From Aureliella helgolandensis (GTDB taxonomy: Bacteria; Planctomycetota; Planctomycetia; Pirellulales; Pirellulaceae), in the NCBI RefSeq assembly GCF_007752135.1, contig NZ_CP036298.1, positions 8,052,501-8,116,500 on the forward strand: a stretch of 64,000 nucleotides of DNA, in the 5' to 3' direction. This document shows positions 1-64,000 of the stretch, piece after piece. The notes under the pieces are model-generated. The model was not told the DNA's origin. It did no database searches and saw only the letters and a program-made list of their open reading frames with translations. The first letter of the stretch is position 1. Each line of letters starts with the position of its first letter. The position numbers and the translations under genes were made by a program.

Positions 1-321
1 CGCAGCCACAACTGCCACTCCCCACAGTTTGCCTCTCGCACTCGCGAAAACCCTCCCACGACTGCATTGCTTGAGCCTCACTCGACCTTCTCCTCTTCGC
101 ACGATCCTCTGCCCAGAGCGTTTGGCGGCGCAAGAGACCAACTGCAACCACTCCATGCGGTCTGCAACCGCTAAGGCTCGGGCGGGCTCTTCCAGCATGC
201 GCAATTCAAACTCAGCTCGATCCAGCGTGGGATCCTCGAGCAAATAGCGATCCATGTCTTCCTCGGAGAAGAGGAGGCTTCCGGGCTGTTTCATGGGCGT
301 CGTAGGCAGTTTAGGATTCAT
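1..321 (-). CDS. Hypothetical protein downstream of ECF sigma factor (partial, C-terminus outside window)
   Basis: An open frame starts at an ATG at 321-319, inside the last codons of the sigma factor gene, and runs without a stop for 107 codons to the window edge. The 11-bp overlap implies translational coupling. The protein starts MNPKLPTTPMKQPG, continues with an acidic helical stretch (EEDMDRYLLEDPTLDRAEFE), and at the edge enters what looks like a hydrophobic segment (GKLWGVAVVAA). Position after an ECF sigma gene plus a probable membrane segment suggests an anti-sigma factor or other regulator of that sigma. No known anti-sigma motif is visible, so the role is inference from context. 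Confidence 0.6.
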   Translation of the reverse strand, partial: MNPKLPTTPMKQPGSLLFSEEDMDRYLLEDPTLDRAEFELRMLEEPARALAVADRMEWLQLVSCAAKRSGQRIVRRGEGRVRLKQCSRGRVFASARGKLWGVAVVAA

Positions 322-958
322 CGGCCAAGCTTCTCTTAAGTTTCTCAAGTGCAAGACGCATCCGAGACAATGCGGTACCTAGTGGAATTTTCAAACTGGC
401 TGCAATTTCTGCAAAGCCCTGCTGCCCGGCCATACGGGCCAAGACGACCTGCCGCTGCTCGATCGGCAGATGATCGATAGCTGCCTGCAGCCTCTCCACT
501 TGCTCAAGCCGCTCCATACTCCGCGACGGATCAGCACCTGCCCCCGTCGTGCCACCACTTGGCTGCTGCTCCCCCCAGCTGGACTCTGCGCCGTACTGGT
601 CAGAAGCGCGGTGAGGCTGGCGGCGTTCTTTGCGGCGTAAATTTTTGGCCTGGAACTGAACGGTTCTCACGAGCCAGCCAGACCGCTGCGTTTCGGGAAT
701 GGCATCAAGCTTCTCTGAAAAAAGCACAAAAGTATCCTGGACGGCGTCTCGCGCCAGCTCCCAATCTCGTAGCAGAGCCCACGCAATCCTCTCCAACTGA
801 GGAGCCAATTCCGCGTGCAACTCACCGACGATCTGGCGCGAAGTCTCCGCCGCACCGACACCATACGAACTCCCTCGCTCGGGATTGCTTCGCGGTCCCC
901 ATGCTCGTTCGGTCGAATCGGTTGACTGTGGCTCCTCGGGGGCCGCATCAGCTGTCAA
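311..958 (-). CDS. RNA polymerase ECF-type sigma-70 family factor
   Basis: A 215-residue protein with the two domains of an ECF sigma factor. Region 2 spans roughly residues 45-110 (LERIAWALLRDWELARDAVQ, which would bind core polymerase and the -10 element). Region 4 spans roughly 150-205 and holds a helix-turn-helix (LPIEQRQVVLARMAGQQGF followed by EIAASLKIPLGTALSRMRLA). The start is TTG at 958 with a GGGAGG-like ribosome site just upstream; the first 40 residues are low in conservation and a later start is possible. The linker (about 115-150) is rich in Gly, Ser and Gln. It overlaps the next gene by 11 bp, the usual layout for a sigma factor with its regulator. Target promoters cannot be read from the sequence. 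Confidence 0.88.
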   Translation of the reverse strand: MTADAAPEEPQSTDSTERAWGPRSNPERGSSYGVGAAETSRQIVGELHAELAPQLERIAWALLRDWELARDAVQDTFVLFSEKLDAIPETQRSGWLVRTVQFQAKNLRRKERRQPHRASDQYGAESSWGEQQPSGGTTGAGADPSRSMERLEQVERLQAAIDHLPIEQRQVVLARMAGQQGFAEIAASLKIPLGTALSRMRLALEKLKRSLADES

Positions 959-1428
959 GTTCCCTCCCAGCTACCTTGAGCGGCAGCACGTTCCCTAGTC
1001 AAGCGGCAGCTCAAACCTCCCACCTCGCACAATCAAAACAATCCAAAGATTGAATTGGTAAATTAACATCTGTCGATCGCACTAGGGCGCGACTCTACCG
1101 TGCTATGTCAGCCGATGCCCCATTTATTCACTCCAAGCCTTAGAAAAGTTGGAAAATCTTTAGGTTTCTCCGAACCTGACGAGCGCCACAGACACATTCT
1201 GACCGACCAACGCGAGATTCCACCCCCTTACCAAGCGGTTTTGCCGTTCCACGGGAGGCTGGGGCCGTTTGCAGTGTTCTCTGTGTCCGTCACAATACAG
1301 CATCCTTAGCCCTATCTACCTGCTCAGTATCGTTGATTACTCCGTGTAATTGAACTCGGGTGTTACCGCTCCGGACCCAATCGTCGCTAGGAAAATTTTT
1401 CACCTAGCGTGCTCCGCGATTACCATCT
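959..1428. other. Intergenic region between divergent sigma factor and ROK genes
   Basis: About 470 bp without a convincing gene. Short frames here lack ribosome sites and coding character. The region must hold the promoters of both flanking genes, but I could not pick out convincing -35/-10 pairs or an operator. Confidence 0.5.
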
Positions 1429-2535
1429 ATGGACCACACTCTCATTCCTCCAGCCTTCCACCCCGGGGAGTCACCAGTGACGAAGGAAGCCGAAGTCAAC
1501 ACCCAATCCACCACCTCCGATCCCGATTCCGGCGCGCCAGAAGCCGCCGTCAAGGATCGGTCAGCCCGCTATTGGATTGGATTTGATCTGGGGGGCACCA
1601 AGATGCAATGCACCCTCTTCGACGAATCGCTCAAGCAAATCGGCTCCCGTCGCCGGCGGACCAAAACGGAACTGGGCGTCGAGGGAGGTCTCGATCGGAT
1701 TGCCGCTACGATCTCAAAAGTTCTGGACGATGCCGATGTGCTTCCCTCGCAATTGGCCGGAATTGGAATTGGCTGCCCTGGTCCCGTAGAGTGGAGCAAG
1801 GGGGTCGTTCGCGTAGCCGTCAATCTTGGGTGGAAAAACGTAGCCGTCGGCAAATACTTGGAAGGCAAGTTCAATTGCTCAGTAACGGTTCTGAATGACG
1901 TCGATGCGGGCGTCTACGGTGAGTATGCTGCTGGGGCTGCCAAGGGAGCGCGGACCACCGTCGGAATTTTCCCCGGCACGGGTATCGGTGGCGGATGCGT
2001 TTATGACGGCCAAATCCTGCGTGGTAAACACCTCACTTGCATGGAAATTGGTCATACAAAAATCAATGGCTCGCCACGCCCCGGTGGAACCGGCATGGCT
2101 GGCACCCTGGAAACGGAAGCCAGTCGCCTAGCAGTAGCTGGCGAACTTGCCAAGCTCGCTTACCGAGGCGAAGCCCCCAACCTGTTTAAAACGGCCGGTA
2201 CCGATCTTGGCGCAATCCGTAGTAAAACGATCGCGGAATCCATTGCTGCCGGAGACAAAAATGTCGAGCGTGTCGTGGAAGACGCCTGCGAGATGATCGG
2301 CTACGCCGTGGCCAACACCGTCCTCATGATCTGCCCCGATGTCATCGTTCTGGGTGGCGGTCTGGTCGAAGCCATGCCCGATCGATTCGTCAAAGCGATC
2401 TCCAAGTACGCGAAGAAAAACGTGTTCGAATGCTATCGCGATGAGTTCGAAGTCCGCGCTGCCAAACTTGGCGATGACGCCGGCACCGTCGGCGCCGCCG
2501 CCTGGGCCCAAAAGGTAAGACAACAATCCTCCTAA
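1429..2535 (+). CDS. ROK family protein (sugar kinase-like)
   Basis: ROK (repressor, ORF, kinase) fold protein, 368 residues from this ATG. The N-terminal phosphate-binding motif DLGGTK lies at residues 53-58, the catalytic base is probably the Asp of LNDVDAG near 157, and the second glycine motif GTGIGGG is near 184. These fit an ATP-dependent hexose kinase such as a glucokinase. No N-terminal DNA-binding domain is present, so it is an enzyme rather than a repressor. The Cys-rich zinc site usual in ROK proteins after the GHT motif is missing: here the stretch reads EIGHTKINGSPRPGGTGMAG. The ATG has no ribosome site; an in-frame GTG at 1477 has GGGGAG about 8 bp upstream and is a good alternative start (352 residues). 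Substrate unknown. Confidence 0.87.
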   Translation: MDHTLIPPAFHPGESPVTKEAEVNTQSTTSDPDSGAPEAAVKDRSARYWIGFDLGGTKMQCTLFDESLKQIGSRRRRTKTELGVEGGLDRIAATISKVLDDADVLPSQLAGIGIGCPGPVEWSKGVVRVAVNLGWKNVAVGKYLEGKFNCSVTVLNDVDAGVYGEYAAGAAKGARTTVGIFPGTGIGGGCVYDGQILRGKHLTCMEIGHTKINGSPRPGGTGMAGTLETEASRLAVAGELAKLAYRGEAPNLFKTAGTDLGAIRSKTIAESIAAGDKNVERVVEDACEMIGYAVANTVLMICPDVIVLGGGLVEAMPDRFVKAISKYAKKNVFECYRDEFEVRAAKLGDDAGTVGAAAWAQKVRQQSS

Positions 2536-2538
2536 CCA

Positions 2539-2657
2539 GGCTTGTTGAAATTGGAACCCGCCGCCTGACGGCATGTCGATTTCATCGCGATTTCAGTTTT
2601 ACTGAGTAGGTAGCTTTCCTAATTGGCCGGTTGCGGCAACCACCTGTCCTTGCTCAC
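2539..2657 (+). repeat. Degenerate copy of dispersed 115-bp element
   Basis: Immediately after the ROK gene. It contains GGCTTGTTGAAATTGGAACC, then CCGCCGCCTGACGG, and ends in CCTTGCTCACCGGG, where the next copy begins. The order of motifs matches the intact copy at 2658-2773, but the inner part has diverged. Confidence 0.55.
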
Positions 2658-2773
2658 CGGGCTGTTGAAATAGTTACCCGCCGCGTCAGCAAGGATAAGT
2701 GGTCGCCACTGCAGGTCGATTAGGGGTACTTCCTGCACGTTAGAACTCAAGGCGCTATTAAATCAACAGCCCG
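2658..2773 (+). repeat. Intact dispersed MITE-like element, 116 bp with 11-bp terminal inverted repeats
   Basis: Begins with CGGGCTGTTGA (2658-2668) and ends with its exact reverse complement TCAACAGCCCG (2763-2773). Just inside the left end is the core AACCCGCCGCGTCAGCAAGG-like motif found throughout the window. No protein is encoded. Size and terminal repeats resemble a miniature inverted-repeat element or a REP-type sequence. A second copy with the same ends is interrupted by the insertion sequence at 11.8-13.4 kb. Confidence 0.75.
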
Positions 2774-2815
2774 TCACGCTGCGGGTTACTATTTCAACAA
2801 TCCCGTGAGCAAGGC
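2774..2815 (+). repeat. Half copy of dispersed element
   Basis: TCACGCTGCGGGTTACTATT followed by TCAACAATCCCGTGAGCAAGG. It carries the core and one imperfect end, directly abutting the intact element, so this gap is a small cluster of repeat copies between convergent genes. Confidence 0.6.
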
Positions 2816-2830
2816 AAAAGCGACTACTGC

Positions 2831-4735
2831 TCACGCCTCTTTCCAGTCACGAATTGTTTTGACTACCGGCTCCAATTCGTCTTTGGCAACGTCAGGTGAA
2901 TCGAGCAACGCCTCGATCACTCGCTTGGTAATCGCAGGCCTGTCCGGAGACAACAGAGGGGCAAAAGGCCCCGTCAGTTGCCCTTGCCCCATGCGTTCCA
3001 AATACTGGATTGCTACCTCCTCCGACAGCTCTGGACTCGGGGAAGCTGCTGCCGAGAGGGATGCAAGCACTACCTTACAGTGGCCGCGATGTTCCCAATT
3101 GGGCGTAGCAGACTCTGCCTCTGGATCGCTAAAGTACTGAACATCGAGGCTTTCGAGCAGGGCCCTCAGCTTGGGAACACTCGCGACTACGACGTCCGGT
3201 GCAACCTCACCAAGCTTCAAGAAATAGTCACCAAACTTGTAGTTGCCGAAGGCAGTCAAGTCATTGAGCGCATCGATCAGAACCGGCACGACTTGCTCAG
3301 CATACTGGGGCCGTCGATGCACGATCTCCGCCAAGCCACACCAGGCCGCACCACGCGGTCGGAAGCCTTGTCCTTCGCCCTTACAAATAGGAAGAAGCTT
3401 TCTGACGGCGAGCGCGTCGGATGCCTCGCTCGGCATCCATTCCTCTCGGGAATAGAACGGTCTCGCGCCACCATAGCCAAACGCACACACGGTAGTTTCT
3501 TGAACAACGTAGGACTCATGCAGCAACAAACGCTCTAGCTCCGCTTCGACTTGCGGCAAGCCCTCTCCCCAATGAACCAACAAAAAGGGTGCAACATAGA
3601 ACAGCCTCTGGGCACTCCCCCTCTTGTCACTCGGATAGGGTGTAGAGTCCAGCGCCGCCAATAGTTTTGGTACGTCACTGGCAGTGAACCTCTCTCTGAC
3701 ATATTGGACCAACGACTGCGTGATGACACCCGACGACCGTTCTTCCAACAGTACTTCCAGGAATTCCTCAGCACTCTCGATCTCTATCCCTATCTGGCTC
3801 CCGGCCGCAGGGCTGCCGGAAGTCGAGTAAGTGAAAACCAACGGAAGCACCACTTTGGTTGATTTAAAATCGATCACGGATGTCAGTGCGTCGCGTAATC
3901 GCGCCGCCTGCTCGGAATTGAGATCAGCCTCCGCAACCACCGCCTCAGCAACGCCGGCTAGCGTGAGCCCCCAATCCTGATCACTGTCCCACAAGGTGTA
4001 ACCTTTGCGAAAATTGCCTCGGCTCTTAAAGTCCTTACTGCCGGTTAGCAATTCATAAGCCCTCTTCCCATTTCCCTCCATGACTACGACATCCACGCTG
4101 GCCGGTTGCATGCGGCGCAACGCCTGAACACTTTCAGTAGTGATGCAAGTATCCTCCACCCACAACTTCTCGAGCGACGTTAATGGCTCCAATTCCTGGA
4201 GACCTTCGGAAGTGATTTCGGTATTGGTAAGATCCAAATTGACGAGACTGCTCATCGTCGCCACGTGCGGCATACTCGCGTCGGTGATCGATGTGTCATT
4301 CAGCGACAGATTGACGATACCTAGCGGAAGGCAGGCAATATGCGCGTCGGTGATATTAGATCGGGCCAGTGATAAAACGCTCAGTTTCGGAAATCGGTCA
4401 AGCAGCGCGCAGTCGTTGGGCTGCAAACTCGCCCCATCCAACGTCAAACGTTCGATTCCTGTGCACTGACTTAGCGCCTCTCGCAACTCAGCATTGATAA
4501 CCAAGTCTCTCAGAGCCACACTCACTACGGAAGAAGGGTCCGTTGGACTGAACAGCACGACGCCCCCACCTCTCTGGATTGCATCAACAAAACCTTGCGA
4601 CAGAGTACTGGGAGGTGCTGCCCGTCGCTGGAAATAATCCCCCGGCAGGTACATAACGACTACCATCAGACCAATGGCAACCAACATCGCGATGAAGAAA
4701 TGTAGGCGTTGGCGAACCGACAGGGAAGCGTTCAT
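2831..4735 (-). CDS. Membrane-anchored leucine-rich-repeat protein of unknown function
   Basis: About 634 residues from the ATG at 4735; the open frame continues to a TTG at 4780, but the ATG gives a clean N-terminus (MNASLSVRQRLHFFIAML) with a transmembrane segment at roughly residues 12-33, so the rest should lie outside the cytoplasm. Residues about 80-220 hold leucine-rich repeats (IERLTLDGASL, LSVLSLARSNIT, IVNLSLNDTSIT, LVNLDLTNTEIT, LEKLWVEDTCIT), a spacing typical of planctomycete LRR proteins. The C-terminal 400 residues are helical and may form HEAT-like repeats; no catalytic motif is seen. LRRs suggest binding to another protein. Gene stands alone between repeats and a 320-bp gap. 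Confidence 0.8.
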   Translation of the reverse strand: MNASLSVRQRLHFFIAMLVAIGLMVVVMYLPGDYFQRRAAPPSTLSQGFVDAIQRGGGVVLFSPTDPSSVVSVALRDLVINAELREALSQCTGIERLTLDGASLQPNDCALLDRFPKLSVLSLARSNITDAHIACLPLGIVNLSLNDTSITDASMPHVATMSSLVNLDLTNTEITSEGLQELEPLTSLEKLWVEDTCITTESVQALRRMQPASVDVVVMEGNGKRAYELLTGSKDFKSRGNFRKGYTLWDSDQDWGLTLAGVAEAVVAEADLNSEQAARLRDALTSVIDFKSTKVVLPLVFTYSTSGSPAAGSQIGIEIESAEEFLEVLLEERSSGVITQSLVQYVRERFTASDVPKLLAALDSTPYPSDKRGSAQRLFYVAPFLLVHWGEGLPQVEAELERLLLHESYVVQETTVCAFGYGGARPFYSREEWMPSEASDALAVRKLLPICKGEGQGFRPRGAAWCGLAEIVHRRPQYAEQVVPVLIDALNDLTAFGNYKFGDYFLKLGEVAPDVVVASVPKLRALLESLDVQYFSDPEAESATPNWEHRGHCKVVLASLSAAASPSPELSEEVAIQYLERMGQGQLTGPFAPLLSPDRPAITKRVIEALLDSPDVAKDELEPVVKTIRDWKEA

Positions 4736-4780
4736 CGTCTCATCACTTTCACTAGTCAGATTGCAATAGAAATGCTCCAA

Positions 4781-5101
4781 ACCTCGAACACAGACACTTG
4801 CGTCGGATTCGATCGATGAGACCCAGTCCAGCTGCGACTTCGACAGGCGTGGATCACCGAGACCTCGATTGTATCATCGAAGCACTTGAGGAGCGCATTT
4901 CGAAAGACAAATCGCTAGCAACTCACCGCTTTCCATAACGCAACGATCCCACGATCCAGCATTAACATTCCTTAACCATCTTTCGCAGTGCATCGACTCC
5001 AGCTCGACGAACTCGGAAGGCGGACTCGGAGGGCGGACTTGGAGCCATAGAAAACAGCTTGACCGAACAGCTTGGTGCGAGCATGTTGTCGCGCGTTCGT
5101 C
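4781..5101. other. Intergenic region
   Basis: About 320 bp between two minus-strand genes. It contains a short imperfect tandem stretch (GGCGGACTCGGAG twice, near 5018-5045) and presumably the promoter of the LRR gene. No gene, terminator or structured RNA was recognised. Confidence 0.5.
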
Positions 5102-7168
5102 TCAACGCAGCGGGGACGGGTTGCGATTCAATTTCTCTCTCGCCGTCGCCAACAACTCCAGCGTAGCCGGATCGTCTGGGTAGAGTTGGTCGGCTTTGCG
5201 CAGCGACTCTTCGGCAAACGCCCATTCCTCCAGTGCCAAATGGACTCTACCTAGCTCAAAGAGAACGTACGCATCCTCAGGCTTGTGGAGTACCGCCAGC
5301 ATCAAATACCCCTTAGCCTTCTCGTACTCCTCCACTCGGGATAGAAGTGCGCCATAGTAAACGTAGCCGCGGCCCCATTCAGGATAGTCTTCGAACAACA
5401 ATTCGTATTGCACCAGGGCTGCATCGATCTCTCCCATGTGGGTCAAACAATCGGCCAGCACAAAACGACTCTCCGGGTCATTGGGCAACAACTCGAGTGC
5501 ATCGCTAGCTCGCGGTGCCGCCTCCACGAACTTACCCGACCAATGCAAAACTTTGGCCAGATTGCGGAGAGCCACTCCATGGCTCCTCAGATCAACGCGA
5601 GAGAAGATGGACGCTTCAGACTCGCTCAAGACGGTTTCCTCCACGGGGATCCAGGCCTCGGCCCCCACTCCATTCTCTGCCACTTTCAACTCCTCCAAAA
5701 TCCACACCGCCAACTGTCGATGGATCTCGAGAGTCGGATGGACGTGATCTAGAAAGTAGCGATCTCCTAAGATGCGGTTCCCCTGCTCTCGCTCACTCAG
5801 GGCGTGCAATTTCTCGTTAAAATCGACCAGCCATACATCGCGTGGCTCCTGCGTTGCTTCGGCTACGACCCGACGCAACGCGCTGTCGATCTCCTCAACC
5901 GCGCGCAGTGGACAAATATCCTCTTCAATTGCCAGCGAGAACTCTCGTCCCGCTTCATCGAACCGCTCCAGTGCCACGTAGGCTTGACCAAGTCGATAGC
6001 GAGTTTCGGCGTAGGCCGGATCCAACTCCACAGCTTCCTCCAACAACGTCGCCGCAGCAGCATAGTCCGCATCATCGAGTGCCGCGACCCCCTGCTGTAC
6101 CCTGGATAAAATACGCTGCTGCGACTCGCTTTGCAGGCTGCTAAATTCACTTTTGAATGGCGTGCACGAACCTTCGTTGGAGGCAGGCGTGATAAACAGA
6201 ATTTGAGAATTGCACCGGCGGGCGATATCCACCATTCTCTGAAGGTTGAATTCATAGTGGCGCAATACACCGCTGCGCCACGAGGCGTCGCGATGGTAGT
6301 CCACCGGTCCCACGGTATGGTTGAGTCGTTCGTCAACCTCCGGTGGCAACTGATTCTGTGTGGCGACCGGCAAATGATCTGCCGAGCGTCTGGCGGCCTG
6401 ATACAAGCGATCCAAGACCGAATAAGAACGTGTCTGAGCCGCGAATGACTGCAGCGTCAGCAGCCAGCCCGGGCGATTGAGCAGGTCAGCGTAGGTTCGG
6501 CGTTCGAGGAATTCATTGTGAACGCTGTAGACAATAAACCAGTCGGGATCGTACTGCGACAACTCTTCCATGATCGCGGCTACACGGTAGCTCGCGTAGC
6601 TCACTCCACCCGCATTGATAACCTCCCACCGCGTGTGGGGATCGATCCGATTTAGCACTTCACGCAACCATCCACAAAAACTGGTTGTATCGGAATAGGG
6701 CCGCCCAAAAGTAGTCGATCCACCCAAGCAAAAGATCCGCTTCGTGCCCGGTCGCTTCACCCTAGGAAAACTCTGGTCGTTGAACCACACGAGCTTGCTG
6801 GGAGTCGTCGCCAGCCACTCCTCGGCTGGTTTGGCGTCCGTAGAGACGGCAGGGGCACCGTCCTGCATGGCTTCTAAGCGGCTTAAGAGATCGTCGCCAG
6901 AGCTATCGGGGGCCGTGGGCAGGGGAGAGAACAATGGAGTACTATTGCTAAACCCTACAAACGGATCGGCGGTGCTTGACAATGGAGCGACCCCCAGCAG
7001 CATGAGCAGGAACTCTGCCAAAACGACTAATGCGAGCACAGGGATGAGCGCGAAGCATAATTTGCGGCCACGCGAAATCTGGCGACGCGGCCGACTGGCT
7101 TGAGAATCCGGCCGGGTAGTCGACAAAGCGGACTTGGAGCTCAAACGAGTTTTCGATGAAATTTTCAT
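5102..7168 (-). CDS. Membrane-anchored SGNH/GDSL hydrolase-like protein with TPR repeats
   Basis: About 688 residues from the ATG at 7168, which has CAGGGA 5-10 bp upstream; the frame remains open 48 codons further but without a ribosome site. After a basic N-terminus, residues about 38-58 form a membrane anchor. An SGNH-type domain starts with LGGSTTFGRPYSD (nucleophile Ser about 151), followed by VINAGGVSYASYR and VYSVHNEF blocks and, much later, FLDHVHPT with the Asp and His of the triad. A TPR pair is inserted inside this domain (EAVELDPAYAETRYRLGQAY), and more TPRs fill the C-terminus (FVLADCLTHMGEIDAALVQY). The architecture suggests an esterase or acyltransferase acting on cell-envelope polymers with TPRs for partner binding; the substrate is unknown. 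Divergent from ppk1. Confidence 0.82.
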   Translation of the reverse strand: MKISSKTRLSSKSALSTTRPDSQASRPRRQISRGRKLCFALIPVLALVVLAEFLLMLLGVAPLSSTADPFVGFSNSTPLFSPLPTAPDSSGDDLLSRLEAMQDGAPAVSTDAKPAEEWLATTPSKLVWFNDQSFPRVKRPGTKRIFCLGGSTTFGRPYSDTTSFCGWLREVLNRIDPHTRWEVINAGGVSYASYRVAAIMEELSQYDPDWFIVYSVHNEFLERRTYADLLNRPGWLLTLQSFAAQTRSYSVLDRLYQAARRSADHLPVATQNQLPPEVDERLNHTVGPVDYHRDASWRSGVLRHYEFNLQRMVDIARRCNSQILFITPASNEGSCTPFKSEFSSLQSESQQRILSRVQQGVAALDDADYAAAATLLEEAVELDPAYAETRYRLGQAYVALERFDEAGREFSLAIEEDICPLRAVEEIDSALRRVVAEATQEPRDVWLVDFNEKLHALSEREQGNRILGDRYFLDHVHPTLEIHRQLAVWILEELKVAENGVGAEAWIPVEETVLSESEASIFSRVDLRSHGVALRNLAKVLHWSGKFVEAAPRASDALELLPNDPESRFVLADCLTHMGEIDAALVQYELLFEDYPEWGRGYVYYGALLSRVEEYEKAKGYLMLAVLHKPEDAYVLFELGRVHLALEEWAFAEESLRKADQLYPDDPATLELLATAREKLNRNPSPLR

Positions 7169-7310
7169 AAATCCCTGGACAGCCCCCCCTACTCTGACGA
7201 ACTCAGCACAGGCAGACCAATGGCCAGCCACACCGAAGCGGTTTATCTTAAGAATCCGCAGTAAGCTATCCCACGTCACTACGTAACCCAGCATTTCCCA
7301 AGTAACGACC

Positions 7311-9425
7311 ATGGCGATCGAATCCCAAAATTATATCAATCGTGAATTGAGCTGGCTGGCATTCAATCAGCGAGTCTTGGAACAAGCGAAGAGCACGCAT
7401 GTTCCCTTGCTGGAACGTCTAAAATTCCTAGCCATCTCTAGCAGTAACCTAGATGAATTCTTTATGGTTCGCGTGGGAGGCCTGCTGCTACAACTCAAAG
7501 CAGCCGTGGCCTCCACCGATCCAGCTGGCATGACGGTCCGCGCTCAATTGAAAGCCGTCCGCGCGCGAACCGCCGAGATGATTGAAGGCCAATACAATTG
7601 CTTCCTCAATCAACTCGAACCCGCCTTGAGGCAAGAGGGGATCGAACGAGTCACTCTCAAAAACGCCAGTGTAAAGCACCAGGAGGCTGCCAACCTTGTT
7701 TTCGACGAGGAAATCTTTCCCGTCCTCTCCCCCATGGCAATTCACTCTGCTGAGGATTTTCCACTCCTAGCCAACCACGCCTTGTACGTCTGCGCGCAGA
7801 TTGCCACCGAAGGCAGCGATTCCCACCGCTTTGTCATCATCCCCTTGGGCAAAGTCATTCCCAGAGTTATCACGCTACCCGCAGAAAATGGCTTTCGATT
7901 TGCCATGCTCGAGGATGTCGTCTGCCACTTCATCCAGAGTTTTTTCACCGGAGAGCAAGTCGTCTCGGCAGCCGCCTTTCGAATCACTCGTAACGCCGAC
8001 GTCAGCATCCAAGAAGATGCCGCAGCGGATCTCCTGCATGGTATGAAAGAATTGCTCCAACAACGCAAAACGGCCGATTGCGTCTGGCTGGAGGTCGATC
8101 AAGATGCTGCTCCCGAGATCCGGAAATTCCTCCAAACTTGCCTAGAAGTTACCGATCGCGAGACTTGCTTAGCTCCCAACCCACTCGACCTGTCCGCCTT
8201 TATGCAATTCACGGATCTGGAGGGCTACGACCATTTACGGGACCCAACCTGGACACCGCAAAAGAGCCCGCAAATCGACCCGACGGTAAGCATGTTTACG
8301 ACGATTTCCGAAGGCGATCTTGTACTCAATCATCCCTACGAGAGCTTTGAACCGGTCGTCCGACTGATCGAAGAAGCGGCCGAGGACCCCGATGTGCTGG
8401 CGATCAAGCAGACCCTGTACCGCACGAGCCGCAATAGTCCCATCGTCAATGCGCTGCGCAAAGCGGCCGAACGAGGAAAGTACGTCACAGCCCTAGTGGA
8501 ACTCAAAGCTCGCTTCGATGAAGCCCGCAATATCGAGTGGGCCCAAGAACTCGAAGAGGCGCAGGTTCAGGTCGTTTACGGTGTAAAATACCTTAAGACG
8601 CACTCCAAAGTCTGCATCATCGTTCGCCGCGAGCCTCGTGGAATTGTGCGCTACATGCACTTCGGCACCGGAAACTACAACGAAACCACAGCCAGATTCT
8701 ACAGCGATATTAGCTACATGACCTGCAATGATGAACTGGGAACGGATACCAGTGCTTTCTTCAATGCAGTCACCGGCTACAGCCAACCACAACCCTACAA
8801 CGCGCTCGAAGCCGCTCCCATTGGACTGCGCAAAAAACTACTCGAACTGATCGCTGCTGAGATCGAACGCAAGAAGCAAGGTCAAAGCGCATCCATTGCC
8901 GCCAAACTCAATTCCCTAGTCGACCCTCAATTGATCGAAGCCCTTTACCAAGCTTCCCAAGCAGGTGTCAACGTGCGACTCAACGTACGCGGCATCTGCT
9001 GCTTGCGTCCCGGTGTCCCAGGGTTGAGTGAAAACATCTCCGTGATCAGTATCGTCGATCGCATCCTAGAACATGCGCGGATGGTCTATTTTGAGCACGG
9101 TGGAGATGATCTGATGTTCATCAGCAGCGCCGACTGGATGCCACGCAATTTGGACAAGCGTATTGAATTGCTCGTTCCGATCGAGCATGTCGGCAGCAAA
9201 AAACGGCTTATCGGTATCCTGGAAAACTACTTCAAAGACACCTCTCACGCCTGGGAACTCCAACCAGACGGTTGCTACATTCGACGCACTAGCCCGAGCG
9301 GACGCAGCTTCCGAGTCCAGGAACACTTCTACAAGAAGGCTTGCAACGCGATTAAGGATGCCGAGCAAAAGCGGCGGACGATGTTCGAACCCCACCAACC
9401 AGCAGCCAAACGCGAAGAGGTTTGA
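7311..9425 (+). CDS. ppk1: Polyphosphate kinase 1
   Basis: 704 residues, the usual Ppk1 length. It polymerises the gamma phosphate of ATP into polyphosphate, reversibly. The N-terminal domain begins INRELSWLAFNQRVLEQ, the family hallmark. The phospholipase-D-like catalytic halves are clear: LKTHSKVCIIVRRE with the probable phospho-histidine at residue 431, RYMHFGTGNYNETTARFYSD, and the second histidine in LEHARMVYFEHGGDD (588). Arg and metal-binding residues around these blocks look intact, so the enzyme should be active. It is transcribed away from the SGNH/TPR gene; a 142-bp gap holds both promoters. No exopolyphosphatase gene is adjacent. Confidence 0.97.
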   Translation: MAIESQNYINRELSWLAFNQRVLEQAKSTHVPLLERLKFLAISSSNLDEFFMVRVGGLLLQLKAAVASTDPAGMTVRAQLKAVRARTAEMIEGQYNCFLNQLEPALRQEGIERVTLKNASVKHQEAANLVFDEEIFPVLSPMAIHSAEDFPLLANHALYVCAQIATEGSDSHRFVIIPLGKVIPRVITLPAENGFRFAMLEDVVCHFIQSFFTGEQVVSAAAFRITRNADVSIQEDAAADLLHGMKELLQQRKTADCVWLEVDQDAAPEIRKFLQTCLEVTDRETCLAPNPLDLSAFMQFTDLEGYDHLRDPTWTPQKSPQIDPTVSMFTTISEGDLVLNHPYESFEPVVRLIEEAAEDPDVLAIKQTLYRTSRNSPIVNALRKAAERGKYVTALVELKARFDEARNIEWAQELEEAQVQVVYGVKYLKTHSKVCIIVRREPRGIVRYMHFGTGNYNETTARFYSDISYMTCNDELGTDTSAFFNAVTGYSQPQPYNALEAAPIGLRKKLLELIAAEIERKKQGQSASIAAKLNSLVDPQLIEALYQASQAGVNVRLNVRGICCLRPGVPGLSENISVISIVDRILEHARMVYFEHGGDDLMFISSADWMPRNLDKRIELLVPIEHVGSKKRLIGILENYFKDTSHAWELQPDGCYIRRTSPSGRSFRVQEHFYKKACNAIKDAEQKRRTMFEPHQPAAKREEV

Positions 9426-9464
9426 GTACAATAGGGCATCCCCCTCCCCTTCCCCCTTCCGAGG

Positions 9465-11597
9465 ATGCCCTCCATGCCCCAAATCAGCCTGGCTGCACTG
9501 GTCCCCACATTACGCGTCCCCATCCCTCGGCGCTTAGTTTCGCGACTCTCAGCTCCATGGAGGGCGCCTCCACCGGCCTCTAGCGCGCGGTCATTCGCCC
9601 GTCTAGCAATGACGGCGATGGCCTGCGTTTGTGGTGGCCTGTCCCTCTGCTTGCCGTTGAATGCCGCCGAACCGGAACTGCGTGATCTCGACAGCCATTG
9701 TCCGTTTGTGGCGCCAACTTCGCTCGACGCCTGGCAAGCCCGAGCATCGCAACTTCGGGAACAGCTCCAAGTCAGCTTGGGGCTCATGCCGATGATTGAG
9801 CTCGATCCGGTCGAACCCCAGATCTATGGAGCTATCGCACGGCCAGGCTACACAATTGAAAAGGTAACGTTCGATAGCTTGCCTGGATTGAAGGTTACCG
9901 GAAATCTGTACCGCCCCGAAAAGATCGCTGCCAACACGCTAGTCCCCGCCGTGCTCAGTCCCCACGGCCACTGGGATTCCGCCCGATTCTATCAAGCTTC
10001 TCCGAAAGAAATCAACAGCCTGCTCGCACAGGGTGCCGAACGCTTTGAACACGCTGCCGAAAACCATATCCAAGCCCGCTGCGTGCAGCTGGCGCGAATG
10101 GGATGCATCGTTTTCCACTGGGACATGTTGGGGTACTGCGACAGCCAACAGATCTCGATGGATCGCGCGCATCGATTCGCCAAGCAACCTGTTGAATCGG
10201 AAGTCAACGACGACGGCTGGCTACTGTTTAGCCCCCTGGCAGAGTCCCACACCCAATCGGTGCTAGGACTGCAAACGCTGGCCATCATGCGAGCGGTCGA
10301 CATGCTGCTCACGCTGCCCGAAGTAGATTCGCAGCGAATCGCGATCACCGGAGCTAGCGGTGGAGGAACGCAATCGTTTCTGGGCGCCGCCATCGACCAA
10401 CGCATCAGCCTCGCATTCCCTGCGGTCATGGTCAGCACCGGCATGCAGGGCGGATGCACTTGCGAGAATTGCAGCCTCCTCCGTACCGGAACAGGCAACG
10501 TCGAAATGGCGGGACTCATCGCGCCACGGCCTCTAGGCCTGACCGCCGCTAACGACTGGACCAAAACCATGCCTACCGACGGCTTCCCCCAATTGCGTAG
10601 CCTCTACAAGTTGTTCGGAAAGGAATCCAACGTTGCCCTGTTTGCCAACGTGCATTTCAATCACAATTTCAACCATGTCAGCCGAACCGCCATGTACGGC
10701 TGGATCAATCAACACTTCAACTTAGGACTGGAAACGCCGGTTCTAGAGAGCGATTTCCCACTCGCTTATCGTGACGAGCTGACCGTATGGGATGCAGAAC
10801 ATCCAGCCCCTGCTGGCGGCGAAGAGTTCGAGCGGAAGCTAATGAAGTTATGGGCAGAGACCCTGGATAGCCAAATGCAAGGTTGGCTGCAGGGCGACGG
10901 CCCGCAACTAACTCAGCTGGCACAAACCCTCCGCAGCGGCTGGAGCGTCGCGTTGGGACTCTCCACCGCAGAGCTGACCCTCGATTCGGCCCTCAACTCC
11001 TCCACGGGTATACAATTTCTCAGCCCCCATGACGGAACCTGGGAATTGAGTCCGCAAGCGCCAACCGAAGCCGACTCGGAATCCTCCATCACCCTCACCG
11101 TAGGCACCGGCGAAACTCAGCAGCGTTACGCATTTTCGGGAGTGGGCGAGACATTGCAGCCCTTAGTCCCCAACCCTCGGCTAGCCGCCGCCTACACCTT
11201 TGGGTACAACTTGCCCGCCTTTGCCAAGCGCGCCCGACAACTCGCCCTCACCTTGGCAGAATTGCAGCGAATGCACCCAGAGCAACCCCTAGCACTTCAT
11301 GCACGCGGCAGTGCCGCCGCCCTGGCTGCTGCGGGGGTCTTCTGCCTTCAGAACGGGACGCCCCGCTCGCAAACACCTCTCGAGCTGCACTTGGATCCCC
11401 AAGGGTTCCAATTTGCCAAGGCGAGCACAATTCGCGATCCCAACTTCTTGCCAGCGTCGGCTCGCTTTGGTGACCTAGCTGGACTCCTGGCGTCGCTGCA
11501 ATCCGTGCAGTTTGAGCTTGCCAGCGATTCCTCCACCTTTGAGCAATACCGCCGGCTCCACCAAGCGGCGCACAACAGCCTGGCTTCCGCCCCGTAG
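9465..11597 (+). CDS. Secreted alpha/beta hydrolase (acetyl xylan esterase / dienelactone hydrolase-like)
   Basis: 710 residues from the first ATG. A signal peptide (MTAMACVCGGLSLCLPLNAA) starts at an internal Met at 9609; either start gives export, but the upstream 48 residues would make an unusually long n-region. The hydrolase core has VLSPHGHW early (oxyanion region), the nucleophile elbow ITGASGGGTQSF, an acid in LTAANDWTK and a catalytic His in FANVHFNHNFNH, in the order expected for the fold. This resembles esterases of the acetyl xylan esterase family that planctomycetes encode in numbers. A second, degenerate hydrolase-like half may follow, since the C-terminal 250 residues have no clear motif. 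It ends in CCCCGTAGC, a stop context shared with other genes here. Confidence 0.82.
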   Translation: MPSMPQISLAALVPTLRVPIPRRLVSRLSAPWRAPPPASSARSFARLAMTAMACVCGGLSLCLPLNAAEPELRDLDSHCPFVAPTSLDAWQARASQLREQLQVSLGLMPMIELDPVEPQIYGAIARPGYTIEKVTFDSLPGLKVTGNLYRPEKIAANTLVPAVLSPHGHWDSARFYQASPKEINSLLAQGAERFEHAAENHIQARCVQLARMGCIVFHWDMLGYCDSQQISMDRAHRFAKQPVESEVNDDGWLLFSPLAESHTQSVLGLQTLAIMRAVDMLLTLPEVDSQRIAITGASGGGTQSFLGAAIDQRISLAFPAVMVSTGMQGGCTCENCSLLRTGTGNVEMAGLIAPRPLGLTAANDWTKTMPTDGFPQLRSLYKLFGKESNVALFANVHFNHNFNHVSRTAMYGWINQHFNLGLETPVLESDFPLAYRDELTVWDAEHPAPAGGEEFERKLMKLWAETLDSQMQGWLQGDGPQLTQLAQTLRSGWSVALGLSTAELTLDSALNSSTGIQFLSPHDGTWELSPQAPTEADSESSITLTVGTGETQQRYAFSGVGETLQPLVPNPRLAAAYTFGYNLPAFAKRARQLALTLAELQRMHPEQPLALHARGSAAALAAAGVFCLQNGTPRSQTPLELHLDPQGFQFAKASTIRDPNFLPASARFGDLAGLLASLQSVQFELASDSSTFEQYRRLHQAAHNSLASAP

Positions 11598-11735
11598 CCG
11601 CAGGTTGCTATCGCACCTCGCCGCGCGGTGGCTCAGTAACCCACCGCGTGACGGGTTGTTGATTGAATAGCAATCTGGAGTTTAACGCAGAGGTACCCAA
11701 TTGCCGTGCAGCGGCAGGCACCTGCCCTTGCTAAC
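11598..11735 (+). repeat. Degenerate copy of dispersed element
   Basis: Holds GTAACCCACCGCGTGACGGG (near 11636-11655) followed by TTGTTGATTGAATAGC, then ends CTGCCCTTGCTAACCGGG at the next copy. A near-identical core occurs upstream of the ABC ATPase at 59951-59981. Confidence 0.6.
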
Positions 11736-11828
11736 CGGGCTGTTGATTTAATCGCAATTTGAATTTTAGCGCGGAGGTCGCGTCCCTAATTGACTTGTAG
11801 CGGAGGTTATCTTTCCTTGCTCACGCGG

Positions 11829-13362
11829 CTAGGCTGTGAAGTTTTTTCACCAACGGACTCTTTTGGTATTCCAACCACGAAATTTTTTCGAATTGGCGGC
11901 TGAAAGTCTTACTGGGTCGGATTGTTGGCCAGCAAGTTAGCTCGTGTCCATCATGCTCATCTCTTCGAGTTGTGTTATTTCTCAACCAAGCGGTTGCCTT
12001 GCAACTGCTTAGATTGCCAAGGCCCCCAGGTTTACCATGCGTGTGAAGTTAAAGGCCACGGCATGCCATAGCGCTACCGCTTTGACCTTCACCAGTCCTC
12101 GAACTTTGAATTGCCGAAGGTTCCGATTGCGGCAGTCCGCATTGGGAAACTCGGCAACCGACGGGCGCGTCTTGTAAAGCTCTTTGTATTCCTCTTTGGC
12201 CATTCTCGCGCGAAACGCTGTGTATTCGTCGCTTTCGCCAGGTTGCTGCGCGTGAGGATCTTTGCCTTTGCTTTCCAATACCGATCCACGGGGGATCGTG
12301 GAGACGACTTCGGTCCCTTTAGACTCTACGGTCTTAACATCGCCCTTGGTTGCGTAAGCGGAATCGACCAATTGCGTCTTTGGTGTCTTGTCGTAAGTTG
12401 AGCACACTTTCTCGTGCATTGGTGCCATTTGGCCACTGTCAGTTCCCGAGTTGATAACATCGACAGCGACTATTACTCGCGAGTCAGCATCGGTTGCGAA
12501 CTGGACGTTGAAGGCCGGATCGAAGCCACCATTGGCCATCTTCATATTACGGGCGTCAGGGTCCGTAGTGCTCACGCGAGTCTTTTCGCCGTCACCTTTT
12601 CTCCGAGACTCGCGCTGCTTACTAAGCTCCTCAAACTGTCGCAAAGCCTCATCTAATCGCTCTTGACGCTCACGCGATGCTCGTTCGACTGCCGCTTGGC
12701 GACGTGCGTCTCCATCGGAACGATCGCATTCGTTCTCGGATTCTTTCTTCAATCTATCTACGTGAGCCTGAGCCTGCTGCTGCAATGACTCAAGCGTCGG
12801 CTTGCGGCGAAACGAACTACTGCCTGCACTAGCCCGAACGCGCATTCCGTCTTGGGCAATGGTCTCCAGGGGCACCAGACCTTGGGCGACCAACGAGGCA
12901 ACCGTGTCAACGAGCGTCTTCTCCAAGAATGCTCCGTTCTCCACTCGAAAGTCGCTCAACGTGTGATAATTGACCGTGACATTTCCGAGCGTCCATAAAT
13001 AGGCTATGTCCGTCTCGCATCGGCGACCAAGTTCTCGGGCTGTGCCGATGCCATCCAAGGTTGCCAGAAGCCACAGTGAAACCAGTATCTCCGGCGCAAT
13101 ACTATTGCGGCCAACGGTGCTCTTGGTGACAACGATCTTTTCATACAGAGGTTCTAGGTCCAACGTTTTGACAAACGACCAGACAATGCGAGCACGATGG
13201 TCGCGCGGAAGCATATCTTCAAGTGAAAGCATGTGCATTTCCACTTGAATACGATGGGGGCGGGAAACACGAGCAAGCTGCGATGGTTTTTGAGTATTCA
13301 TGCTATAGTTGTAGCGCCCAAAATTAATTTGCAAACCACTTGGCTAAAAATTCACAGCCTAG
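11829..13362 (-). mobile_element. IS1182-like insertion sequence, apparently intact
   Basis: About 1534 bp with terminal inverted repeats CTAGGCTGTGAA at the left end (11829-11840) and its reverse complement TTCACAGCCTAG at the right end (13351-13362), plus partial similarity inwards (T-rich run then ACC/GCC). It carries one full-length transposase. The flanks join into the uninterrupted repeat core if 1-3 bases are removed, so the target duplication is very short; the exact edge is ambiguous because both ends contain the palindrome CTAG. Confidence 0.85.
12009..13301 (-). CDS. IS1182 family transposase
   Basis: 430 residues from the ATG at 13301 (an 11-codon upstream extension is open but unlikely). 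The N-terminal DUF772-like domain is typical (HMLSLEDMLPRDHRARIVW and REL GRRCETDIAYLW region). DDE catalytic positions are visible: Asp in IAQDGMRVRASAG, Asp in QLVDSAYATKGD, and Glu near the C-terminal block EFPNADCRNRN with the family pattern FKVRGLVKVKAVALWHAVAF. A charged coiled region (about 175-250) lies between. There is no frameshift or internal stop, so the element may be mobile. Confidence 0.92.
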   Translation of the reverse strand: MNTQKPSQLARVSRPHRIQVEMHMLSLEDMLPRDHRARIVWSFVKTLDLEPLYEKIVVTKSTVGRNSIAPEILVSLWLLATLDGIGTARELGRRCETDIAYLWTLGNVTVNYHTLSDFRVENGAFLEKTLVDTVASLVAQGLVPLETIAQDGMRVRASAGSSSFRRKPTLESLQQQAQAHVDRLKKESENECDRSDGDARRQAAVERASRERQERLDEALRQFEELSKQRESRRKGDGEKTRVSTTDPDARNMKMANGGFDPAFNVQFATDADSRVIVAVDVINSGTDSGQMAPMHEKVCSTYDKTPKTQLVDSAYATKGDVKTVESKGTEVVSTIPRGSVLESKGKDPHAQQPGESDEYTAFRARMAKEEYKELYKTRPSVAEFPNADCRNRNLRQFKVRGLVKVKAVALWHAVAFNFTRMVNLGALAI

Positions 13363-13386
13363 GCGGGTTACTATTTCAACAGCCCG

Positions 13387-13410
13387 TCACGCGGCGGGTT
13401 ACGATTCCAA
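13387..13410 (+). repeat. Half copy of dispersed element core
   Basis: TCACGCGGCGGGTTACGATT directly follows the element split by the insertion sequence. It provides the uninterrupted core sequence by which the insertion point can be read. Confidence 0.6.
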
Positions 13411-13456
13411 GTGGGCTGAAGTCACCCTGGTACCGTGGAGAGATTTGCGATGCGAG

Positions 13457-13813
13457 TCAATCGCCTTGGGAGCTACTGTCCGGGCTACACACGCCACTGG
13501 CACCGCTATCCTTGGCGATCTGGCCAGCGGTTGCCTCGACGGTAACGCCCTTCCAAAACGCCACGTGATCTTTGATATTGGCTGCCTTTTCCTTGGGAGT
13601 GGCATAATACCAAGCTGCATCCACATTGACCTTCCCATCGACCTCAATGGAAAGATACTCCGCAGTTCCCTTCCATCCACAGACCGAAGTCATGGCGGAA
13701 GGTTTAAAGAATTCTCGCTTCAAGGAAGCAGGTGGAAAATAGTGATTCCCGTCCACGACTTCCGTGACATCGGACTCAGCAATAACCTGCCCATTCCATA
13801 CTGCACGTGCCAT
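13457..13813 (-). CDS. DUF427 domain-containing protein
   Basis: 118 residues, of which 1-92 cover a complete DUF427 domain: MARAVWNGQVIAESD, then HYFPPASLKREFF, VCGWKGTAEYLSIEVDGK and AAWYYATPKEKAANIKDHVA. The conserved aromatic and glycine positions of this small beta-rich family are present. The biochemical function of the family is not established. The last 25 residues (DSGASGVCSPDSSSQGD) look like an unconserved tail. An ATG start with a GGGGAAG-like site upstream supports the call. It lies downstream of thiC in the same direction, 54 bp away, so cotranscription is possible. Confidence 0.88.
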   Translation of the reverse strand: MARAVWNGQVIAESDVTEVVDGNHYFPPASLKREFFKPSAMTSVCGWKGTAEYLSIEVDGKVNVDAAWYYATPKEKAANIKDHVAFWKGVTVEATAGQIAKDSGASGVCSPDSSSQGD

Positions 13814-13867
13814 GTCTAGCCTGCTTCCCCTTGAGACTGCAACGAGTGAATATCCGCTACCGTAGAA

Positions 13868-15226
<1,359 letters not shown>

Positions 15227-15471
15227 TTAGGACCGTGCGGTTAAAAATTCGAAGGATTCTGTCCGACTGGCAGGCGAGCAGTCGATTCAAATCTGCCCTC
15301 TCCGGTTCACGCAGCCTAAATTGCCGAGAGAGAACAAGCAGAAGGGTGGTAATTCGTACTTATCGCTCACCCAACAAACGCCAGGATTATGGGTGATTTC
15401 GACCCTTTCGAGAACCCGGCACAACACCTACAGAGAATTTATTTAGACAAGTAGGCTGTCCGCAGGCCACT

Positions 15472-17472
15472 TTACCTGACTTCCGATCTCGGCTGTGGCG
15501 GCTCTAAATTCAAAAGCACTACCGACACCCGGCCAAAACCACGCACTGGAGCAACCGCGGTCAATGTTCCAGACGGCCCCCCTTCTTGAGCACCGAGCGC
15601 CTGAAAATCGCCCAACTCCTGCAAGCGTTGTTCCAATTGCTCTGCGGGACCTCGGAAGAATAACCACACGCGGTGGCTCGCTCTCGCCGCAGAATCCACC
15701 TGTAGCAGCTGTGGCCATTGCTTCACGTCGTTGGTCAGCGCCTGAGGCTCGCCCGGTAGCCCGCCTGGGATCGAAATCCCATACAACCCACGCAGAGGAA
15801 AGCTCAAATATCGATTCCAGGTGGCGTCTAGCGGCAACGGAAGCCCCTCCCCTTCGATGAGCTGGCTGGCACATGCGAGCTGATCCGCCGGGCGATGCTG
15901 GGCTTGCACGTATTCGGTTGCCTGACGCCACCCTTCTACCCTCTGCCACCCTACAAGCTCCCCATTTCGCCAAACGTCGAGCGTACCTTGCGTGAACAAC
16001 AATCCGACCAACGCTACCCAGGCGGCTCCACCACGCAACCAATGATTTTCGACGCGGCTAAGCAACCAGGCAGCCAACATCACCAGCGGCACCGCACAGA
16101 CCAGCAAATAGCGGCGGTGAAACAGCGGCGCTAGCTGGCTGGCCGCCATGCCCCAGGCGGTCAACCAGGGCCCCAGCGCTGCCATGCACCACATTACCAA
16201 TGGCCCAGGAACTACCGATGGACCAGGACAGGAGTTCTGACGGCTCCAACCTGCCCGATGGGTCCCCTTTAGAAAGTACTGAAGAGCCAGGGCAGTCACC
16301 ACGGGGCCCACGAGCACAAGCACTGGAAACAACTGGAAAAGTGCCGTCCAGGACGTCTCACCTGCGAAAGATTCCCACTGCTGACGGCGGTTCCACAACC
16401 CAGGTGTCCACAGCAAGGCGGTACTACCGATCCCCCCTACAATCGCCCCGCACCCACACCACCGAACGAGACTCGAAACGGTCCTCGTCAACCGAGCCCC
16501 ACCTCCACCTCCGCTCGCTTCAAAACCAGCCTGAAGCCTCATGTGCTGGCCCCACCAGTTGAGCCCTAGGGCGACCAAGCCAAACAACCACTGCCAGACA
16601 ACGACCAGCATGCTGGTCACATGCAAATGCACCATCCCCACCCCCAGCCCAATCCATAACGCCAGCAGGATTGCCACCGAATGCTCCCCGCCGTCTCTCG
16701 AGGGATTACGCGCCGCGACAAACAACTGCGCAATCACGAGCCACCCCAAAAAGCTCAGGAGTTGTAGCATCGAATAAACCCGAGCCTCAGAGGCATAGAA
16801 CCACTGAATTCGGTCCAAAGCCAACCAAGCGAGCGGAATAGCCACTAGCGAAAGAGACGCTAGGTCGCCCCCGCCTTCGTTCTCAGAGTCTCCCTGAGAA
16901 TGCGCTGCAGGCAAGACTCCACCGCGGTCCCTCTGTTTTGGCAGTCGGAGCCTGCAAGCCAGTCGGCTCCAGGGCTGAGTTTGGGAACCAGAATTCATTG
17001 AAAGTGCCGCCGGTTGGACACGCTTCAATTCGCGGACAATTACCGCCAGCAACAGGCACCAAGCGATCCAGGAGGGGAGGCGAATTCCCAATTCCCCCGA
17101 GCCGATGCCGACGGCCTGCCCCACCCACTGCAGGCCATGCAACAGATAAAAATAGAAGGGAGACTGATTCCCTTGGGCGGCCCGAGACTGAATATCCGAG
17201 AACGCCCCTGAAATCACCCAACTCGTATGCAGCTCGTCAACCCACAACGACTCGGCCATCGATGCCCAACCAAAGATCATTCCGGCCGAAATCAGCCCCC
17301 CCACGAACCACTGCCGCAACGCACCCCCCCTCACAATAGCTAGCATCCGGCTAAAAGAAGCCCTAAGTCTTGACTGGAATACGTTCACGTTGTGCAATGG
17401 AAGAGGTGGGGAGTAAGATAGTAGGGGTGGATAAGCCGTTTGGATCCGTCTGGATCCAAATTTGCAGTCCAT
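15472..17472 (-). CDS. Polytopic membrane glycosyltransferase-like protein (GT39/GT-C type)
   Basis: 666 residues with around ten hydrophobic segments. The first extracytoplasmic loop carries ESLWVDELHTSWV, matching the Asp-Glu motif of GT-C enzymes that use polyprenyl-phosphate sugars, followed by SPFYFYLLHGLQW, as in ArnT/PMT relatives. The C-terminal 170 residues (after VALVGLLFTQGTLDVWRNG) form a soluble domain. The role is probably transfer of a sugar to an envelope lipid or protein. The first ATG (17472) lacks a ribosome site; MLAIVRGGALRQWF at 17346 is an alternative N-terminus just before the first membrane helix. Acceptor and donor are unknown. Confidence 0.75.
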   Translation of the reverse strand: MDCKFGSRRIQTAYPPLLSYSPPLPLHNVNVFQSRLRASFSRMLAIVRGGALRQWFVGGLISAGMIFGWASMAESLWVDELHTSWVISGAFSDIQSRAAQGNQSPFYFYLLHGLQWVGQAVGIGSGELGIRLPSWIAWCLLLAVIVRELKRVQPAALSMNSGSQTQPWSRLACRLRLPKQRDRGGVLPAAHSQGDSENEGGGDLASLSLVAIPLAWLALDRIQWFYASEARVYSMLQLLSFLGWLVIAQLFVAARNPSRDGGEHSVAILLALWIGLGVGMVHLHVTSMLVVVWQWLFGLVALGLNWWGQHMRLQAGFEASGGGGGARLTRTVSSLVRWCGCGAIVGGIGSTALLWTPGLWNRRQQWESFAGETSWTALFQLFPVLVLVGPVVTALALQYFLKGTHRAGWSRQNSCPGPSVVPGPLVMWCMAALGPWLTAWGMAASQLAPLFHRRYLLVCAVPLVMLAAWLLSRVENHWLRGGAAWVALVGLLFTQGTLDVWRNGELVGWQRVEGWRQATEYVQAQHRPADQLACASQLIEGEGLPLPLDATWNRYLSFPLRGLYGISIPGGLPGEPQALTNDVKQWPQLLQVDSAARASHRVWLFFRGPAEQLEQRLQELGDFQALGAQEGGPSGTLTAVAPVRGFGRVSVVLLNLEPPQPRSEVR

Positions 17473-17633
17473 CCAACGTGGTCTGGAGCGTCAGCAAGGC
17501 TAAAACATCAGCCTAGCGGGCGACCAGTGTGGCCGAACTTGTCTCAAAACCGCGCTTTCGCGCAGTCGCTGGCGGCACAGCCGGGAGCTGAACAGTCAGT
17601 CTATCCGCTGTACGGCAGTGAAGGAAATTCCCC

Positions 17634-19475
17634 ATGTTGCGATCTAGCAATCGAAGTTCATCCTGCCGCTCTCGCGCCGGATTCACTCTAATCGAAGTCT
17701 TAATAGCGACGGCGGTCACGCTGCTGATGATGGTAGCGCTCGCCCGCATTTTCAAAGACATCGGCGACAGCATGCAGCAGGGGCGTTCTGCGCTGCAACT
17801 CAACAACAGCCTTCGATCGGTAGCGTATCGAGTGCGAACCGATCTCCAAAACTTAACGATCACCCCCAATCCACCTGCCGATGGCTCCACGGGCATGGGG
17901 TACATGCAATACTTCGATGGCCCTCAAACCGATTACTCGACGCTGCTGCTCAGCTCAGCCACGGGTGCCAATCGCATCGGTGATGTGGACGACATCTTCA
18001 TGGGGACCGCTCGCGCCGGAGACGTTTGGTACTCCGGTAAGGTCCCATTATTCGTCGTGAATGGCGACATCCCTCAACCCGACGACAATAATTCAAACGG
18101 CTCTCCGGACGATTTAGAAAACCTCATTTCCGTGGGCGCCCAGCACGCTGAGATCGTAATGTTTGTCGAGCCGGTCGTCGCAGGCAGTGGCGCGTACGAC
18201 AACCCTGCACGTGATATGAGCTATCTTGTCGCCAATCAGAACTTCTTTCAAGATAACGATGCCGACGGCTTCCCCGACGCCTATCGCCTGCACTACCGCA
18301 CCCTAATTATTCGACCAGACCTCAACTTACCCGCCAACGGATTGCTACCGGCCAATCCATCTGAAGGAATCTTCACGGTCGGCCCTCAGGGATCCATCAG
18401 GCTGCCCGACGGCAGCACCGCCACACTGCCTGACAGCATATGCGACATGTATCGCGTGCATGGCGTCTGCGATCTCTCGATGCGACGCGTCTACAATACT
18501 GGCGATGGACTGACGGGGGTCACCGATTACGTCGCGGCCAACAGCCTGGAAGACTTGATGAACCCCATCAATCGCTTTGCCCACGTGCAACTTCCGATGC
18601 CCAACGGCCTGACGACCATGCCACTGCTGGCACTCGGCGCACCCCTGGGCACCTCTCCTGCTTCGCTAGTGGGCTCGAGCTTTCTACACCCAGCCTACAC
18701 CTTGCTTGCCTCCCGAGCTGGTGAAGATGTACTGGGAACCGACTTGCTTGCCTTTGACATCAAGGGCTACGATCCTGGAGCCTTGACGTTGTTGACGGCA
18801 ATCGGCGGAAACGATATCACGCTAACCCCCAACGATCCGGGCTACCCCACCGCCATGGGCACCGGAGCCACTATTGCCGGGACGGGAGAGTTCGTCGACT
18901 TGGCCTGGGCCAGGAAGATTGACATGCACGCCGCCGCCCTCACCTCCTTGGGCAGCAGTATCACCTTCCCCGGCATTGCCGCCAGCATGAATGCTTGGAG
19001 CCCCTTGAGTGGTTATTCCTCAGCGAACTTCAGCTCCGGGTTTCCGTTCACCGACGCACTCTACAAGTCGGGACAAGTCGTGCAATCCTCCCCCACGAAC
19101 CTGCCGGTCTACCAACCCTCCTACGACACCTGGACCACGCGTTACGAAGGAGACGGAGCCCTGCAAATGGAAGTCAGCGGTAGCCGGGGCGTCACATCAG
19201 TTACCCTCCCTAGCTCCATTTCGCCCAATAGTGCGATCGGAGAGGGATGGCGACGACTCGGCGGAAACTATGTCATCGATGCTGGCACCGACGGGATTGA
19301 TAACAACTATAGCGCTTCCATCAACAATCGCGGAACCGATGACCTAACGGAAATGGAGACGTCCGCCCCATTCCCCATCCCACTACGTGGGCTGAAGGTC
19401 GAAATCCGAATGGAAGATCCCGCCACCCGCATCGTCAAACAAATGTCGGTGGTGCAAGAATTCGTATCGCAATAA
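17634..19475 (+). CDS. Prepilin-type N-terminal cleavage/methylation domain protein (PilW-like)
   Basis: 613 residues. The class III signal is textbook: basic leader ending RSRAG, then FTLIEVLIATAVTLLMMVAL, cleaved after Gly by prepilin peptidase with methylation of Phe. The mature body is much longer than a major pilin and resembles minor pseudopilins such as PilW/GspJ in its N-terminal third (GRSALQLNNSLRSVAYRVRTDL). The rest is a long beta-rich region with dates of low similarity and no known domain. AAGGAA 7 bp before the ATG supports the start. No other pilus assembly genes are adjacent, except perhaps the small gene that follows. Confidence 0.85.
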   Translation: MLRSSNRSSSCRSRAGFTLIEVLIATAVTLLMMVALARIFKDIGDSMQQGRSALQLNNSLRSVAYRVRTDLQNLTITPNPPADGSTGMGYMQYFDGPQTDYSTLLLSSATGANRIGDVDDIFMGTARAGDVWYSGKVPLFVVNGDIPQPDDNNSNGSPDDLENLISVGAQHAEIVMFVEPVVAGSGAYDNPARDMSYLVANQNFFQDNDADGFPDAYRLHYRTLIIRPDLNLPANGLLPANPSEGIFTVGPQGSIRLPDGSTATLPDSICDMYRVHGVCDLSMRRVYNTGDGLTGVTDYVAANSLEDLMNPINRFAHVQLPMPNGLTTMPLLALGAPLGTSPASLVGSSFLHPAYTLLASRAGEDVLGTDLLAFDIKGYDPGALTLLTAIGGNDITLTPNDPGYPTAMGTGATIAGTGEFVDLAWARKIDMHAAALTSLGSSITFPGIAASMNAWSPLSGYSSANFSSGFPFTDALYKSGQVVQSSPTNLPVYQPSYDTWTTRYEGDGALQMEVSGSRGVTSVTLPSSISPNSAIGEGWRRLGGNYVIDAGTDGIDNNYSASINNRGTDDLTEMETSAPFPIPLRGLKVEIRMEDPATRIVKQMSVVQEFVSQ

Positions 19476-19494
19476 GTCGCTGAAGTACTTCGAC

Positions 19495-19878
19495 ATGCAC
19501 ACGATTCGCCTTCGCAACCCTTGGACCGCAGACTGGCTAGAGACTCTCTCTCCAGCACAGCCTCGACAGTCAGTGGTCCTGTACGAACGCAAGTTCCACG
19601 CCCCAACCGGCCTTGAGCACTGCTCCGTCGAACTGGCCGTGGCCTGGCAGGATGCCCTCCCGGCAGCCCTCCGAATCCAGCTCAACGAGCGGTCGCTGCC
19701 TCTCCCTGCAGAACTCGCCCCCCTCTTGATCATTCCCATCTCCGGCCAGCTGCTGCCCTTCAACACGCTTCAACTTGAAATTGAACTGCCAGGCACGCTA
19801 TCTCGCCAATCCGCTGGTGATCCAGCCTGCCCGCCGCTCAGCACGCTTGCCGAGGTCACCCTTCGCATCGCTGACTAA
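19495..19878 (+). CDS. Hypothetical protein
   Basis: 127 residues: MHTIRLRNPWTADWLETLSP then a region with alternating hydrophobic residues (CSVELAVAWQDALPAALRIQ, ISGQLLPFNTLQLEIELPG) that suggests a small beta-sandwich. It starts 19 bp after the prepilin-like gene on the same strand, and no cysteine or catalytic motif is evident. The competing antisense frame lacks coding character. Function not recognised. Confidence 0.6.
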   Translation: MHTIRLRNPWTADWLETLSPAQPRQSVVLYERKFHAPTGLEHCSVELAVAWQDALPAALRIQLNERSLPLPAELAPLLIIPISGQLLPFNTLQLEIELPGTLSRQSAGDPACPPLSTLAEVTLRIAD

Positions 19879-20006
19879 CTCGCTCGCAACGAGTCATTGC
19901 ATCAGCCGACGGAGTCCGTATAGGGGAGTTTTGAAGTCCGGGTCAAACGGTTACAGTACATGAAAACAGATCTCGCAGACCGCTTCAATTGAATGCAGAT
20001 GGAACC

Positions 20007-21389
20007 ATGCACCTATTAGGTAAGTTCGGAATCCCATTTCCTCGTATGGCCCTTGCCACCTCTCTTGCAATACTCGGCTGTGGCCTCGTGGGCTGCAATC
20101 CGCAGCCCAAGGAGCAGGATTCAACGGCCGCCGAGCACTCGAAAGACGAGAGCCCCGCAACCTCCTCCGAGACACCCGACGCGTCGGCCGTCGACGCGAC
20201 TGCGTCCAACGAGGCAGCCGCCGAGGTCAAGCCGCTGGGCCCGCTGGAAATCGACCTCGCTAAACTACTCACAACCCAACTGACTCCAGAACAACTCGAT
20301 GAAGGCTGGGTCAGTCTGTTTGACGGGCAGTCCCTCCTTGGCTGGTTTGCCGTGGGAATTGCCAATTGGCACGTCCAAGATGGCGTCCTCTCAGTCAGCC
20401 AAGGGGAGCGAAGCTTTCTGTGCACCAGCTTCCAACTAAGAGATTTTGAGCTACAACTCGATTTCCGATCCGAGGCGACGACCAACAGTGGCGTGTTTCT
20501 TAGAACGAGCCCGCTACCGGAAGATGTAGCCACAGAAAGTCTTGAGCTGAACATTGCGCCGGCGGACAACCCCTTCCCAACGGGCAGTTTTGTCGAGCGC
20601 CAAAAGCTGGAACCTGAAGAGCTGGGCGAATTCGATGCCACCCAGTGGCACACCTACCGAGTTCGCCTCGATGGCGACCACATCACCGTCCACTTAGACG
20701 GCCAAGAAGTGATGAATTTCGAAGACTCACTGACTGCCGACCAAGGACACATCAGCTTGCAGTTCCGCGAGGGCAAAGTAGAGTTTCGAAATATCCTAAT
20801 GCGTCCCATCCATGCCCAGCCGCTGGCAACTGGAGAAGAGTGGGAGCAAGACTGGGTTGCATCCTCCAAAGAGGGAGCCGAGTTCTCCGTCACGGCTGAA
20901 GCGGACGGTCTGCAATTATCTGGCGGACTGGGGCAAGTCCAGTCCAAGCAAGCCTACGGTGACTTCTTCCTGCACGCGACCTACACGCTCGCCAAGCCTG
21001 AAGTCAACTCGGGAATTTTCTTTCGCTGCATTCCCGACGCAATGCTCGATGGATACGAATGCCAAGTCAATCATGCGGTCCTCAATGACGATCCCTCTCA
21101 ACCCGCCGATTCGGGCGCTGGCGCTATCTTCCGTCGACAGACAGCTCGGGTGGTCGTAGGCGACGGCACGACCCCCACCCACCTAGCTCTACTCGCTAGT
21201 GGCAACCAGATTGCCAGTTGGGTCAATGGAGTGCTAGTTGTCGATTTCCAAGACAACCGGGCTCCCGATGAAAACCCACGAAATGGCCTTCGCCTCGAGC
21301 CAGGCCCCATCTCCCTGCAAGGACACGACCCCACCACGCAAGTCACCTACCACAGCCTAGACATCAGCCAACTCTACCCCCCCAAGTAG
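20007..21389 (+). CDS. Lipoprotein with two DUF1080 (3-keto-disaccharide hydrolase) domains
   Basis: About 460 residues from the ATG at 20007 (a TTG lies 6 codons upstream). A signal peptide ends in the lipobox LVGC (Cys about 32 of this form), followed by a disordered Ser/Ala/Glu-rich linker. Domain one (about 95-270) starts EGWVSLFDGQSLLGWF and includes GVFLRTSPLP; domain two (about 275-460) includes DFFLHATYTLAKPEVNSGIF, DGYECQVNHAVLNDD and ends ISLQGHDPTTQVTYHSLDI. DUF1080 proteins are concanavalin-like beta sandwiches; some members hydrolyse 3-keto-glycosides. This places it among the surface glycan-handling proteins that planctomycetes expand. The stop codon lies in a CCCAAGTAGC repeat. 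Confidence 0.87.
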   Translation: MHLLGKFGIPFPRMALATSLAILGCGLVGCNPQPKEQDSTAAEHSKDESPATSSETPDASAVDATASNEAAAEVKPLGPLEIDLAKLLTTQLTPEQLDEGWVSLFDGQSLLGWFAVGIANWHVQDGVLSVSQGERSFLCTSFQLRDFELQLDFRSEATTNSGVFLRTSPLPEDVATESLELNIAPADNPFPTGSFVERQKLEPEELGEFDATQWHTYRVRLDGDHITVHLDGQEVMNFEDSLTADQGHISLQFREGKVEFRNILMRPIHAQPLATGEEWEQDWVASSKEGAEFSVTAEADGLQLSGGLGQVQSKQAYGDFFLHATYTLAKPEVNSGIFFRCIPDAMLDGYECQVNHAVLNDDPSQPADSGAGAIFRRQTARVVVGDGTTPTHLALLASGNQIASWVNGVLVVDFQDNRAPDENPRNGLRLEPGPISLQGHDPTTQVTYHSLDISQLYPPK

Positions 21390-21408
21390 CATGGGCCCCC
21401 GGCCCGTG
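21381..21408 (+). repeat. Short GC-rich repeat overlapping a stop codon
   Basis: CCCAAGTAGCATGGGCCCCC then GGCCCGTG. A related copy is at 38799-38828 (CCCCGTAGCTTGGCCCCCCG then GGCCGTG). Both sit at or just after the end of plus-strand genes, and the first supplies the TAG stop. Confidence 0.5.
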
Positions 21409-21735
21409 AAGAGTGAAGAGTGAACCGCAATAAGCGGCACTGCACGCCACTGATCTTGGAGTGCCGCCAGTTTGATCGTGCATCAAACTCGAGCCATGCC
21501 GAAGAGCTACTGTCCCGCGGCAGAGTCCGAGTGCTCCGGCGCCGTTCTGGAAAAGCCTGGCGCTGTCGCTTCCGTCCGGCTCCCCCGAGCGGCGCAACAA
21601 CTGGCGGCTACCAACACCGCACGCACTTTGCCAGCGGACCGTCGCTTCGGTCCTACCCCGAAGGAATCGACCTTTCTTCCGCGACTCAAGTGAATCAAGC
21701 TCGTATCGAAGCAAGGCTGTATCAGCCCCTAACAA
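21409..21735. other. Intergenic region between convergent genes
   Basis: About 330 bp between the DUF1080 lipoprotein and a minus-strand lipoprotein gene. I saw no terminator with a T-run, and the short frames here have no support. Confidence 0.4.
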
Positions 21736-22380
21736 TTACTTCTTAAATTGGCGATCTACAAAGCGTTCGAGTGACGTCCGCTGATCGACGTTGACGACCA
21801 AGTGATCCCCTGGTTGCAAAGCATAGTTCTGCCCAAGACTCGTCACCTTGCCATCATCGTCGGTGCGAGCATCCAGACGCGTCGGCGGTTGGCCTTCGCC
21901 CATGGGCCGCATGATCGAAATCGCCAGATGGCCAAATCGCTTGTGCAAGGACGCTTCTTGAACAATATCCTCCACGAACAAGGCGCGGTCTACCGGCAAC
22001 GGAATACTCTCCAAATGCCGCCCATCATCCCGCACCTCGAGCACCACACGTGGCTTGCCGTCGGCGGCCGGCTCTACCGGTGAGGGCATCCCGCCAGGAG
22101 GAATTTGGTACCCCTGAGCTTGCAACAAGCTGATATCCAACGAGGGAGTGCGAGGCTTTCCCATGAACGCTTCCATAGTCACGCAACCAGTGTGCGGGAG
22201 CGAGAATACCCCCATCAAGATCAGCCCCAGAAAACGCCGTCCCCAAGTAGCCCTGCGAAACGCCTCAACCAACAAGGAACGACATGAGTTGCACATAGAA
22301 AGTAATCCATTCAAAGCTAGCATCGCCTCAGTTGGCAAGCCCAATGAGTTGACGATTGATTCCAGTTCTAGCTTCGACAT
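21736..22380 (-). CDS. Putative lipoprotein, SLBB-like C-terminus
   Basis: 214 residues from the first ATG, but the exported form probably begins later, since the hydrophobic stretch FLGLILMGVFSLPHTGC with a lipobox-like TGC is preceded by about 45 residues. After the Cys, the chain contains PRVVLEVRDDGRHLES, then VEDIVQEASLHKRFGHLAIS and ends ALQPGDHLVVNVDQRTSLER. The pattern of a short beta-grasp block ending in PGDHLVV resembles the SLBB domains of polysaccharide export proteins, but this is a weak similarity judged by eye. It lies 58 bp downstream of the ABC-2 permease gene on the same strand. Confidence 0.6.
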   Translation of the reverse strand: MSKLELESIVNSLGLPTEAMLALNGLLSMCNSCRSLLVEAFRRATWGRRFLGLILMGVFSLPHTGCVTMEAFMGKPRTPSLDISLLQAQGYQIPPGGMPSPVEPAADGKPRVVLEVRDDGRHLESIPLPVDRALFVEDIVQEASLHKRFGHLAISIMRPMGEGQPPTRLDARTDDDGKVTSLGQNYALQPGDHLVVNVDQRTSLERFVDRQFKK

Positions 22381-22438
22381 TCGGAACTTGAGAAATTCAC
22401 TCCAAGTCGGAAAATTCTGCCTAATCGCGCAACTCGAC

Positions 22439-24079
22439 CTAGCGACCAGTCATTCCCCAGCGATTGCGCAGTAGGGTTGCAACGACGGCGAGCATACCGG
22501 CAATGGCTAGCAAAGTGCTCGCAATATAGAGGCATACCAACTTCCAGTCGCCGATGGCCCCTCCCTCAGCCAGGTTCTCATGAATATTCGCATCCAGGGG
22601 AACCCAGAAGACCGCCATCAGCGGACTCATCGCTCCCACCAGCTTGAGCACGCCAAGGTAGGGACCAGCATCGACCAAGTTCGTAGCTATGAACCAGGCC
22701 GCCACAGGTAGGAAGTAGAGTACGATCAATACCGAATAGCTGGCCAACAGAGCCGTCGACGTTTTCTTACAGAGTGTCGAGCACAGCAGGGCGCTTAGTG
22801 AGTTAAAGATAGCGGCGATCAGCACGATTGCGAAAAAGGTCAACACGGCGAGCCAATTGGAGCCGAAGCGCCCCATCGCCAGCAGAAATGCTAGCACCAT
22901 GGGCCACATGAGAAACATCGTCAACACATAGGAGACACGAAAGCCGGCCAGCAACTTACCCCACAGGATCTGCCAAGGCTGCAGGACCGTGGTCAGCAGC
23001 AGTTCCAAAGTCTGCCGCTCTCTTTCACTCGTCAAAGCCCCGGCAGAAAAAACGGGTGCCACCAGAATATTGAAAACGAGTACGTAGCAGAGATACCAGG
23101 GACAATGCCACGGAAAGATAAACAGAAAGAACGCCATCAAAGGGATTGCGAGCAACATGCTAATTTGAATCACCAAGCGGAGCATTAGCGTGCCCTGACT
23201 GAATAGCTCCGCGTGGATTTCTTTATCGTATACGGGATTGGCGGAATCCTTCATCAACGCGGTGCGCCGCGGGGGAGCAAACAAGCGATCCGGGAATTGG
23301 TCGCGTTGAATAATCATCCCAATCGCATGCTTCGACTCCTCCTCCAAATCGACCACATCCTTCCCCTCGCTACCCACATCGGGCGGATACAAGAGTCGAC
23401 GCGCCGTCCAAGCACACAAGACCCAACTGATCGTCAAATAGATGGGAGGTAAGATGAGTGTGGCGATATTGAGTCGCAAACTACCACTGCTCTCCAAGGC
23501 GCGCCAAAAAATGGCTCCGACAATCACAATCGGGAGAATGACCAAGTAGGACACGACCAGCGATGAGCTCGTCCGTTGAAAGCGGCAGCTGCAAGCTAGC
23601 CCGATCGAACCAAATAACACAATCGAGATCATCAGCCAAAGATAGGCTCCCCAGACCTCATACACACTAACGCCCCCCAAAGGCAGAGCGAGCATGATAA
23701 TAGGGAGCGAAGCGATAATCAGCACCACGAGGTGCGTCAGCGAAGCCACCATTTTTCCAATCACGATTGCCCACGGACGCAATGGACTGGCTAACAACAT
23801 CTCGTAGGTTTTGCGTTCCTTTTCACCGCTGATCGCACCAGCAGCAAACGTGGGTGCCATCAACGAGGCCAAGACATACTGGCCCAAGAAAAAGAAATCG
23901 ACCAATTGCCGCGCCGCAGAGGGATCGCTCGACAGGTCAACGCGTTGCCCTGATGGATAGGCAACTAGCAACACCAACCCCAGCACAACTTGATAGAGCA
24001 ACAGCAATACAAACGCGCTGTTGGCGCGCAAGTTGGTTAGCAGTTCTCGTTGCAGAACAGGGTTTTCAAGAAGCAACAT
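22439..24079 (-). CDS. ABC-2 type transporter permease, duplicated
   Basis: 546 residues with about twelve hydrophobic segments in two similar halves. Half one includes FAAGAISGEKERKTYEMLLA and SPLRPWAIVIGKMVASL; half two repeats the same theme at GALTSERERQTLELLLT and VLQPWQILWGKLLAGF. These glutamate-rich coupling helices are the hallmark of ABC-2 permeases, which are moved by a separate ATPase. So the protein is a fused pair of permease subunits. No ATPase gene is adjacent; the one in this window at 58.9 kb is a possible but unproven partner. Substrate unknown; relatives are often linked to gliding or sodium export annotation. Confidence 0.85.
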   Translation of the reverse strand: MLLLENPVLQRELLTNLRANSAFVLLLLYQVVLGLVLLVAYPSGQRVDLSSDPSAARQLVDFFFLGQYVLASLMAPTFAAGAISGEKERKTYEMLLASPLRPWAIVIGKMVASLTHLVVLIIASLPIIMLALPLGGVSVYEVWGAYLWLMISIVLFGSIGLACSCRFQRTSSSLVVSYLVILPIVIVGAIFWRALESSGSLRLNIATLILPPIYLTISWVLCAWTARRLLYPPDVGSEGKDVVDLEEESKHAIGMIIQRDQFPDRLFAPPRRTALMKDSANPVYDKEIHAELFSQGTLMLRLVIQISMLLAIPLMAFFLFIFPWHCPWYLCYVLVFNILVAPVFSAGALTSERERQTLELLLTTVLQPWQILWGKLLAGFRVSYVLTMFLMWPMVLAFLLAMGRFGSNWLAVLTFFAIVLIAAIFNSLSALLCSTLCKKTSTALLASYSVLIVLYFLPVAAWFIATNLVDAGPYLGVLKLVGAMSPLMAVFWVPLDANIHENLAEGGAIGDWKLVCLYIASTLLAIAGMLAVVATLLRNRWGMTGR

Positions 24080-24181
24080 TGAGGCGGCATTTTAGAAGAG
24101 GTTGCACGGGCTCCCCCCAATCTATCCTTTGCACCCCCAGCAAACCACTACCCTGGCCAACCACCTCGCCGAGTCAAGATA

Positions 24182-24895
24182 TTAAGCCACTTCCACTTCC
24201 GCCGCAGCCCAACGCAGGCAGTACCCACTGCCACGCACTGTATGAATCAAATTGGCGGTAGTCTGATCTTCAATCTTCGCCCGCAAACGGTTGATATGAA
24301 CCTCGATCACATTGGTTACCCCTTCCCATTCAGGGTTCCACAAGAACTCGCACAACATGCGACGCGTCACCACTTTCGACTGGTTGCGCATCAACAGTTC
24401 TAGGATTCGGAATTCGGTGGGCGTCAACGCAATCTGCTTCCCATCGCGAACGGCTCGCCGCGCGGTTAGATCAATCGCCAGAGGTCCCACCTCGATATAG
24501 GAACTCGGGCGCGATTTGGAACGCACCAAAGAAACTTCGACGCGCGCCAACAACTCTCGCATCGTGAATGGTTTGATCACGAAATCGTCGGCACCGGACT
24601 CGATCCCCATCACCCGTTCCGCTCGAAACTCCAGCGGGGTAAGTAACAAAATGCTAGCGTTCTCATTGGACTCACGAATGCATCGCAGCACGCCGAGCCC
24701 CGAATCGTCATCGAGGGCAAGATCAATCAAGATAATAGGAAAACTGTCAGATTGAGCCAAAGCAGCCGCTTCCTTGGCAGAATTGGCCAGAATGCAGTCA
24801 TAGCCATGATCGGCAAGTCCTGTCGATATCGCTCTGCCCAGGATCGGTTCATCCTCCACGACGAGTACCTTTACACTCTCCAATGGTCTGTTCAT
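24182..24895 (-). CDS. OmpR/PhoB-family response regulator
   Basis: 237 residues. The receiver domain (about 7-125) has the acidic pair in VVEDEP (residues 14-15), the phosphorylated Asp in LIDLALDD (about 58), the Thr in LLLTPLEF and the Lys in DDFVIKPF. The C-terminal winged-helix domain (about 135-232) reads ALTPTEFRILELLMRNQSKV and VTNVIEVHINRLRAKIED with IHTVRGSGYCLRW, i.e. a DNA-binding transcription regulator. There is no histidine kinase gene next to it, so it is an orphan regulator whose signal is unknown. The start ATG at 24895 is the natural one for the MNRPLESVKVLVVED N-terminus. Confidence 0.95.
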   Translation of the reverse strand: MNRPLESVKVLVVEDEPILGRAISTGLADHGYDCILANSAKEAAALAQSDSFPIILIDLALDDDSGLGVLRCIRESNENASILLLTPLEFRAERVMGIESGADDFVIKPFTMRELLARVEVSLVRSKSRPSSYIEVGPLAIDLTARRAVRDGKQIALTPTEFRILELLMRNQSKVVTRRMLCEFLWNPEWEGVTNVIEVHINRLRAKIEDQTTANLIHTVRGSGYCLRWAAAEVEVA

Positions 24896-25186
24896 GATGG
24901 GGTGACGATCGTTCGAGGGAAATTGTTTTTAGTCCATTGCTACTAACCCTAGTTCACACAAACCGGATCGGTCAAATTCAGAATTCTTTCGAATTTATAG
25001 CAACGGCATGCTTCCTGAACTTTCCGCCAGACTCGCGATTCGAATTCCGAAAAAGAACTACAAAACTGAACCGGCGAAACCAGAAATCAGGGACGTTGCC
25101 GTCGACGGAATTGGAAACCAACCCTCAGCCCCCCTTGCTTCTCCCCCGGCTTGCGGACTTGTCGGAATAGTCACCCGTCGATGGCG

Positions 25187-25310
25187 ATTTGAAGAAATCG
25201 TTACCCGCGACGTGAGCATGGAGAGGCGGTTGCTGCAACGGGGCAATTTAGGGGTACCACCTTGGCGGCAATACTGAAAACGCTCTGAAATCAACAAGCC
25301 ATTACGGGGG
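25187..25310 (+). repeat. Degenerate copy of dispersed element
   Basis: GAAATCGTTACCCGCGACGT then GAGCATGGAGAGG, TTTAGGGGTACC, ACTGAAAACGCTCT and ATCAACAAGCC, in the same order as in the intact copy (GAAATAGTTACCCGCCGCGT ... TTAGGGGTACTT ... ATCAACAGCCC). Confidence 0.6.
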
Positions 25311-25438
25311 TTGAGAAGCCTAGCGTGATCCACTGACTCTTCAGGTAACCTACCCTGCCACAGGGAGAACGGGACCCCAAATTTCCAATTGCGCGAAATT
25401 AAGATTCCGTAAACGCGCGAGCGGCTTGTCCAACGAAC

Positions 25439-25500
25439 AACCCGCCGTGCGTGCAAGGAATAAGGGGACGCCGCTACAGTGAGTTTCGGGGGGCGACTCT
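25439..25500 (+). repeat. Degenerate copy of dispersed element
   Basis: AACCCGCCGTGCGTGCAAGG then AATAAGGGGACGCCGCTACA. The second part matches ATAAGTGGTCGCCACTGCAG of the intact copy and GGCGACGGCCGCTACAGCG of the copy at 63309. Confidence 0.6.
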
Positions 25501-25811
25501 CGCGTTAAACCCGCGATCGCGATTAAACAGCCAAGCTGCAAACCAGCGAGCAAAGGCAAAGAAACGGCTGCCGATTTTACGAATGCGGAATTAAAATACT
25601 TCCGCGGATGCAGGGACCTTCCGCCCCACGCTTGCGACTAGACAACACACACGAATCACATGCAACTGGATTGCGACGGACAGAATCCACAAGCTGCCTG
25701 GCGGTCGGCTTGCCCTTGCCTGCCACACCTGAACCGCAAAGTCCAGATAGGCCGCGCGCCGATCGTTAGTGCCGCAGAGCCCCCGCGCGTGCCCCAAGCA
25801 ACCTTCCTGCT

Positions 25812-27140
25812 CTACTCCTCTGGAGATGCGGTGGTTCTCAATCGCTCGCGAATCGCTTCCAATCGCTTGGTGTGATCCCCCTCCCACCCCCGGTTGGTCG
25901 GCTCATAAAAAGTACGGTCTACCCCCAAGTAGTCTTGGTCAACAACTCCATCTGGAGAGTTATGCGAGTACTGGTACCCCACGCCATGCCCCAATTCGGC
26001 CGCTCCTCGATAGTGTCCGTCGCGGAGGTGAACTGGAACTGGAAGCAATTTCCCATCACGGACCTCTCGCCGGGCGGCGCCGATGGCGACGGTGGCTGCA
26101 TTGCTCTTCTCAGTGCAGGCCAAGTAGAGGACAGCCTGTGAAAGAGTAAGCTGGCATTCTGGTAAGCCGACGAACTCGCAAGCCTGCGCCGCGGCCATGG
26201 CAAGCACCAGAGCCTGCGGGTCGGCGTTGCCGACATCTTCGCTGGCGAGAATAATCAGTCGGCGACAGATATACCGCACATCCTCCCCGGCTTCCAACAT
26301 TCGCGCCAACCAGTACAGGGCCGCATCGGGATCACTGCCACGAATACTTTTGATTAATGCACTCGACACATCGTAGTGTTCATCCCCTGCCCCATCGTAC
26401 TGCAGCGTCTTCTGCTGCATCGACTCCCGCAGCAAACTCTGCGTCAACTGAACAGGTTGAGTTTTGGTTGACAGTACGGCTACCTCCAGCACCCCCAGTG
26501 CCCGGCGAGCGTCCCCTTCGCAAGCGGTCGCCAAGTACTCCAGAGCACCGGCCTCGCATTGGGTTCGGATTTCACCGAGACCGCGCGCCCGATCCTCTAA
26601 GGCACGTTGCAGTAGCTGCGTAATGTCCTCAGTACTCAGTGGTTGAAACTGAAACACTTGGCTACGACTGAGCAAAGCTCCGTTCACGGCAAAAAAGGGA
26701 TTGCTGGTCGTTGCGCCAATCAGCGTCACGATCCCCTCCTCCACATCCGGTAGCAGAGCGTCCTGCTGCGCACGATTGAAGCGGTGTATCTCATCCACAA
26801 ACAACAGCGGTCGCGGGCTGCCTGTAGCGACGGCATCGCGTGCGCGCGTCAAGATCTCGCGCAGGTCTTTCACTCCACTGGTCACGGCGCTGATGGGCAT
26901 CAGCTTGCCACCCGTTTCCACCGCCAGGAGATGCGCGAGCGTTGTCTTGCCGGTTCCCGGCGGACCATACAGCAGCACGCTACTCAAACGCCGCGCATCA
27001 ATCAACCGCCGCAGCAGCTTGCCTTCTCCTAAGAAGTGCGATTGCCCACTGAACTCGGACAAACTGCGTGGCCGCATGCGGGCGGCCAAAGGCAAATTGC
27101 GCTGTAAGTTCTCTGCTTCCTGAGCTGCAAACAAATCCAC
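25812..27140 (-). CDS. rarA: Replication-associated recombination protein A (RarA/MgsA AAA+ ATPase)
   Basis: 442 residues, the family's usual length. RarA acts at stalled or broken replication forks. The N-terminus carries the clamp-binding-like LFAAQ motif and MRPRSLSEFSGQSHFLG; Walker A is LLYGPPGTGKTTLAHLLA (about 57-65), Walker B is LLFVDEIHRFNRAQQD, and the arginine-finger/sensor region includes GATTSNPFFAVNGALLSRS. The C-terminal MgsA domain is present (KSIRGSDPDAALYWLARML, ASEDVGNADPQALVLAMAA). The start is GTG at 27140 with AGGAGGAG 9-16 bp upstream; that site lies inside the end of the upstream gene, which stops 3 bp before, so translation should be coupled. Confidence 0.97.
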   Translation of the reverse strand: MDLFAAQEAENLQRNLPLAARMRPRSLSEFSGQSHFLGEGKLLRRLIDARRLSSVLLYGPPGTGKTTLAHLLAVETGGKLMPISAVTSGVKDLREILTRARDAVATGSPRPLLFVDEIHRFNRAQQDALLPDVEEGIVTLIGATTSNPFFAVNGALLSRSQVFQFQPLSTEDITQLLQRALEDRARGLGEIRTQCEAGALEYLATACEGDARRALGVLEVAVLSTKTQPVQLTQSLLRESMQQKTLQYDGAGDEHYDVSSALIKSIRGSDPDAALYWLARMLEAGEDVRYICRRLIILASEDVGNADPQALVLAMAAAQACEFVGLPECQLTLSQAVLYLACTEKSNAATVAIGAARREVRDGKLLPVPVHLRDGHYRGAAELGHGVGYQYSHNSPDGVVDQDYLGVDRTFYEPTNRGWEGDHTKRLEAIRERLRTTASPEE

Positions 27141-27143
27141 CGC

Positions 27144-28856
27144 TCAACTCCTCCTACTAGTTTGCATGAGTTGCTTGGCTGCCCAGGGGCCGAGCTGCTC
27201 TCGAAAAATCTTGGCATTGTGCCGGATATCGGTCGGCAAACGCTTGGGATACAGCAGGATGTGTTCAATCGACTTCGTCAGCGCGTGGGATTTACCAATC
27301 CCTCGCAGCTGCGCAATCAACTGTTGGCGACTCAGCGAATCGTGAGGCGTGTGTTCAGGCCACAGCTCGGCGATCAAGACCGGTTGCTGCGAACCCAGTT
27401 CGCCAATTCCGACCAGCGCCGAGCGGTGTACGTGCGGATGCGTGTTAAAAATGGCCTCACACGGTTCGGTGAACAACTGGCCTCCTGCGGTCCTCACCCG
27501 ATGGGACTTGCGTCCACAGCACCAGAATCGGCCTTGCTCATCGAGATAGCCGACGTCGCCCATTCGATGCCATATGCGATCTCCATCCTGCACTTTATGC
27601 AAGAGGTTTTGATCGGTGCGAGTCACATACTGATGGGTCACCACATCACCGGTCACCATCAACTCACCAATCTGACCTTGTGGCAACTCGCGCACATCCT
27701 GGATCGAAGCCAAGGGACCGTCGTCGATGGCAATCACCTTCCACTCAATACCGGAGAACCGGCGACCTACACAGGTGCCTGCTCCTGCATCGCATTTATC
27801 TGCCGTTTCCTCCAACACCTCACGCGATTCGATCGATGCCACTGGCAGTGATTCGGTGGCCCCATAGGGAGTGAACATCTCTCCTCCCTCCCCCATCGTG
27901 TCGCGCATCCATCGCAGGACATTGGGAGAGACTGGAGCACCGGCGGAGAAGACTCGACGCAGACTTTCTACCTTCCGACCTCGCTCGGTGGCCCAACGCC
28001 CAACGGTTGTCCACAACACGGGTGATCCAAACGCCTGATTGACTTTCCACTGATCCATCGCATCCAACAAACGCGGCGGATCGACGTCGGCCGGCCGCGT
28101 GGGGTCCATGTCTGGAATGACCGTCGTCGTCCCCATCACTGCATTGAACAAACCAAACAGTGGAAACGCCGACAGGTCGCAACCTCCAGGCTTTATTCCG
28201 TAGTGTTCGACCAATTGATCGACTTGACTGTTAAACGTGCGGTGCGTGTACAACACCCCCTTAGGCGGCCCCGTGCTGCCCGTCGTAAAGATAATGGCAG
28301 CCTCAGAGTCCAAGGTAATCGGCGGGGGAATATAGAGTGCAGAAGGGGTTCCTGCCAAGCTTGCCAACGTCGGTTTGGGAAGAAAGCCGTACCGCGGTCC
28401 AACCGTAACGTTCTTGCGAGCATGGGGGAAGCGACGGCGGAGCACCATGCGAATCAGCTGCGCAGCGGGAATCGCCACAAAACCATCCGGCTTGGAAGCC
28501 TCTAAGCAACGCACCAAATTCTTGCGGCCCATCCCCGGATCGATCAAGATCACGACCGCCCCTGCCTTGAGTAGTGCGAACACCAGCGAAATGAAATCGG
28601 CCCCAAACTTGACCAGCATCACGATCCGCATGCCGGGGGTAATCTCCATCTTCTGCAAGCCAGCAGCAATGGAAGAAGTATGCAGCTCTAGGTCTGCAAA
28701 GGTCATCGTGGCGTAATCCCGCTTGCGCCCCGGTTCATAGCGTCCCAGCGGACTGGCCAAGGCGATTTGGGCTGGCTGCTTCGCCGCTACCTGCCGTAGT
28801 CGAGCCGCAATATTTGCGGTTGGCCTCTCCCCCTCTGAAACGCGAACTGGATCCAT
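27144..28856 (-). CDS. AMP-dependent synthetase/ligase, fatty acid CoA ligase family (OleC-like)
   Basis: 570-residue ANL-superfamily adenylating enzyme. The ATP-binding P-loop is AAIIFTTGSTGPPKGVLYTH (about residues 187-206), followed by TPYGATESLPVASIES (A5) and MGDVGYLDEQGRFWCCGRK (A7/A8), with a C-terminal subdomain containing the usual late Lys in YPKRLPTDIRHNAKIF. The form is close to OleC of olefin synthesis (beta-lactone synthetase) and to the planctomycete fatty acid CoA ligase group. The other ole genes are absent from this window, so the substrate remains open: a fatty acid or beta-hydroxy acid. GAAGG precedes the ATG by 7 bp. It ends 3 bp before rarA, and its last codons contain that gene's ribosome site. 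Confidence 0.85.
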   Translation of the reverse strand: MDPVRVSEGERPTANIAARLRQVAAKQPAQIALASPLGRYEPGRKRDYATMTFADLELHTSSIAAGLQKMEITPGMRIVMLVKFGADFISLVFALLKAGAVVILIDPGMGRKNLVRCLEASKPDGFVAIPAAQLIRMVLRRRFPHARKNVTVGPRYGFLPKPTLASLAGTPSALYIPPPITLDSEAAIIFTTGSTGPPKGVLYTHRTFNSQVDQLVEHYGIKPGGCDLSAFPLFGLFNAVMGTTTVIPDMDPTRPADVDPPRLLDAMDQWKVNQAFGSPVLWTTVGRWATERGRKVESLRRVFSAGAPVSPNVLRWMRDTMGEGGEMFTPYGATESLPVASIESREVLEETADKCDAGAGTCVGRRFSGIEWKVIAIDDGPLASIQDVRELPQGQIGELMVTGDVVTHQYVTRTDQNLLHKVQDGDRIWHRMGDVGYLDEQGRFWCCGRKSHRVRTAGGQLFTEPCEAIFNTHPHVHRSALVGIGELGSQQPVLIAELWPEHTPHDSLSRQQLIAQLRGIGKSHALTKSIEHILLYPKRLPTDIRHNAKIFREQLGPWAAKQLMQTSRRS

Positions 28857-29197
28857 GATCGAACCTTCAAATCTAACGCAATACTGCCGATACCCAGCGC
28901 AAGTTGGAAACTCCCGCTAGGTATGCCAACATACGACAAACTGAACGAGCAAATAAGGGGGGCCGCCCCCACCCTACTGAATCTACATCGATCAACGAGT
29001 CGAGTTGCCAGGAAATGATCGGCTACCAATACTGCCCCTGTACTCCTTTCGCATATTTAGCGTCTTTCGCGGTTTCATCTCCCACCGCCCCGCTAGCTCG
29101 TTTCCTAGTGCCCCGGTTCAGGGAAGCTCTTCGGAAACGGGCATGCACCTAGGCCCATCAAATGCTAACGGTCAATTGATGCAATTCCCCTCCAAAC
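28857..29197. other. Intergenic region with a GC-rich hairpin
   Basis: About 340 bp between the end of the ATP-grasp gene and the start of the OleC-like gene. At 28957-28970, GGGGGGCCGCCCCC is followed on the minus strand by TTATTT, a possible weak terminator for the mch operon. No gene seen. Confidence 0.4.
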
Positions 29198-30085
29198 TCA
29201 GTCGCCATCTCGCAGGGCATACTGCACTACCTGCCTTGCGATGTCCACGCCGAGTGCCGCGCCGGTCCCTCTCCAGCCTGGTACGGCATTTACCTCAAGC
29301 ACCAGTCGTCGTCCGTCGAGCGTAGGCAGCAGGTCGACCCCCACGACCGCGCCTCCAATAGCCCGAGCCGCTCGCCACGCTAAATCGAGTTCCAGTTCAG
29401 ACAATGCATGCGATTCAGCCACGCTTCCCTGCGATAGATTGGTGAGCCACGTTCCCTGAGCTCGTCGACGAATCGAATAATGTTGCTCACCAACGAATAG
29501 CACGCGAATATCGTATCCCGAGTGCTCGACAAACTGCTGCACATAGAGCACTTGTCCGATTTGCTGCAAGCTCCCGAGCACGCGCCAGGCCATGTCCTTG
29601 CACTGCACGCGTACAATCCCTCGGCCCTCGCCACCAAACAGGGGCTTGATGAGGACATCACCGCCTAGCTTTTCATAGGCCAGCATGGCGGACTCTCGCG
29701 TTTGGCAAGCAATGGTCGCTGGAATGGGCAAGCCAGCCACGGCCAGTCGCTGGAGGGTCAGCCACTTATCAATGGCAACCTCCAAACTGCGCGGCGAATT
29801 CACTAGCCGCACTCCCGCCGCTTCCCACCCCTGCAAGCAGTCCATCCGAAAGATGACTTGCTCCAGCGTGCCCAATGGCATCGACCGGACGATCACCGCT
29901 TCATAGGGCGGGGGCTCCACGAACACTCCCACGCCGCTCTCGATAGATCCACTCAACCCCAACTGCAAATCGACGTAGCGCAGCAAATCGATTTGAATAT
30001 CAGGTTGTAGTTCCAGGGCAGCCCGTTGCAAGTCGCGGACATAGGGTCCCTCCGGCACACCAAGAATTGCTAGCCGTCTGTGCAT
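29198..30085 (-). CDS. ATP-grasp (RimK-like) ligase adjacent to mch
   Basis: 295 residues of the ATP-grasp superfamily. The glycine loop region LIKPLFGGEGRGIVRVQ (about 143-160) and the metal-binding end VGVDLLPTLDGRRLVLEVNA with the catalytic Asp/Glu/Asn (LEVNAVPGWRG) are intact. RimK-like enzymes add glutamate or similar amino acids to a carboxylate. Its ATG follows the TAA of mch with no base between (TAAATG), so the two are translated together. ATP-grasp genes of this kind sit in methanopterin clusters of methylotrophs and planctomycetes, which suggests a role in making the tetrahydromethanopterin cofactor, for example side-chain glutamylation. That role is inferred from linkage only. Confidence 0.85.
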   Translation of the reverse strand: MHRRLAILGVPEGPYVRDLQRAALELQPDIQIDLLRYVDLQLGLSGSIESGVGVFVEPPPYEAVIVRSMPLGTLEQVIFRMDCLQGWEAAGVRLVNSPRSLEVAIDKWLTLQRLAVAGLPIPATIACQTRESAMLAYEKLGGDVLIKPLFGGEGRGIVRVQCKDMAWRVLGSLQQIGQVLYVQQFVEHSGYDIRVLFVGEQHYSIRRRAQGTWLTNLSQGSVAESHALSELELDLAWRAARAIGGAVVGVDLLPTLDGRRLVLEVNAVPGWRGTGAALGVDIARQVVQYALRDGD

Positions 30086-31129
30086 TTACCGTGATTCCAC
30101 TTCGCGAGAAGGACTTGAACCTGACGACTGCGTTTTAGAGGCCTGCACTCCGGAATCCTGGGTCTCGAACGAATGCTGCACGAGATCCCCTCGCAGCTCG
30201 CCGAATCGCCAGCTACGCCCCGTTTCGACATTCATCAACGTCACCTCAGCAGGACTGAACAAGCCTGGATCCACCTTGTAGAAATCGTATTCGTAGCGTT
30301 TAAAGATCTCGGCAAACGGCTCGCCAAAATCTCGCGATGCACAACTCGGCAACTTCGCACCCAGCTCTGCAATCACCTCATCCTCACCGCGCAACCACAA
30401 GCTTACATGGCCACCATAAAGTATCGCATCATTGGTGCGACCAATGCCCTTGGCAAAATTTGGGGTAGGTGGCGGAACAGGAGCTACCCCATAGCCACTG
30501 AGGACATTCTCTAGTGGAAACCCGAGTTCATGCAACTTGTGCAAAGAGGTCTCGACACTGCGGGCAACCACTTGTACACATCCAGCCAAACTGCGCGTCG
30601 GAGCGACCGCTAAGTAGAGGGATTCGGGAGGCACCTCGCACTCGGCTGCGATTGCCGCTGCTACCTCTTCGGTTGGCAGCACATCACTCTCCAGAGTCCC
30701 CACCGCAATCTCGTCGGAGTCGCTGGCAGCGAGGCTCTTTAGGATCTCCTCTTTGCCACGGCGAATTCTCATTGGCCCCGAACCCATTGCAAAGAATTTA
30801 TCATGCTTCACCGGCCAACCCGCGTACTGTGCCAGCATGCACGCTTGAACGGGCTTGTCGGTGGAGACTTGAACCCAAGGCCCCGGCCAAACAGCGCGCT
30901 CACCGGGAACAAGCTGCAGAGAAGCTTGTCCGGCGAGACAAATTCCGGCAAATCGCTGGCCGGCTGCCAGACCGCCTGGCGCCTGAATTCCACAGTCGAG
31001 CAAGTGCGTCCCATTGGCCAACTGCTGGTAATCGACTCGCAACTCCTCTTGATGCTCTACCATCCCCAAAAAGACGGAGAGGGCCGCTCCATTTAAACCG
31101 TTACCCAGACTTGGTTTACCAAGTGTCAT
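30086..31129 (-). CDS. mch: Methenyltetrahydromethanopterin cyclohydrolase
   Basis: About 347 residues from the ATG at 31129, which has GGAAAG 8 bp upstream; the frame stays open 22 more codons to 31195 without support. Mch hydrolyses methenyl-H4MPT to formyl-H4MPT in the C1 oxidation or formaldehyde detoxification pathway. Family signatures are clear: NGTHLLDCGIQAPGGLAAG near the N-terminus, FFAMGSGPMR, LYLAVAPTRSLAGCVQVVAR, GYGVAPVPPPTPNFAKGIGRTNDAILYGG split over residues about 225-255. The last 30 residues (TQDSGVQASKTQSSGSSPS) are a low-complexity tail unlike the family. Together with the adjacent ATP-grasp ligase it marks H4MPT-linked C1 metabolism. Confidence 0.94.
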   Translation of the reverse strand: MTLGKPSLGNGLNGAALSVFLGMVEHQEELRVDYQQLANGTHLLDCGIQAPGGLAAGQRFAGICLAGQASLQLVPGERAVWPGPWVQVSTDKPVQACMLAQYAGWPVKHDKFFAMGSGPMRIRRGKEEILKSLAASDSDEIAVGTLESDVLPTEEVAAAIAAECEVPPESLYLAVAPTRSLAGCVQVVARSVETSLHKLHELGFPLENVLSGYGVAPVPPPTPNFAKGIGRTNDAILYGGHVSLWLRGEDEVIAELGAKLPSCASRDFGEPFAEIFKRYEYDFYKVDPGLFSPAEVTLMNVETGRSWRFGELRGDLVQHSFETQDSGVQASKTQSSGSSPSREVESR

Positions 31130-31366
31130 AGCCAACTTTCCATTCGCGATAGTAAGGAATGTCCCGAGGATTGAGTGCGGAAAAACTCTCCGCAAATTCT
31201 AAAAAATCATCAACGTTCTGGCTCAACTTTGGACGATCAACCTTGCTGTCAGCTCGCCACAGCCTATAGTTTACCCGTGGGCCGTGATAAGCCCGCAAAA
31301 TGAACTTCCGATTGATTTAACTGGCAGAGGGATCAATTTTTGCGTTAGCCTAGATCTTCAAGTAGC

Positions 31367-31453
31367 ATGTGCAGAAGCACGCTCGATCTTCGCTTGTCTC
31401 GCACCGGCTCCACTTTTGCCGAGCACAATCGGAAGCTTCGAATTAGCCGTTAA
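31367..31453 (+). CDS. Possible 28-residue small protein or part of a small RNA
   Basis: ATG at 31367 opens a 28-codon frame (MCRSTLDLRLSRTGSTFAEH followed by NRKLRISR) ending in TAA at 31451-31453, inside the 5' arm of a strong terminator. The product would be basic. There is no clear ribosome site and no recognised family, so this may be chance within a non-coding RNA. Confidence 0.2.
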   Translation: MCRSTLDLRLSRTGSTFAEHNRKLRISR

Positions 31454-31494
31454 GCGCCGCCTCCAACGAGGCATAGCACTTAGCGGCTTTTTTT
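31446..31494 (+). terminator. Rho-independent terminator, plus strand, no obvious gene upstream
   Basis: Outer stem GCCGTTAAG pairs with CTTAGCGGC (one G-T wobble), and an inner stem GCCTC pairs with GAGGC around a CAAC loop; seven T follow directly (31488-31494). On the minus strand no T-run follows the hairpin, so it is directional. The nearest plus-strand gene upstream is many kilobases away. Confidence 0.75.
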
Positions 31495-31629
31495 GTCTAC
31501 TCAGGGATGCTGGATAGTGCATTTACTAGAAAGTGCGCTGATCAATGGATTCCGCTACTTTTTAGGAACGGGCCTTCGCGGTGCTCTGCACACCAAAGTA
31601 GCCAACACCTTTTCAAGACGGCGCCACAT

Positions 31630-32955
31630 TCAAGACACGTCTGGATCTTCCATTCCATACATCGGCTTGCCACCCACCCAAACGTAGCGCGCCCGTCCCT
31701 GCAATTCTTTGCCCAATAAAGGCGTGTTGCGACTGCGGGAATGCAAGGCAGCCGGCTCGACCGTCCACTTGACGTGAGGGTCGATTACCACGACATCCGC
31801 CGGCTTTCCTACCGACAAACATCCGGCGTTGATCCCCAACACCTCCGCAGGTGCCGAGGACATGCATTCAATCACTCGACGCCACCCCAAGATACCGGGC
31901 TGAACCAAGTGGGTAATGACCAGCGAAAGAGCCGTATCGAGCGTGGTCATGCCAAAAGGAACCACATCCAACTCCTGCATCTTCTTCTCTAGGGACTTGG
32001 GTTGATGCCCACTAGTTAACACGTCGATTTGTCCATCCACCAGGGCAGCAATGCAAGCATCAATGTGCTCGCGGCTTCGCAGTGGTGGGTTAACTTTCAA
32101 ATTCGAATCAAACGAGCGCAGGAGCTCATCTTCAAAACACAGATTGGCAATGCGGACTCCGACGCTAACGACCGTCCCCCGTTTCTTGCTGCGAGTGACC
32201 AGCTCGACGCTACCCGCGGTTGAGATACTGCTAAGGTGCAACCGGCCACCGGTCGTCTCCAGCAATCGCAGGTCGCGAGACGTGGCCAAATCCTCCGCCT
32301 CGGCCGGCATGGGGGCGAGTGCCAACACGAGCTGCATCATCCCCTCATGCATTACCCCACCCCGCGTGAGGCTGGTGACCTCCGGTCGATCAAAGATGGG
32401 GCGGTCAAACATCTGGCAGTATTCAAGCGCTCGCCGCAACAGGGCCGTGTTGCTAATCGGCCGCGGGGTATCGCTCAATGCAATGGCCCCAGCTTCCACC
32501 AGCGCACCGATCTCCGCCAATTCCTCTCCGGCGCGTCCCTTACTGACGCAGCCGATCGGGTAGACGCGACAATGCCCCGCACGAGCCGCCTTCTGCCTCA
32601 CAAATTCAACGGCTGCTGCGGTATCAATCGGAGGATCCGTGTTCGCTGCACACGCCAGAGAGGTGAAGCCACCAGCCACCGCCGCCAGCGTGCCGGACGC
32701 GATCGTCTCATTTTCCTCGCACCCTGGCTCCCCCAACTCACTGGCCAGATCGACCAAGCCAGGCGCCACAATACAGCCACTCGCATCCACGCGACGGCAG
32801 CCTGCCGGCAGGGCGTCGTCCATGGGGTCCAGTGCAGCAATCTTGCCACCGGAAATTAGTAGCCGACCGAGACGTTCCAAGCCCTGCCGCGGATCGACGA
32901 TCAATCCCTTTTCAATCAACCAATGCTCATCGCTGCTATGAACGGTCACTTGCAC
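31630..32955 (-). CDS. pyrC: Dihydroorotase-like protein, probable non-catalytic partner of PyrB
   Basis: 441 residues, colinear with type I dihydroorotases, which close carbamoyl-aspartate to dihydroorotate. However, the metal ligands are gone. The usual HxH after the beta-1 strand reads [11 protein letters not shown] here; the second His block (normally QHCED) reads FDRPEV; the PHH of the fourth strand reads VRIANL; and the catalytic Asp block (TDHAPH) reads TSGHQPK. Structural motifs such as [26 protein letters not shown] and [13 protein letters not shown] are kept. The GTG start at 32955 with GGGAG upstream overlaps the end of pyrB by 20 bp. Inactive dihydroorotase homologues are known to form complexes with aspartate carbamoyltransferase, and this arrangement fits that. 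A separate active dihydroorotase is expected elsewhere in the genome. Confidence 0.9.
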
Positions 32956-33931
32956 TCACTCCCGCTTTGTTACAGTTGGCATTAATGCTCAACCACAGTC
33001 CGGCCATCCGCACTGCAATGCCGTTGCCCACCTGCTGCAATATCACAGAATGCGGTCCATCTGCCACTTCAGGCGTTATCTCCACGCCCCGGTTGATTGG
33101 GCCGGGCGCCATAATGAGCACATCGGGTTTAGCGCGTCGCATGCGTTCTGCATTCATGGCGTACAACAATGCGTACTCCCGAACCGATGGGAATGGGCGG
33201 ATGGCTTGGCGCTCGAACTGGATCCGCAGCAGATTTAAAACATCACATTTGGGTAAGATATCATCGAGCCGATGCGCTACCTCGACACCATGCGCCTCCC
33301 ACTTGCGGGACACCAAAGTTGCGGGGCCACAAACAATTACGTGCGCCCCCAATTTCTGCAAGCCCCAGATGTTGGATCGAGCCGTCCGGCTGTGTGCGAT
33401 ATCGCCAACCAGACCAACGGTCAGCCCCCGTAGGCTGCCGCGTTTCTGGCGAATGGTCAGGATGTCCAACAATCCCTGCGTGGGATGCTCGTGGGCCCCA
33501 TCGCCCGCGTTGAGGACGGAACAATCGAGGTGTTCCGACAGCAGGCTGGCGGTCCCCGGGGTGGCATGTCGGACCACGACGGCATCGGCCCCCATTGCCT
33601 CAATCGTCTTGGCGGTATCGATGAACGTCTCGCCTTTGGAAACGGAAGACCCCGACGAAGCGAACTCAATAGTATCCGCGCCGAGGCGTTTGGAGGCCAA
33701 CGAGAAACTATTGCGCGTCCGCGTACTATTTTCAAAGAACAAGTTGGCGACCGTCTTACCGCTGAGCAGATCCAGCTTCTGCCCCTGGCTTTTAAAGCGG
33801 CCGCTTAGGACTTCCGCAGTGTCTAGAAGAGTCGTAATATCGGCAGCGGAAAGACTTTCCAACCCCAACAGGTGACGATGTCTCCAGCTGGCTGCCCAAG
33901 TCCCCAGTTCCTCGCTCAATTGTCCGCCCAT
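32936..33931 (-). CDS. pyrB: Aspartate carbamoyltransferase catalytic subunit
   Basis: 331 residues. PyrB condenses carbamoyl phosphate with aspartate, the first committed step of pyrimidine synthesis. The carbamoyl-phosphate loop is [20 protein letters not shown] (STRTR kept), followed by [34 protein letters not shown] and [17 protein letters not shown], all family signatures, so it should be active. No regulatory PyrI gene is adjacent; instead it overlaps the inactive dihydroorotase homologue by 20 bp, the layout seen where PyrB needs that protein as a scaffold. The natural start is ATG at 33931. Regulation, for example by attenuation, is not visible. Confidence 0.97.
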
Positions 33932-34068
33932 ACATCCCTCACACGTCTATCAGTCACCGATGCGAGCATTCTAGGCGAAGCCACCTGGGACTGCGAGGGA
34001 CCGGCCTTGCTGCGAAGCACCTAGTGTATCGTCAACACTAAGAATTAGAGGTTTAGCGAGCGTTCGGG

Positions 34069-34139
34069 AAAAGGTGTCCGACACCAAAAGTACAAAGCAC
34101 CCGAAGGGCCGTGCCGGCTTTTGGTGTCGGACACCTTTT
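34069..34139. terminator. Long perfect inverted repeat, probable bidirectional terminator or REP-like palindrome
   Basis: Two 22-bp arms, 34069-34090 and 34118-34139, are exact reverse complements, and each contains the 13-bp near-palindrome GGTGTCCGACACC flanked by A or T runs. The loop is 27 bp. It lies 83 bp beyond the end of ispH and upstream of pyrB, so it could end ispH transcripts. The arms' self-complementarity also resembles a mobile palindromic repeat. Confidence 0.7.
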
Positions 34140-34221
34140 TCCGGGCAACCCGAAAATTAAGCTTGGACAATGCACCTAGCACTCAATAAACTTAGGGACC
34201 GAAGGCCAATGTTCACGATCT

Positions 34222-35172
34222 CTACTCAACCAAACTCCCATCCTTGACGAGTTGGCGAAGCGGTTTGGGAAGTGGAAAGTGGACGTTTTCCTCTTTGACG
34301 GCATGCTCGCGGACCGTGGCATTGAACTCCCGAACAAGCCACTCCACGGTTTCCTGAACGACCGACTCAGGCGCGCTGGCGCCCGCGGTCAGCAACACGC
34401 GGTCCGAGCCCTTAAACCAATTGCGATCGATATCCTCCACTCCATCAATCAGGAATGCATCCTTCCCCTGCTCACGCCCTAACTCGCGCAAACGCTGGCT
34501 ATTGCTACTGTTCTGACTACCGATCACCAAGACAATTTCGGCTTCTTGGCTCAACAGGCGAACCGCTTCTTGGCGATTCTGAGTCGCATAACAGATGTCC
34601 TCCTTGGGAGGACTTTCAACCCAAGGAAATCGCTCACGCAAGGCCAGAATAATACGGGTGGCATCATCTACGCTGAGCGTCGTTTGGGTCAGATAGGCCA
34701 ATTTCCCATTCGCCGGAAAATTGAGTTGTTCAACCCCAGCCTCATCCTCCACCAAGACGATGGCCTCCGGCGCCTCCCCCATTGTACCGATCACCTCATC
34801 ATGACCTTCATGGCCAATCAGAATGATGGTGTACCCCTCTTTCGCATACTTGATCGCCTCCAAATGCACTTTGGTCACTAGCGGACAAGTCGCATCGATC
34901 GCGAACAACTTCCGCGTTCGCGCCACTTCGCGAATCTCCGGAGAAACACCATGGGCCGAGAACAGAACGGTGGCCCCCTCAGGGACTTCGGACAATTCGT
35001 CGACGAACACTGCCCCTTTAGCCTGAAACGTCTTTACCACATACTGGTTGTGCACAATTTCATGATAGACATAGATCGGAGTACCAAAATACTGGATCGC
35101 TAAGTCGAGGCTCGTCACAGCCATATTGACTCCCGCACAAAATCCCCTTGGGGCCGCCAGGATGATTTCCAT
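34222..35172 (-). CDS. ispH: 4-hydroxy-3-methylbut-2-enyl diphosphate reductase IspH
   Basis: 316 residues. IspH makes IPP and DMAPP in the last step of the non-mevalonate isoprenoid pathway with a [4Fe-4S] cluster. All three cluster cysteines are present: RGFCAGV (Cys 12), DATCPLVTK (about 96) and ICYATQNRQ (about 194). Substrate-binding His residues in YHEIVHNQYVV and GHEGHDEVIG, TQTTLSVDDA and GSQNSSNSQRL match the family. It is divergent from hpnC with a 100-bp gap, so isoprenoid precursor synthesis and squalene synthesis genes share a control region. A palindromic terminator lies downstream. Confidence 0.98.
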   Translation of the reverse strand: MEIILAAPRGFCAGVNMAVTSLDLAIQYFGTPIYVYHEIVHNQYVVKTFQAKGAVFVDELSEVPEGATVLFSAHGVSPEIREVARTRKLFAIDATCPLVTKVHLEAIKYAKEGYTIILIGHEGHDEVIGTMGEAPEAIVLVEDEAGVEQLNFPANGKLAYLTQTTLSVDDATRIILALRERFPWVESPPKEDICYATQNRQEAVRLLSQEAEIVLVIGSQNSSNSQRLRELGREQGKDAFLIDGVEDIDRNWFKGSDRVLLTAGASAPESVVQETVEWLVREFNATVREHAVKEENVHFPLPKPLRQLVKDGSLVE

Positions 35173-35272
35173 CGCGATTTCCTAGATTTTCAGTGTGGGA
35201 CAGGAACCATTCACCGGGTCACTGCATTAGGCTGTTGAATCACAAGCCGCCAATTAGCATCAAAGTCCTATT

Positions 35273-36307
35273 ATGCCGGAAACGGACACAAACACGACTA
35301 CCGATCGAGCTTTTTTCCTGCGGGAACTGGAGCGCTATGGGCCCGCCTGCCCTCAACCAAGTAAAAGTAGCGAGAACTCAGCCGGCATCTCCCCCCAAGT
35401 GCCGAGCCGTGAACTATCGCAAACCGAGGCCTCCCTCTACTGCCGCATGTGGGCCAAGCGGCAGTATGAAAATTTTGTGGTGGCCTCCTGCCTCTTGCCG
35501 CGGCGATATCGCCAAGATTTCTACAATATCTATGCCTTCTGCCGCTGGTCGGACAACCTGGCCGACGAATTGGACACTCCTCAAGAAAGCCTCAGGCGGC
35601 TGGCTGCCTGGCAACAACAGTTCTTGCTGTGCTACGGCGGTGCCCCCACCCATCCCGTCTTACGCAGTCTGCAGACAACCATTCAGCAGCATTCACTCCC
35701 CCCGCAACCCTTCCTCGACCTGCTGAACGCCTTCCAACAAGATCAAACCACCTGCCGCTATGAAACCGCGGCCGAACTCCTGCTCTACTGCCAGCGTTCT
35801 GCCAATCCCGTCGGACAACTCTTGCTGCAGGTCGCCGACGTGCACTCCGAAGAAGCGCTGCAGTTAAGCAACCTGGTCTGCACCGGGCTACAGCTTGCTA
35901 ATTTTTGCCAAGACATGGCGCGGGACGCCCTCAAGAATCGAATCTACGCCCCCCGCTCGCTCTGGAAGCCTCACGGCGTCACTGAAGAAATGTTGCTGGC
36001 AGGGGAACCAACCGACCAGCTCCGGGAAATGCTTGCCGCCTGGGTCGCCGAGGCGCAAAGCTACTTCGAATCAGGCTGGGGCATCGTACACCAGGTCCCA
36101 GCTTGGCTTGCCACCGATCTAGAATTATTTGTTCGCGGCGGGGTGGCCATTCTGCATAAGATTCGATCGCAGGACTACGACGTCTGGAGCCATCGGCCGA
36201 CCCTTTCCAAAATGCATCAACTGCAACTACTCACGGCTGCCACGTTGGGTCGCGTGCGGCGCCGCCGTACGCCCCCACCCACACTCGTTTCCAGGAGGAA
36301 GAGATGA
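35273..36307 (+). CDS. hpnC: Squalene synthase HpnC-like (squalene/phytoene synthase family)
   Basis: 344 residues of the trans-isoprenyl head-to-head synthase family. The two Asp-rich motifs that bind diphosphate via magnesium are present: FCRWSDNLADELD (about residues 97-109) and NFCQDMARDALKNRIYAP (about 208-225). In the three-gene HpnCDE route, HpnD makes presqualene diphosphate, HpnC converts it to hydroxysqualene and HpnE reduces this to squalene. The first of the paired synthases in this gene order normally corresponds to HpnC. It overlaps hpnD by 4 bp (ATGA), so translation is coupled. A phytoene synthase role cannot be excluded by motif alone, but three clustered genes argue for squalene. 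Confidence 0.9.
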   Translation: MPETDTNTTTDRAFFLRELERYGPACPQPSKSSENSAGISPQVPSRELSQTEASLYCRMWAKRQYENFVVASCLLPRRYRQDFYNIYAFCRWSDNLADELDTPQESLRRLAAWQQQFLLCYGGAPTHPVLRSLQTTIQQHSLPPQPFLDLLNAFQQDQTTCRYETAAELLLYCQRSANPVGQLLLQVADVHSEEALQLSNLVCTGLQLANFCQDMARDALKNRIYAPRSLWKPHGVTEEMLLAGEPTDQLREMLAAWVAEAQSYFESGWGIVHQVPAWLATDLELFVRGGVAILHKIRSQDYDVWSHRPTLSKMHQLQLLTAATLGRVRRRRTPPPTLVSRRKR

Positions 36308-37350
36308 CGACGCCAGTATCCTTCCCCCACATACCGCCCGCGGACCGCCCCATTACGTTCCAAGAGAGCATCCGCTGGTGCCGTCGCGTTTGCCGACGTA
36401 GCGACAGCAATTTCTACAGCTCATTTGCCTTGCTCGATTCAAGACGCCGTCAAGCGATGATCGCCCTGTATGCCTTTGCGAGAATTACCGACGACTTGGC
36501 CGATGCCCCCACCGCGGCAGCTACGGGGCATCTGCAACTCGCCCAATGGAAAGCCAGCCTCTTGGCGGAACTCAGTGAAGTGCGGCCAGCGAGTGAGTTT
36601 GTCGATCCCCCGGACCCAGGCAACTCACTCCACGACTATCGCTTTCTGTGGCCTGCCTTGCGGAGCTGTGTCCAACAATTTGGCATTCCCCTACCACCTC
36701 TTCTCGAACTCGTCGATGGAGTCATCTCCGATCTCACACCACAAATCCCGGCCAATTGGCAAGCCCTCGACCACTATTGTTATCAAGTTGCTTCCACCGT
36801 TGGGCTAGCCTGCACCCACATTTGGAAACGCTCGGCGGAGATCCCCGAACAGGCAGTTCTCGACTGCGGCAAGGCCTTTCAACTCACCAATATTCTGCGC
36901 GATGTCGCCGAGGACGCCAAACGCGGACGCATCTATCTGCCCGCCGACCAGCTGCAGCAATACGGAGTCTCCCAAACTGCTTGGCTCGACTGCGTCGCCT
37001 CCCACGATACCAGTGCAGGCCCCCCCCGCACCCAACGCTTCGGTTCGAAACCCCATGACGGACAACTCCCCGGCGCATGCATGCCGGATGGCGACTGGCG
37101 AGCCTTGATCGATGCCACCGCCAACCGCGCCTACGCATTGTTCGATTCGGGCTGGAACACCAAACCCTTTCTCACCAATAGCAGTCAACGTATGTTTTCC
37201 CTTATATGGCACACCTACCGCGACCTGCTCCACGAGATTGTCAGCCATAAAGAGCAACTCTGGTCTACCTCCAAGATCCGCCTCTCCTATCTTCACAAGA
37301 GCAAGCTATTGTTTGCTCATGCAGTTCCCCGAGGTGAACCCAAACGCTAG
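36304..37350 (+). CDS. hpnD: Presqualene diphosphate synthase HpnD
   Basis: 348 residues, squalene/phytoene synthase family. The motifs FARITDDLADAP (about 60-71) and NILRDVAEDAKRGRIYLP (about 197-214) carry the diphosphate-binding aspartates, and the second has the canonical DVAED form seen in HpnD. It should join two farnesyl diphosphates to presqualene diphosphate. AGGAGGAAGAG stands immediately before the ATG, inside the hpnC end. About 35 residues between LDCVASHDTSAG and GDWRALIDATANRAY look like an insertion of low similarity. Downstream hpnE follows without a clear start codon. Confidence 0.92.
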   Translation: MTTPVSFPHIPPADRPITFQESIRWCRRVCRRSDSNFYSSFALLDSRRRQAMIALYAFARITDDLADAPTAAATGHLQLAQWKASLLAELSEVRPASEFVDPPDPGNSLHDYRFLWPALRSCVQQFGIPLPPLLELVDGVISDLTPQIPANWQALDHYCYQVASTVGLACTHIWKRSAEIPEQAVLDCGKAFQLTNILRDVAEDAKRGRIYLPADQLQQYGVSQTAWLDCVASHDTSAGPPRTQRFGSKPHDGQLPGACMPDGDWRALIDATANRAYALFDSGWNTKPFLTNSSQRMFSLIWHTYRDLLHEIVSHKEQLWSTSKIRLSYLHKSKLLFAHAVPRGEPKR

Positions 37351-37430
37351 ACCACGTTGAATCCCGAAAGCCAGTCCCACCGCAGTCGACGATTGTCATC
37401 GGAGGTGGACTTGCAGGCTGCGCTGCAGCC

Positions 37431-38780
37431 ATGCGACTCGCACAGCCTGGGCAACGAGTCACTTTGCTCGAATCGCGCCGGCAACTCGGCGGTCGGGCCG
37501 GCTCGTTCCTACCCCAAGCAGCGCGCTCGCCTTCGACCAGCATTGAGGCGACCAGCATTGACTATTGCCAACACGTAGGGATGGGCTGCTGCTCCAATCT
37601 CTTGCATCTGATTGATCTGCTCGGGCAGCAAGCCGATTGGAAACGCGAGCGACAACTTCACTTCTATAGCTCCGCAGGAGCCTACCGGCGTCTATCCGCC
37701 CTGCCCTTCAGCCCAGCGCCATTGCATCTAAGCGGTTGGCTTTGGCGCTGGCCAGATCTCTCCCTGCTCGATCGGTATCGAATTGCCAGCGGAATGCTCA
37801 AGTTGAAGCGTCTCGAACTAACCGCAGAACTCGACGCCCATTCCGCCTTGGAGTGGCTGCAAGCCGCCCGCCAAACGCCACGAGGAATCTCCAACTTTTG
37901 GACCACAATTTTGGTAAGCGCGTTGGGGGAACAGCTTTCGAACGTGAGCCTGCATGCGATGTGCAAAGTACTGCAGGACGGGTTCCTAAACCACTGCGAT
38001 GCCTACCACTTACTCATTCCACAACGGCCCTTGTCAGAGCTGTTTGGCAGCGAAATGCAGAAACACCTCGAACAGTCGGGGGTAGAAGTCCAACTTTCCT
38101 CTCCGGCGGTCGCGATCCAGACCACTTCGCTCGGCCGCATGAAAGTGGTGACCAGCTCGGCGGAATTCACTGCAGATTCCATCGTCGTGGCAGTCCCCTG
38201 GCACCACATTGCGAATCTAGCCGTCAACAGTTCGGTGCCTGAGCTCAGCCAACTCGCTTCGCACACCGCGCAGCTTCGAGCATCGGCCATTGCGGGGGTC
38301 CACACTTGGTGGGATCGAGCTTGGCTCCCCACCGCACACGCCGCCATCGTGGGACGCACTTGCCAATGGGTTTTCCCACGCCCCACCACACCACTGCCCG
38401 CCGCAAGTTCGACGACAACCATCTCAGCAGCAGCGGAAATCGCGGCGTCTGAGCACTACTACCAAATTGTGATCAGCGCATCGCATCGATTGCGGGGCAA
38501 GACTTCTGACGACATCGCAGAATTGATCTGCGAAGAGATTCGCGCCCTATTCCCACGAGCTCGCCCAGCACGCCTCCTAGGCCTCAAGGCAGTCAACGAC
38601 CCTCACGCCGTCTTCTCCATCCGCCCGGGCAGCCTACAACACCGGCCATCAACGCGCTTGACGCCGACGATTGCCCTAGCCGGCGACTGGACCAACACTG
38701 GCTGGCCAGCCACGATGGAGGGAGCCATCCTCAGCGGATTCCGAGCCGCAGCCGAGATCGCCGCCAACCGCTCCCCGTAG
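37431..38780 (+). CDS. hpnE: Hydroxysqualene dehydroxylase HpnE (FAD-dependent amine oxidase family), start upstream
   Basis: 449 residues from the first ATG, but that start cuts off the FAD-binding fold. The reading frame is open upstream to 37338 and encodes STIVIGGGLAGCAAAMRLAQ across the ATG, a complete GxGxxG dinucleotide motif, so the real protein begins before 37431. In that upstream stretch there is no ATG, GTG or TTG in frame; an ATT at 37392 is the nearest possible unusual start. The C-terminus carries IALAGDWTNTGWPATMEGAI, the family's FAD-binding end. HpnE reduces hydroxysqualene to squalene, consistent with hpnC and hpnD directly upstream. Either a rare start codon, a frameshift with the TTG at 37357, or a sequence error is needed to explain the N-terminus. 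Confidence 0.88.
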   Translation: MRLAQPGQRVTLLESRRQLGGRAGSFLPQAARSPSTSIEATSIDYCQHVGMGCCSNLLHLIDLLGQQADWKRERQLHFYSSAGAYRRLSALPFSPAPLHLSGWLWRWPDLSLLDRYRIASGMLKLKRLELTAELDAHSALEWLQAARQTPRGISNFWTTILVSALGEQLSNVSLHAMCKVLQDGFLNHCDAYHLLIPQRPLSELFGSEMQKHLEQSGVEVQLSSPAVAIQTTSLGRMKVVTSSAEFTADSIVVAVPWHHIANLAVNSSVPELSQLASHTAQLRASAIAGVHTWWDRAWLPTAHAAIVGRTCQWVFPRPTTPLPAASSTTTISAAAEIAASEHYYQIVISASHRLRGKTSDDIAELICEEIRALFPRARPARLLGLKAVNDPHAVFSIRPGSLQHRPSTRLTPTIALAGDWTNTGWPATMEGAILSGFRAAAEIAANRSP

Positions 38781-38798
38781 CCATCCCCCGTAGCCTAG

Positions 38799-38828
38799 CC
38801 CCGTAGCTTGGCCCCCCGGGCCGTGCCC
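38799..38828 (+). repeat. Short GC-rich repeat downstream of hpnE
   Basis: CCCCGTAGCTTGGCCCCCCG then GGCCGTGCCC; related to 21381-21408. Three copies of CCCGTAGC stand in a row from the hpnE stop codon to here. Confidence 0.5.
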
Positions 38829-39007
38829 TACACCCTCCAACTCTACAACTCTCATCAAGTCATCACAGAGCGTACCAGCCACCGTGTGACTCGCCAGGAT
38901 CGAAGCACACCATTGCACCCTCAAGGTGCGGCAGCGATTGGCCCAGAGTCCCACCAACCGCCTATCCGGAAAGTACAATCGATGAAGGAGGAGTCAGCGT
39001 CTCGCGC

Positions 39008-39460
39008 TCAATACCGCCCGCCGCCAGCTCCTGGGGGCTGAACCACTTGCCCCTCATAATCGAGCTCGAAGTCAATCACGTTGGTGCCTCCCGTAACAGT
39101 ACGAAACAACTCGCTGGCAACGTTGTACTTTGCTGGTAGAGTCTCGGGTGACTCCTGAGCGCCGTAATCACCGCCACCCTCAGAGCCAAAGGTTGTGATC
39201 TTGACGGTGTGCTCGCCGATCAATGCCCCCATATTGTCACGATCCAATACCAATTCGTAGCGGCCATTCTCGTCGGTGCGAGCACTCGATGCAGATCCTC
39301 CCGCTTTCGGGTAATACTCAAGCAAGGCTCCTTTTAACGGCTCTCCACCCGCCAGGACCGTGCCGGTCACTTGTCCATACTCACCAGAACTACAACCGCT
39401 CAATCCCACTGCTACCACTACTAGCAGAACCGAAAAACTCCATTGTGATTTTGAAAACAC
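39008..39460 (-). CDS. Small lipoprotein with carboxypeptidase-regulatory-like (transthyretin-type) domain
   Basis: About 150 residues from a GTG at 39460; the frame is open to 39556, but the GTG gives a normal lipoprotein signal (FSKSQWSFSVLLVVVAVGLS ending in GC). The mature part is a small beta-sandwich: GQVTGTVLAGGEPLKGALLE then RTDENGRYELVLDRDNMG and GEHTVKITTF, matching the carboxypeptidase regulatory-like fold. In planctomycetes a protein of this kind very often sits beside a DUF1559 gene, as it does here, just downstream on the same strand. Function unknown; probably an envelope protein. Confidence 0.83.
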   Translation of the reverse strand: MFSKSQWSFSVLLVVVAVGLSGCSSGEYGQVTGTVLAGGEPLKGALLEYYPKAGGSASSARTDENGRYELVLDRDNMGALIGEHTVKITTFGSEGGGDYGAQESPETLPAKYNVASELFRTVTGGTNVIDFELDYEGQVVQPPGAGGGRY

Positions 39461-39696
39461 GATGCTACTACCTATACCTATTTTTGAAAGTGAATTCAGC
39501 AAGACGTCTTCGACGCACCCTATACCATCTCTTGGATACGCGCGTTCGCTCCGCAACTGGAACTACTTGCCAGTGCGCTGCGCTTGACAGTTGCGACTCC
39601 TGCTCCAGTTCCAAGACGCGGCATCCACCCAAGACAGCAGAGTTCCGCCCTTCGACGCCCTAATTGCAACAACCGGTGGAAAGCCTCCCAACGGAC

Positions 39697-39721
39697 GGTT
39701 CTCAGGCAGTGCCCGAGAACC
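39697..39721 (-). terminator. Hairpin downstream of DUF1559 gene
   Basis: GGTTCTC pairs with GAGAACC, with an inner GGC/GCC pair around a tight loop. No T-run follows, so termination is not certain. It is the second of two hairpins in a row. Confidence 0.4.
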
Positions 39722-39739
39722 AGAAAATCCCCTGCTAAT

Positions 39740-39778
39740 TAGTAAGCGGACTTGGCACGCGTGGCGGACCGCTTACTA
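39740..39778 (-). terminator. Stem-loop directly downstream of DUF1559 gene
   Basis: Ten-base perfect arms TAGTAAGCGG (39740-39749) and CCGCTTACTA (39769-39778) with a 19-base loop, 20 bp after the DUF1559 stop. Without a T-run it may stabilise the 3' end of the mRNA or separate expression of the DUF1559 and lipoprotein genes. Confidence 0.45.
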
Positions 39779-39798
39779 GATCGACTCGCTACCCAATC

Positions 39799-40809
39799 TT
39801 AAGGATCGATCGAAAAGACAAAGCCGTCTTCCCGGCGTCCCAATCGTTGGTAGGTACCCATCGTATCCTCGGGAGGATTGGGATCATAGGAATGGCCATT
39901 GGGTGTGGAATCGGTTCGCCAGTCGATGCTTTGAGAGATGAAATGCACCGAACCGTCGACGTAGGCAAATTGAGCACCACCGGTGTGCAAGCTCGAAAAA
40001 CCAGCACCCGCACCACGATTCTTCGAAGCCCAATTATTGGGAGGACTCGGTGAATTCAAAGGAGCACGCACGTTGGCCGTACAGGTATAGAAACCGCGGC
40101 TTCCCTCTCCGAAGGGATTCCGTGTTCCGCACCAAGCTCCAGATCGACCATACTTCGAATCGCGTTCTCCGATGCAGAATGTGTTGCTGGTTCCATCGCT
40201 CACGTCCCCAATCTTGACCGCACGATTCTCCATGAACATGCCGTAGGTGTCATTCACCTTCTGGTTGCTATCGCGAGTCCCACGACTGCTGAAATAGTTC
40301 GTCAATCCTGGCTTCCAATTTCCATGGCTGCCCTGATTGGTTCCCCATCCGCCACCGAAGTGGCGCGCCGACTTGGCTTGATCTTCACTGGCATCGCTGG
40401 GACAGCGAAACGCTGCGAGCTCGGACTGGAGCACAGGAACCGGATTGACCAAGTTTGGATTGGAGCCCGCCAAGACATCCGCCAGAGAATACTGCCCCGC
40501 CCCAAGCTGAGAATGGAGGTTGCCCTGCTCAATAAAAGGCATCACCAACACGGTCCAGCCCCAAGCTTCCACATTATTGTTGTCGGCATAGTTCGCGCGG
40601 GCTGGCACGAACCCCATCGGGAACTTCCGATACGAACTCTCGTAGTTAAGGCAAGCCAAACTCAATTGCTTGAGATTATTGGAGCACTGCATCCGCCGCG
40701 CCGCCTCGCGCGCCGCCTGCACAGCCGGCAGCAGCAATCCCACCAGAATGCCAATGATGGCAATCACCACCAGCAGCTCGACTAACGTAAACCCATTGCG
40801 CTTACTCAT
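39799..40809 (-). CDS. DUF1559 prepilin-like protein
   Basis: 336 residues from the ATG at 40809 (GTG one codon upstream). Type IV pilin-like N-terminus: KRNGFTLVELLVVIAIIGIL, cleaved after Gly, then the DUF1559 block PAVQAAREAARRMQCSNNLK and the late signature HTGGAQFAYVDGSVHFISQ (H-X-DG type). Planctomycetes encode dozens of these, with a pseudopilin fold and no settled function; they are thought to be surface or secretion-related. Paired with the small lipoprotein downstream, from which it is separated by two hairpins. Confidence 0.95.
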   Translation of the reverse strand: MSKRNGFTLVELLVVIAIIGILVGLLLPAVQAAREAARRMQCSNNLKQLSLACLNYESSYRKFPMGFVPARANYADNNNVEAWGWTVLVMPFIEQGNLHSQLGAGQYSLADVLAGSNPNLVNPVPVLQSELAAFRCPSDASEDQAKSARHFGGGWGTNQGSHGNWKPGLTNYFSSRGTRDSNQKVNDTYGMFMENRAVKIGDVSDGTSNTFCIGERDSKYGRSGAWCGTRNPFGEGSRGFYTCTANVRAPLNSPSPPNNWASKNRGAGAGFSSLHTGGAQFAYVDGSVHFISQSIDWRTDSTPNGHSYDPNPPEDTMGTYQRLGRREDGFVFSIDP

Positions 40810-41010
40810 CACATTACCTACCGATCTAGAAAAGAATGAAGAAAAGTCCGCAAGGCCCAGATATACGCCACTAAAGCCACTCAGAGGCGACTAGACCCGC
40901 ATCGCTTACCAACCTACCTGTAAAGATCGTAAAGGCACAACCGCAAAGGATTACTAAAAAGCAATATTTTTCCTTTTTCCGAAACCAAACACCCCACATG
41001 AGCGATCAAT

Positions 41011-41934
41011 TTACGGGTTCACGCAACTTCCAGTGCGTGGAAGGTACCGATTGAGCAACCCAATCAAGATCAATCCAGCCCCAGCCCATGCCCACCAAGC
41101 TGGTGCTTCGTAGGTGGGATGGGTGTGCCAAGCAACGAACACCCAAATGGGAACGAGGATCGGTTCAATTAGGGCGAGCACCGACGCTTCAGGGCTCGAT
41201 GTGGTGCGCAACCCTCGGGCGAACAAGACGTAGGGGAGCGACATCTGGAATACGCCAAACAACGCCAACGCAATGTAGCTGCCTGTAGAAACATGCGACT
41301 GTCGTCCCGCCAGCACCCACGGCGAAAGAATGGCCACAGTGGCGGAATGGTTGAGCAAAATGAGCCATGTGGGATCGACATCCCGCAGCGTTCGCATCGA
41401 CAACAGCACGCCAGCGAAGCTGACTCCCGACAAAATCCCCAGCGTCGTCGCATACAACTGGCTTCCCTGCCACATCTCCATGCACAAGATTAGCAGCACT
41501 CCCCCCAAGCAAAAGCAGAACATCCAAACGTCGGCCGCTCGCACGCGCTCCTTGAGAAATAGCAAGCCAACCAGGAAGACCCACGCCGGGCACAGATACT
41601 GCAACCAGATGGCGTTGGCCGCAGGTCCATGCACCATAGCAGACATGAACGACCAAACCATGGTCGCAAAGCAGATCATCATCGGGGCCATTGGCCATCG
41701 CCATTGCGGGCGGCGAATCAACGGCAACAGCACCAGCATTGCAAAGAAGCTGCGCCAGAAGGCCAGCATGATACCTCGCACATCATCGGGCCACGCGTCG
41801 AACCAAGGCGCCTTGGCAAAGAAGCCGCTCGTACTCCACAACACGGCCGCCAGCACAATCTGCAAGCGACCGCCCCAGTGTCCATCCGACACTTGCCCCC
41901 GATTCAGTGCACTGCCTGGAGGGACAGTGGTCAT
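41011..41934 (-). CDS. EamA/DMT family transporter
   Basis: 307 residues with ten predicted membrane helices in two EamA halves, for example LQIVLAAVLWSTSGFFAKAP at the start and VSFAGVLLSMRTLRDVDPTW in the middle, ending in WWAWAGAGLILIGLLNRYL. These are drug/metabolite exporters of small molecules, substrate not predictable. Its ATG overlaps the stop of the giant ResB-CcsA gene by 4 bp (ATGA), so it is the last gene of that operon. This pairing is unusual, since cytochrome maturation does not need an EamA exporter. Confidence 0.9.
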   Translation of the reverse strand: MTTVPPGSALNRGQVSDGHWGGRLQIVLAAVLWSTSGFFAKAPWFDAWPDDVRGIMLAFWRSFFAMLVLLPLIRRPQWRWPMAPMMICFATMVWSFMSAMVHGPAANAIWLQYLCPAWVFLVGLLFLKERVRAADVWMFCFCLGGVLLILCMEMWQGSQLYATTLGILSGVSFAGVLLSMRTLRDVDPTWLILLNHSATVAILSPWVLAGRQSHVSTGSYIALALFGVFQMSLPYVLFARGLRTTSSPEASVLALIEPILVPIWVFVAWHTHPTYEAPAWWAWAGAGLILIGLLNRYLPRTGSCVNP

Positions 41935-44900
41935 CCTGCGTTTGCATTCCTCCCGGCCACCGCAAAGGATCGAGTCACAAGCAAGGCAATCCCGACGAAC
42001 ACGAGATTGAAGGTCACAAAACCACCCAAGGTATACAAGGCCCCGCTGGTAAAGCCGTAGCTATGCAAACCGATACCCAACTGGTTGGTTCCAAACCAGG
42101 ACCAAGCAGTGACAATATTCCCCAGCACGGCTAGGGCGGCAAATCCACGTGCCCCCACTTGTTTATCCCAACGTGCGTGCAGCAAGAGTGCGTTCCATAG
42201 CACGATCATCATCGCCCCGTTTTCCTTGGGGTCCCATCCCCAGAAACGCCCCCAACTATCATCGGCCCACAAGCCTCCTAGAACCGTACCGATGAAGCTG
42301 AAGAAGATGGCGAAGCACGTGACACCGTACATCATGCGGTACAAAATCTGCTGAAACTCTTCCGATTCCTTCGGACGTTTGCCGGCCGGATACGCGTCGT
42401 ACCCAGTAGCCATCCGATGCACCAGAGCACAAATACCAATGAAGCCCGCCAAGAACGTCACCGCATACCCCGCCGTCACCGTAATAACGTGAGTCGACAG
42501 CCAGAACTGCGTATCCAAGACCGCTTGCAACACATGCAGCGTGTCCTGCGTATCCAAGAATCTAGCGACACTCAGTGTCGAGATACCGATGAATCCGGAA
42601 ACCAGGTTGGCGATGCCAATGGGATAAATAGTCTCCAGCACCAATCCCAACAAAACGCAGGCCCAACCGATAAACACGGCAGAAGAGTACAGGTTGATCA
42701 CCGGGGCGCGACCCGAGATATAGACTCGAGCCACAATGGCGATGGTATGAATCACAAAGACCCCGACCAATACCCAAAACGTCGCGCTGCGAATCTTCTC
42801 GCTGCGGAACAGGAAGCTTGCAAAACCAAGCAAGATGGCGATCAAGTAAAGCAACACACCTTGTGCGGTGGGGTTGAAATGGTTCAACCAGCTTTCGGCT
42901 GCAGCTCGGTCCATTCCAGCGGAAGCGAGAGGCATACTTCGCAGAAGCTTGTCGTACTCGCGAAGCTTTTCGTTCGCGGCCAAGACATCGTCTTCGCGAA
43001 CGGCCGTCAAAACATCGTCAAAGGCCAGCAAAGCGGGACTGGTCTCAGAGGTCTCAACCCCCATTCGGTTCATCAATCCATTGAATACCGCGGGTCCTAC
43101 AGCCTGCCACTTGGCATCTACCAAATTCTCTTTGGTCAACTCACCCTTCGGTGGGATGACTGCCGGCGGGCGGCCATCCTCCAATTGCTGCATCATTTGA
43201 GCAACTTGCATAATCCGGTTGAAAAACTCGGTGCGTTGCTCCGACGACTCCGCTTCTGAAGGATCGGGCAAGGGTGGCATCTGATAGCTCAGATACAACA
43301 AGTCGTACAGATTTATCTGCCCGTGCAATTGGGCCAATTTCTTTTCGAAAAAGTCGAACGTATCAGACTCCTTCGCGCGGAGCGGTGCGATCTCTTCACG
43401 GAAGGTTGGCAACTTCGGCTCAAGCTCGGCGTAGGAGTAGCGATACCCCTTGCGTGGAGGCAGATCGAACAAGCCCCGCACTTCGGGCGCGTAAATCCGA
43501 AAGACTTCAGCCTTGCGAACCCAATCTTGGCCTGCCATGACACCGAGCAACCATTCGCTAGGCTGGCGCTTTTCCCCATGCTCATCTTTGACATAGGGAA
43601 CGCTTCCAAAGATCGGTTGGCTGATCGTTTGCAGAACATTTCGGGCGACCGTGTCAAAGGGCTTGATCCGCCCTTCATGCTGCACCGGCAAGTTATTAAC
43701 AATGTTCAAATTGAGCTGATCGCGTGAATAGTGCTGAGGTTTCGCAAAGTACCCGCACACCAAGCCACACACGCCGAGCGATACCGCCGCGATTCCCAAT
43801 CTCGAAACCAGCCCCCCAGCCCCACGCTTGGTCGTCTGCGCATTGGGGATGCTGCCTCGTGCGTAGCGATTGGAAAAGGTCAGGAAGGTAACTCCAAAGT
43901 GTGCAAACATGCCTACAAAAACCATCATGCAGCTCATGTAGGGAATCACCCAACCTGCATTCTCCACCACCTGCAGTCCGGTCGTCTCGATGACCTCTCC
44001 GTTGGGCGTTGGAATCTGGTTGTAGCGACTTTGGTAGAACGTTTCCCCCTTGTAGCGAATGGGATTGTTCATCCAAGTCTTCCCCTCTTGCGAATCTCCC
44101 GATTCTCGATCGGTAATCACAATTCGTGATGAGTAGTCACGCGGAGTGTCGGTCCCACTGTAGTTGATACGTTCCACGTCCACCAATTCGACGTCGTACG
44201 GCTTGCGGCTCTGGCGAAACCGGATGCCGACTTCGAAAGACTTACCATCGATAGTGACCGCCTCGTACTGATCGGACTCCATCGCTGCCGTCAATTGCGA
44301 GATGTCATTCATTTGCTGACTCAGGAGCAACGTTTCGATCGGCTTATCGGTTTCTCGGTCGATCAATTGCACGTAGGCGGCACCAATATTGCGAGCATCC
44401 ATAATGGCCGCTCCCACAGGGGTCGCTTCGACCGCGATTGCTTGCAATCCAAATCCACTGGTGGCAGGGTTGTTGTCGGGATCGGTAATCTGCGCCAAGG
44501 TGCTATTTCTCATCCACTGCAAGACTTTGACCTTGCAGGGTAAGGCGGGGTCATCAATCACCGTATCCTTCCCAGCCACTTTGCGCACCAGTGCTTCAGG
44601 AATGGCGTAGACCGTGTCGTTTTCGGAGTCGCTGGTATCGATGAGTGCGATCTCGGTTTGGTCTTCAATGACCACTAAGTTGGTCTTAGTTCCCTCGGCC
44701 AAACCGATTCGCTGTTCGACCTGCCGGTCACCAAACACGAATTGGCCGACCATCAGCAGGCCGACGCCGATGTGAATCAATACGTTGCCGCCACGCTTAC
44801 CAAAGATCAACCACAGTCCGGCTAACATCACACTGGAGGCGATGGTGGCTTGCAGGAGTTGCCAAACAATTCTCAGGCCAGGGTCGTCTAGCCGTACCGA

Positions 44901-45578
44901 CTCACCACCTGAGAGCACCAGCGCGCTCACTCCGAATAGAATGACGGCCGAAGTTCCCGCCAAGATGCGCGCTAGGCGTGGTATCTTGGCAAGGATGGCG
45001 TAGGTCATCAATGCCAGGGTCAACAGCACGAAACCACCCTTCATCAGATTCCACAGGGTGTCGTAGGTAATGGGCGGTTTTCCCTGCAGTCCATCGGTAG
45101 CATGCCCACCGACAATCACCACGGTAACCAGGGCAGCACCGAGGGCCGCTATCAGAATTCCAGCCCACAGTTTCCCGCCTTTGCCCTGGATGGAAAAGCG
45201 TGTGGTCTTGGCCGCGATCAAGTTGATCAGCAAAATCAGACCGATGGTTGCTCCACCTGGGAAGTAGAATCCAAAGCCACCCAAGTACGGCAATTCGTGG
45301 GGAAAGAGGGTCACCGGAAACAGGATATCCAGCGGAATGCTGGCAATCCAGCAGTTAAAAAATTCCCGTTTGACCTGCGACAAATCCATCTCGTCCTGGG
45401 CTAACGTACCAAACAGTACGATGAGAATCCCCATCGCAAACATGGCGACGGTGATTTTCAAGGAGCCGAGAGTTTTTAGGATTGCCAATGGAGCGGAAGT
45501 CGTGCTGCTCGCATGGCTGCGAGATGCAGAATTCGATACGGTTCCGGTTGCCACGTTCATCACCTTTGAAATTACCAC
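41931..45578 (-). CDS. ccsBA: Fused ResB-CcsA cytochrome c maturation protein (system II)
   Basis: 1215 residues. The N-terminal ResB part (about 30-560) begins ILKTLGSLKITVAMFAMGIL with paired membrane helices and a large periplasmic section, as in CcsB/ResB. A further membrane helix near 570 is followed by a roughly 300-residue soluble region that starts NNLPVQHEGRIKPFDTVARN, typical of the planctomycete form. The CcsA part (about 880-1200) has the tryptophan-rich haem motif DSWGRFWGWDPKENGAMMI and flanking His residues (THVITV, LHSYGF). The protein transports haem and attaches it to apocytochromes. Start is GTG 45578 or ATG 45560. It overlaps the upstream lipoprotein gene by 7 bp and the downstream EamA gene by 4 bp. 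Confidence 0.95.
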   Translation of the reverse strand: MVISKVMNVATGTVSNSASRSHASSTTSAPLAILKTLGSLKITVAMFAMGILIVLFGTLAQDEMDLSQVKREFFNCWIASIPLDILFPVTLFPHELPYLGGFGFYFPGGATIGLILLINLIAAKTTRFSIQGKGGKLWAGILIAALGAALVTVVIVGGHATDGLQGKPPITYDTLWNLMKGGFVLLTLALMTYAILAKIPRLARILAGTSAVILFGVSALVLSGGESVRLDDPGLRIVWQLLQATIASSVMLAGLWLIFGKRGGNVLIHIGVGLLMVGQFVFGDRQVEQRIGLAEGTKTNLVVIEDQTEIALIDTSDSENDTVYAIPEALVRKVAGKDTVIDDPALPCKVKVLQWMRNSTLAQITDPDNNPATSGFGLQAIAVEATPVGAAIMDARNIGAAYVQLIDRETDKPIETLLLSQQMNDISQLTAAMESDQYEAVTIDGKSFEVGIRFRQSRKPYDVELVDVERINYSGTDTPRDYSSRIVITDRESGDSQEGKTWMNNPIRYKGETFYQSRYNQIPTPNGEVIETTGLQVVENAGWVIPYMSCMMVFVGMFAHFGVTFLTFSNRYARGSIPNAQTTKRGAGGLVSRLGIAAVSLGVCGLVCGYFAKPQHYSRDQLNLNIVNNLPVQHEGRIKPFDTVARNVLQTISQPIFGSVPYVKDEHGEKRQPSEWLLGVMAGQDWVRKAEVFRIYAPEVRGLFDLPPRKGYRYSYAELEPKLPTFREEIAPLRAKESDTFDFFEKKLAQLHGQINLYDLLYLSYQMPPLPDPSEAESSEQRTEFFNRIMQVAQMMQQLEDGRPPAVIPPKGELTKENLVDAKWQAVGPAVFNGLMNRMGVETSETSPALLAFDDVLTAVREDDVLAANEKLREYDKLLRSMPLASAGMDRAAAESWLNHFNPTAQGVLLYLIAILLGFASFLFRSEKIRSATFWVLVGVFVIHTIAIVARVYISGRAPVINLYSSAVFIGWACVLLGLVLETIYPIGIANLVSGFIGISTLSVARFLDTQDTLHVLQAVLDTQFWLSTHVITVTAGYAVTFLAGFIGICALVHRMATGYDAYPAGKRPKESEEFQQILYRMMYGVTCFAIFFSFIGTVLGGLWADDSWGRFWGWDPKENGAMMIVLWNALLLHARWDKQVGARGFAALAVLGNIVTAWSWFGTNQLGIGLHSYGFTSGALYTLGGFVTFNLVFVGIALLVTRSFAVAGRNANAG

Positions 45579-46837
45579 TGAAGCGATTCTAAAAACTTCA
45601 CAAACGCATCCTGCTGGTTGCGAACTAACTCGGCATCGCCCTTGAGTTTAACGAATAGCGATTCGCCACTTTTCCAGGGGATATCGGCGACCAAGATCGA
45701 TTGTTTCTCCTCAGTCTCGCTTCCGTCAATCGTGTAGTAGGAAGCGTCAATCTCATGTACCTGCACCTGCTCGGCTGACTCCAGGATTTCCCGCTTGAGC
45801 TCTTCAGTTGTCTCAACAGAAACTTGCCCCATCCAAATTCCAATGTTCGCATCAATACTTCCGCCAGCCGCAATGACAGTCACTTCCGCTGTCGACGAAT
45901 CTTGCTCGATCGTAAAGGCGGCGCGGCGCATGCCGGAAGCGGCAATCTCCGACCATCCCTCAGGCACATCGTACTGCAAATCGCTACTACTCTTCGCAAC
46001 CGGAGGCTTCTCAGCCGGCGCTTCACCTACCGACTCGGCAGTTGGACTAGGAGCCTCGTCCTCGGCCATATCCGCTTGGGAACGCGTCGGTTCTGCTGCC
46101 GTCGCCTCCTCGTTGGCGGACGTGGAATGTGGCGAGGCGACCTCGGCTGCTGCCGGAGGAGTCGCTCCCATGCGGTTCATGAAGGGACCACCCCCCATTC
46201 CGCCACTGCCACGACCAATGAGACTCACCCAATACGCTTTCGCCGCACCTTCGGACAACTCGGGAAGCTCCTCAAGCTCACTCGACATGGCATCCCATCC
46301 TTGGCTGGCCAAGGACAATTGTCCACGCCAACGATTGACGTTGATGACCACGTAATCTTTCCAGCCAGCGTCCTCGAGGGCGTCAGGAGATACGGGCAAC
46401 TGAGTCACCGTCGCTTCGACATCGCCGGAAGGTGCAATAATTCTGGCGTAGGTGATCCCGCGTTCGATCTTTTCCGTCCACCCCTCTTCGAGCTGCCAAG
46501 TTGGAATTCCCGATTCGCCAAACCCGACCGATGTGACCGTGCGATGGAAGGCCTCGCGTTGCTCTTCCACCTTGGCGACATCACCCGTCAACTTGAAGAA
46601 CCAAGCGGTACTTCCATGCGGCACAATCGCTGCCAACATCTGCTTTTCAGTCATCGATGCAGGCGACTTGGCAGACACCGGCTTGCGATTCGTATCGGAT
46701 TTCGCAACCTGGTAGGTACGAATTTCGATATCCTCACCACACCCCGCCAGGCAACACAATACTGCCAAGCAAACCAGCTGGAGGATTTTCTGCGGCGGGG
46801 CAAACGGCATTCTAGATTCAGATACGTTGTTCAACAT
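45572..46837 (-). CDS. Lipoprotein of unknown function with two related domains
   Basis: 421 residues with a lipoprotein signal ending LAGC (Cys about 33). Two regions look alike: STAWFFKLTGDVAKVEEQRE with AFHRTV at about 70-100, and SLFVKLKGDAELVRNQQDAF with VKFLESL at the C-terminus, each associated with a block of the form GW(S/T)E followed by beta strands. Between them is a low-complexity Ala/Glu/Ser linker (about 205-275). So it seems an internal duplication with a flexible joint. It heads the operon with the ResB-CcsA fusion (7-bp overlap), suggesting a role in haem delivery or cytochrome c assembly at the membrane, but nothing in the sequence proves this. Confidence 0.78.
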   Translation of the reverse strand: MLNNVSESRMPFAPPQKILQLVCLAVLCCLAGCGEDIEIRTYQVAKSDTNRKPVSAKSPASMTEKQMLAAIVPHGSTAWFFKLTGDVAKVEEQREAFHRTVTSVGFGESGIPTWQLEEGWTEKIERGITYARIIAPSGDVEATVTQLPVSPDALEDAGWKDYVVINVNRWRGQLSLASQGWDAMSSELEELPELSEGAAKAYWVSLIGRGSGGMGGGPFMNRMGATPPAAAEVASPHSTSANEEATAAEPTRSQADMAEDEAPSPTAESVGEAPAEKPPVAKSSSDLQYDVPEGWSEIAASGMRRAAFTIEQDSSTAEVTVIAAGGSIDANIGIWMGQVSVETTEELKREILESAEQVQVHEIDASYYTIDGSETEEKQSILVADIPWKSGESLFVKLKGDAELVRNQQDAFVKFLESLQW

Positions 46838-47386
46838 ACTTAAACAGTTGTCTTTTCGTTCAATTGCCAGGAAGGACCTTGAGGACTACGCTCATTCTAC
46901 GATGCACACTGCGTTCTGGGCATCCTCATTGAGAATCGCCACGGCTGCGCAACCACAGACGTTGCACATTGAATTGTCTACCAAGGGGCCTTTTCGGTAA
47001 ATATTGGGGTGAGCAGGAGCACTGGAGTGGGGATTTGCAACACGCGCTGTCGGGCGAGCCACCGCTTCAACTTGGCGTCGCGGGGGAATGGGTGCCAACT
47101 TATCAAGAGGCGCACCCGATCCTTAAGGCAACGCATCACTGGGCTCTAGACTTCAATTTGGACTGGAGCACAGGTTGGGTGGGGCAGTAAGCGGGTCTGC
47201 TACGTCGAGGTGGGGTGGGTCGTTTTCGAGGTGGGAATAGCTGTCTTGCCGCCGACTCTGTCCGTCTTGTCTATAGATTAGCGTGTTTGAATCGACATTG
47301 TCTCGCTTCAAGGGGAACGATTCATCCTTTTCGGACAAATTGCCACAGGTCGCGCGGGCGGACCTACCCACCCAGCAACCCCCGCA
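46838..47386. other. Intergenic region with a cysteine-rich micro-ORF
   Basis: About 550 bp. A minus-strand ATG at 46969 opens 25 codons (MCNVCGCAAVAILNEDAQNA then VCIVE) ending at 46892. The N-terminal MCNVCGC recalls metal-binding leaders, but there is no clear ribosome site or family, and it may be chance. Nothing else was recognised. Confidence 0.35.
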
Positions 47387-47842
47387 CTAGCGAGGCTGCC
47401 ACTGCAAACCACTACTTCCAGTGGTTGCTCCGGCACCGTCAGCCCCAGAGTTGCCGTACGCGTTGCCGGGGAAAGAAGAGAGCGATCCCGGTAGCGAGGG
47501 AACGTAATTGGAATTGAGCTGCGACAGTCGCCCCCCACCCGCTTGGTACTGCAGGGCAAGTTGCTTTTCGGTCTGAGCCACCCGTTCCTCGAGCATTCGA
47601 TTGGACTGAGCCAGTTGATCAGCGCGATCCCGCTGCGAGCGAAACTCGGACAGCAGCCGATCATTCTCGCTTTGGAGCTGCTTGACGAGAGCCCCTTTGC
47701 CCAAGCTACTGCAACCGCTGGCACCACCGAGCAGAGGGACAAACAGACTGCATAGCCAGAGAATCCGGCCGGAGCGAGCCAAGCGTCCACGGCTGACCGG
47801 CACACGAAACCGCAGTTTCCAATGTTCCACAGTTTGATTCAC
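47387..47842 (-). CDS. Putative coiled-coil lipoprotein
   Basis: 151 residues from a GTG at 47842 with GGAGG 10 bp upstream. Residues about 25-45 form a signal (ILWLCSLFVPLLGGAS ending in GC), with a lipobox-like GASGC. The mature part is a short coiled coil (ALVKQLQSENDRLLSEFRSQ, ADQLAQSNRMLEERVAQTEK) then a Gly/Ser/Asn-rich tail. It could be an outer-membrane spacer or a subunit of an envelope complex. No family recognised; downstream of the tail-anchored helix-turn-helix gene on the same strand. Confidence 0.7.
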   Translation of the reverse strand: MNQTVEHWKLRFRVPVSRGRLARSGRILWLCSLFVPLLGGASGCSSLGKGALVKQLQSENDRLLSEFRSQRDRADQLAQSNRMLEERVAQTEKQLALQYQAGGGRLSQLNSNYVPSLPGSLSSFPGNAYGNSGADGAGATTGSSGLQWQPR

Positions 47843-47976
47843 GGGGTGCAGCCTCCATACCTACGAAACACTGCCCCGCATTCCTTCCATGGATGCCTTT
47901 GTTTCCCCAAGTTCACCTGGGTCCAAGGGACAGTGTTCACACGCTATCAAATTTGCCAATCCAGGCCTAGAGCGAT

Positions 47977-49338
47977 CTACTTGCCACCCACGGCACTCAC
48001 CAACGTCTCGGTGAAACCACTGGTCAGCGAACTTCCCTCTCCAGCCCAAGCCCACATATTGCGGACGACATCGCTCACCAAAATTCCCGACAAGCACATG
48101 AGCATTAGAATGCCGAGCAAGCTCAGAACTTCCAACAGGTTGTAGGGGACTTCAGGGGCACCCGTCACGACCGCAGCGCCCGCTGGAGCAACTTCGCCAA
48201 ACCCTTCCGAGCCATCATCGAAGCTGCCGACCGCATCCCCATCGCCAAACGCGTCGAAGCCATCATCGGGCAGCGCTACCGCTGCATCGCCGAATTCGGT
48301 CGAATCCTCCAGCTCGATAACCTGCGATCCACTGTCATCGTCTACTTCCAACGCACCGGAGGCCGACGACAACTGAAACTCTTCATCTTGCTGAAAATCC
48401 ACAGCTGAACCACCCGACGAGGGGCTCTGAACGTCCGAGCCCTCAACGGCCAAGTCGAGTCCAGAAATACCGCTGGCAGCCAAATCCAACGGCTCATCTT
48501 CCAATGAGATTCCACTGTCCGAAGGGCTCATCAAATTGATGCCACTGTCGTTTCCGAGCGCCAGGTCGCTGCCGCCGCTCAGGACCAAATCGCCGTCATC
48601 GGCCAGTTCCAAGTCGCTGCCCTGCAAATCCATCAGCCCCGACTCAATTGCCGGATCGCTATCCCCCTGAATCAAATCATCACTGGCGGCCAAGCTCAAC
48701 TCGGAATCACCCGCCAAGACGTTGGAGGCGTCAGATCCGGGGGCCAAGTCCAGCGAATCGGAACCCGAAAGCGGAATATCACTCCCCGAGGAACCCCCCA
48801 ACAATCCTAGGTCCGATCCCGCCAATTCAACGTCGCTGCCCACCGAGGAACCCGTTCCAGATCCCGCATCCGAGGCCGCAGCTAGGAGATCGTCGCCGTC
48901 TTCTACCGACAGCGACAACTCGTCATCATCATCGTCGTCAGCAGCTAACTGCAACTCCTTGCCCTCGTCCGCCGGCGGTTGTGGAGCATCGGGAGCTTTG
49001 CTGACTAAACGCACATCGCTTCCAGAACTGGGATCAGCCACCACGGAGACATCGCTATCGACCCCAGCTCCATCGTCACCGGCCAACAAATCGCTACCTA
49101 CGGAACTCCCCAACCCAAGCTCCGAACCCGACATGAGAATCGAGGAGCCAGCGGGGTCTTCGTCGAGGGCTCCGCCTGCCATTTCACTGGCCACGCGCTC
49201 AATTTCCGTCGGCTTGAACTTCCAACTACCACCGTCGCGGTAACCAAATATTTCACCGCGCGAGAGCATCTCAACTAACGCATCTGCATTGACGCCAAGT
49301 TTCTTGGCAGCCTCTTCAAGCGGAACGAAATTGGACAT
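47977..49338 (-). CDS. Tail-anchored protein with N-terminal helix-turn-helix domain and acidic repeats
   Basis: About 453 residues from the ATG at 49338, which has AGGAG 12 bp upstream. Residues 3-55 are an excisionase/MerR-like helix-turn-helix (FVPLEEAAKKLGVNADALVE, FGYRDGGSWKFKPTEIERVA). The next 350 residues are very acidic and serine-rich with a loose repeat around SDL.L and SGS, without predicted fold. One transmembrane segment lies near the C-terminus (LLEVLSLLGILMLMCLSGIL). So the DNA-binding-like domain would be in the cytoplasm, tethered to the membrane by a long flexible acidic linker. The acid stretch might mimic DNA or keep the domain off DNA. Function unknown; similar architectures occur in planctomycetes. 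Confidence 0.8.
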   Translation of the reverse strand: MSNFVPLEEAAKKLGVNADALVEMLSRGEIFGYRDGGSWKFKPTEIERVASEMAGGALDEDPAGSSILMSGSELGLGSSVGSDLLAGDDGAGVDSDVSVVADPSSGSDVRLVSKAPDAPQPPADEGKELQLAADDDDDDELSLSVEDGDDLLAAASDAGSGTGSSVGSDVELAGSDLGLLGGSSGSDIPLSGSDSLDLAPGSDASNVLAGDSELSLAASDDLIQGDSDPAIESGLMDLQGSDLELADDGDLVLSGGSDLALGNDSGINLMSPSDSGISLEDEPLDLAASGISGLDLAVEGSDVQSPSSGGSAVDFQQDEEFQLSSASGALEVDDDSGSQVIELEDSTEFGDAAVALPDDGFDAFGDGDAVGSFDDGSEGFGEVAPAGAAVVTGAPEVPYNLLEVLSLLGILMLMCLSGILVSDVVRNMWAWAGEGSSLTSGFTETLVSAVGGK

Positions 49339-49645
49339 GCTAATGCGAACTCCTAAGGTCGATGGGCGACAGGCCGCAGGCAAATCCACTTGCCAAAACG
49401 TTCATCCGATGAACTACTACGACAGAAAGTCAATGAAAAGCGTTGGTAATTCTGCTCAGCGACAAGCAGCGAGTAATTGCCATCACTGCGAGAGCTCCCG
49501 AACTCCCGCCAGTAACTTATCTATAGTAACTAAAGCTCCTGAAGAAACGAAACCCTTTGATCGTTAAATTCTCTATCAGGGGGCAGGTAGTTCAACCGAA
49601 TATAACGCCCCTAACACCCACAACGGCACAAACCGCCCAAAAGAG
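49339..49645. other. Intergenic region
   Basis: About 300 bp between two minus-strand genes with no coding frame or hairpin of note; it should contain the promoter of the tail-anchored helix-turn-helix gene. Confidence 0.4.
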
Positions 49646-49999
49646 CTAGGGTTTAACTTGCCGCAGTTCACTTGGGAGTGGCGAAGTTGCGTTGAATTCT
49701 TCCATCTGCAGATCGAGCGCCAAATTGCGGACACTTCGCAGCTGCAACTTCCCCTGCGTCGGCTCGACCTGGTAGACCGCCATCGTCGTGTGCCGCGTAT
49801 CCAGCACGATCAATTGCTGGGTACCGTTGGGCAGATTGCTAGAGACCATCTGCACCTCGCCACCGTTTCCCGCCGAGTAGCCTGGCGTCTGGCTGGCCAC
49901 CTGCGCAGGAGCATGGATGACAAAGTAGGCAATGCAGCCCACCAGTGAAACAAATAGACACTTCCCTAACCAGTCGCTCATCGGTCGTTTACTTTCCAT
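49646..49999 (-). CDS. Small membrane-anchored protein of unknown function
   Basis: About 117 residues from the ATG at 49999 (the frame is open to a GTG at 50059). MESKRPMSDWLGKCLFVSLV leads into a membrane helix (about 11-27) and then a beta-rich extracytoplasmic domain containing NGTQQLIVLDTRHTTMAVYQ and QGKLQLRSVRNLALDLQME. No catalytic motif or family recognised. Divergent from the ExbB-like cluster across a roughly 400-bp gap. Confidence 0.65.
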   Translation of the reverse strand: MESKRPMSDWLGKCLFVSLVGCIAYFVIHAPAQVASQTPGYSAGNGGEVQMVSSNLPNGTQQLIVLDTRHTTMAVYQVEPTQGKLQLRSVRNLALDLQMEEFNATSPLPSELRQVKP

Positions 50000-50059
50000 T
50001 CGCAGATTGAAACTTGCTTGGCCTCTGGCTGCTATTTCTAATACGCTTGGCTTGGACAC

Positions 50060-50384
50060 TTCAAGAGCAACTCATTCACCCTCCGCACCTTGTCCCGCAG
50101 CCCAGCACGGCGTGTTCGCGAGTTCCGCGCAGCGTGGATTTGCTATCAACGCTGCTTGGAAAGTCGTGGATTTTCTCCTTACATCCCCAACTCCCCTCCA
50201 TATTCGCCTGGACGCGAGACAAGCGGTTTACCACAATCCGCGATGAACCCCAAAATTGGGAACTAGTGCATCGTCCACAATAAAAAGCATGGATTGGCGT
50301 CGCAGCGCATCCCTGGTCTACGCGAGTGCCCGATTTCGTCCACTACCGCAGGATTGAAGATGGGCGCAGCACTAGTTAGATAAT
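50060..50384. other. Intergenic region between divergent genes
   Basis: About 325 bp (up to 418 if the GTG start at 50418 is right). No gene; it must carry the promoter of the ExbB-like operon, but no clear -35/-10 was found. Confidence 0.4.
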
Positions 50385-50417
50385 TTGTCGAATCGCTACA
50401 AGGAAGTGGTGACACAC

Positions 50418-51824
50418 GTGAATCAACATCGTCGTGCAAAAAGGGAAAGCTACGCGCTCTCCCTACCGCCGGTATTGCTGTTTGGCTCAATCGCCGCTCT
50501 CACCTTTTTCGGCTTGATCTTCGCTGGCCCACTCGATTTTGCCATCCTGCATCGCTACTGCTTAAGTCACCCTGTAGCGGTGACGAGCGTATCGCTCTTT
50601 TTCGTGGGCTTGGCGGGACTGACCATCAAGTGGTATCAAGTCACCGTGCAGTCCAAGCTGACGTCGAAGGCCGCACAGACCCTTCAGAGATTACTGGTCG
50701 ACGGCGAAGACATCGCCGCTTCACAGCGCCCCGAATGGCTGGCCGCCAGCTGGCAAGCGCAACCAGCCAAGATTCAACACAGTTGGTTTGGGAATCGGAT
50801 ATCGCGGGTCATCGAGCTGCAAATCAATCGCGGACGTCGGCACCAACTGGAAGCGGATTTGAAATCCCTATCCGAGGCCGACGCGGATCGCCAACACGAG
50901 AGCTACAGCCTACTGCGCATCATCCACTGGGCTATGCCCATGCTGGGCTTTCTAGGGACCGTCCTTGGCATCTCTCAGACTCTGGGGCAGCTCGACACCA
51001 AGATGCTGGCTACCCAGCAGCAAGATGCGATGAACCAGTTGACGGCGGGGTTGTACGTCGCCTTCGATACCACCGCCATCGCGTTGATTCTGACGGTGGT
51101 CTCCATGTTTCTTCAGTTCGGTATCAGCCGACTGGAAATGAATTTGCTGAACCGCATCGACTCGGACTCCGGGGATGGCCTGATCGGCTATCTGTCGGAT
51201 GACCCGCTCGATTCGCAAATCGCACTCATGGAACCCCTGCGAGAACTCTCCACCAACCTCTTGCAAGCCGTACAACAGTTGACCGAAGAGCAAGCCGCAA
51301 TCTGGGGACGCTCGATGTCGGAGAGTTTCCGCCACTGGAAATCCTGGAGCGAAGATGCCTCCCAACGCATCGAATCGGAAATTGGCAATCGCGTCGGGGA
51401 ATCGCTGCAGCGCCACGTGAGTGATCTTCAACGCATTCAGGATGAAGGCAACCGACAAGTGGACCTACGGTTGCAGCAGTGGCAAACGACCCTCAGCGAT
51501 CAAGCTCGACAACTACAAAACCAGCAAAAGGAAATCATTCGCCAAACCGACACGATGCACAAGCTTTCGGAGTCGGTGGTCGATCTACGCGGCTTGGAAG
51601 AGACGGTCCACGACAGCGTTGCCCGCATGGAGAATGTAACTCGGATCGAAGAGGCCTCGCTGTGCATTGGCGAAGCGGTTGCGGTGCTCGCTACCACCCT
51701 GGAGCGTGCTGGCGCCTTCCGCACTCCGACACGCCCGCGGATGGCTAAAAAGGAGGAAGCCCCTCCAGAGACACACGCCGATGACAGCCAGCCTGCCACC
51801 CCATCACAAAGGAAGGCCGCATGA
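50418..51824 (+). CDS. MotA/TolQ/ExbB proton channel family protein with long coiled-coil tail
   Basis: About 468 residues from a GTG at 50418 with AGGAAG 11 bp upstream; a TTG at 50385 is the more upstream alternative. Four membrane helices: about 15-40, 55-78, then the conserved pair 166-190 (LRIIHWAMPMLGFLGTVLGI) and 212-240 (LYVAFDTTAIALILTVVSMF). This pair matches the pore-forming helices of ExbB/TolQ/MotA, with the Thr and Gly residues that line the proton path. The last 220 residues are coiled coil (RIQDEGNRQVDLRLQQWQTT), much longer than in ExbB. It overlaps the next gene by 4 bp and should form a stator with the two ExbD-like proteins that follow. Confidence 0.88.
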   Translation: MNQHRRAKRESYALSLPPVLLFGSIAALTFFGLIFAGPLDFAILHRYCLSHPVAVTSVSLFFVGLAGLTIKWYQVTVQSKLTSKAAQTLQRLLVDGEDIAASQRPEWLAASWQAQPAKIQHSWFGNRISRVIELQINRGRRHQLEADLKSLSEADADRQHESYSLLRIIHWAMPMLGFLGTVLGISQTLGQLDTKMLATQQQDAMNQLTAGLYVAFDTTAIALILTVVSMFLQFGISRLEMNLLNRIDSDSGDGLIGYLSDDPLDSQIALMEPLRELSTNLLQAVQQLTEEQAAIWGRSMSESFRHWKSWSEDASQRIESEIGNRVGESLQRHVSDLQRIQDEGNRQVDLRLQQWQTTLSDQARQLQNQQKEIIRQTDTMHKLSESVVDLRGLEETVHDSVARMENVTRIEEASLCIGEAVAVLATTLERAGAFRTPTRPRMAKKEEAPPETHADDSQPATPSQRKAA

Positions 51825-53836
51825 GCAGTGCACGCCGCCAGCGTGACTCCGTTGCTCCCTCCCTGTTCCCATTTCTCGCAGTCCTGCTGTGCACGATGGG
51901 TGCATTGGTCTTGATATTGATGCTGATTGTGGCTGGTGCACAAGCCTCCGCAACCCAAGTCATCACCGAACAGCAAGAGCAGGTCGAAGAGATCGAAAGC
52001 CAAATTACGCTCGCCCGTAGAGCTTTCGAAAAACAACTCTCAGGCGGCAGAATCGAACTCGAAAAAAAGCGGCTTCATCTCCAGCACCTGGAGAACCATA
52101 TTCAAGAGTTGCTGGAAGAGCTGGCACACCTGCAGCGCACCGCAGAGCTGATGGATGAGGAGTCTCAGGAAGAGCAAGCCGAGCAGGAATCGATCACCCA
52201 GGCGATTACTGAACTCGAAAAACAACTGGCCGATGCGCACAAGAAACTGGAACAAAAGCTCGACAAGCCCGATGGCGATAAACCGATCTTTGCCATCATC
52301 CCTTACGACGGCCCCAATGGCACGCACCGCCGCCCCATCTACCTCGAATGCACAGAGCAGGGTTTGATCATCCAGCCCGAAGGACTGTTGGTCTCGGTCG
52401 ATGACCTCCAACCTCCCTACGGACCAGGCAACCCGCTCGACGCGGCTCTGCGCACCATTCGCTCAACCTACGTACCCGAGAATCACGCCGTCACCAGCAC
52501 TGCCTACCCACTGCTGGTCGTGCGTCCCTCAGGCATTCGTACCTATTCACTAGCGCGATCTGCGATGAACGCCTGGGATGACCAGTTTGGCTACGAACTG
52601 GTGGACGAAGAACTCGAATTGGTCTTCCCAGCTGGAGAGCCTGGGCTGCGAGCAAAGATTGCCAGTGCCATTGAACTGGCGCGGGAGCGACAAGCGGCTT
52701 TGGTAATGGCCATGCCACGCAAATTTCGCCAACAGTACCGCGACAACTCCTCAGGTTCTAGCGGCAGTGCTTCCAGTGGCTCAGGCAGCTCCGATCCGAT
52801 GAGCTCCGGCTACCAAGGCGGGCTGCCTACCGGGGACTCCCGCGAGGGCGCACCGGGCGAGCGAGGCGGCTACGCACTCAATGGTTCTAACTCGGCTTCA
52901 GGACAAAACTCTTCAGCGGGAGGCTCGGGCGGCTATGGTTTCGCGCAGAGTGAAATCGGTACTGCATCGGAAAATCGCAATGATGGCGTGGTGACCGAAG
53001 CATCCCTGTTTGCGGCCAATCATTCTGGAGATACCGCAGACTACTCGGGCAATTCCGCAGCCGGAGTTGCTGCGGGACAGGGAGCATCCTCGTTCTTCGG
53101 AGACAACCAATACAGCGGTGTCGGGCAGACCGGCCAAGACCTCTTGAACCAGCCAGCAGGCGCGAGCGCCGCCGGCGGCCAAACCGGCAACTCCTCTGCC
53201 GGAGCAGCGGGACAATCGACGGCTGCAGCGGGTACCGGAGGCGGTTCCTCCGCTCAGTCGACCTCCTCGGGTGGCAACCAAGTCGCCCTGCCTAGCTTTG
53301 GCATGCGCACCAGCTCGACCGGCGCTCCTGGCGGGCAGCCGCCCACTGGGCCAAGCTCTACCGATGAAGCAACCGCTTCCGGCGGCTCCTACTCGGGAGG
53401 AAGCTCCAGCCCAACCAACGGACCGACATCCGGCTCGAATCCTCCTCCCACGGCAGGCGGACAAGGCTCCAGCTCGTCCCGCCCCGTAGCCGCCCACCGC
53501 GGGCGCGACTGGGCTTGGTCCCAAGGCCCCCCTACACAAACACCCGTGGTCAGGAACATCCGCGTGGTCTGCTATGAAGATCGCTGGGTAATCCTGGCCG
53601 ACCCGAGCAGCGGCAGCTCCGAAACCTCGATCTCGATGGATAGCAGCCCGCAACAACGCGCCGAATCTCTCGCCAAACTAATTCAAAAACGCGTGGAAGG
53701 CTGGGGCATCGCACTCACCTCCGGCTACTGGAAACCGGTGCTCGTTGTCGACGTGGCTCCCAATGCCGATTGGCGATTCGAGCAACTCACCAGACTATTC
53801 GAAGGCAGCGGGCTCGACGTACGCCGCGCCCCGTAG
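51821..53836 (+). CDS. ExbD-like membrane protein lacking the conserved Asp, with coiled coil and Ser/Gly-rich linker
   Basis: 671 residues. The N-terminus SLFPFLAVLLCTMGALVLIL has the position and shape of an ExbD/MotB helix (about 14-38), but where these proteins have the proton-carrying Asp (for example FIDV) this has Ala. A coiled coil follows (about 45-150; HLQHLENHIQELLEELAHLQ), then a globular region with RRPIYLECTEQGLIIQPEGL, a 250-residue low-complexity Ser/Gly/Ala stretch (about 305-560), and a C-terminal domain (NIRVVCYEDRWVILADPSSG and PVLVVDVAPNADWRFEQLTR). It overlaps the ExbB-like gene (ATGA) and precedes a second ExbD-like gene by 28 bp. Planctomycete-type protein of unknown role, ending in CCCCGTAGC. 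Confidence 0.8.
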   Translation: MSSARRQRDSVAPSLFPFLAVLLCTMGALVLILMLIVAGAQASATQVITEQQEQVEEIESQITLARRAFEKQLSGGRIELEKKRLHLQHLENHIQELLEELAHLQRTAELMDEESQEEQAEQESITQAITELEKQLADAHKKLEQKLDKPDGDKPIFAIIPYDGPNGTHRRPIYLECTEQGLIIQPEGLLVSVDDLQPPYGPGNPLDAALRTIRSTYVPENHAVTSTAYPLLVVRPSGIRTYSLARSAMNAWDDQFGYELVDEELELVFPAGEPGLRAKIASAIELARERQAALVMAMPRKFRQQYRDNSSGSSGSASSGSGSSDPMSSGYQGGLPTGDSREGAPGERGGYALNGSNSASGQNSSAGGSGGYGFAQSEIGTASENRNDGVVTEASLFAANHSGDTADYSGNSAAGVAAGQGASSFFGDNQYSGVGQTGQDLLNQPAGASAAGGQTGNSSAGAAGQSTAAAGTGGGSSAQSTSSGGNQVALPSFGMRTSSTGAPGGQPPTGPSSTDEATASGGSYSGGSSSPTNGPTSGSNPPPTAGGQGSSSSRPVAAHRGRDWAWSQGPPTQTPVVRNIRVVCYEDRWVILADPSSGSSETSISMDSSPQQRAESLAKLIQKRVEGWGIALTSGYWKPVLVVDVAPNADWRFEQLTRLFEGSGLDVRRAP

Positions 53837-53864
53837 CAATCCCCATTTAAGTTGACCGCCGATA

Positions 53865-54839
53865 ATGCGACGCAGACACCGCCAAGATGATATCTCCGTA
53901 GGTGAGGATTCGTTCCTTGATACGACGGCAAACCTTGTCGGAATTCTCATCATCCTGGTCGTGGTCATTGGCACTAAAACCAAAATGGATGCCGATGAGT
54001 ACAGCCGGCAACTGAGCGCTCCGGAGCCATCAGCCAGCGCCCTGCAAACCGCCTCTGAAGCCAACTCGATCCAACAAGCTCTGGTCAAACAGTCGATCCA
54101 ATTGCAAGAGCACGAGCTGGAATCCCGTTTTCGCAAGCTCGAGAGGGATCGACTGCTGCAGTTGGTCGCCATGACGCGAGAAACCGTCGAAGAGCGGCTG
54201 GAGGAAACCGATGCAGAAAAGCGGCAGGAGATTGACAAACGCCAGGAATTGGAAGAGCTCGAATCGAAGCTCAAGGATGTCGCTGAGCAGATGGGTTCCG
54301 CCGAGGAAAAGGAACGTCCCAAAATCATCCTAGAACATCTACCGACCCCCATGGCGAAAACAGTCTTCAGTCGCGAAATGCACATTGAACTGAAGGAGGG
54401 GAACATTACCGTTATCCCCTGGGATCGCCTCGTCTCCATCCTAAAAGAACAAGTTCCGTTGGCAGCTCGACGCAATTCCTCACGCAACGGTTTGCATGAA
54501 ACCCTGGGACCGGTCGGAGGTTTCATGATGGAGTACTGGATGAATGCCATTCCGGGTGGATTCGAACTGCAGCGGTTTGAGCTGGAAACCGTCGCAGATG
54601 CGCCGACGGAATCGCTCGCCAAAGCCCTGTCGACCGGGGGACGCTTGCAGCTAGAACTGGCGAGCCGCAATCCGGCAGAAACCGTCATCACCGTGTGGGT
54701 TTACCCCGACTCCTTCGCCACCTTCCAACAGCTCAAAAATGCGTTGTTCCAACAAGGCTTTTTGACCGCTGCCCGGCCACTCCCCCCGGGAGTGCGCATC
54801 GGGGCTTCTCCCCAGGGCACCCGCAGCTCGGCGCAATAG
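53865..54839 (+). CDS. ExbD-like membrane protein with conserved Asp and coiled coil
   Basis: 324 residues. The single N-terminal helix SFLDTTANLVGILIILVVVI (about 16-36) carries an Asp exactly where ExbD/TolR/MotB carry the proton-accepting residue (FLD). A charged coiled coil follows (about 60-145; EERLEETDAEKRQEIDKRQE), then an extracytoplasmic domain (GGRLQLELASRNPAETVITV, FATFQQLKNALFQQG) whose end resembles the periplasmic domain of the preceding gene product. With the ExbB-like and Asp-less ExbD-like proteins it makes a three-gene cluster resembling a proton-driven stator. No TonB, flagellar or Tol partner is nearby, so what it powers is unknown. Confidence 0.85.
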   Translation: MRRRHRQDDISVGEDSFLDTTANLVGILIILVVVIGTKTKMDADEYSRQLSAPEPSASALQTASEANSIQQALVKQSIQLQEHELESRFRKLERDRLLQLVAMTRETVEERLEETDAEKRQEIDKRQELEELESKLKDVAEQMGSAEEKERPKIILEHLPTPMAKTVFSREMHIELKEGNITVIPWDRLVSILKEQVPLAARRNSSRNGLHETLGPVGGFMMEYWMNAIPGGFELQRFELETVADAPTESLAKALSTGGRLQLELASRNPAETVITVWVYPDSFATFQQLKNALFQQGFLTAARPLPPGVRIGASPQGTRSSAQ

Positions 54840-54931
54840 CACCTTCCGAGCAAGGCCGCGGGGTGGTAGTCTTTGACAGAGAATCACGTACATCTTCTTA
54901 CTCCCGCTCGAGCTGCTTGATCGACTCCGCT

Positions 54932-56050
54932 ATGACGAATACCCCCTCCACCTGGATCGCTGACCGCACGAAGACCTTTGATAGCAGCGGGATACGCAAA
55001 GTCTTTGACTTGGCGGCCAAGCTCAAGAACCCCGTAAATCTCAGTATTGGACAGCCCGACTTCGACGTGCCTCAAACCGTCAAAGACGCTTGCGTGTCTG
55101 CCATTGAGGAAGGTCGCAACGCCTACTCGCTGACCCAAGGCATTGCCCCCCTGCGTGAAAAACTGCGTGAGCGAATTCAACAACGCTATGGTCATTCCGA
55201 TCGCGATGTATTCATCAGCTCGGGAACCAGCGGTGGACTAGTTTTGAGCATGCTCAGCCTGGTGAACCCAGGTGACGAAGTCGTAATCTTCGACCCCTAC
55301 TTCGTGATGTATGCCCCGCTGGTTCAATTGGTAGGTGGCGTGCCGATCATCTTGAATACCTATCCCGACTTCCGCATCGATCTCGATCGAGTCGAAAGCG
55401 CGATCACTTCTCGGACGAAATTGATCCTCTTCAATTCCCCATCAAACCCAACCGGCATCACGCCTTCCCGCGAAGAGGTCACAGGCCTAGCTGAACTGGC
55501 CGCACGCCACAACGTGGCACTCATTTCCGACGAAATCTACAGTGAGTTCGTGTATGACGGAGAATTGCAAACACCAGCAGACCACAACCCCAACACCATC
55601 GTGATCGACGGGTTCTCGAAAAGCCATGCCATGACCGGTTGGCGCGTCGGTTGGGTGCACGGCCCTTCAGCGGTCATTCAAACCATGATCAAACTCCAGC
55701 AGTATTCCTTCGTGTGCGCTCCCCAACCGGCTCAGTGGGCCGGTCTGGCAGCAATGGACGTTGATATGGCCAGCTACCGTGCCGACTATCGCGCCAAACG
55801 CGATATGATGATCGATGGATTGAAAGACAACTTTGAATTCACCTCTCCTGGCGGCGCCTTCTACCTCTTCCCCAAAGCGCCTTGGGGAACGGGAACCGAG
55901 TTCGTAACCCATGCCATTGAGCACGATTTATTGATGATTCCGGGAGCGATCTTCAGTAGCCAAGACACCCACTTCCGCATTTCGTACGCAGCCCCACAAG
56001 CCACTCTCGAACGTGGTCTTGAAATCCTTAACCGCCTCGCCAAACGATAA
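54932..56050 (+). CDS. Class I/II pyridoxal-phosphate aminotransferase
   Basis: 372 residues from the ATG at 54932; the frame is open 79 codons further, but that part overlaps the previous gene and is not conserved. PLP enzyme of fold type I: LNPGDEVVIFDPYFVMYAPL, NSPSNPTGITPSREEV (cofactor-binding Asn), ISDEIYSEFVYDG (Asp/Tyr), and the Schiff-base Lys in DGFSKSHAMTGWRVGW. The C-terminal Arg that binds the substrate carboxylate is in THFRISYAAPQA. It is closest by eye to aspartate/aromatic aminotransferases. It is followed 8 bp later by an HpcH/HpaI aldolase gene, probably one operon; the amino acid substrate is uncertain. Confidence 0.94.
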   Translation: MTNTPSTWIADRTKTFDSSGIRKVFDLAAKLKNPVNLSIGQPDFDVPQTVKDACVSAIEEGRNAYSLTQGIAPLREKLRERIQQRYGHSDRDVFISSGTSGGLVLSMLSLVNPGDEVVIFDPYFVMYAPLVQLVGGVPIILNTYPDFRIDLDRVESAITSRTKLILFNSPSNPTGITPSREEVTGLAELAARHNVALISDEIYSEFVYDGELQTPADHNPNTIVIDGFSKSHAMTGWRVGWVHGPSAVIQTMIKLQQYSFVCAPQPAQWAGLAAMDVDMASYRADYRAKRDMMIDGLKDNFEFTSPGGAFYLFPKAPWGTGTEFVTHAIEHDLLMIPGAIFSSQDTHFRISYAAPQATLERGLEILNRLAKR

Positions 56051-56058
56051 TCCTACCG

Positions 56059-56853
56059 ATGAAAAGTAACCCGATCAAAAAGAAATTGTCGCGTGGTCAG
56101 CCCACGCTTGGCACGTGGCTCTCTCTTGGCAACTTGCACGCTGCCCGCGTACTAGCCCGAAGTGGTTTCGATTGGATTACACTTGACATCGAACACAGCC
56201 CCTTTGACTGGCGCGAAATTGCATCGGTGGTCGCCAGCATTGCGGACGCCGACTGCGTCCCCCTGCTCCGCGTCCCTGACAACTCACACACCATGATCAA
56301 ATGGGCCCTCGACGCTGGTGCCTACGGCGTAATCGTCCCCATGATCGATACGGTGGAACAAGCTCAAGCCGCGATATCAGCAGCTAAATACCCGCCACGA
56401 GGAACGCGGAGTGCAGGCGGGGGAATGCACAATCTAAATTTCAGCTGCCCGACCGAAGAGTACTATCGCCGTGCCAATGACGAAGTCGTAGTCATCCTCC
56501 AAACAGAAAGCCCTCAGGGAGTGGCGAACGCCGAGCAGATCTACGCCGTGCCCGGATGTGACGCAGTATTCATTGGCCCCAACGATCTGCGGTTCCAAAT
56601 GCGATCCCCCACCGGCGACTTCCCCACGGCGGAAGAGCACGAGCAGATGATCCAGCGAGTCGTCGAGGCGGGACGCGCCACCAGCACCCCGGTCGGCATT
56701 CACGTCATGACTCCCGAGCAAGCCAATGCACGCATCGCCGAAGGAATGCAATTCATCGCCATCTCAAGCGATCTGGGCATGCTGGCCAACCGAGCTGCAG
56801 AAATCGTCAAAACCTTGGGTATCCAATCCGACGATGATATTGCTCGCTACTAA
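56059..56853 (+). CDS. HpcH/HpaI aldolase family protein
   Basis: 264 residues, the family's usual size. The TIM-barrel class II pyruvate aldolases cleave or form 2-keto-4-hydroxy acids. Signatures: LGTWLSLGNLHAARVLARSG, FDWITLDIEHSPFDW (catalytic His/Asp region), PLLRVPDNSHTMIKWALDAG (Arg), VVILQTESPQGVANAEQI (metal Glu) and VFIGPNDLRFQM (metal Asp). Active-site residues appear complete. It follows the aminotransferase by 8 bp and could process the keto acid that the aminotransferase yields. A large tandem repeat array starts about 80 bp downstream. True substrate unknown. Confidence 0.93.
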   Translation: MKSNPIKKKLSRGQPTLGTWLSLGNLHAARVLARSGFDWITLDIEHSPFDWREIASVVASIADADCVPLLRVPDNSHTMIKWALDAGAYGVIVPMIDTVEQAQAAISAAKYPPRGTRSAGGGMHNLNFSCPTEEYYRRANDEVVVILQTESPQGVANAEQIYAVPGCDAVFIGPNDLRFQMRSPTGDFPTAEEHEQMIQRVVEAGRATSTPVGIHVMTPEQANARIAEGMQFIAISSDLGMLANRAAEIVKTLGIQSDDDIARY

Positions 56854-56936
56854 TCCCAGTCGAGCAGACAATACCGCCCTCGCCAGCAACACACTCGACT
56901 GCCCCAAGTGATCAACTGTAGCCACTCCTCCCATCG

Positions 56937-58925
56937 CAACCCGCCGCGTCGGCAAGAAGAGTGGACAGGCAAGTGGCCAAGCATGCGAGGAACCACGCGG
57001 TTCTAGCCGTCAACTGATGGACCAACAACCATCCTCGCTCACGCATCGGGTTACGATTTTTACAATCGACAATCACGCTAGGCACCAGCATGCTATGCTC
57101 CCATTGCAACCCGCTGCGTCGGCAAGAAGAGTAGACTGACAAGCGGCCAAGCATGCGAGGAACTACACGGGCTCTAGCCGTCAACTGATGGACCAACAAC
57201 CTTCCTCGCTCACGCGTCGGGTTACGATTTTTACGATCGACAATCACGCTAGGCACCAGCATGCTATCCTCCCATTGCAACCCGCCGCGTCAGCAAGGAG
57301 AGTGGACAGGCAAGTGGCCAAGCATGCGAGGAACTACACGGTTCTAGCCGTCAACTGCTGGACCAACAACCATCCTCGCTCACGCGTCGGGTTACGATTT
57401 TTACAATCGACAATCACGCTAGGCACCAGTATGCTATCCTCCCATTGCAACCCGCCGCGTCAGCAAGGAGAGTGGACAGGCAAGTGGCCAAGCATGCGAG
57501 GAACTACACGGGCTCTAGCCGTCAACTGATGGACCAACAACCATCCTCGCTCACGCGTCGGGTTACGATTTTTACAATCGACAATCACGCTAGGCACCAG
57601 TATGCTATCTTCCCATTGCAACCCGCCGCGTCAGCAAGGAGAGTGGACTGACAAGCGGCCAAGCATGCGAGGAACTACACGGGCTCTAGCCGTCAACTGC
57701 TGGACCAACAACCATCCTCGCTCACGCATCGGGTTACGATTTTTACAATCGACAATCACGCTAGGCACCAGTATGCTATCCTCCCATTGCAACCCGCCGC
57801 GTCAGCAAGGAGAGTGGACTGACAAGCGGCCAAGCATGCGAGGAACTACACGGGCTCTAGCCGTCAACTGATGAACCAGCAACCATCCTCGCTCACGCGT
57901 CGGGTTACGATTTTTACAATCGACAATCACGCTAAGCACCAGCATGCTATCCTTCCATTGCAACCCGCTGCGTCAGCAAGGAGAGTGGACTGACAAGCGG
58001 CCAAGCATGCGAGGAACTACACGGGTTCTAGCCGTCAGCTGATGAACCAGCAACCATCCTCGCTCACGCGTCGGGTTACGATTTTTACGATCGACAATCA
58101 CGCTAGGCACCAGCATGCTATCCTCCCATCGCAACCCGCTGCGTCAGCAAGGAGAGTGGACTGACAAGCGGCCAAGCATGCGAGGAACTACACGGGCTCT
58201 AGCCGTCAACTGATGAACCAGCAACCGTCCTCGCTCACGCATCGGGTTGCGATTTTTACAATCGACAATCACGCTAGGCACCAGCATGCTATCCTCCCAT
58301 TACAACCCGCTGCGTCGGCAAGAAGAGTAGACTGACAAGCGGCCAAGCATGCGAGGAACTACACGGGCTCTAGCCGTCAACTGATGGACCATCAACCATC
58401 CTCGCTCACGCGTCGGGTTACGATTTTTACAATCGACAATCACGCTAAGCACCAGCATGCTATCCTCCCATTGCAACCCGCCGCGTCAGCAAGGAGAGTG
58501 GACTGACAAGCGGCCAAGCATGCGAGGAACTACACGGGCTCTAGCCGTCAACTGATGGACCAACAACCATCCTCGCTCACGCGTCGGGTTACGATTTTTA
58601 CAATCGACAATCACGCTAGGCACCAGCATGCTATCCTCCCATTGCAACCCGCCGCGTCAGCAAGGAGAGTAGACAAGCAAGTGGCCAAGCATGCGAGGAA
58701 CTACACGGGCTCTAGCCGTCAACTGATGAACCAGCAACCATCCTCGCTCACGCGTCGGGTTACGATTTTTACAATCGACAATCACGCTAGGCACCAGCAT
58801 GCTATCCTCCCATTGCAACCCGCTGCGTCGGCAAGAAGAGTAGACTAACAAGCGGCCAAGCATGCGAGGAACTACACGGGCTCTAGCCGTCAACGGATGA
58901 ACCAGCAACCATCCTCGCTGACAAG
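56937..58925. repeat. Tandem array of nearly twelve 171-bp units
   Basis: Units begin with CAACCCGCYGCGTC at 56937, 57107, 57278, 57448, 57619, 57790, 57961, 58132, 58303, 58474, 58645 and 58816; spacing is 171 bp (170 twice) and the last unit is cut short. Each unit holds the core AACCCGCCGCGTCAGCAAGG and, about 110 bp on, its inverted partner CCTCGCTCACGCGTCGGGTT, then CGATTTTTACAATCG, which can form a hairpin. These are the motifs of the dispersed element in this genome. Units differ at a few positions that alternate along the array (GACAGGCAAGTGG versus GACTGACAAGCGG). It fills the space between two convergent genes. Frames of 57 codons per unit exist but are broken by stops and 170-bp units, so it is not a gene. 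Confidence 0.95.
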
Positions 58926-58939
58926 CTAGCGAGCGAACC

Positions 58940-59878
58940 TTAGATATTCTTACCAGAGCCCTTGGTCAGAGCCATAAAGGCCGATTCAAGGTTCGTCGCC
59001 TTGGCGCCAAAGTGCTTGAACCCAAATCCGCCGTTGACTAGGTCCAAGGAGAGCGGGCTGTAGTCCAGCACCCCTTCTTTCAAGGTAACTTCAAACATTC
59101 CGCGAGCCTTGTCCAGTTTATCGACGAGGGCGTGGGACTCCAGAAACTTGGCTGCTTCCGCCTGACGCTCAACCGGTGCGATCTCAATTTCCAACACGGT
59201 TTGCGGTCGCACCGTTTTGATCAATTCCTCAATCGTCCCGTTGAACCCCATCTCTCCGCGATTGATGATCCCCACCTTGTTACAGATGTCTGCCAATTCC
59301 GGCAGAATGTGGCTGCTCACAATAATTGTCTTACCGGTCTGCCCCAACCGCCGAAGCAGATTCCGCATCTCAATTCTGGCGCGAGGGTCAAGCCCACTCA
59401 GCGGTTCATCCAACAGCAATACTTGAGGATCATGCAATAGCACACGGGCGAGCCCCAATCGTTGCGTCTGCCCTCGGGAGAGGGTATTGGCATAAGCATC
59501 TCGCTTGAAATCCAAATCGACGACATCCAACATTTCATCACAGCGCTGGCGGCGGGCGGCACCTTGAATCCGATACGCGGCCGCAAAGAACTCCAAATAC
59601 TCGATGACTGTCATGTCATCGTAAACGCCAAAGAAATCGGGCATGTAGCCCACCAACCGTCGAATTTCTTTAGGATCGGTGTAGATCGAATTCCCGCACA
59701 CGTAGGCCTCGCCGTATGTGGGAGTTAGCAGAGTGGCGACGATGCGCATTGTCGTCGTTTTACCAGCTCCGTTGGGACCAATAAAGCCGAACAAGTCTCC
59801 CTCTTCAAGCTCCAGATTGATGCCGCGAATCGCGTACATATCACCATACTTCTTGGTCAAATTGCTGGTCTTGATCAC
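58940..59878 (-). CDS. ABC transporter ATP-binding protein
   Basis: About 312 residues from a GTG at 59878. The frame is open to 59998, but that extension runs through a copy of the dispersed repeat (its reading RQPVTRWVITETSRW is repeat-derived), so the later start is preferred. Walker A is FIGPNGAGKTTTMRIV, the Q-loop region follows GYMPDFFGVYDDMT, the signature is LSRGQTQRLGLARVL (LSRGQ instead of LSGGQ), Walker B is VLLLDEPLSGLDP, and the switch His is in VSSHILPEL. The type belongs to CcmA/ABC-2 exporters (Na+, antibiotic or gliding). No permease gene is adjacent, although the large membrane protein upstream could be a partner. It is convergent with the array and the aldolase gene. Confidence 0.93.
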   Translation of the reverse strand: MIKTSNLTKKYGDMYAIRGINLELEEGDLFGFIGPNGAGKTTTMRIVATLLTPTYGEAYVCGNSIYTDPKEIRRLVGYMPDFFGVYDDMTVIEYLEFFAAAYRIQGAARRQRCDEMLDVVDLDFKRDAYANTLSRGQTQRLGLARVLLHDPQVLLLDEPLSGLDPRARIEMRNLLRRLGQTGKTIIVSSHILPELADICNKVGIINRGEMGFNGTIEELIKTVRPQTVLEIEIAPVERQAEAAKFLESHALVDKLDKARGMFEVTLKEGVLDYSPLSLDLVNGGFGFKHFGAKATNLESAFMALTKGSGKNI

Positions 59879-59950
59879 AGGAGAAACCTTGTCGCAATGG
59901 ATCGTGTTTGGGGAATGCAATTCAAATAGCCGCCAGCGGCTTGTCTCAGT

Positions 59951-59981
59951 AATAACCCACCGCGTGACGGGCTGTCGAAAT
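59951..59981 (+). repeat. Degenerate copy of dispersed element upstream of ABC gene
   Basis: AATAACCCACCGCGTGACGG then GCTGTCGAAAT. It is nearly the same as the copy at about 11636-11665, and it lies in the leader of the ABC ATPase gene. Confidence 0.6.
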
Positions 59982-60129
59982 ATTAGACCTTCGCGCAAGC
60001 TAGCCAGACTTGGTCGCTAATCAAAGGTGATTCGGAGGGGGATAAACATGCTCTCAATTCAACCAGCCGTCAGCCGCCGGATTACTTCTGTTCCGCTAAA
60101 ACCATAAAAGTGCTTCCATCGACAGCCCA

Positions 60130-62403
60130 CTAGCGATCAGCGGTTGCTTGAGAAACGGGAATCAGAATGCGGCACCATACGCGATCGATCCCACGCTTCA
60201 CCTCCACATTCTCTCCCCCCTGGGTACTGTCACCCGAGGAAACATCCAAGCTAGCCCACGGTGCATCGACGCGTGCGACCAAAACAGCCTGATCAGTCCG
60301 CATCAAGTTGCTATGATCAACACCTGCCTGATAGCGATGGGAAAGAGACGTGTAGGATCTCCCCGACGCAACTTTGTGAAACATCATTAACTCCAACAAG
60401 CGATCCAAAGCGTCGCGATCGTTGGGATCCCATGGTGTAACCACGTCACTTCCATCAACATTGCGACGACGGTGAAGCCGCCGCGCAATATCCTTGGGGA
60501 TGGTGTCATAAGCAATCGACAAAGACTCGCCGGGAGGAATCCGACTTGCCAGACTGTAGTACCAATTGTGATAGAACAGCATTGGTTCTTTAAGATCCAC
60601 ATCGAGTGGATTCACTAGCACCCCAGTCAGCTGATCGACCCCTGGGATTTCCGTGAGCTGAGATTCCCGGGGATTGGATAATTGTCCATCCCAAGTCGTG
60701 ACGAAGCTCTTCGTTCCAGCGGAAGGAATCCCGACGTTCTTGATCACAGAGCCTCCGTCGCCTTGCACATCGATCACGTAGCTAGGCATGCCGCGATCGG
60801 TACTCAACTGAGAAAGCAAGCCTCCCAAACCTGCACCGGGCAACCCCTGCCAATCACTGTAGGCGGAATTGGCGGAAACGTGAGGCACGGCATCGGTGGC
60901 GTTGGCCCGGACCGATACCGTTCTGGCGGCCCCGCTATAAACGTGGCTCCACAGCCGCCCTTGGACTTGACCGGTACTGACGTCAATATCGATCAACTGC
61001 GCGGCGTTTACCTGCAACTCATCGGGACGAATCGAATGGTAGAACCAAGTCAAACCGCTGCAAATAAGCAGCAATGACGTCCCGGCAAAGTACCAACTCA
61101 GGTGAGGTCGCTGCAGCCATTTCACCGAAACGAAGTAATCCACCGGACCGATCAACAGCAACACTCCGATCAGGAGTGCCACGAATAGGCTGAAGGAAAT
61201 CCCAGAGACTCCGGAGAAATTGTCGAGCGTAGCCCGCAATTGCCCCACCAAGTCGCTGTAGCCGCGGTAGGAGGACTCTCCCACACTGCTTTGCCGATCT
61301 CCGGTAATCATCTCTCGATCCACATAGGGCTCAATCAACAGCCCCCATAGCAATCGGCGGTCTTTCCAGCCCGAGAAGGCGGGCGCATCAAGCGAACTGG
61401 TCACCAATTGGATCGTGCCGTGCCCATACGCGTAGCGTATCCACCAAGGAATATCGCGTCCCAGGGTGTCCGCAAAGGACAATTCAACCTCTCCACGCCC
61501 CAATTCCAAGATGCTGGCAGAGAAGCCTGGTAGCGGAGCATCGGTAGCAACCATCGATTCCAGCGTTCCAGGATTGGAAACCTGCCCGCTTCCGACAATC
61601 TCCCCTGGGAGAAACCTTTGCAAACCACTTGCCGGATTCGTGGACTCCCCCAGGGAGATCACGCAACCGCCGCCGCCTCGTACCCAGTGTTCCAACGCGG
61701 CCCATTGAGAAGTTGAGATGGCTGACAGAAATTCGTCGTCCGCACCTGAGATCACCAACAGGTCACAGGCGGCGTAGTACCGCCAGTCCGCAGGAATCTG
61801 GTCGACGGTCCTTAACACGGCTGTAGAAAAGGTGCTGGTAGAATTCGAGACGGAGTTGCGGCTCAGTTGCTCGATCCCCATGGCGGATCCCAAGGCCAAC
61901 ACCAGCGGCTGGTCTGAGGGCAACCCAGCGTCGTCACCTTGCGTATCGAGTTCCGTTTCCCCTAAGACTTGGGAGTCTTCCATGACCCGAACTGCTACGG
62001 GTGTTCCAAGTCTTCCAATGCGGACCGGCACCCACACGTAAGCCTGCTGCAATGGGTCTGACAAAGAATGCTGCAACAGCGAAGCATCGACATCCTGACG
62101 GTAGACCACGGTCACGCCATCCCCGTCGACACTGTGCACTTCAATCGCAGTCACCTTGTCTGCGATGCCTGATGGTAGGTTGACCCGAACCGGGGAAAGA
62201 TGTCCTAGCTTCCACATGCCGGCCAACCCTAGCTCAGCGGTCACTGCATCGACGGCAACTGCATCGCTGGCAACAGGTGCGAGCGGCTCATCCACCTCGG
62301 CACTCTGCCGCTCAGCCCCCACCTCGGTCACAGTTTGCCCCTGAAGCACCGATGCTGCCAAACATATTAAAAGCATGCTGCCGCAGAGAAAACGCAACCA
62401 CAT
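60130..62403 (-). CDS. Large membrane protein of unknown function
   Basis: About 757 residues from the ATG at 62403 (GTG at 62433 also open). A signal peptide (MWLRFLCGSMLLICLAASVL) is followed by a long extracytoplasmic region with an alpha/beta part (LLVISGADDEFLSAISTSQW, WVRGGGGCVISLGESTN) resembling a glutamine amidotransferase-like fold, then two membrane helices near residues 405-450 (SLFVALLIGVLLLIGPVDYF) and a C-terminal region of about 300 residues. Proteins like this accompany ABC exporters in planctomycetes, which fits the ABC ATPase downstream on the same strand. No enzymatic residues are certain. Confidence 0.72.
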   Translation of the reverse strand: MWLRFLCGSMLLICLAASVLQGQTVTEVGAERQSAEVDEPLAPVASDAVAVDAVTAELGLAGMWKLGHLSPVRVNLPSGIADKVTAIEVHSVDGDGVTVVYRQDVDASLLQHSLSDPLQQAYVWVPVRIGRLGTPVAVRVMEDSQVLGETELDTQGDDAGLPSDQPLVLALGSAMGIEQLSRNSVSNSTSTFSTAVLRTVDQIPADWRYYAACDLLVISGADDEFLSAISTSQWAALEHWVRGGGGCVISLGESTNPASGLQRFLPGEIVGSGQVSNPGTLESMVATDAPLPGFSASILELGRGEVELSFADTLGRDIPWWIRYAYGHGTIQLVTSSLDAPAFSGWKDRRLLWGLLIEPYVDREMITGDRQSSVGESSYRGYSDLVGQLRATLDNFSGVSGISFSLFVALLIGVLLLIGPVDYFVSVKWLQRPHLSWYFAGTSLLLICSGLTWFYHSIRPDELQVNAAQLIDIDVSTGQVQGRLWSHVYSGAARTVSVRANATDAVPHVSANSAYSDWQGLPGAGLGGLLSQLSTDRGMPSYVIDVQGDGGSVIKNVGIPSAGTKSFVTTWDGQLSNPRESQLTEIPGVDQLTGVLVNPLDVDLKEPMLFYHNWYYSLASRIPPGESLSIAYDTIPKDIARRLHRRRNVDGSDVVTPWDPNDRDALDRLLELMMFHKVASGRSYTSLSHRYQAGVDHSNLMRTDQAVLVARVDAPWASLDVSSGDSTQGGENVEVKRGIDRVWCRILIPVSQATADR

Positions 62404-62451
62404 GAAAAGACCTGCAAAGAAAACGGGAAACACAAGACGCGTAAATTGCTG

Positions 62452-63117
62452 CTATGGCAGACGTTTGACTTCAAGGTTCTTGAAGTACACCACACTCATT
62501 GGATCATGGGCTTGCAAGGCAAAGGTACCCGGCATTAGACGGCGGTCGAAGTCCTTGGAGTACGCGGGCTGATTCTCAGGCTCCGTATAGTCGACCATCG
62601 TCTCACCATTGAGCAACAGTCGAATGCGCCGCCCTTCTACAATAATCTCTTGCGTGTACCACTCATCATCCTTCACACCTGGATCCGCAATGTTCTCCAC
62701 CGAATACAGACTGCTCGACTTCTTTGGATCGGTGTGGGACACATTCACTTGGCACTCGTAGCCGAACTTGGGCCAACCCGACTCCTGGAACTTGGTAGCA
62801 AAGTAGATCCCAGCGTTGCTCCCCTTGGTTGTCTTTACGTCGGCCTTGAAATGAAAGTTCGTAAACGGCTTGTCTTGGCCCACGTAGAACAGGTGGGCGC
62901 GAGGTCCTGCACAAACCAACATGCCCTCCTCCACTTTCCAACTCTCGGGATTTTCGTTGACCTTCCAACCCGTCAAAGATTTTCCATCAAACATTTCCAC
63001 CCAGCCATCTGCCTCTTCCGCGACTTTGTCCTGAGCTCTCAGGGTGGCAGGGGTGAAACTGGTTAACGATACCACCAGCAGGGCTAATACTGCAGATCGG
63101 GTTATTTTCATCATCAT
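62452..63117 (-). CDS. Secreted DUF1080 (3-keto-disaccharide hydrolase-like) protein
   Basis: 221 residues with a signal peptide (SAVLALLVVSLTSFTPATLR). The single DUF1080 domain is complete: DGWVEMFDGKSLTGWKVNEN, KGSNAGIYFATKFQESGWPK, FGYECQVNVSHTDPKKS and RLMPGTFALQAHDPMSVVYF. DUF1080 proteins are concanavalin-like; some hydrolyse 3-keto-glycosides. It is a shorter relative of the double-domain lipoprotein at 20.0-21.4 kb. Start Met may be any of the three in MMMKITRS. Confidence 0.93.
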   Translation of the reverse strand: MMMKITRSAVLALLVVSLTSFTPATLRAQDKVAEEADGWVEMFDGKSLTGWKVNENPESWKVEEGMLVCAGPRAHLFYVGQDKPFTNFHFKADVKTTKGSNAGIYFATKFQESGWPKFGYECQVNVSHTDPKKSSSLYSVENIADPGVKDDEWYTQEIIVEGRRIRLLLNGETMVDYTEPENQPAYSKDFDRRLMPGTFALQAHDPMSVVYFKNLEVKRLP

Positions 63118-63308
63118 GCAAAACCTCAGGTAGGAGTCCTAAACGGAAAATTGGGGGGAACAACCAGTTGCGGACGCGCGGTGGCCTAAATGCCGCCCTA
63201 CAGGTCGCACAAGGCCTCGATGCCGTGCGAGAGGGCGGAGACCGACGATTGTACCGAAACATGCAACTTCGGCAGCCATTGGAAGGGAGAATTGCTGGTC
63301 TTAATCGC

Positions 63309-63412
63309 AACCCGACGTGTGCGCCAGGCAAGGGCGACGGCCGCTACAGCGTGATTCGGGGGGGTGCTAGCTTCGCGCGAAAACTGAAAACGCTCTTCTA
63401 GCGACAATCCGC
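63309..63412 (+). repeat. Degenerate copy of dispersed element
   Basis: AACCCGACGTGTGCGCCAGG then CGACGGCCGCTACAGCG, ACTGAAAACGCTCT and CGACAATCC. The last block also occurs in the copy at about 25187-25310. Confidence 0.6.
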
Positions 63413-63501
63413 TCCACGACTTGCCAAAGGAGTCGTTTCGATGGCTTGGGCCAACAAAGTAGCCGATATGCCACCTCCCCACGCCCAACGTCAGCGGCTT
63501 C

Positions 63502-63544
63502 AAAAAGAAAAAGGCAAGTGCCACCGCTACGGCAGACACTTGCC
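63502..63544 (-). terminator. Rho-independent terminator of the cytochrome-like gene
   Basis: On the minus strand GGCAAGTG pairs with CACTTGCC (with a further CC/GG pair inside the loop), followed by TTTTTCTTTTT. It lies 28 bp beyond the stop codon of the last gene, a textbook intrinsic terminator. Confidence 0.88.
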
Positions 63545-63571
63545 CAAATGCATCGATCGACGGCGAGTTTA

Positions 63572-63991
63572 TTACTCGTCTTTTTTGCCTTCGACGTTTC
63601 CACCAGGAAGCAACTTGGCTTCGATTCGTTTGGCAAAGGTCTCGTGCTTCTCGTCGCCACTCTTCTCGTCTGCGAGCTTCTTGAAGATCGCGTCGAGGCG
63701 TTCTGCGAACTGCTCAGGATCCTTCTTGAAATCAGCTACTGGGAATTCATCCTTTTCCAACGCTTCATGCAGGGCTGCACCGTAGGGATTGCGGACCTTC
63801 TTCTTGTTTTCTTTATTAACATGGCACACGTTGCACTTGGCTTCTTTCACCAAAGCGACGAAGCCTTCATCGGCCTTTTCACCAGCGTAGATTGCTACGA
63901 ATCGATCGCTTAGCTGTTTGATGGCAAACGCCGGCGATGCTGAAGTGATCGCGAAGCCAGCCACTGCCAAACCTAGTAAAACCTTCTTCAT
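63572..63991 (-). CDS. Small secreted c-type cytochrome-like protein
   Basis: 139 residues. A signal peptide (LLGLAVAGFAITSASPAFA) is followed by one haem-attachment motif CNVCH (about residues 53-57), so the protein is probably a periplasmic monohaem cytochrome c or relative. The C-terminal half is helical and highly charged (FAERLDAIFKKLADEKSGDE). No Met ligand is obvious nearby; candidates are few. Its haem would need the ResB-CcsA system encoded at 42-45 kb. An intrinsic terminator follows the stop codon. Confidence 0.85.
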   Translation of the reverse strand: MKKVLLGLAVAGFAITSASPAFAIKQLSDRFVAIYAGEKADEGFVALVKEAKCNVCHVNKENKKKVRNPYGAALHEALEKDEFPVADFKKDPEQFAERLDAIFKKLADEKSGDEKHETFAKRIEAKLLPGGNVEGKKDE

Positions 63992-64000
63992 CCGTTAATA

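What the first reader, a model, noticed from the sequence alone, without database searches (positions are those of the whole stretch)
56937..58925. Large 171-bp tandem array built from the genome's dispersed repeat core
Nearly twelve units with an almost exact 171-bp period fill the space between two convergent genes. Each unit holds the core AACCCGCCGCGTCAGCAAGG and its inverted partner CCTCGCTCACGCGTCGGGTT, both also seen in scattered intergenic elements. Variants (GACAGGCAAGTGG or GACTGACAAGCGG; GGACCAACAACC or GAACCAGCAACC) are shuffled among units, as expected from unequal crossing-over or gene conversion. It may be a protein-binding array, a transcription or chromosome-organisation site, or an expanded mobile palindrome.
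Basis: seen in the sequence. Interest (0 to 1): 0.75.

Follow-up and report, generated by a model that had tools for sequence, protein, structure and literature searches.

The report
Satellite array grown from mobile repeats
A planctomycete chromosome carries a dozen head-to-tail copies of a small dispersed repeat wedged between two genes that abut in two related species, and the repeat's short core is also a favoured landing site of two kinds of mobile element.

Summary
The array is real: TRF gives 56926-58919, period 171 bp, 11.7 copies, 95% matches. It is twelve copies of a ~120-bp element ("B") bounded by inverted copies of a 20-bp core (AACCCGNNGCGTNAGCNAGG), with eleven ~52-bp spacers; the last copy is cut inside its inverted core. 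In two same-genus relatives the flanking genes abut (6 bp apart, or stops overlapping), so ~2.1 kb was gained here. B recurs in other arrays of this genome with other spacers. The core has 279 exact copies here against 0 for the reversed control and occurs in seven families of the order. It is an insertion hot spot: 17 of 17 IS1182-family copies sit at one point of a core (15) or core-like site (2), and 25 of 30 copies of a 116-bp MITE-like element abut half-cores. Best explanation: a MITE-derived minisatellite, amplified by recombination between neighbouring repeats and shuffled by unequal crossing-over or gene conversion. No host function is shown. The two arms agree at only 40 of 176 variable core positions, which argues for sequence recognition rather than a kept hairpin.

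The parts
56926..58923 (.). tandem array: 12 B elements and 11 spacers, period 171 bp
   Evidence: TRF 56926-58919; right end extended to the half inverted core CCTCGCTGAC read
56938..57052 (+). B copy 1 (core to inverted core); most diverged complete copy
57108..57223 (+). B copy 2
57279..57393 (+). B copy 3
57449..57564 (+). B copy 4
57620..57735 (+). B copy 5
57791..57906 (+). B copy 6
57962..58077 (+). B copy 7
58133..58248 (+). B copy 8
58304..58419 (+). B copy 9
58475..58590 (+). B copy 10; identical to the consensus unit
58646..58761 (+). B copy 11
58817..58923 (+). B copy 12, cut inside its inverted core
56059..56853 (+). left neighbour: HpcH/HpaI aldolase family gene
   Evidence: PF03328 E 3.7e-35
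58940..59998 (-). right neighbour: ABC transporter ATP-binding gene (ORF as listed with a TTG start; true start not determined)
   Evidence: ORF; PF00005 E 1.2e-26 on 58943-59902
11830..13361 (-). IS1182-family element inserted in the core of an A element; one of 17 copies in the genome
   Evidence: NF033551 E 2.8e-98, 329.9 bits against cut-off 270; ends and length 1532 bp
2658..2773 (+). A element (116 bp, ends CGGGCTGTTGA) carrying a core with one mismatch at 2675

Best explanation
The array is a minisatellite grown from a small dispersed repeat. The repeated element (B, about 120 bp) has inverted ends carrying a 20-bp core and looks like a non-autonomous, MITE-like mobile repeat. B came to lie in the junction of two convergent genes that abut in relatives. 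Two neighbouring direct copies plus the DNA between them were then multiplied by unequal recombination or replication slippage, and later unequal crossing-over or gene conversion shuffled variants among units. Shown: the array and its anatomy, B at other loci with different spacers, the empty junction in two relatives, and the core as insertion target of two other elements. Inferred: that B transposed, and that ordinary recombination rather than a dedicated enzyme multiplied it. The array probably has no host function of its own.
For: Anatomy and shuffled variants. Empty junction in G005 and G013. B at 8.127-8.129 Mb and in arrays at 5.77 and 5.80 Mb, with periods 215, 182 and 178, so spacers differ. 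Core inverted ends kept at 1368 of 1408 fixed positions in 44 B copies. In 4 of 19 array rows (L016, L020, L021, L028) both ends lie in or near a core and the DNA beyond the last core reads on as a different element, as recombination between two resident repeats predicts.
Against: No transposase for B and no target duplication of B was found. Six of 19 array rows (L017, L019, L031, L033, L043, L054) have ends away from a core. 18 of 22 array rows in a 400-kb sample lack the core, so the core is not needed to make arrays. The 171-bp unit was not found in the other 14 genomes of the genus searched (only core-sized pieces, in 5 of 14), so intermediate stages are not seen.
Confidence: 0.72

Rival explanations
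1. The array is a selected protein-binding platform: a host protein reads the 16 fixed core positions and the array concentrates it, for chromosome organisation or to insulate the two convergent genes.
For: The 16 fixed positions are kept while both arms drift at the variable ones; the core is shared across families.
Against: The site is empty in two relatives; many other arrays without the core exist; 9 of 14 same-genus genomes have no match at E 0.001 to the unit at all; no binding protein is known.
Confidence: 0.1
2. An enzyme acting at the core (a transposase or site-specific recombinase) multiplies units directly, for instance by rolling-circle or core-to-core joining.
For: Several arrays run from core to core; two elements cut inside the core at fixed points; this array ends at the same half-core CCTNGCTNAC that A insertions leave.
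Against: Arrays also end elsewhere, and arrays without a core exist; core-to-core ends are equally expected from homologous recombination. None of 7 Y1-type transposase genes has a core within about 1.5 kb.
Confidence: 0.1
3. The unit is a structured RNA or a bidirectional terminator array between convergent genes.
For: Inverted arms; RNA fold z -2.34, 5 of 200 shuffles as good; position between convergent genes.
Against: DNA fold z -0.95, 24 of 200 shuffles as good; no terminator-like site (0 found, 2.5 in shuffles); no Rfam match; arms do not stay complementary at variable positions.
Confidence: 0.06
4. The copy number, or the array itself, is an assembly artefact.
For: No reads were available; tandem arrays are error-prone in assembly.
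Against: Units differ at 36 columns and the genome is one contig; the exact number could still be off.
Confidence: 0.02

Closest known systems
REP sequences as insertion targets (ISPsy8, ISPpu9, ISPpu10, ISPa11, ISRm19, ISRm22; PMC1525189: abstract, Results section and passages read)
   Same: A dispersed intergenic repeat in which every copy of an IS sits at one point; ISPsy8 with a 3-bp direct repeat.
   Different: Families named there are IS3, IS110, IS4, IS256 and IS5; here the IS is IS1182-family. The core here is not a palindrome of its own, and a MITE-like element uses the same core at a second point.
REP / REPIN / BIME elements (PMC3733652: passages read; REPIN and BIME features partly recalled)
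   Same: Short intergenic repeats, often in inverted pairs and clusters, with alternating orientation in arrays.
   Different: The 20-bp core has no stem beyond GC..GC around GTNA (read from sequence) and no GTAG or CGTC foot as described there; no Y1 transposase beside it.
IS1272, an IS1182-family element that targets inverted repeats (PMC5678879: passages read)
   Same: Same IS family by name; choice of repeat structures as targets.
   Different: IS1272 replaces its target and lacks a target duplication; here the core is split and a 3-bp duplication remains in 15 of 17.
Minisatellite within a MITE of Porphyromonas gingivalis (PMC4596501: search listing and start of abstract only)
   Same: Tandem repetition linked to a MITE.
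   Different: There the minisatellite is inside the MITE; here whole elements plus spacer are the repeat unit.

Membership tests
Minisatellite / tandem array | Head-to-tail units of constant period and high identity | tested here: met
   171 bp, 11.7 copies, 95% matches
MITE (element B) | Small, non-coding, terminal inverted repeats, dispersed copies | tested here: met
   44 copies parsed from 7 loci, arms agree at 665 of 704 fixed positions; most of these copies lie in arrays
MITE (element B) | Target-site duplication and a parent transposase | tested here: inconclusive
   No free-standing B with clean flanks was found; no transposase with core ends was found
MITE (element A, 116 bp) | Terminal inverted repeats and target duplication | tested here: met
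   Ends CGGGCTGTTGA; exact 4-bp duplication in 12 of 30, within one mismatch in 19 of 30
MITE (element A, 116 bp) | Parent autonomous element | not tested
   No search for a full-length element with A ends was made; the IS1182 element has other ends
REP / REPIN | Short palindromic hairpin with GTAG or CGTC foot | tested here: not met
   Core read directly; only GC..GC pairs around GTNA; features as given in PMC3733652
REP / REPIN | Associated RAYT (Y1) transposase gene flanked by the repeat | tested here: not met
   7 Y1_Tnp matches (6 over the cut-off), no core with up to 3 mismatches in their 3.2-3.3 kb loci
IS1182 family (element at 11830-13361) | Transposase over the family cut-off | tested here: met
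   NF033551 329.9 bits, cut-off 270
Coding repeat | Open frame through the units | tested here: not met
   Longest ORF over the array is 122 aa; two units have a 1-bp deletion

The most novel reading that the evidence does not exclude
The 20-bp core is a recognition sequence shared widely among planctomycetes and read by a protein (a transposase or a domesticated one) through 16 fixed positions. Otherwise different small elements carry it at their ends or inside. Because it is at once part of the elements and the landing pad of others (A at GTNA, the IS1182-type element at GCN), insertions bring new landing pads, and the clusters that result seed satellite arrays: a self-renewing target system.
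Probability: 0.25. Interest if true: 0.7.

Novelty: new variant of a known kind. Interest (0 to 1): 0.45.

Why it matters
It turns an odd array into a traceable history: an empty junction in relatives, a dispersed element, its amplification, and the element's core as a landing pad. A one-contig genome with many such arrays of different unit length lets one test how bacterial satellites are born. The 17 of 17 IS1182-type insertions offer a transposase with strong target choice for study.

Tried and rejected
Coding repeat: rejected. Rfam RNA: no match at gathering score over the window or at E up to 1 over 56850-58950. Terminator: none found; three of the four promoter-like sites are the same unit position repeated. 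RAYT-driven REP: not met. A kept hairpin: arms disagree at the variable positions. The core as sole seed of arrays: weakened by 18 of 22 array rows without it; some rows are the same array at another period.

The IS1182 element in 28 other genomes (15 picked because they hold several core copies): 0 of 28 at E 1e-30; the tool warns that an empty answer without a positive control shows nothing. The A element in 39 relatives: only G013 matched, over 25-30 bp around the core (its tally of 2 of 40 includes the own genome).

Papers: no description of this repeat turned up in searches, which saw only an open-licence library and listed the best rows. One search searched four strings of the core as text; the 5 papers listed of 7 have unrelated titles. 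PMC6749651 (one passage) has Rhodopirellula baltica in a table of satellites; nothing on its repeats was in that passage.

Full report
What is there. The window lies at 8,052,501-8,116,500 of a single-contig 8.44-Mb genome. TRF reports one large array, 56926-58919, period 171, 11.7 copies, 95% matches. Each unit has a core (AACCCG..GCGT.AGC.AGG, allowing two mismatches) and, 95-96 bp on, an inverted core; two of eleven intervals are 170 bp. I call core-to-inverted-core the B element. The twelfth copy stops inside its inverted core. Thirty-six of 171 alignment columns vary, in linked blocks shuffled among units; the end units differ most from consensus (12 and 14 differences, the latter counting columns in and beyond its cut core, against 0-7 in the others). 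A coding repeat is excluded by indels, frames and lack of family hits.

The site was empty. In two same-genus genomes the orthologues of both flanking genes are adjacent and convergent: G005 (67% and 84% identical) with 6 bp between the stop codons, G013 (66% and 80%) with overlapping stops. Here 2,086 bp separate them. In three other relatives with an aldolase orthologue (G002, G010, G003; 56-61%) no ABC orthologue was found in the stretches held, so they say nothing about the junction. None of the five search loci (L087-L091) holds a core within two mismatches; the further stretches L128-L132 were not scanned for it.

B is dispersed. A search with one unit gave 82 places in the own genome (40 of 153 first-look candidates scored). 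Besides the array itself, one copy at 8.127 Mb matches over 157 bases at 83%, and arrays at 5.77 and 5.80 Mb match over about 120 bases at 70-78%, on the opposite strand. In that orientation five B copies from four loci align end to end, while periods of 215, 182 and 178 show that spacers differ. At 8.127-8.129 Mb two B copies stand with a spacer like this array's between them; an IS1182-type element splits the second copy's core and an A element its inverted core.

The core is genome-wide and found beyond this genome. The pattern has 279 exact hits here and none for the reversed control. Among 39 relatives 19 have it, three of them with one hit only; with the own genome this covers seven families of the order. 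In an even draw of 392 genomes of the phylum 7 have it, the own included and three with a single hit. In other genomes the sequence around the core differs: inverted pairs about 53 bp apart in G025, direct arrays of roughly 25-60 bp spacing in G022, and of 25-45 or about 200-240 bp in G039.

The core is a landing pad. The A element is 116 bp with ends CGGGCTGTTGA. Of 30 copies examined (of 40 scored, 293 candidates), 25 have a half-core on at least one side and 14 on both, against 1.45% and none of about 20,000 random positions in the fetched, core-rich loci; 12 of 30 have an exact 4-bp duplication. Where the target is a core, the duplicated bases are its GTNA. A 1532-bp IS1182-family element is present in 17 copies over the family cut-off. 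All 17 sit at the same point, AACCC[GCN]GCGT: 15 in a recognisable core (in four of these, L279, L281, L286 and L289, the core is itself cut just beyond by an A element), two in partial core-like sites (L277, L283); 15 of 17 have an exact 3-bp duplication (core-likeness judged by eye, no control run for it). One copy is in this window at 11830-13361.

Sequence, not stem. In 44 B copies from seven loci (the truncated twelfth window copy was not parsed), the two arms agree at 665 of 704 fixed core positions but at only 40 of 176 variable ones. A hairpin kept by selection should keep the variable positions complementary as well. Folding gives z -2.34 as RNA and -0.95 as DNA. Copies within an array are not independent, so this is a pointer, not a proof.

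How arrays form. In 19 array rows inspected, L016, L020, L021 and L028 end in or near a core with a different element beyond; the right ends of L022 and L023 are cut by an A element; L017, L019, L031, L033, L043 and L054 end elsewhere. These 19 were chosen because they hold the core. A 400-kb even sample gave 22 array rows of period 25 or more, 4 with the core (3 arrays, one already known), so the genome grows arrays from several kinds of DNA. Recombination between resident repeats is the simplest account; an enzyme acting at the core is not excluded.

Comparison. REP-targeting ISs (PMC1525189) are the nearest precedent: all copies of an IS in REPs at one point, ISPsy8 with a 3-bp repeat. IS1182 is not among the five families named there. 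IS1272, an IS1182-family member, targets inverted repeats but replaces them (PMC5678879). Filing the core as a REP fails on palindromy and on the Y1 transposase test.

Verdict. A real, lineage-gained, MITE-derived minisatellite in a genome rich in such arrays: ordinary in likely mechanism, unusual in its core, which is both part of the elements and an insertion target. On checking, no change of odds was needed except a lower confidence than first drafted for an enzyme-driven origin, which stays a rival at 0.1.

Noticed in passing
11736-13386: An A element is split at its core by the IS1182-family element (11830-13361): nested insertion in this very window.
   Followed up: yes
L017 about 1832-3640 (own genome about 1.1623-1.1641 Mb): A 229-bp core array is interrupted by another transposase-bearing element (501-aa frame, one of 9 copies with weak IS1182 similarity), with ends TGTCCGTCCGGAAATTG / CAATTTCCGGACAGACA beside TAGCTAG.
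   Followed up: no
L318 11531-12161 (own genome about 5.3115 Mb): A 48-bp tandem repeat with about 13 copies and no core, 94% identical: a different repeat family also forms arrays.
   Followed up: no
L323 7448-19342 (own genome about 7.307-7.319 Mb): Four array rows (periods 224, 292, 241, 168) within 12 kb, one with the core: arrays seem clustered.
   Followed up: no
G012, G022 and G039 contig ends (e.g. L107, L143, L139): Core hits often lie within 200 bp of contig ends in draft relatives, suggesting that these repeats break assemblies and are undercounted there.
   Followed up: no
L016-L055, 176 cores of the own genome: Core positions 7 and 17 vary together (C with A in 150, A with G in 23 of 176): two core subtypes; the window B element has one of each.
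   Followed up: partly
56912-57280 (-), 57188-57529 (+), 58555-58848 (+): Chance ORFs of 97-122 aa over the array could be annotated as hypothetical proteins.
   Followed up: partly
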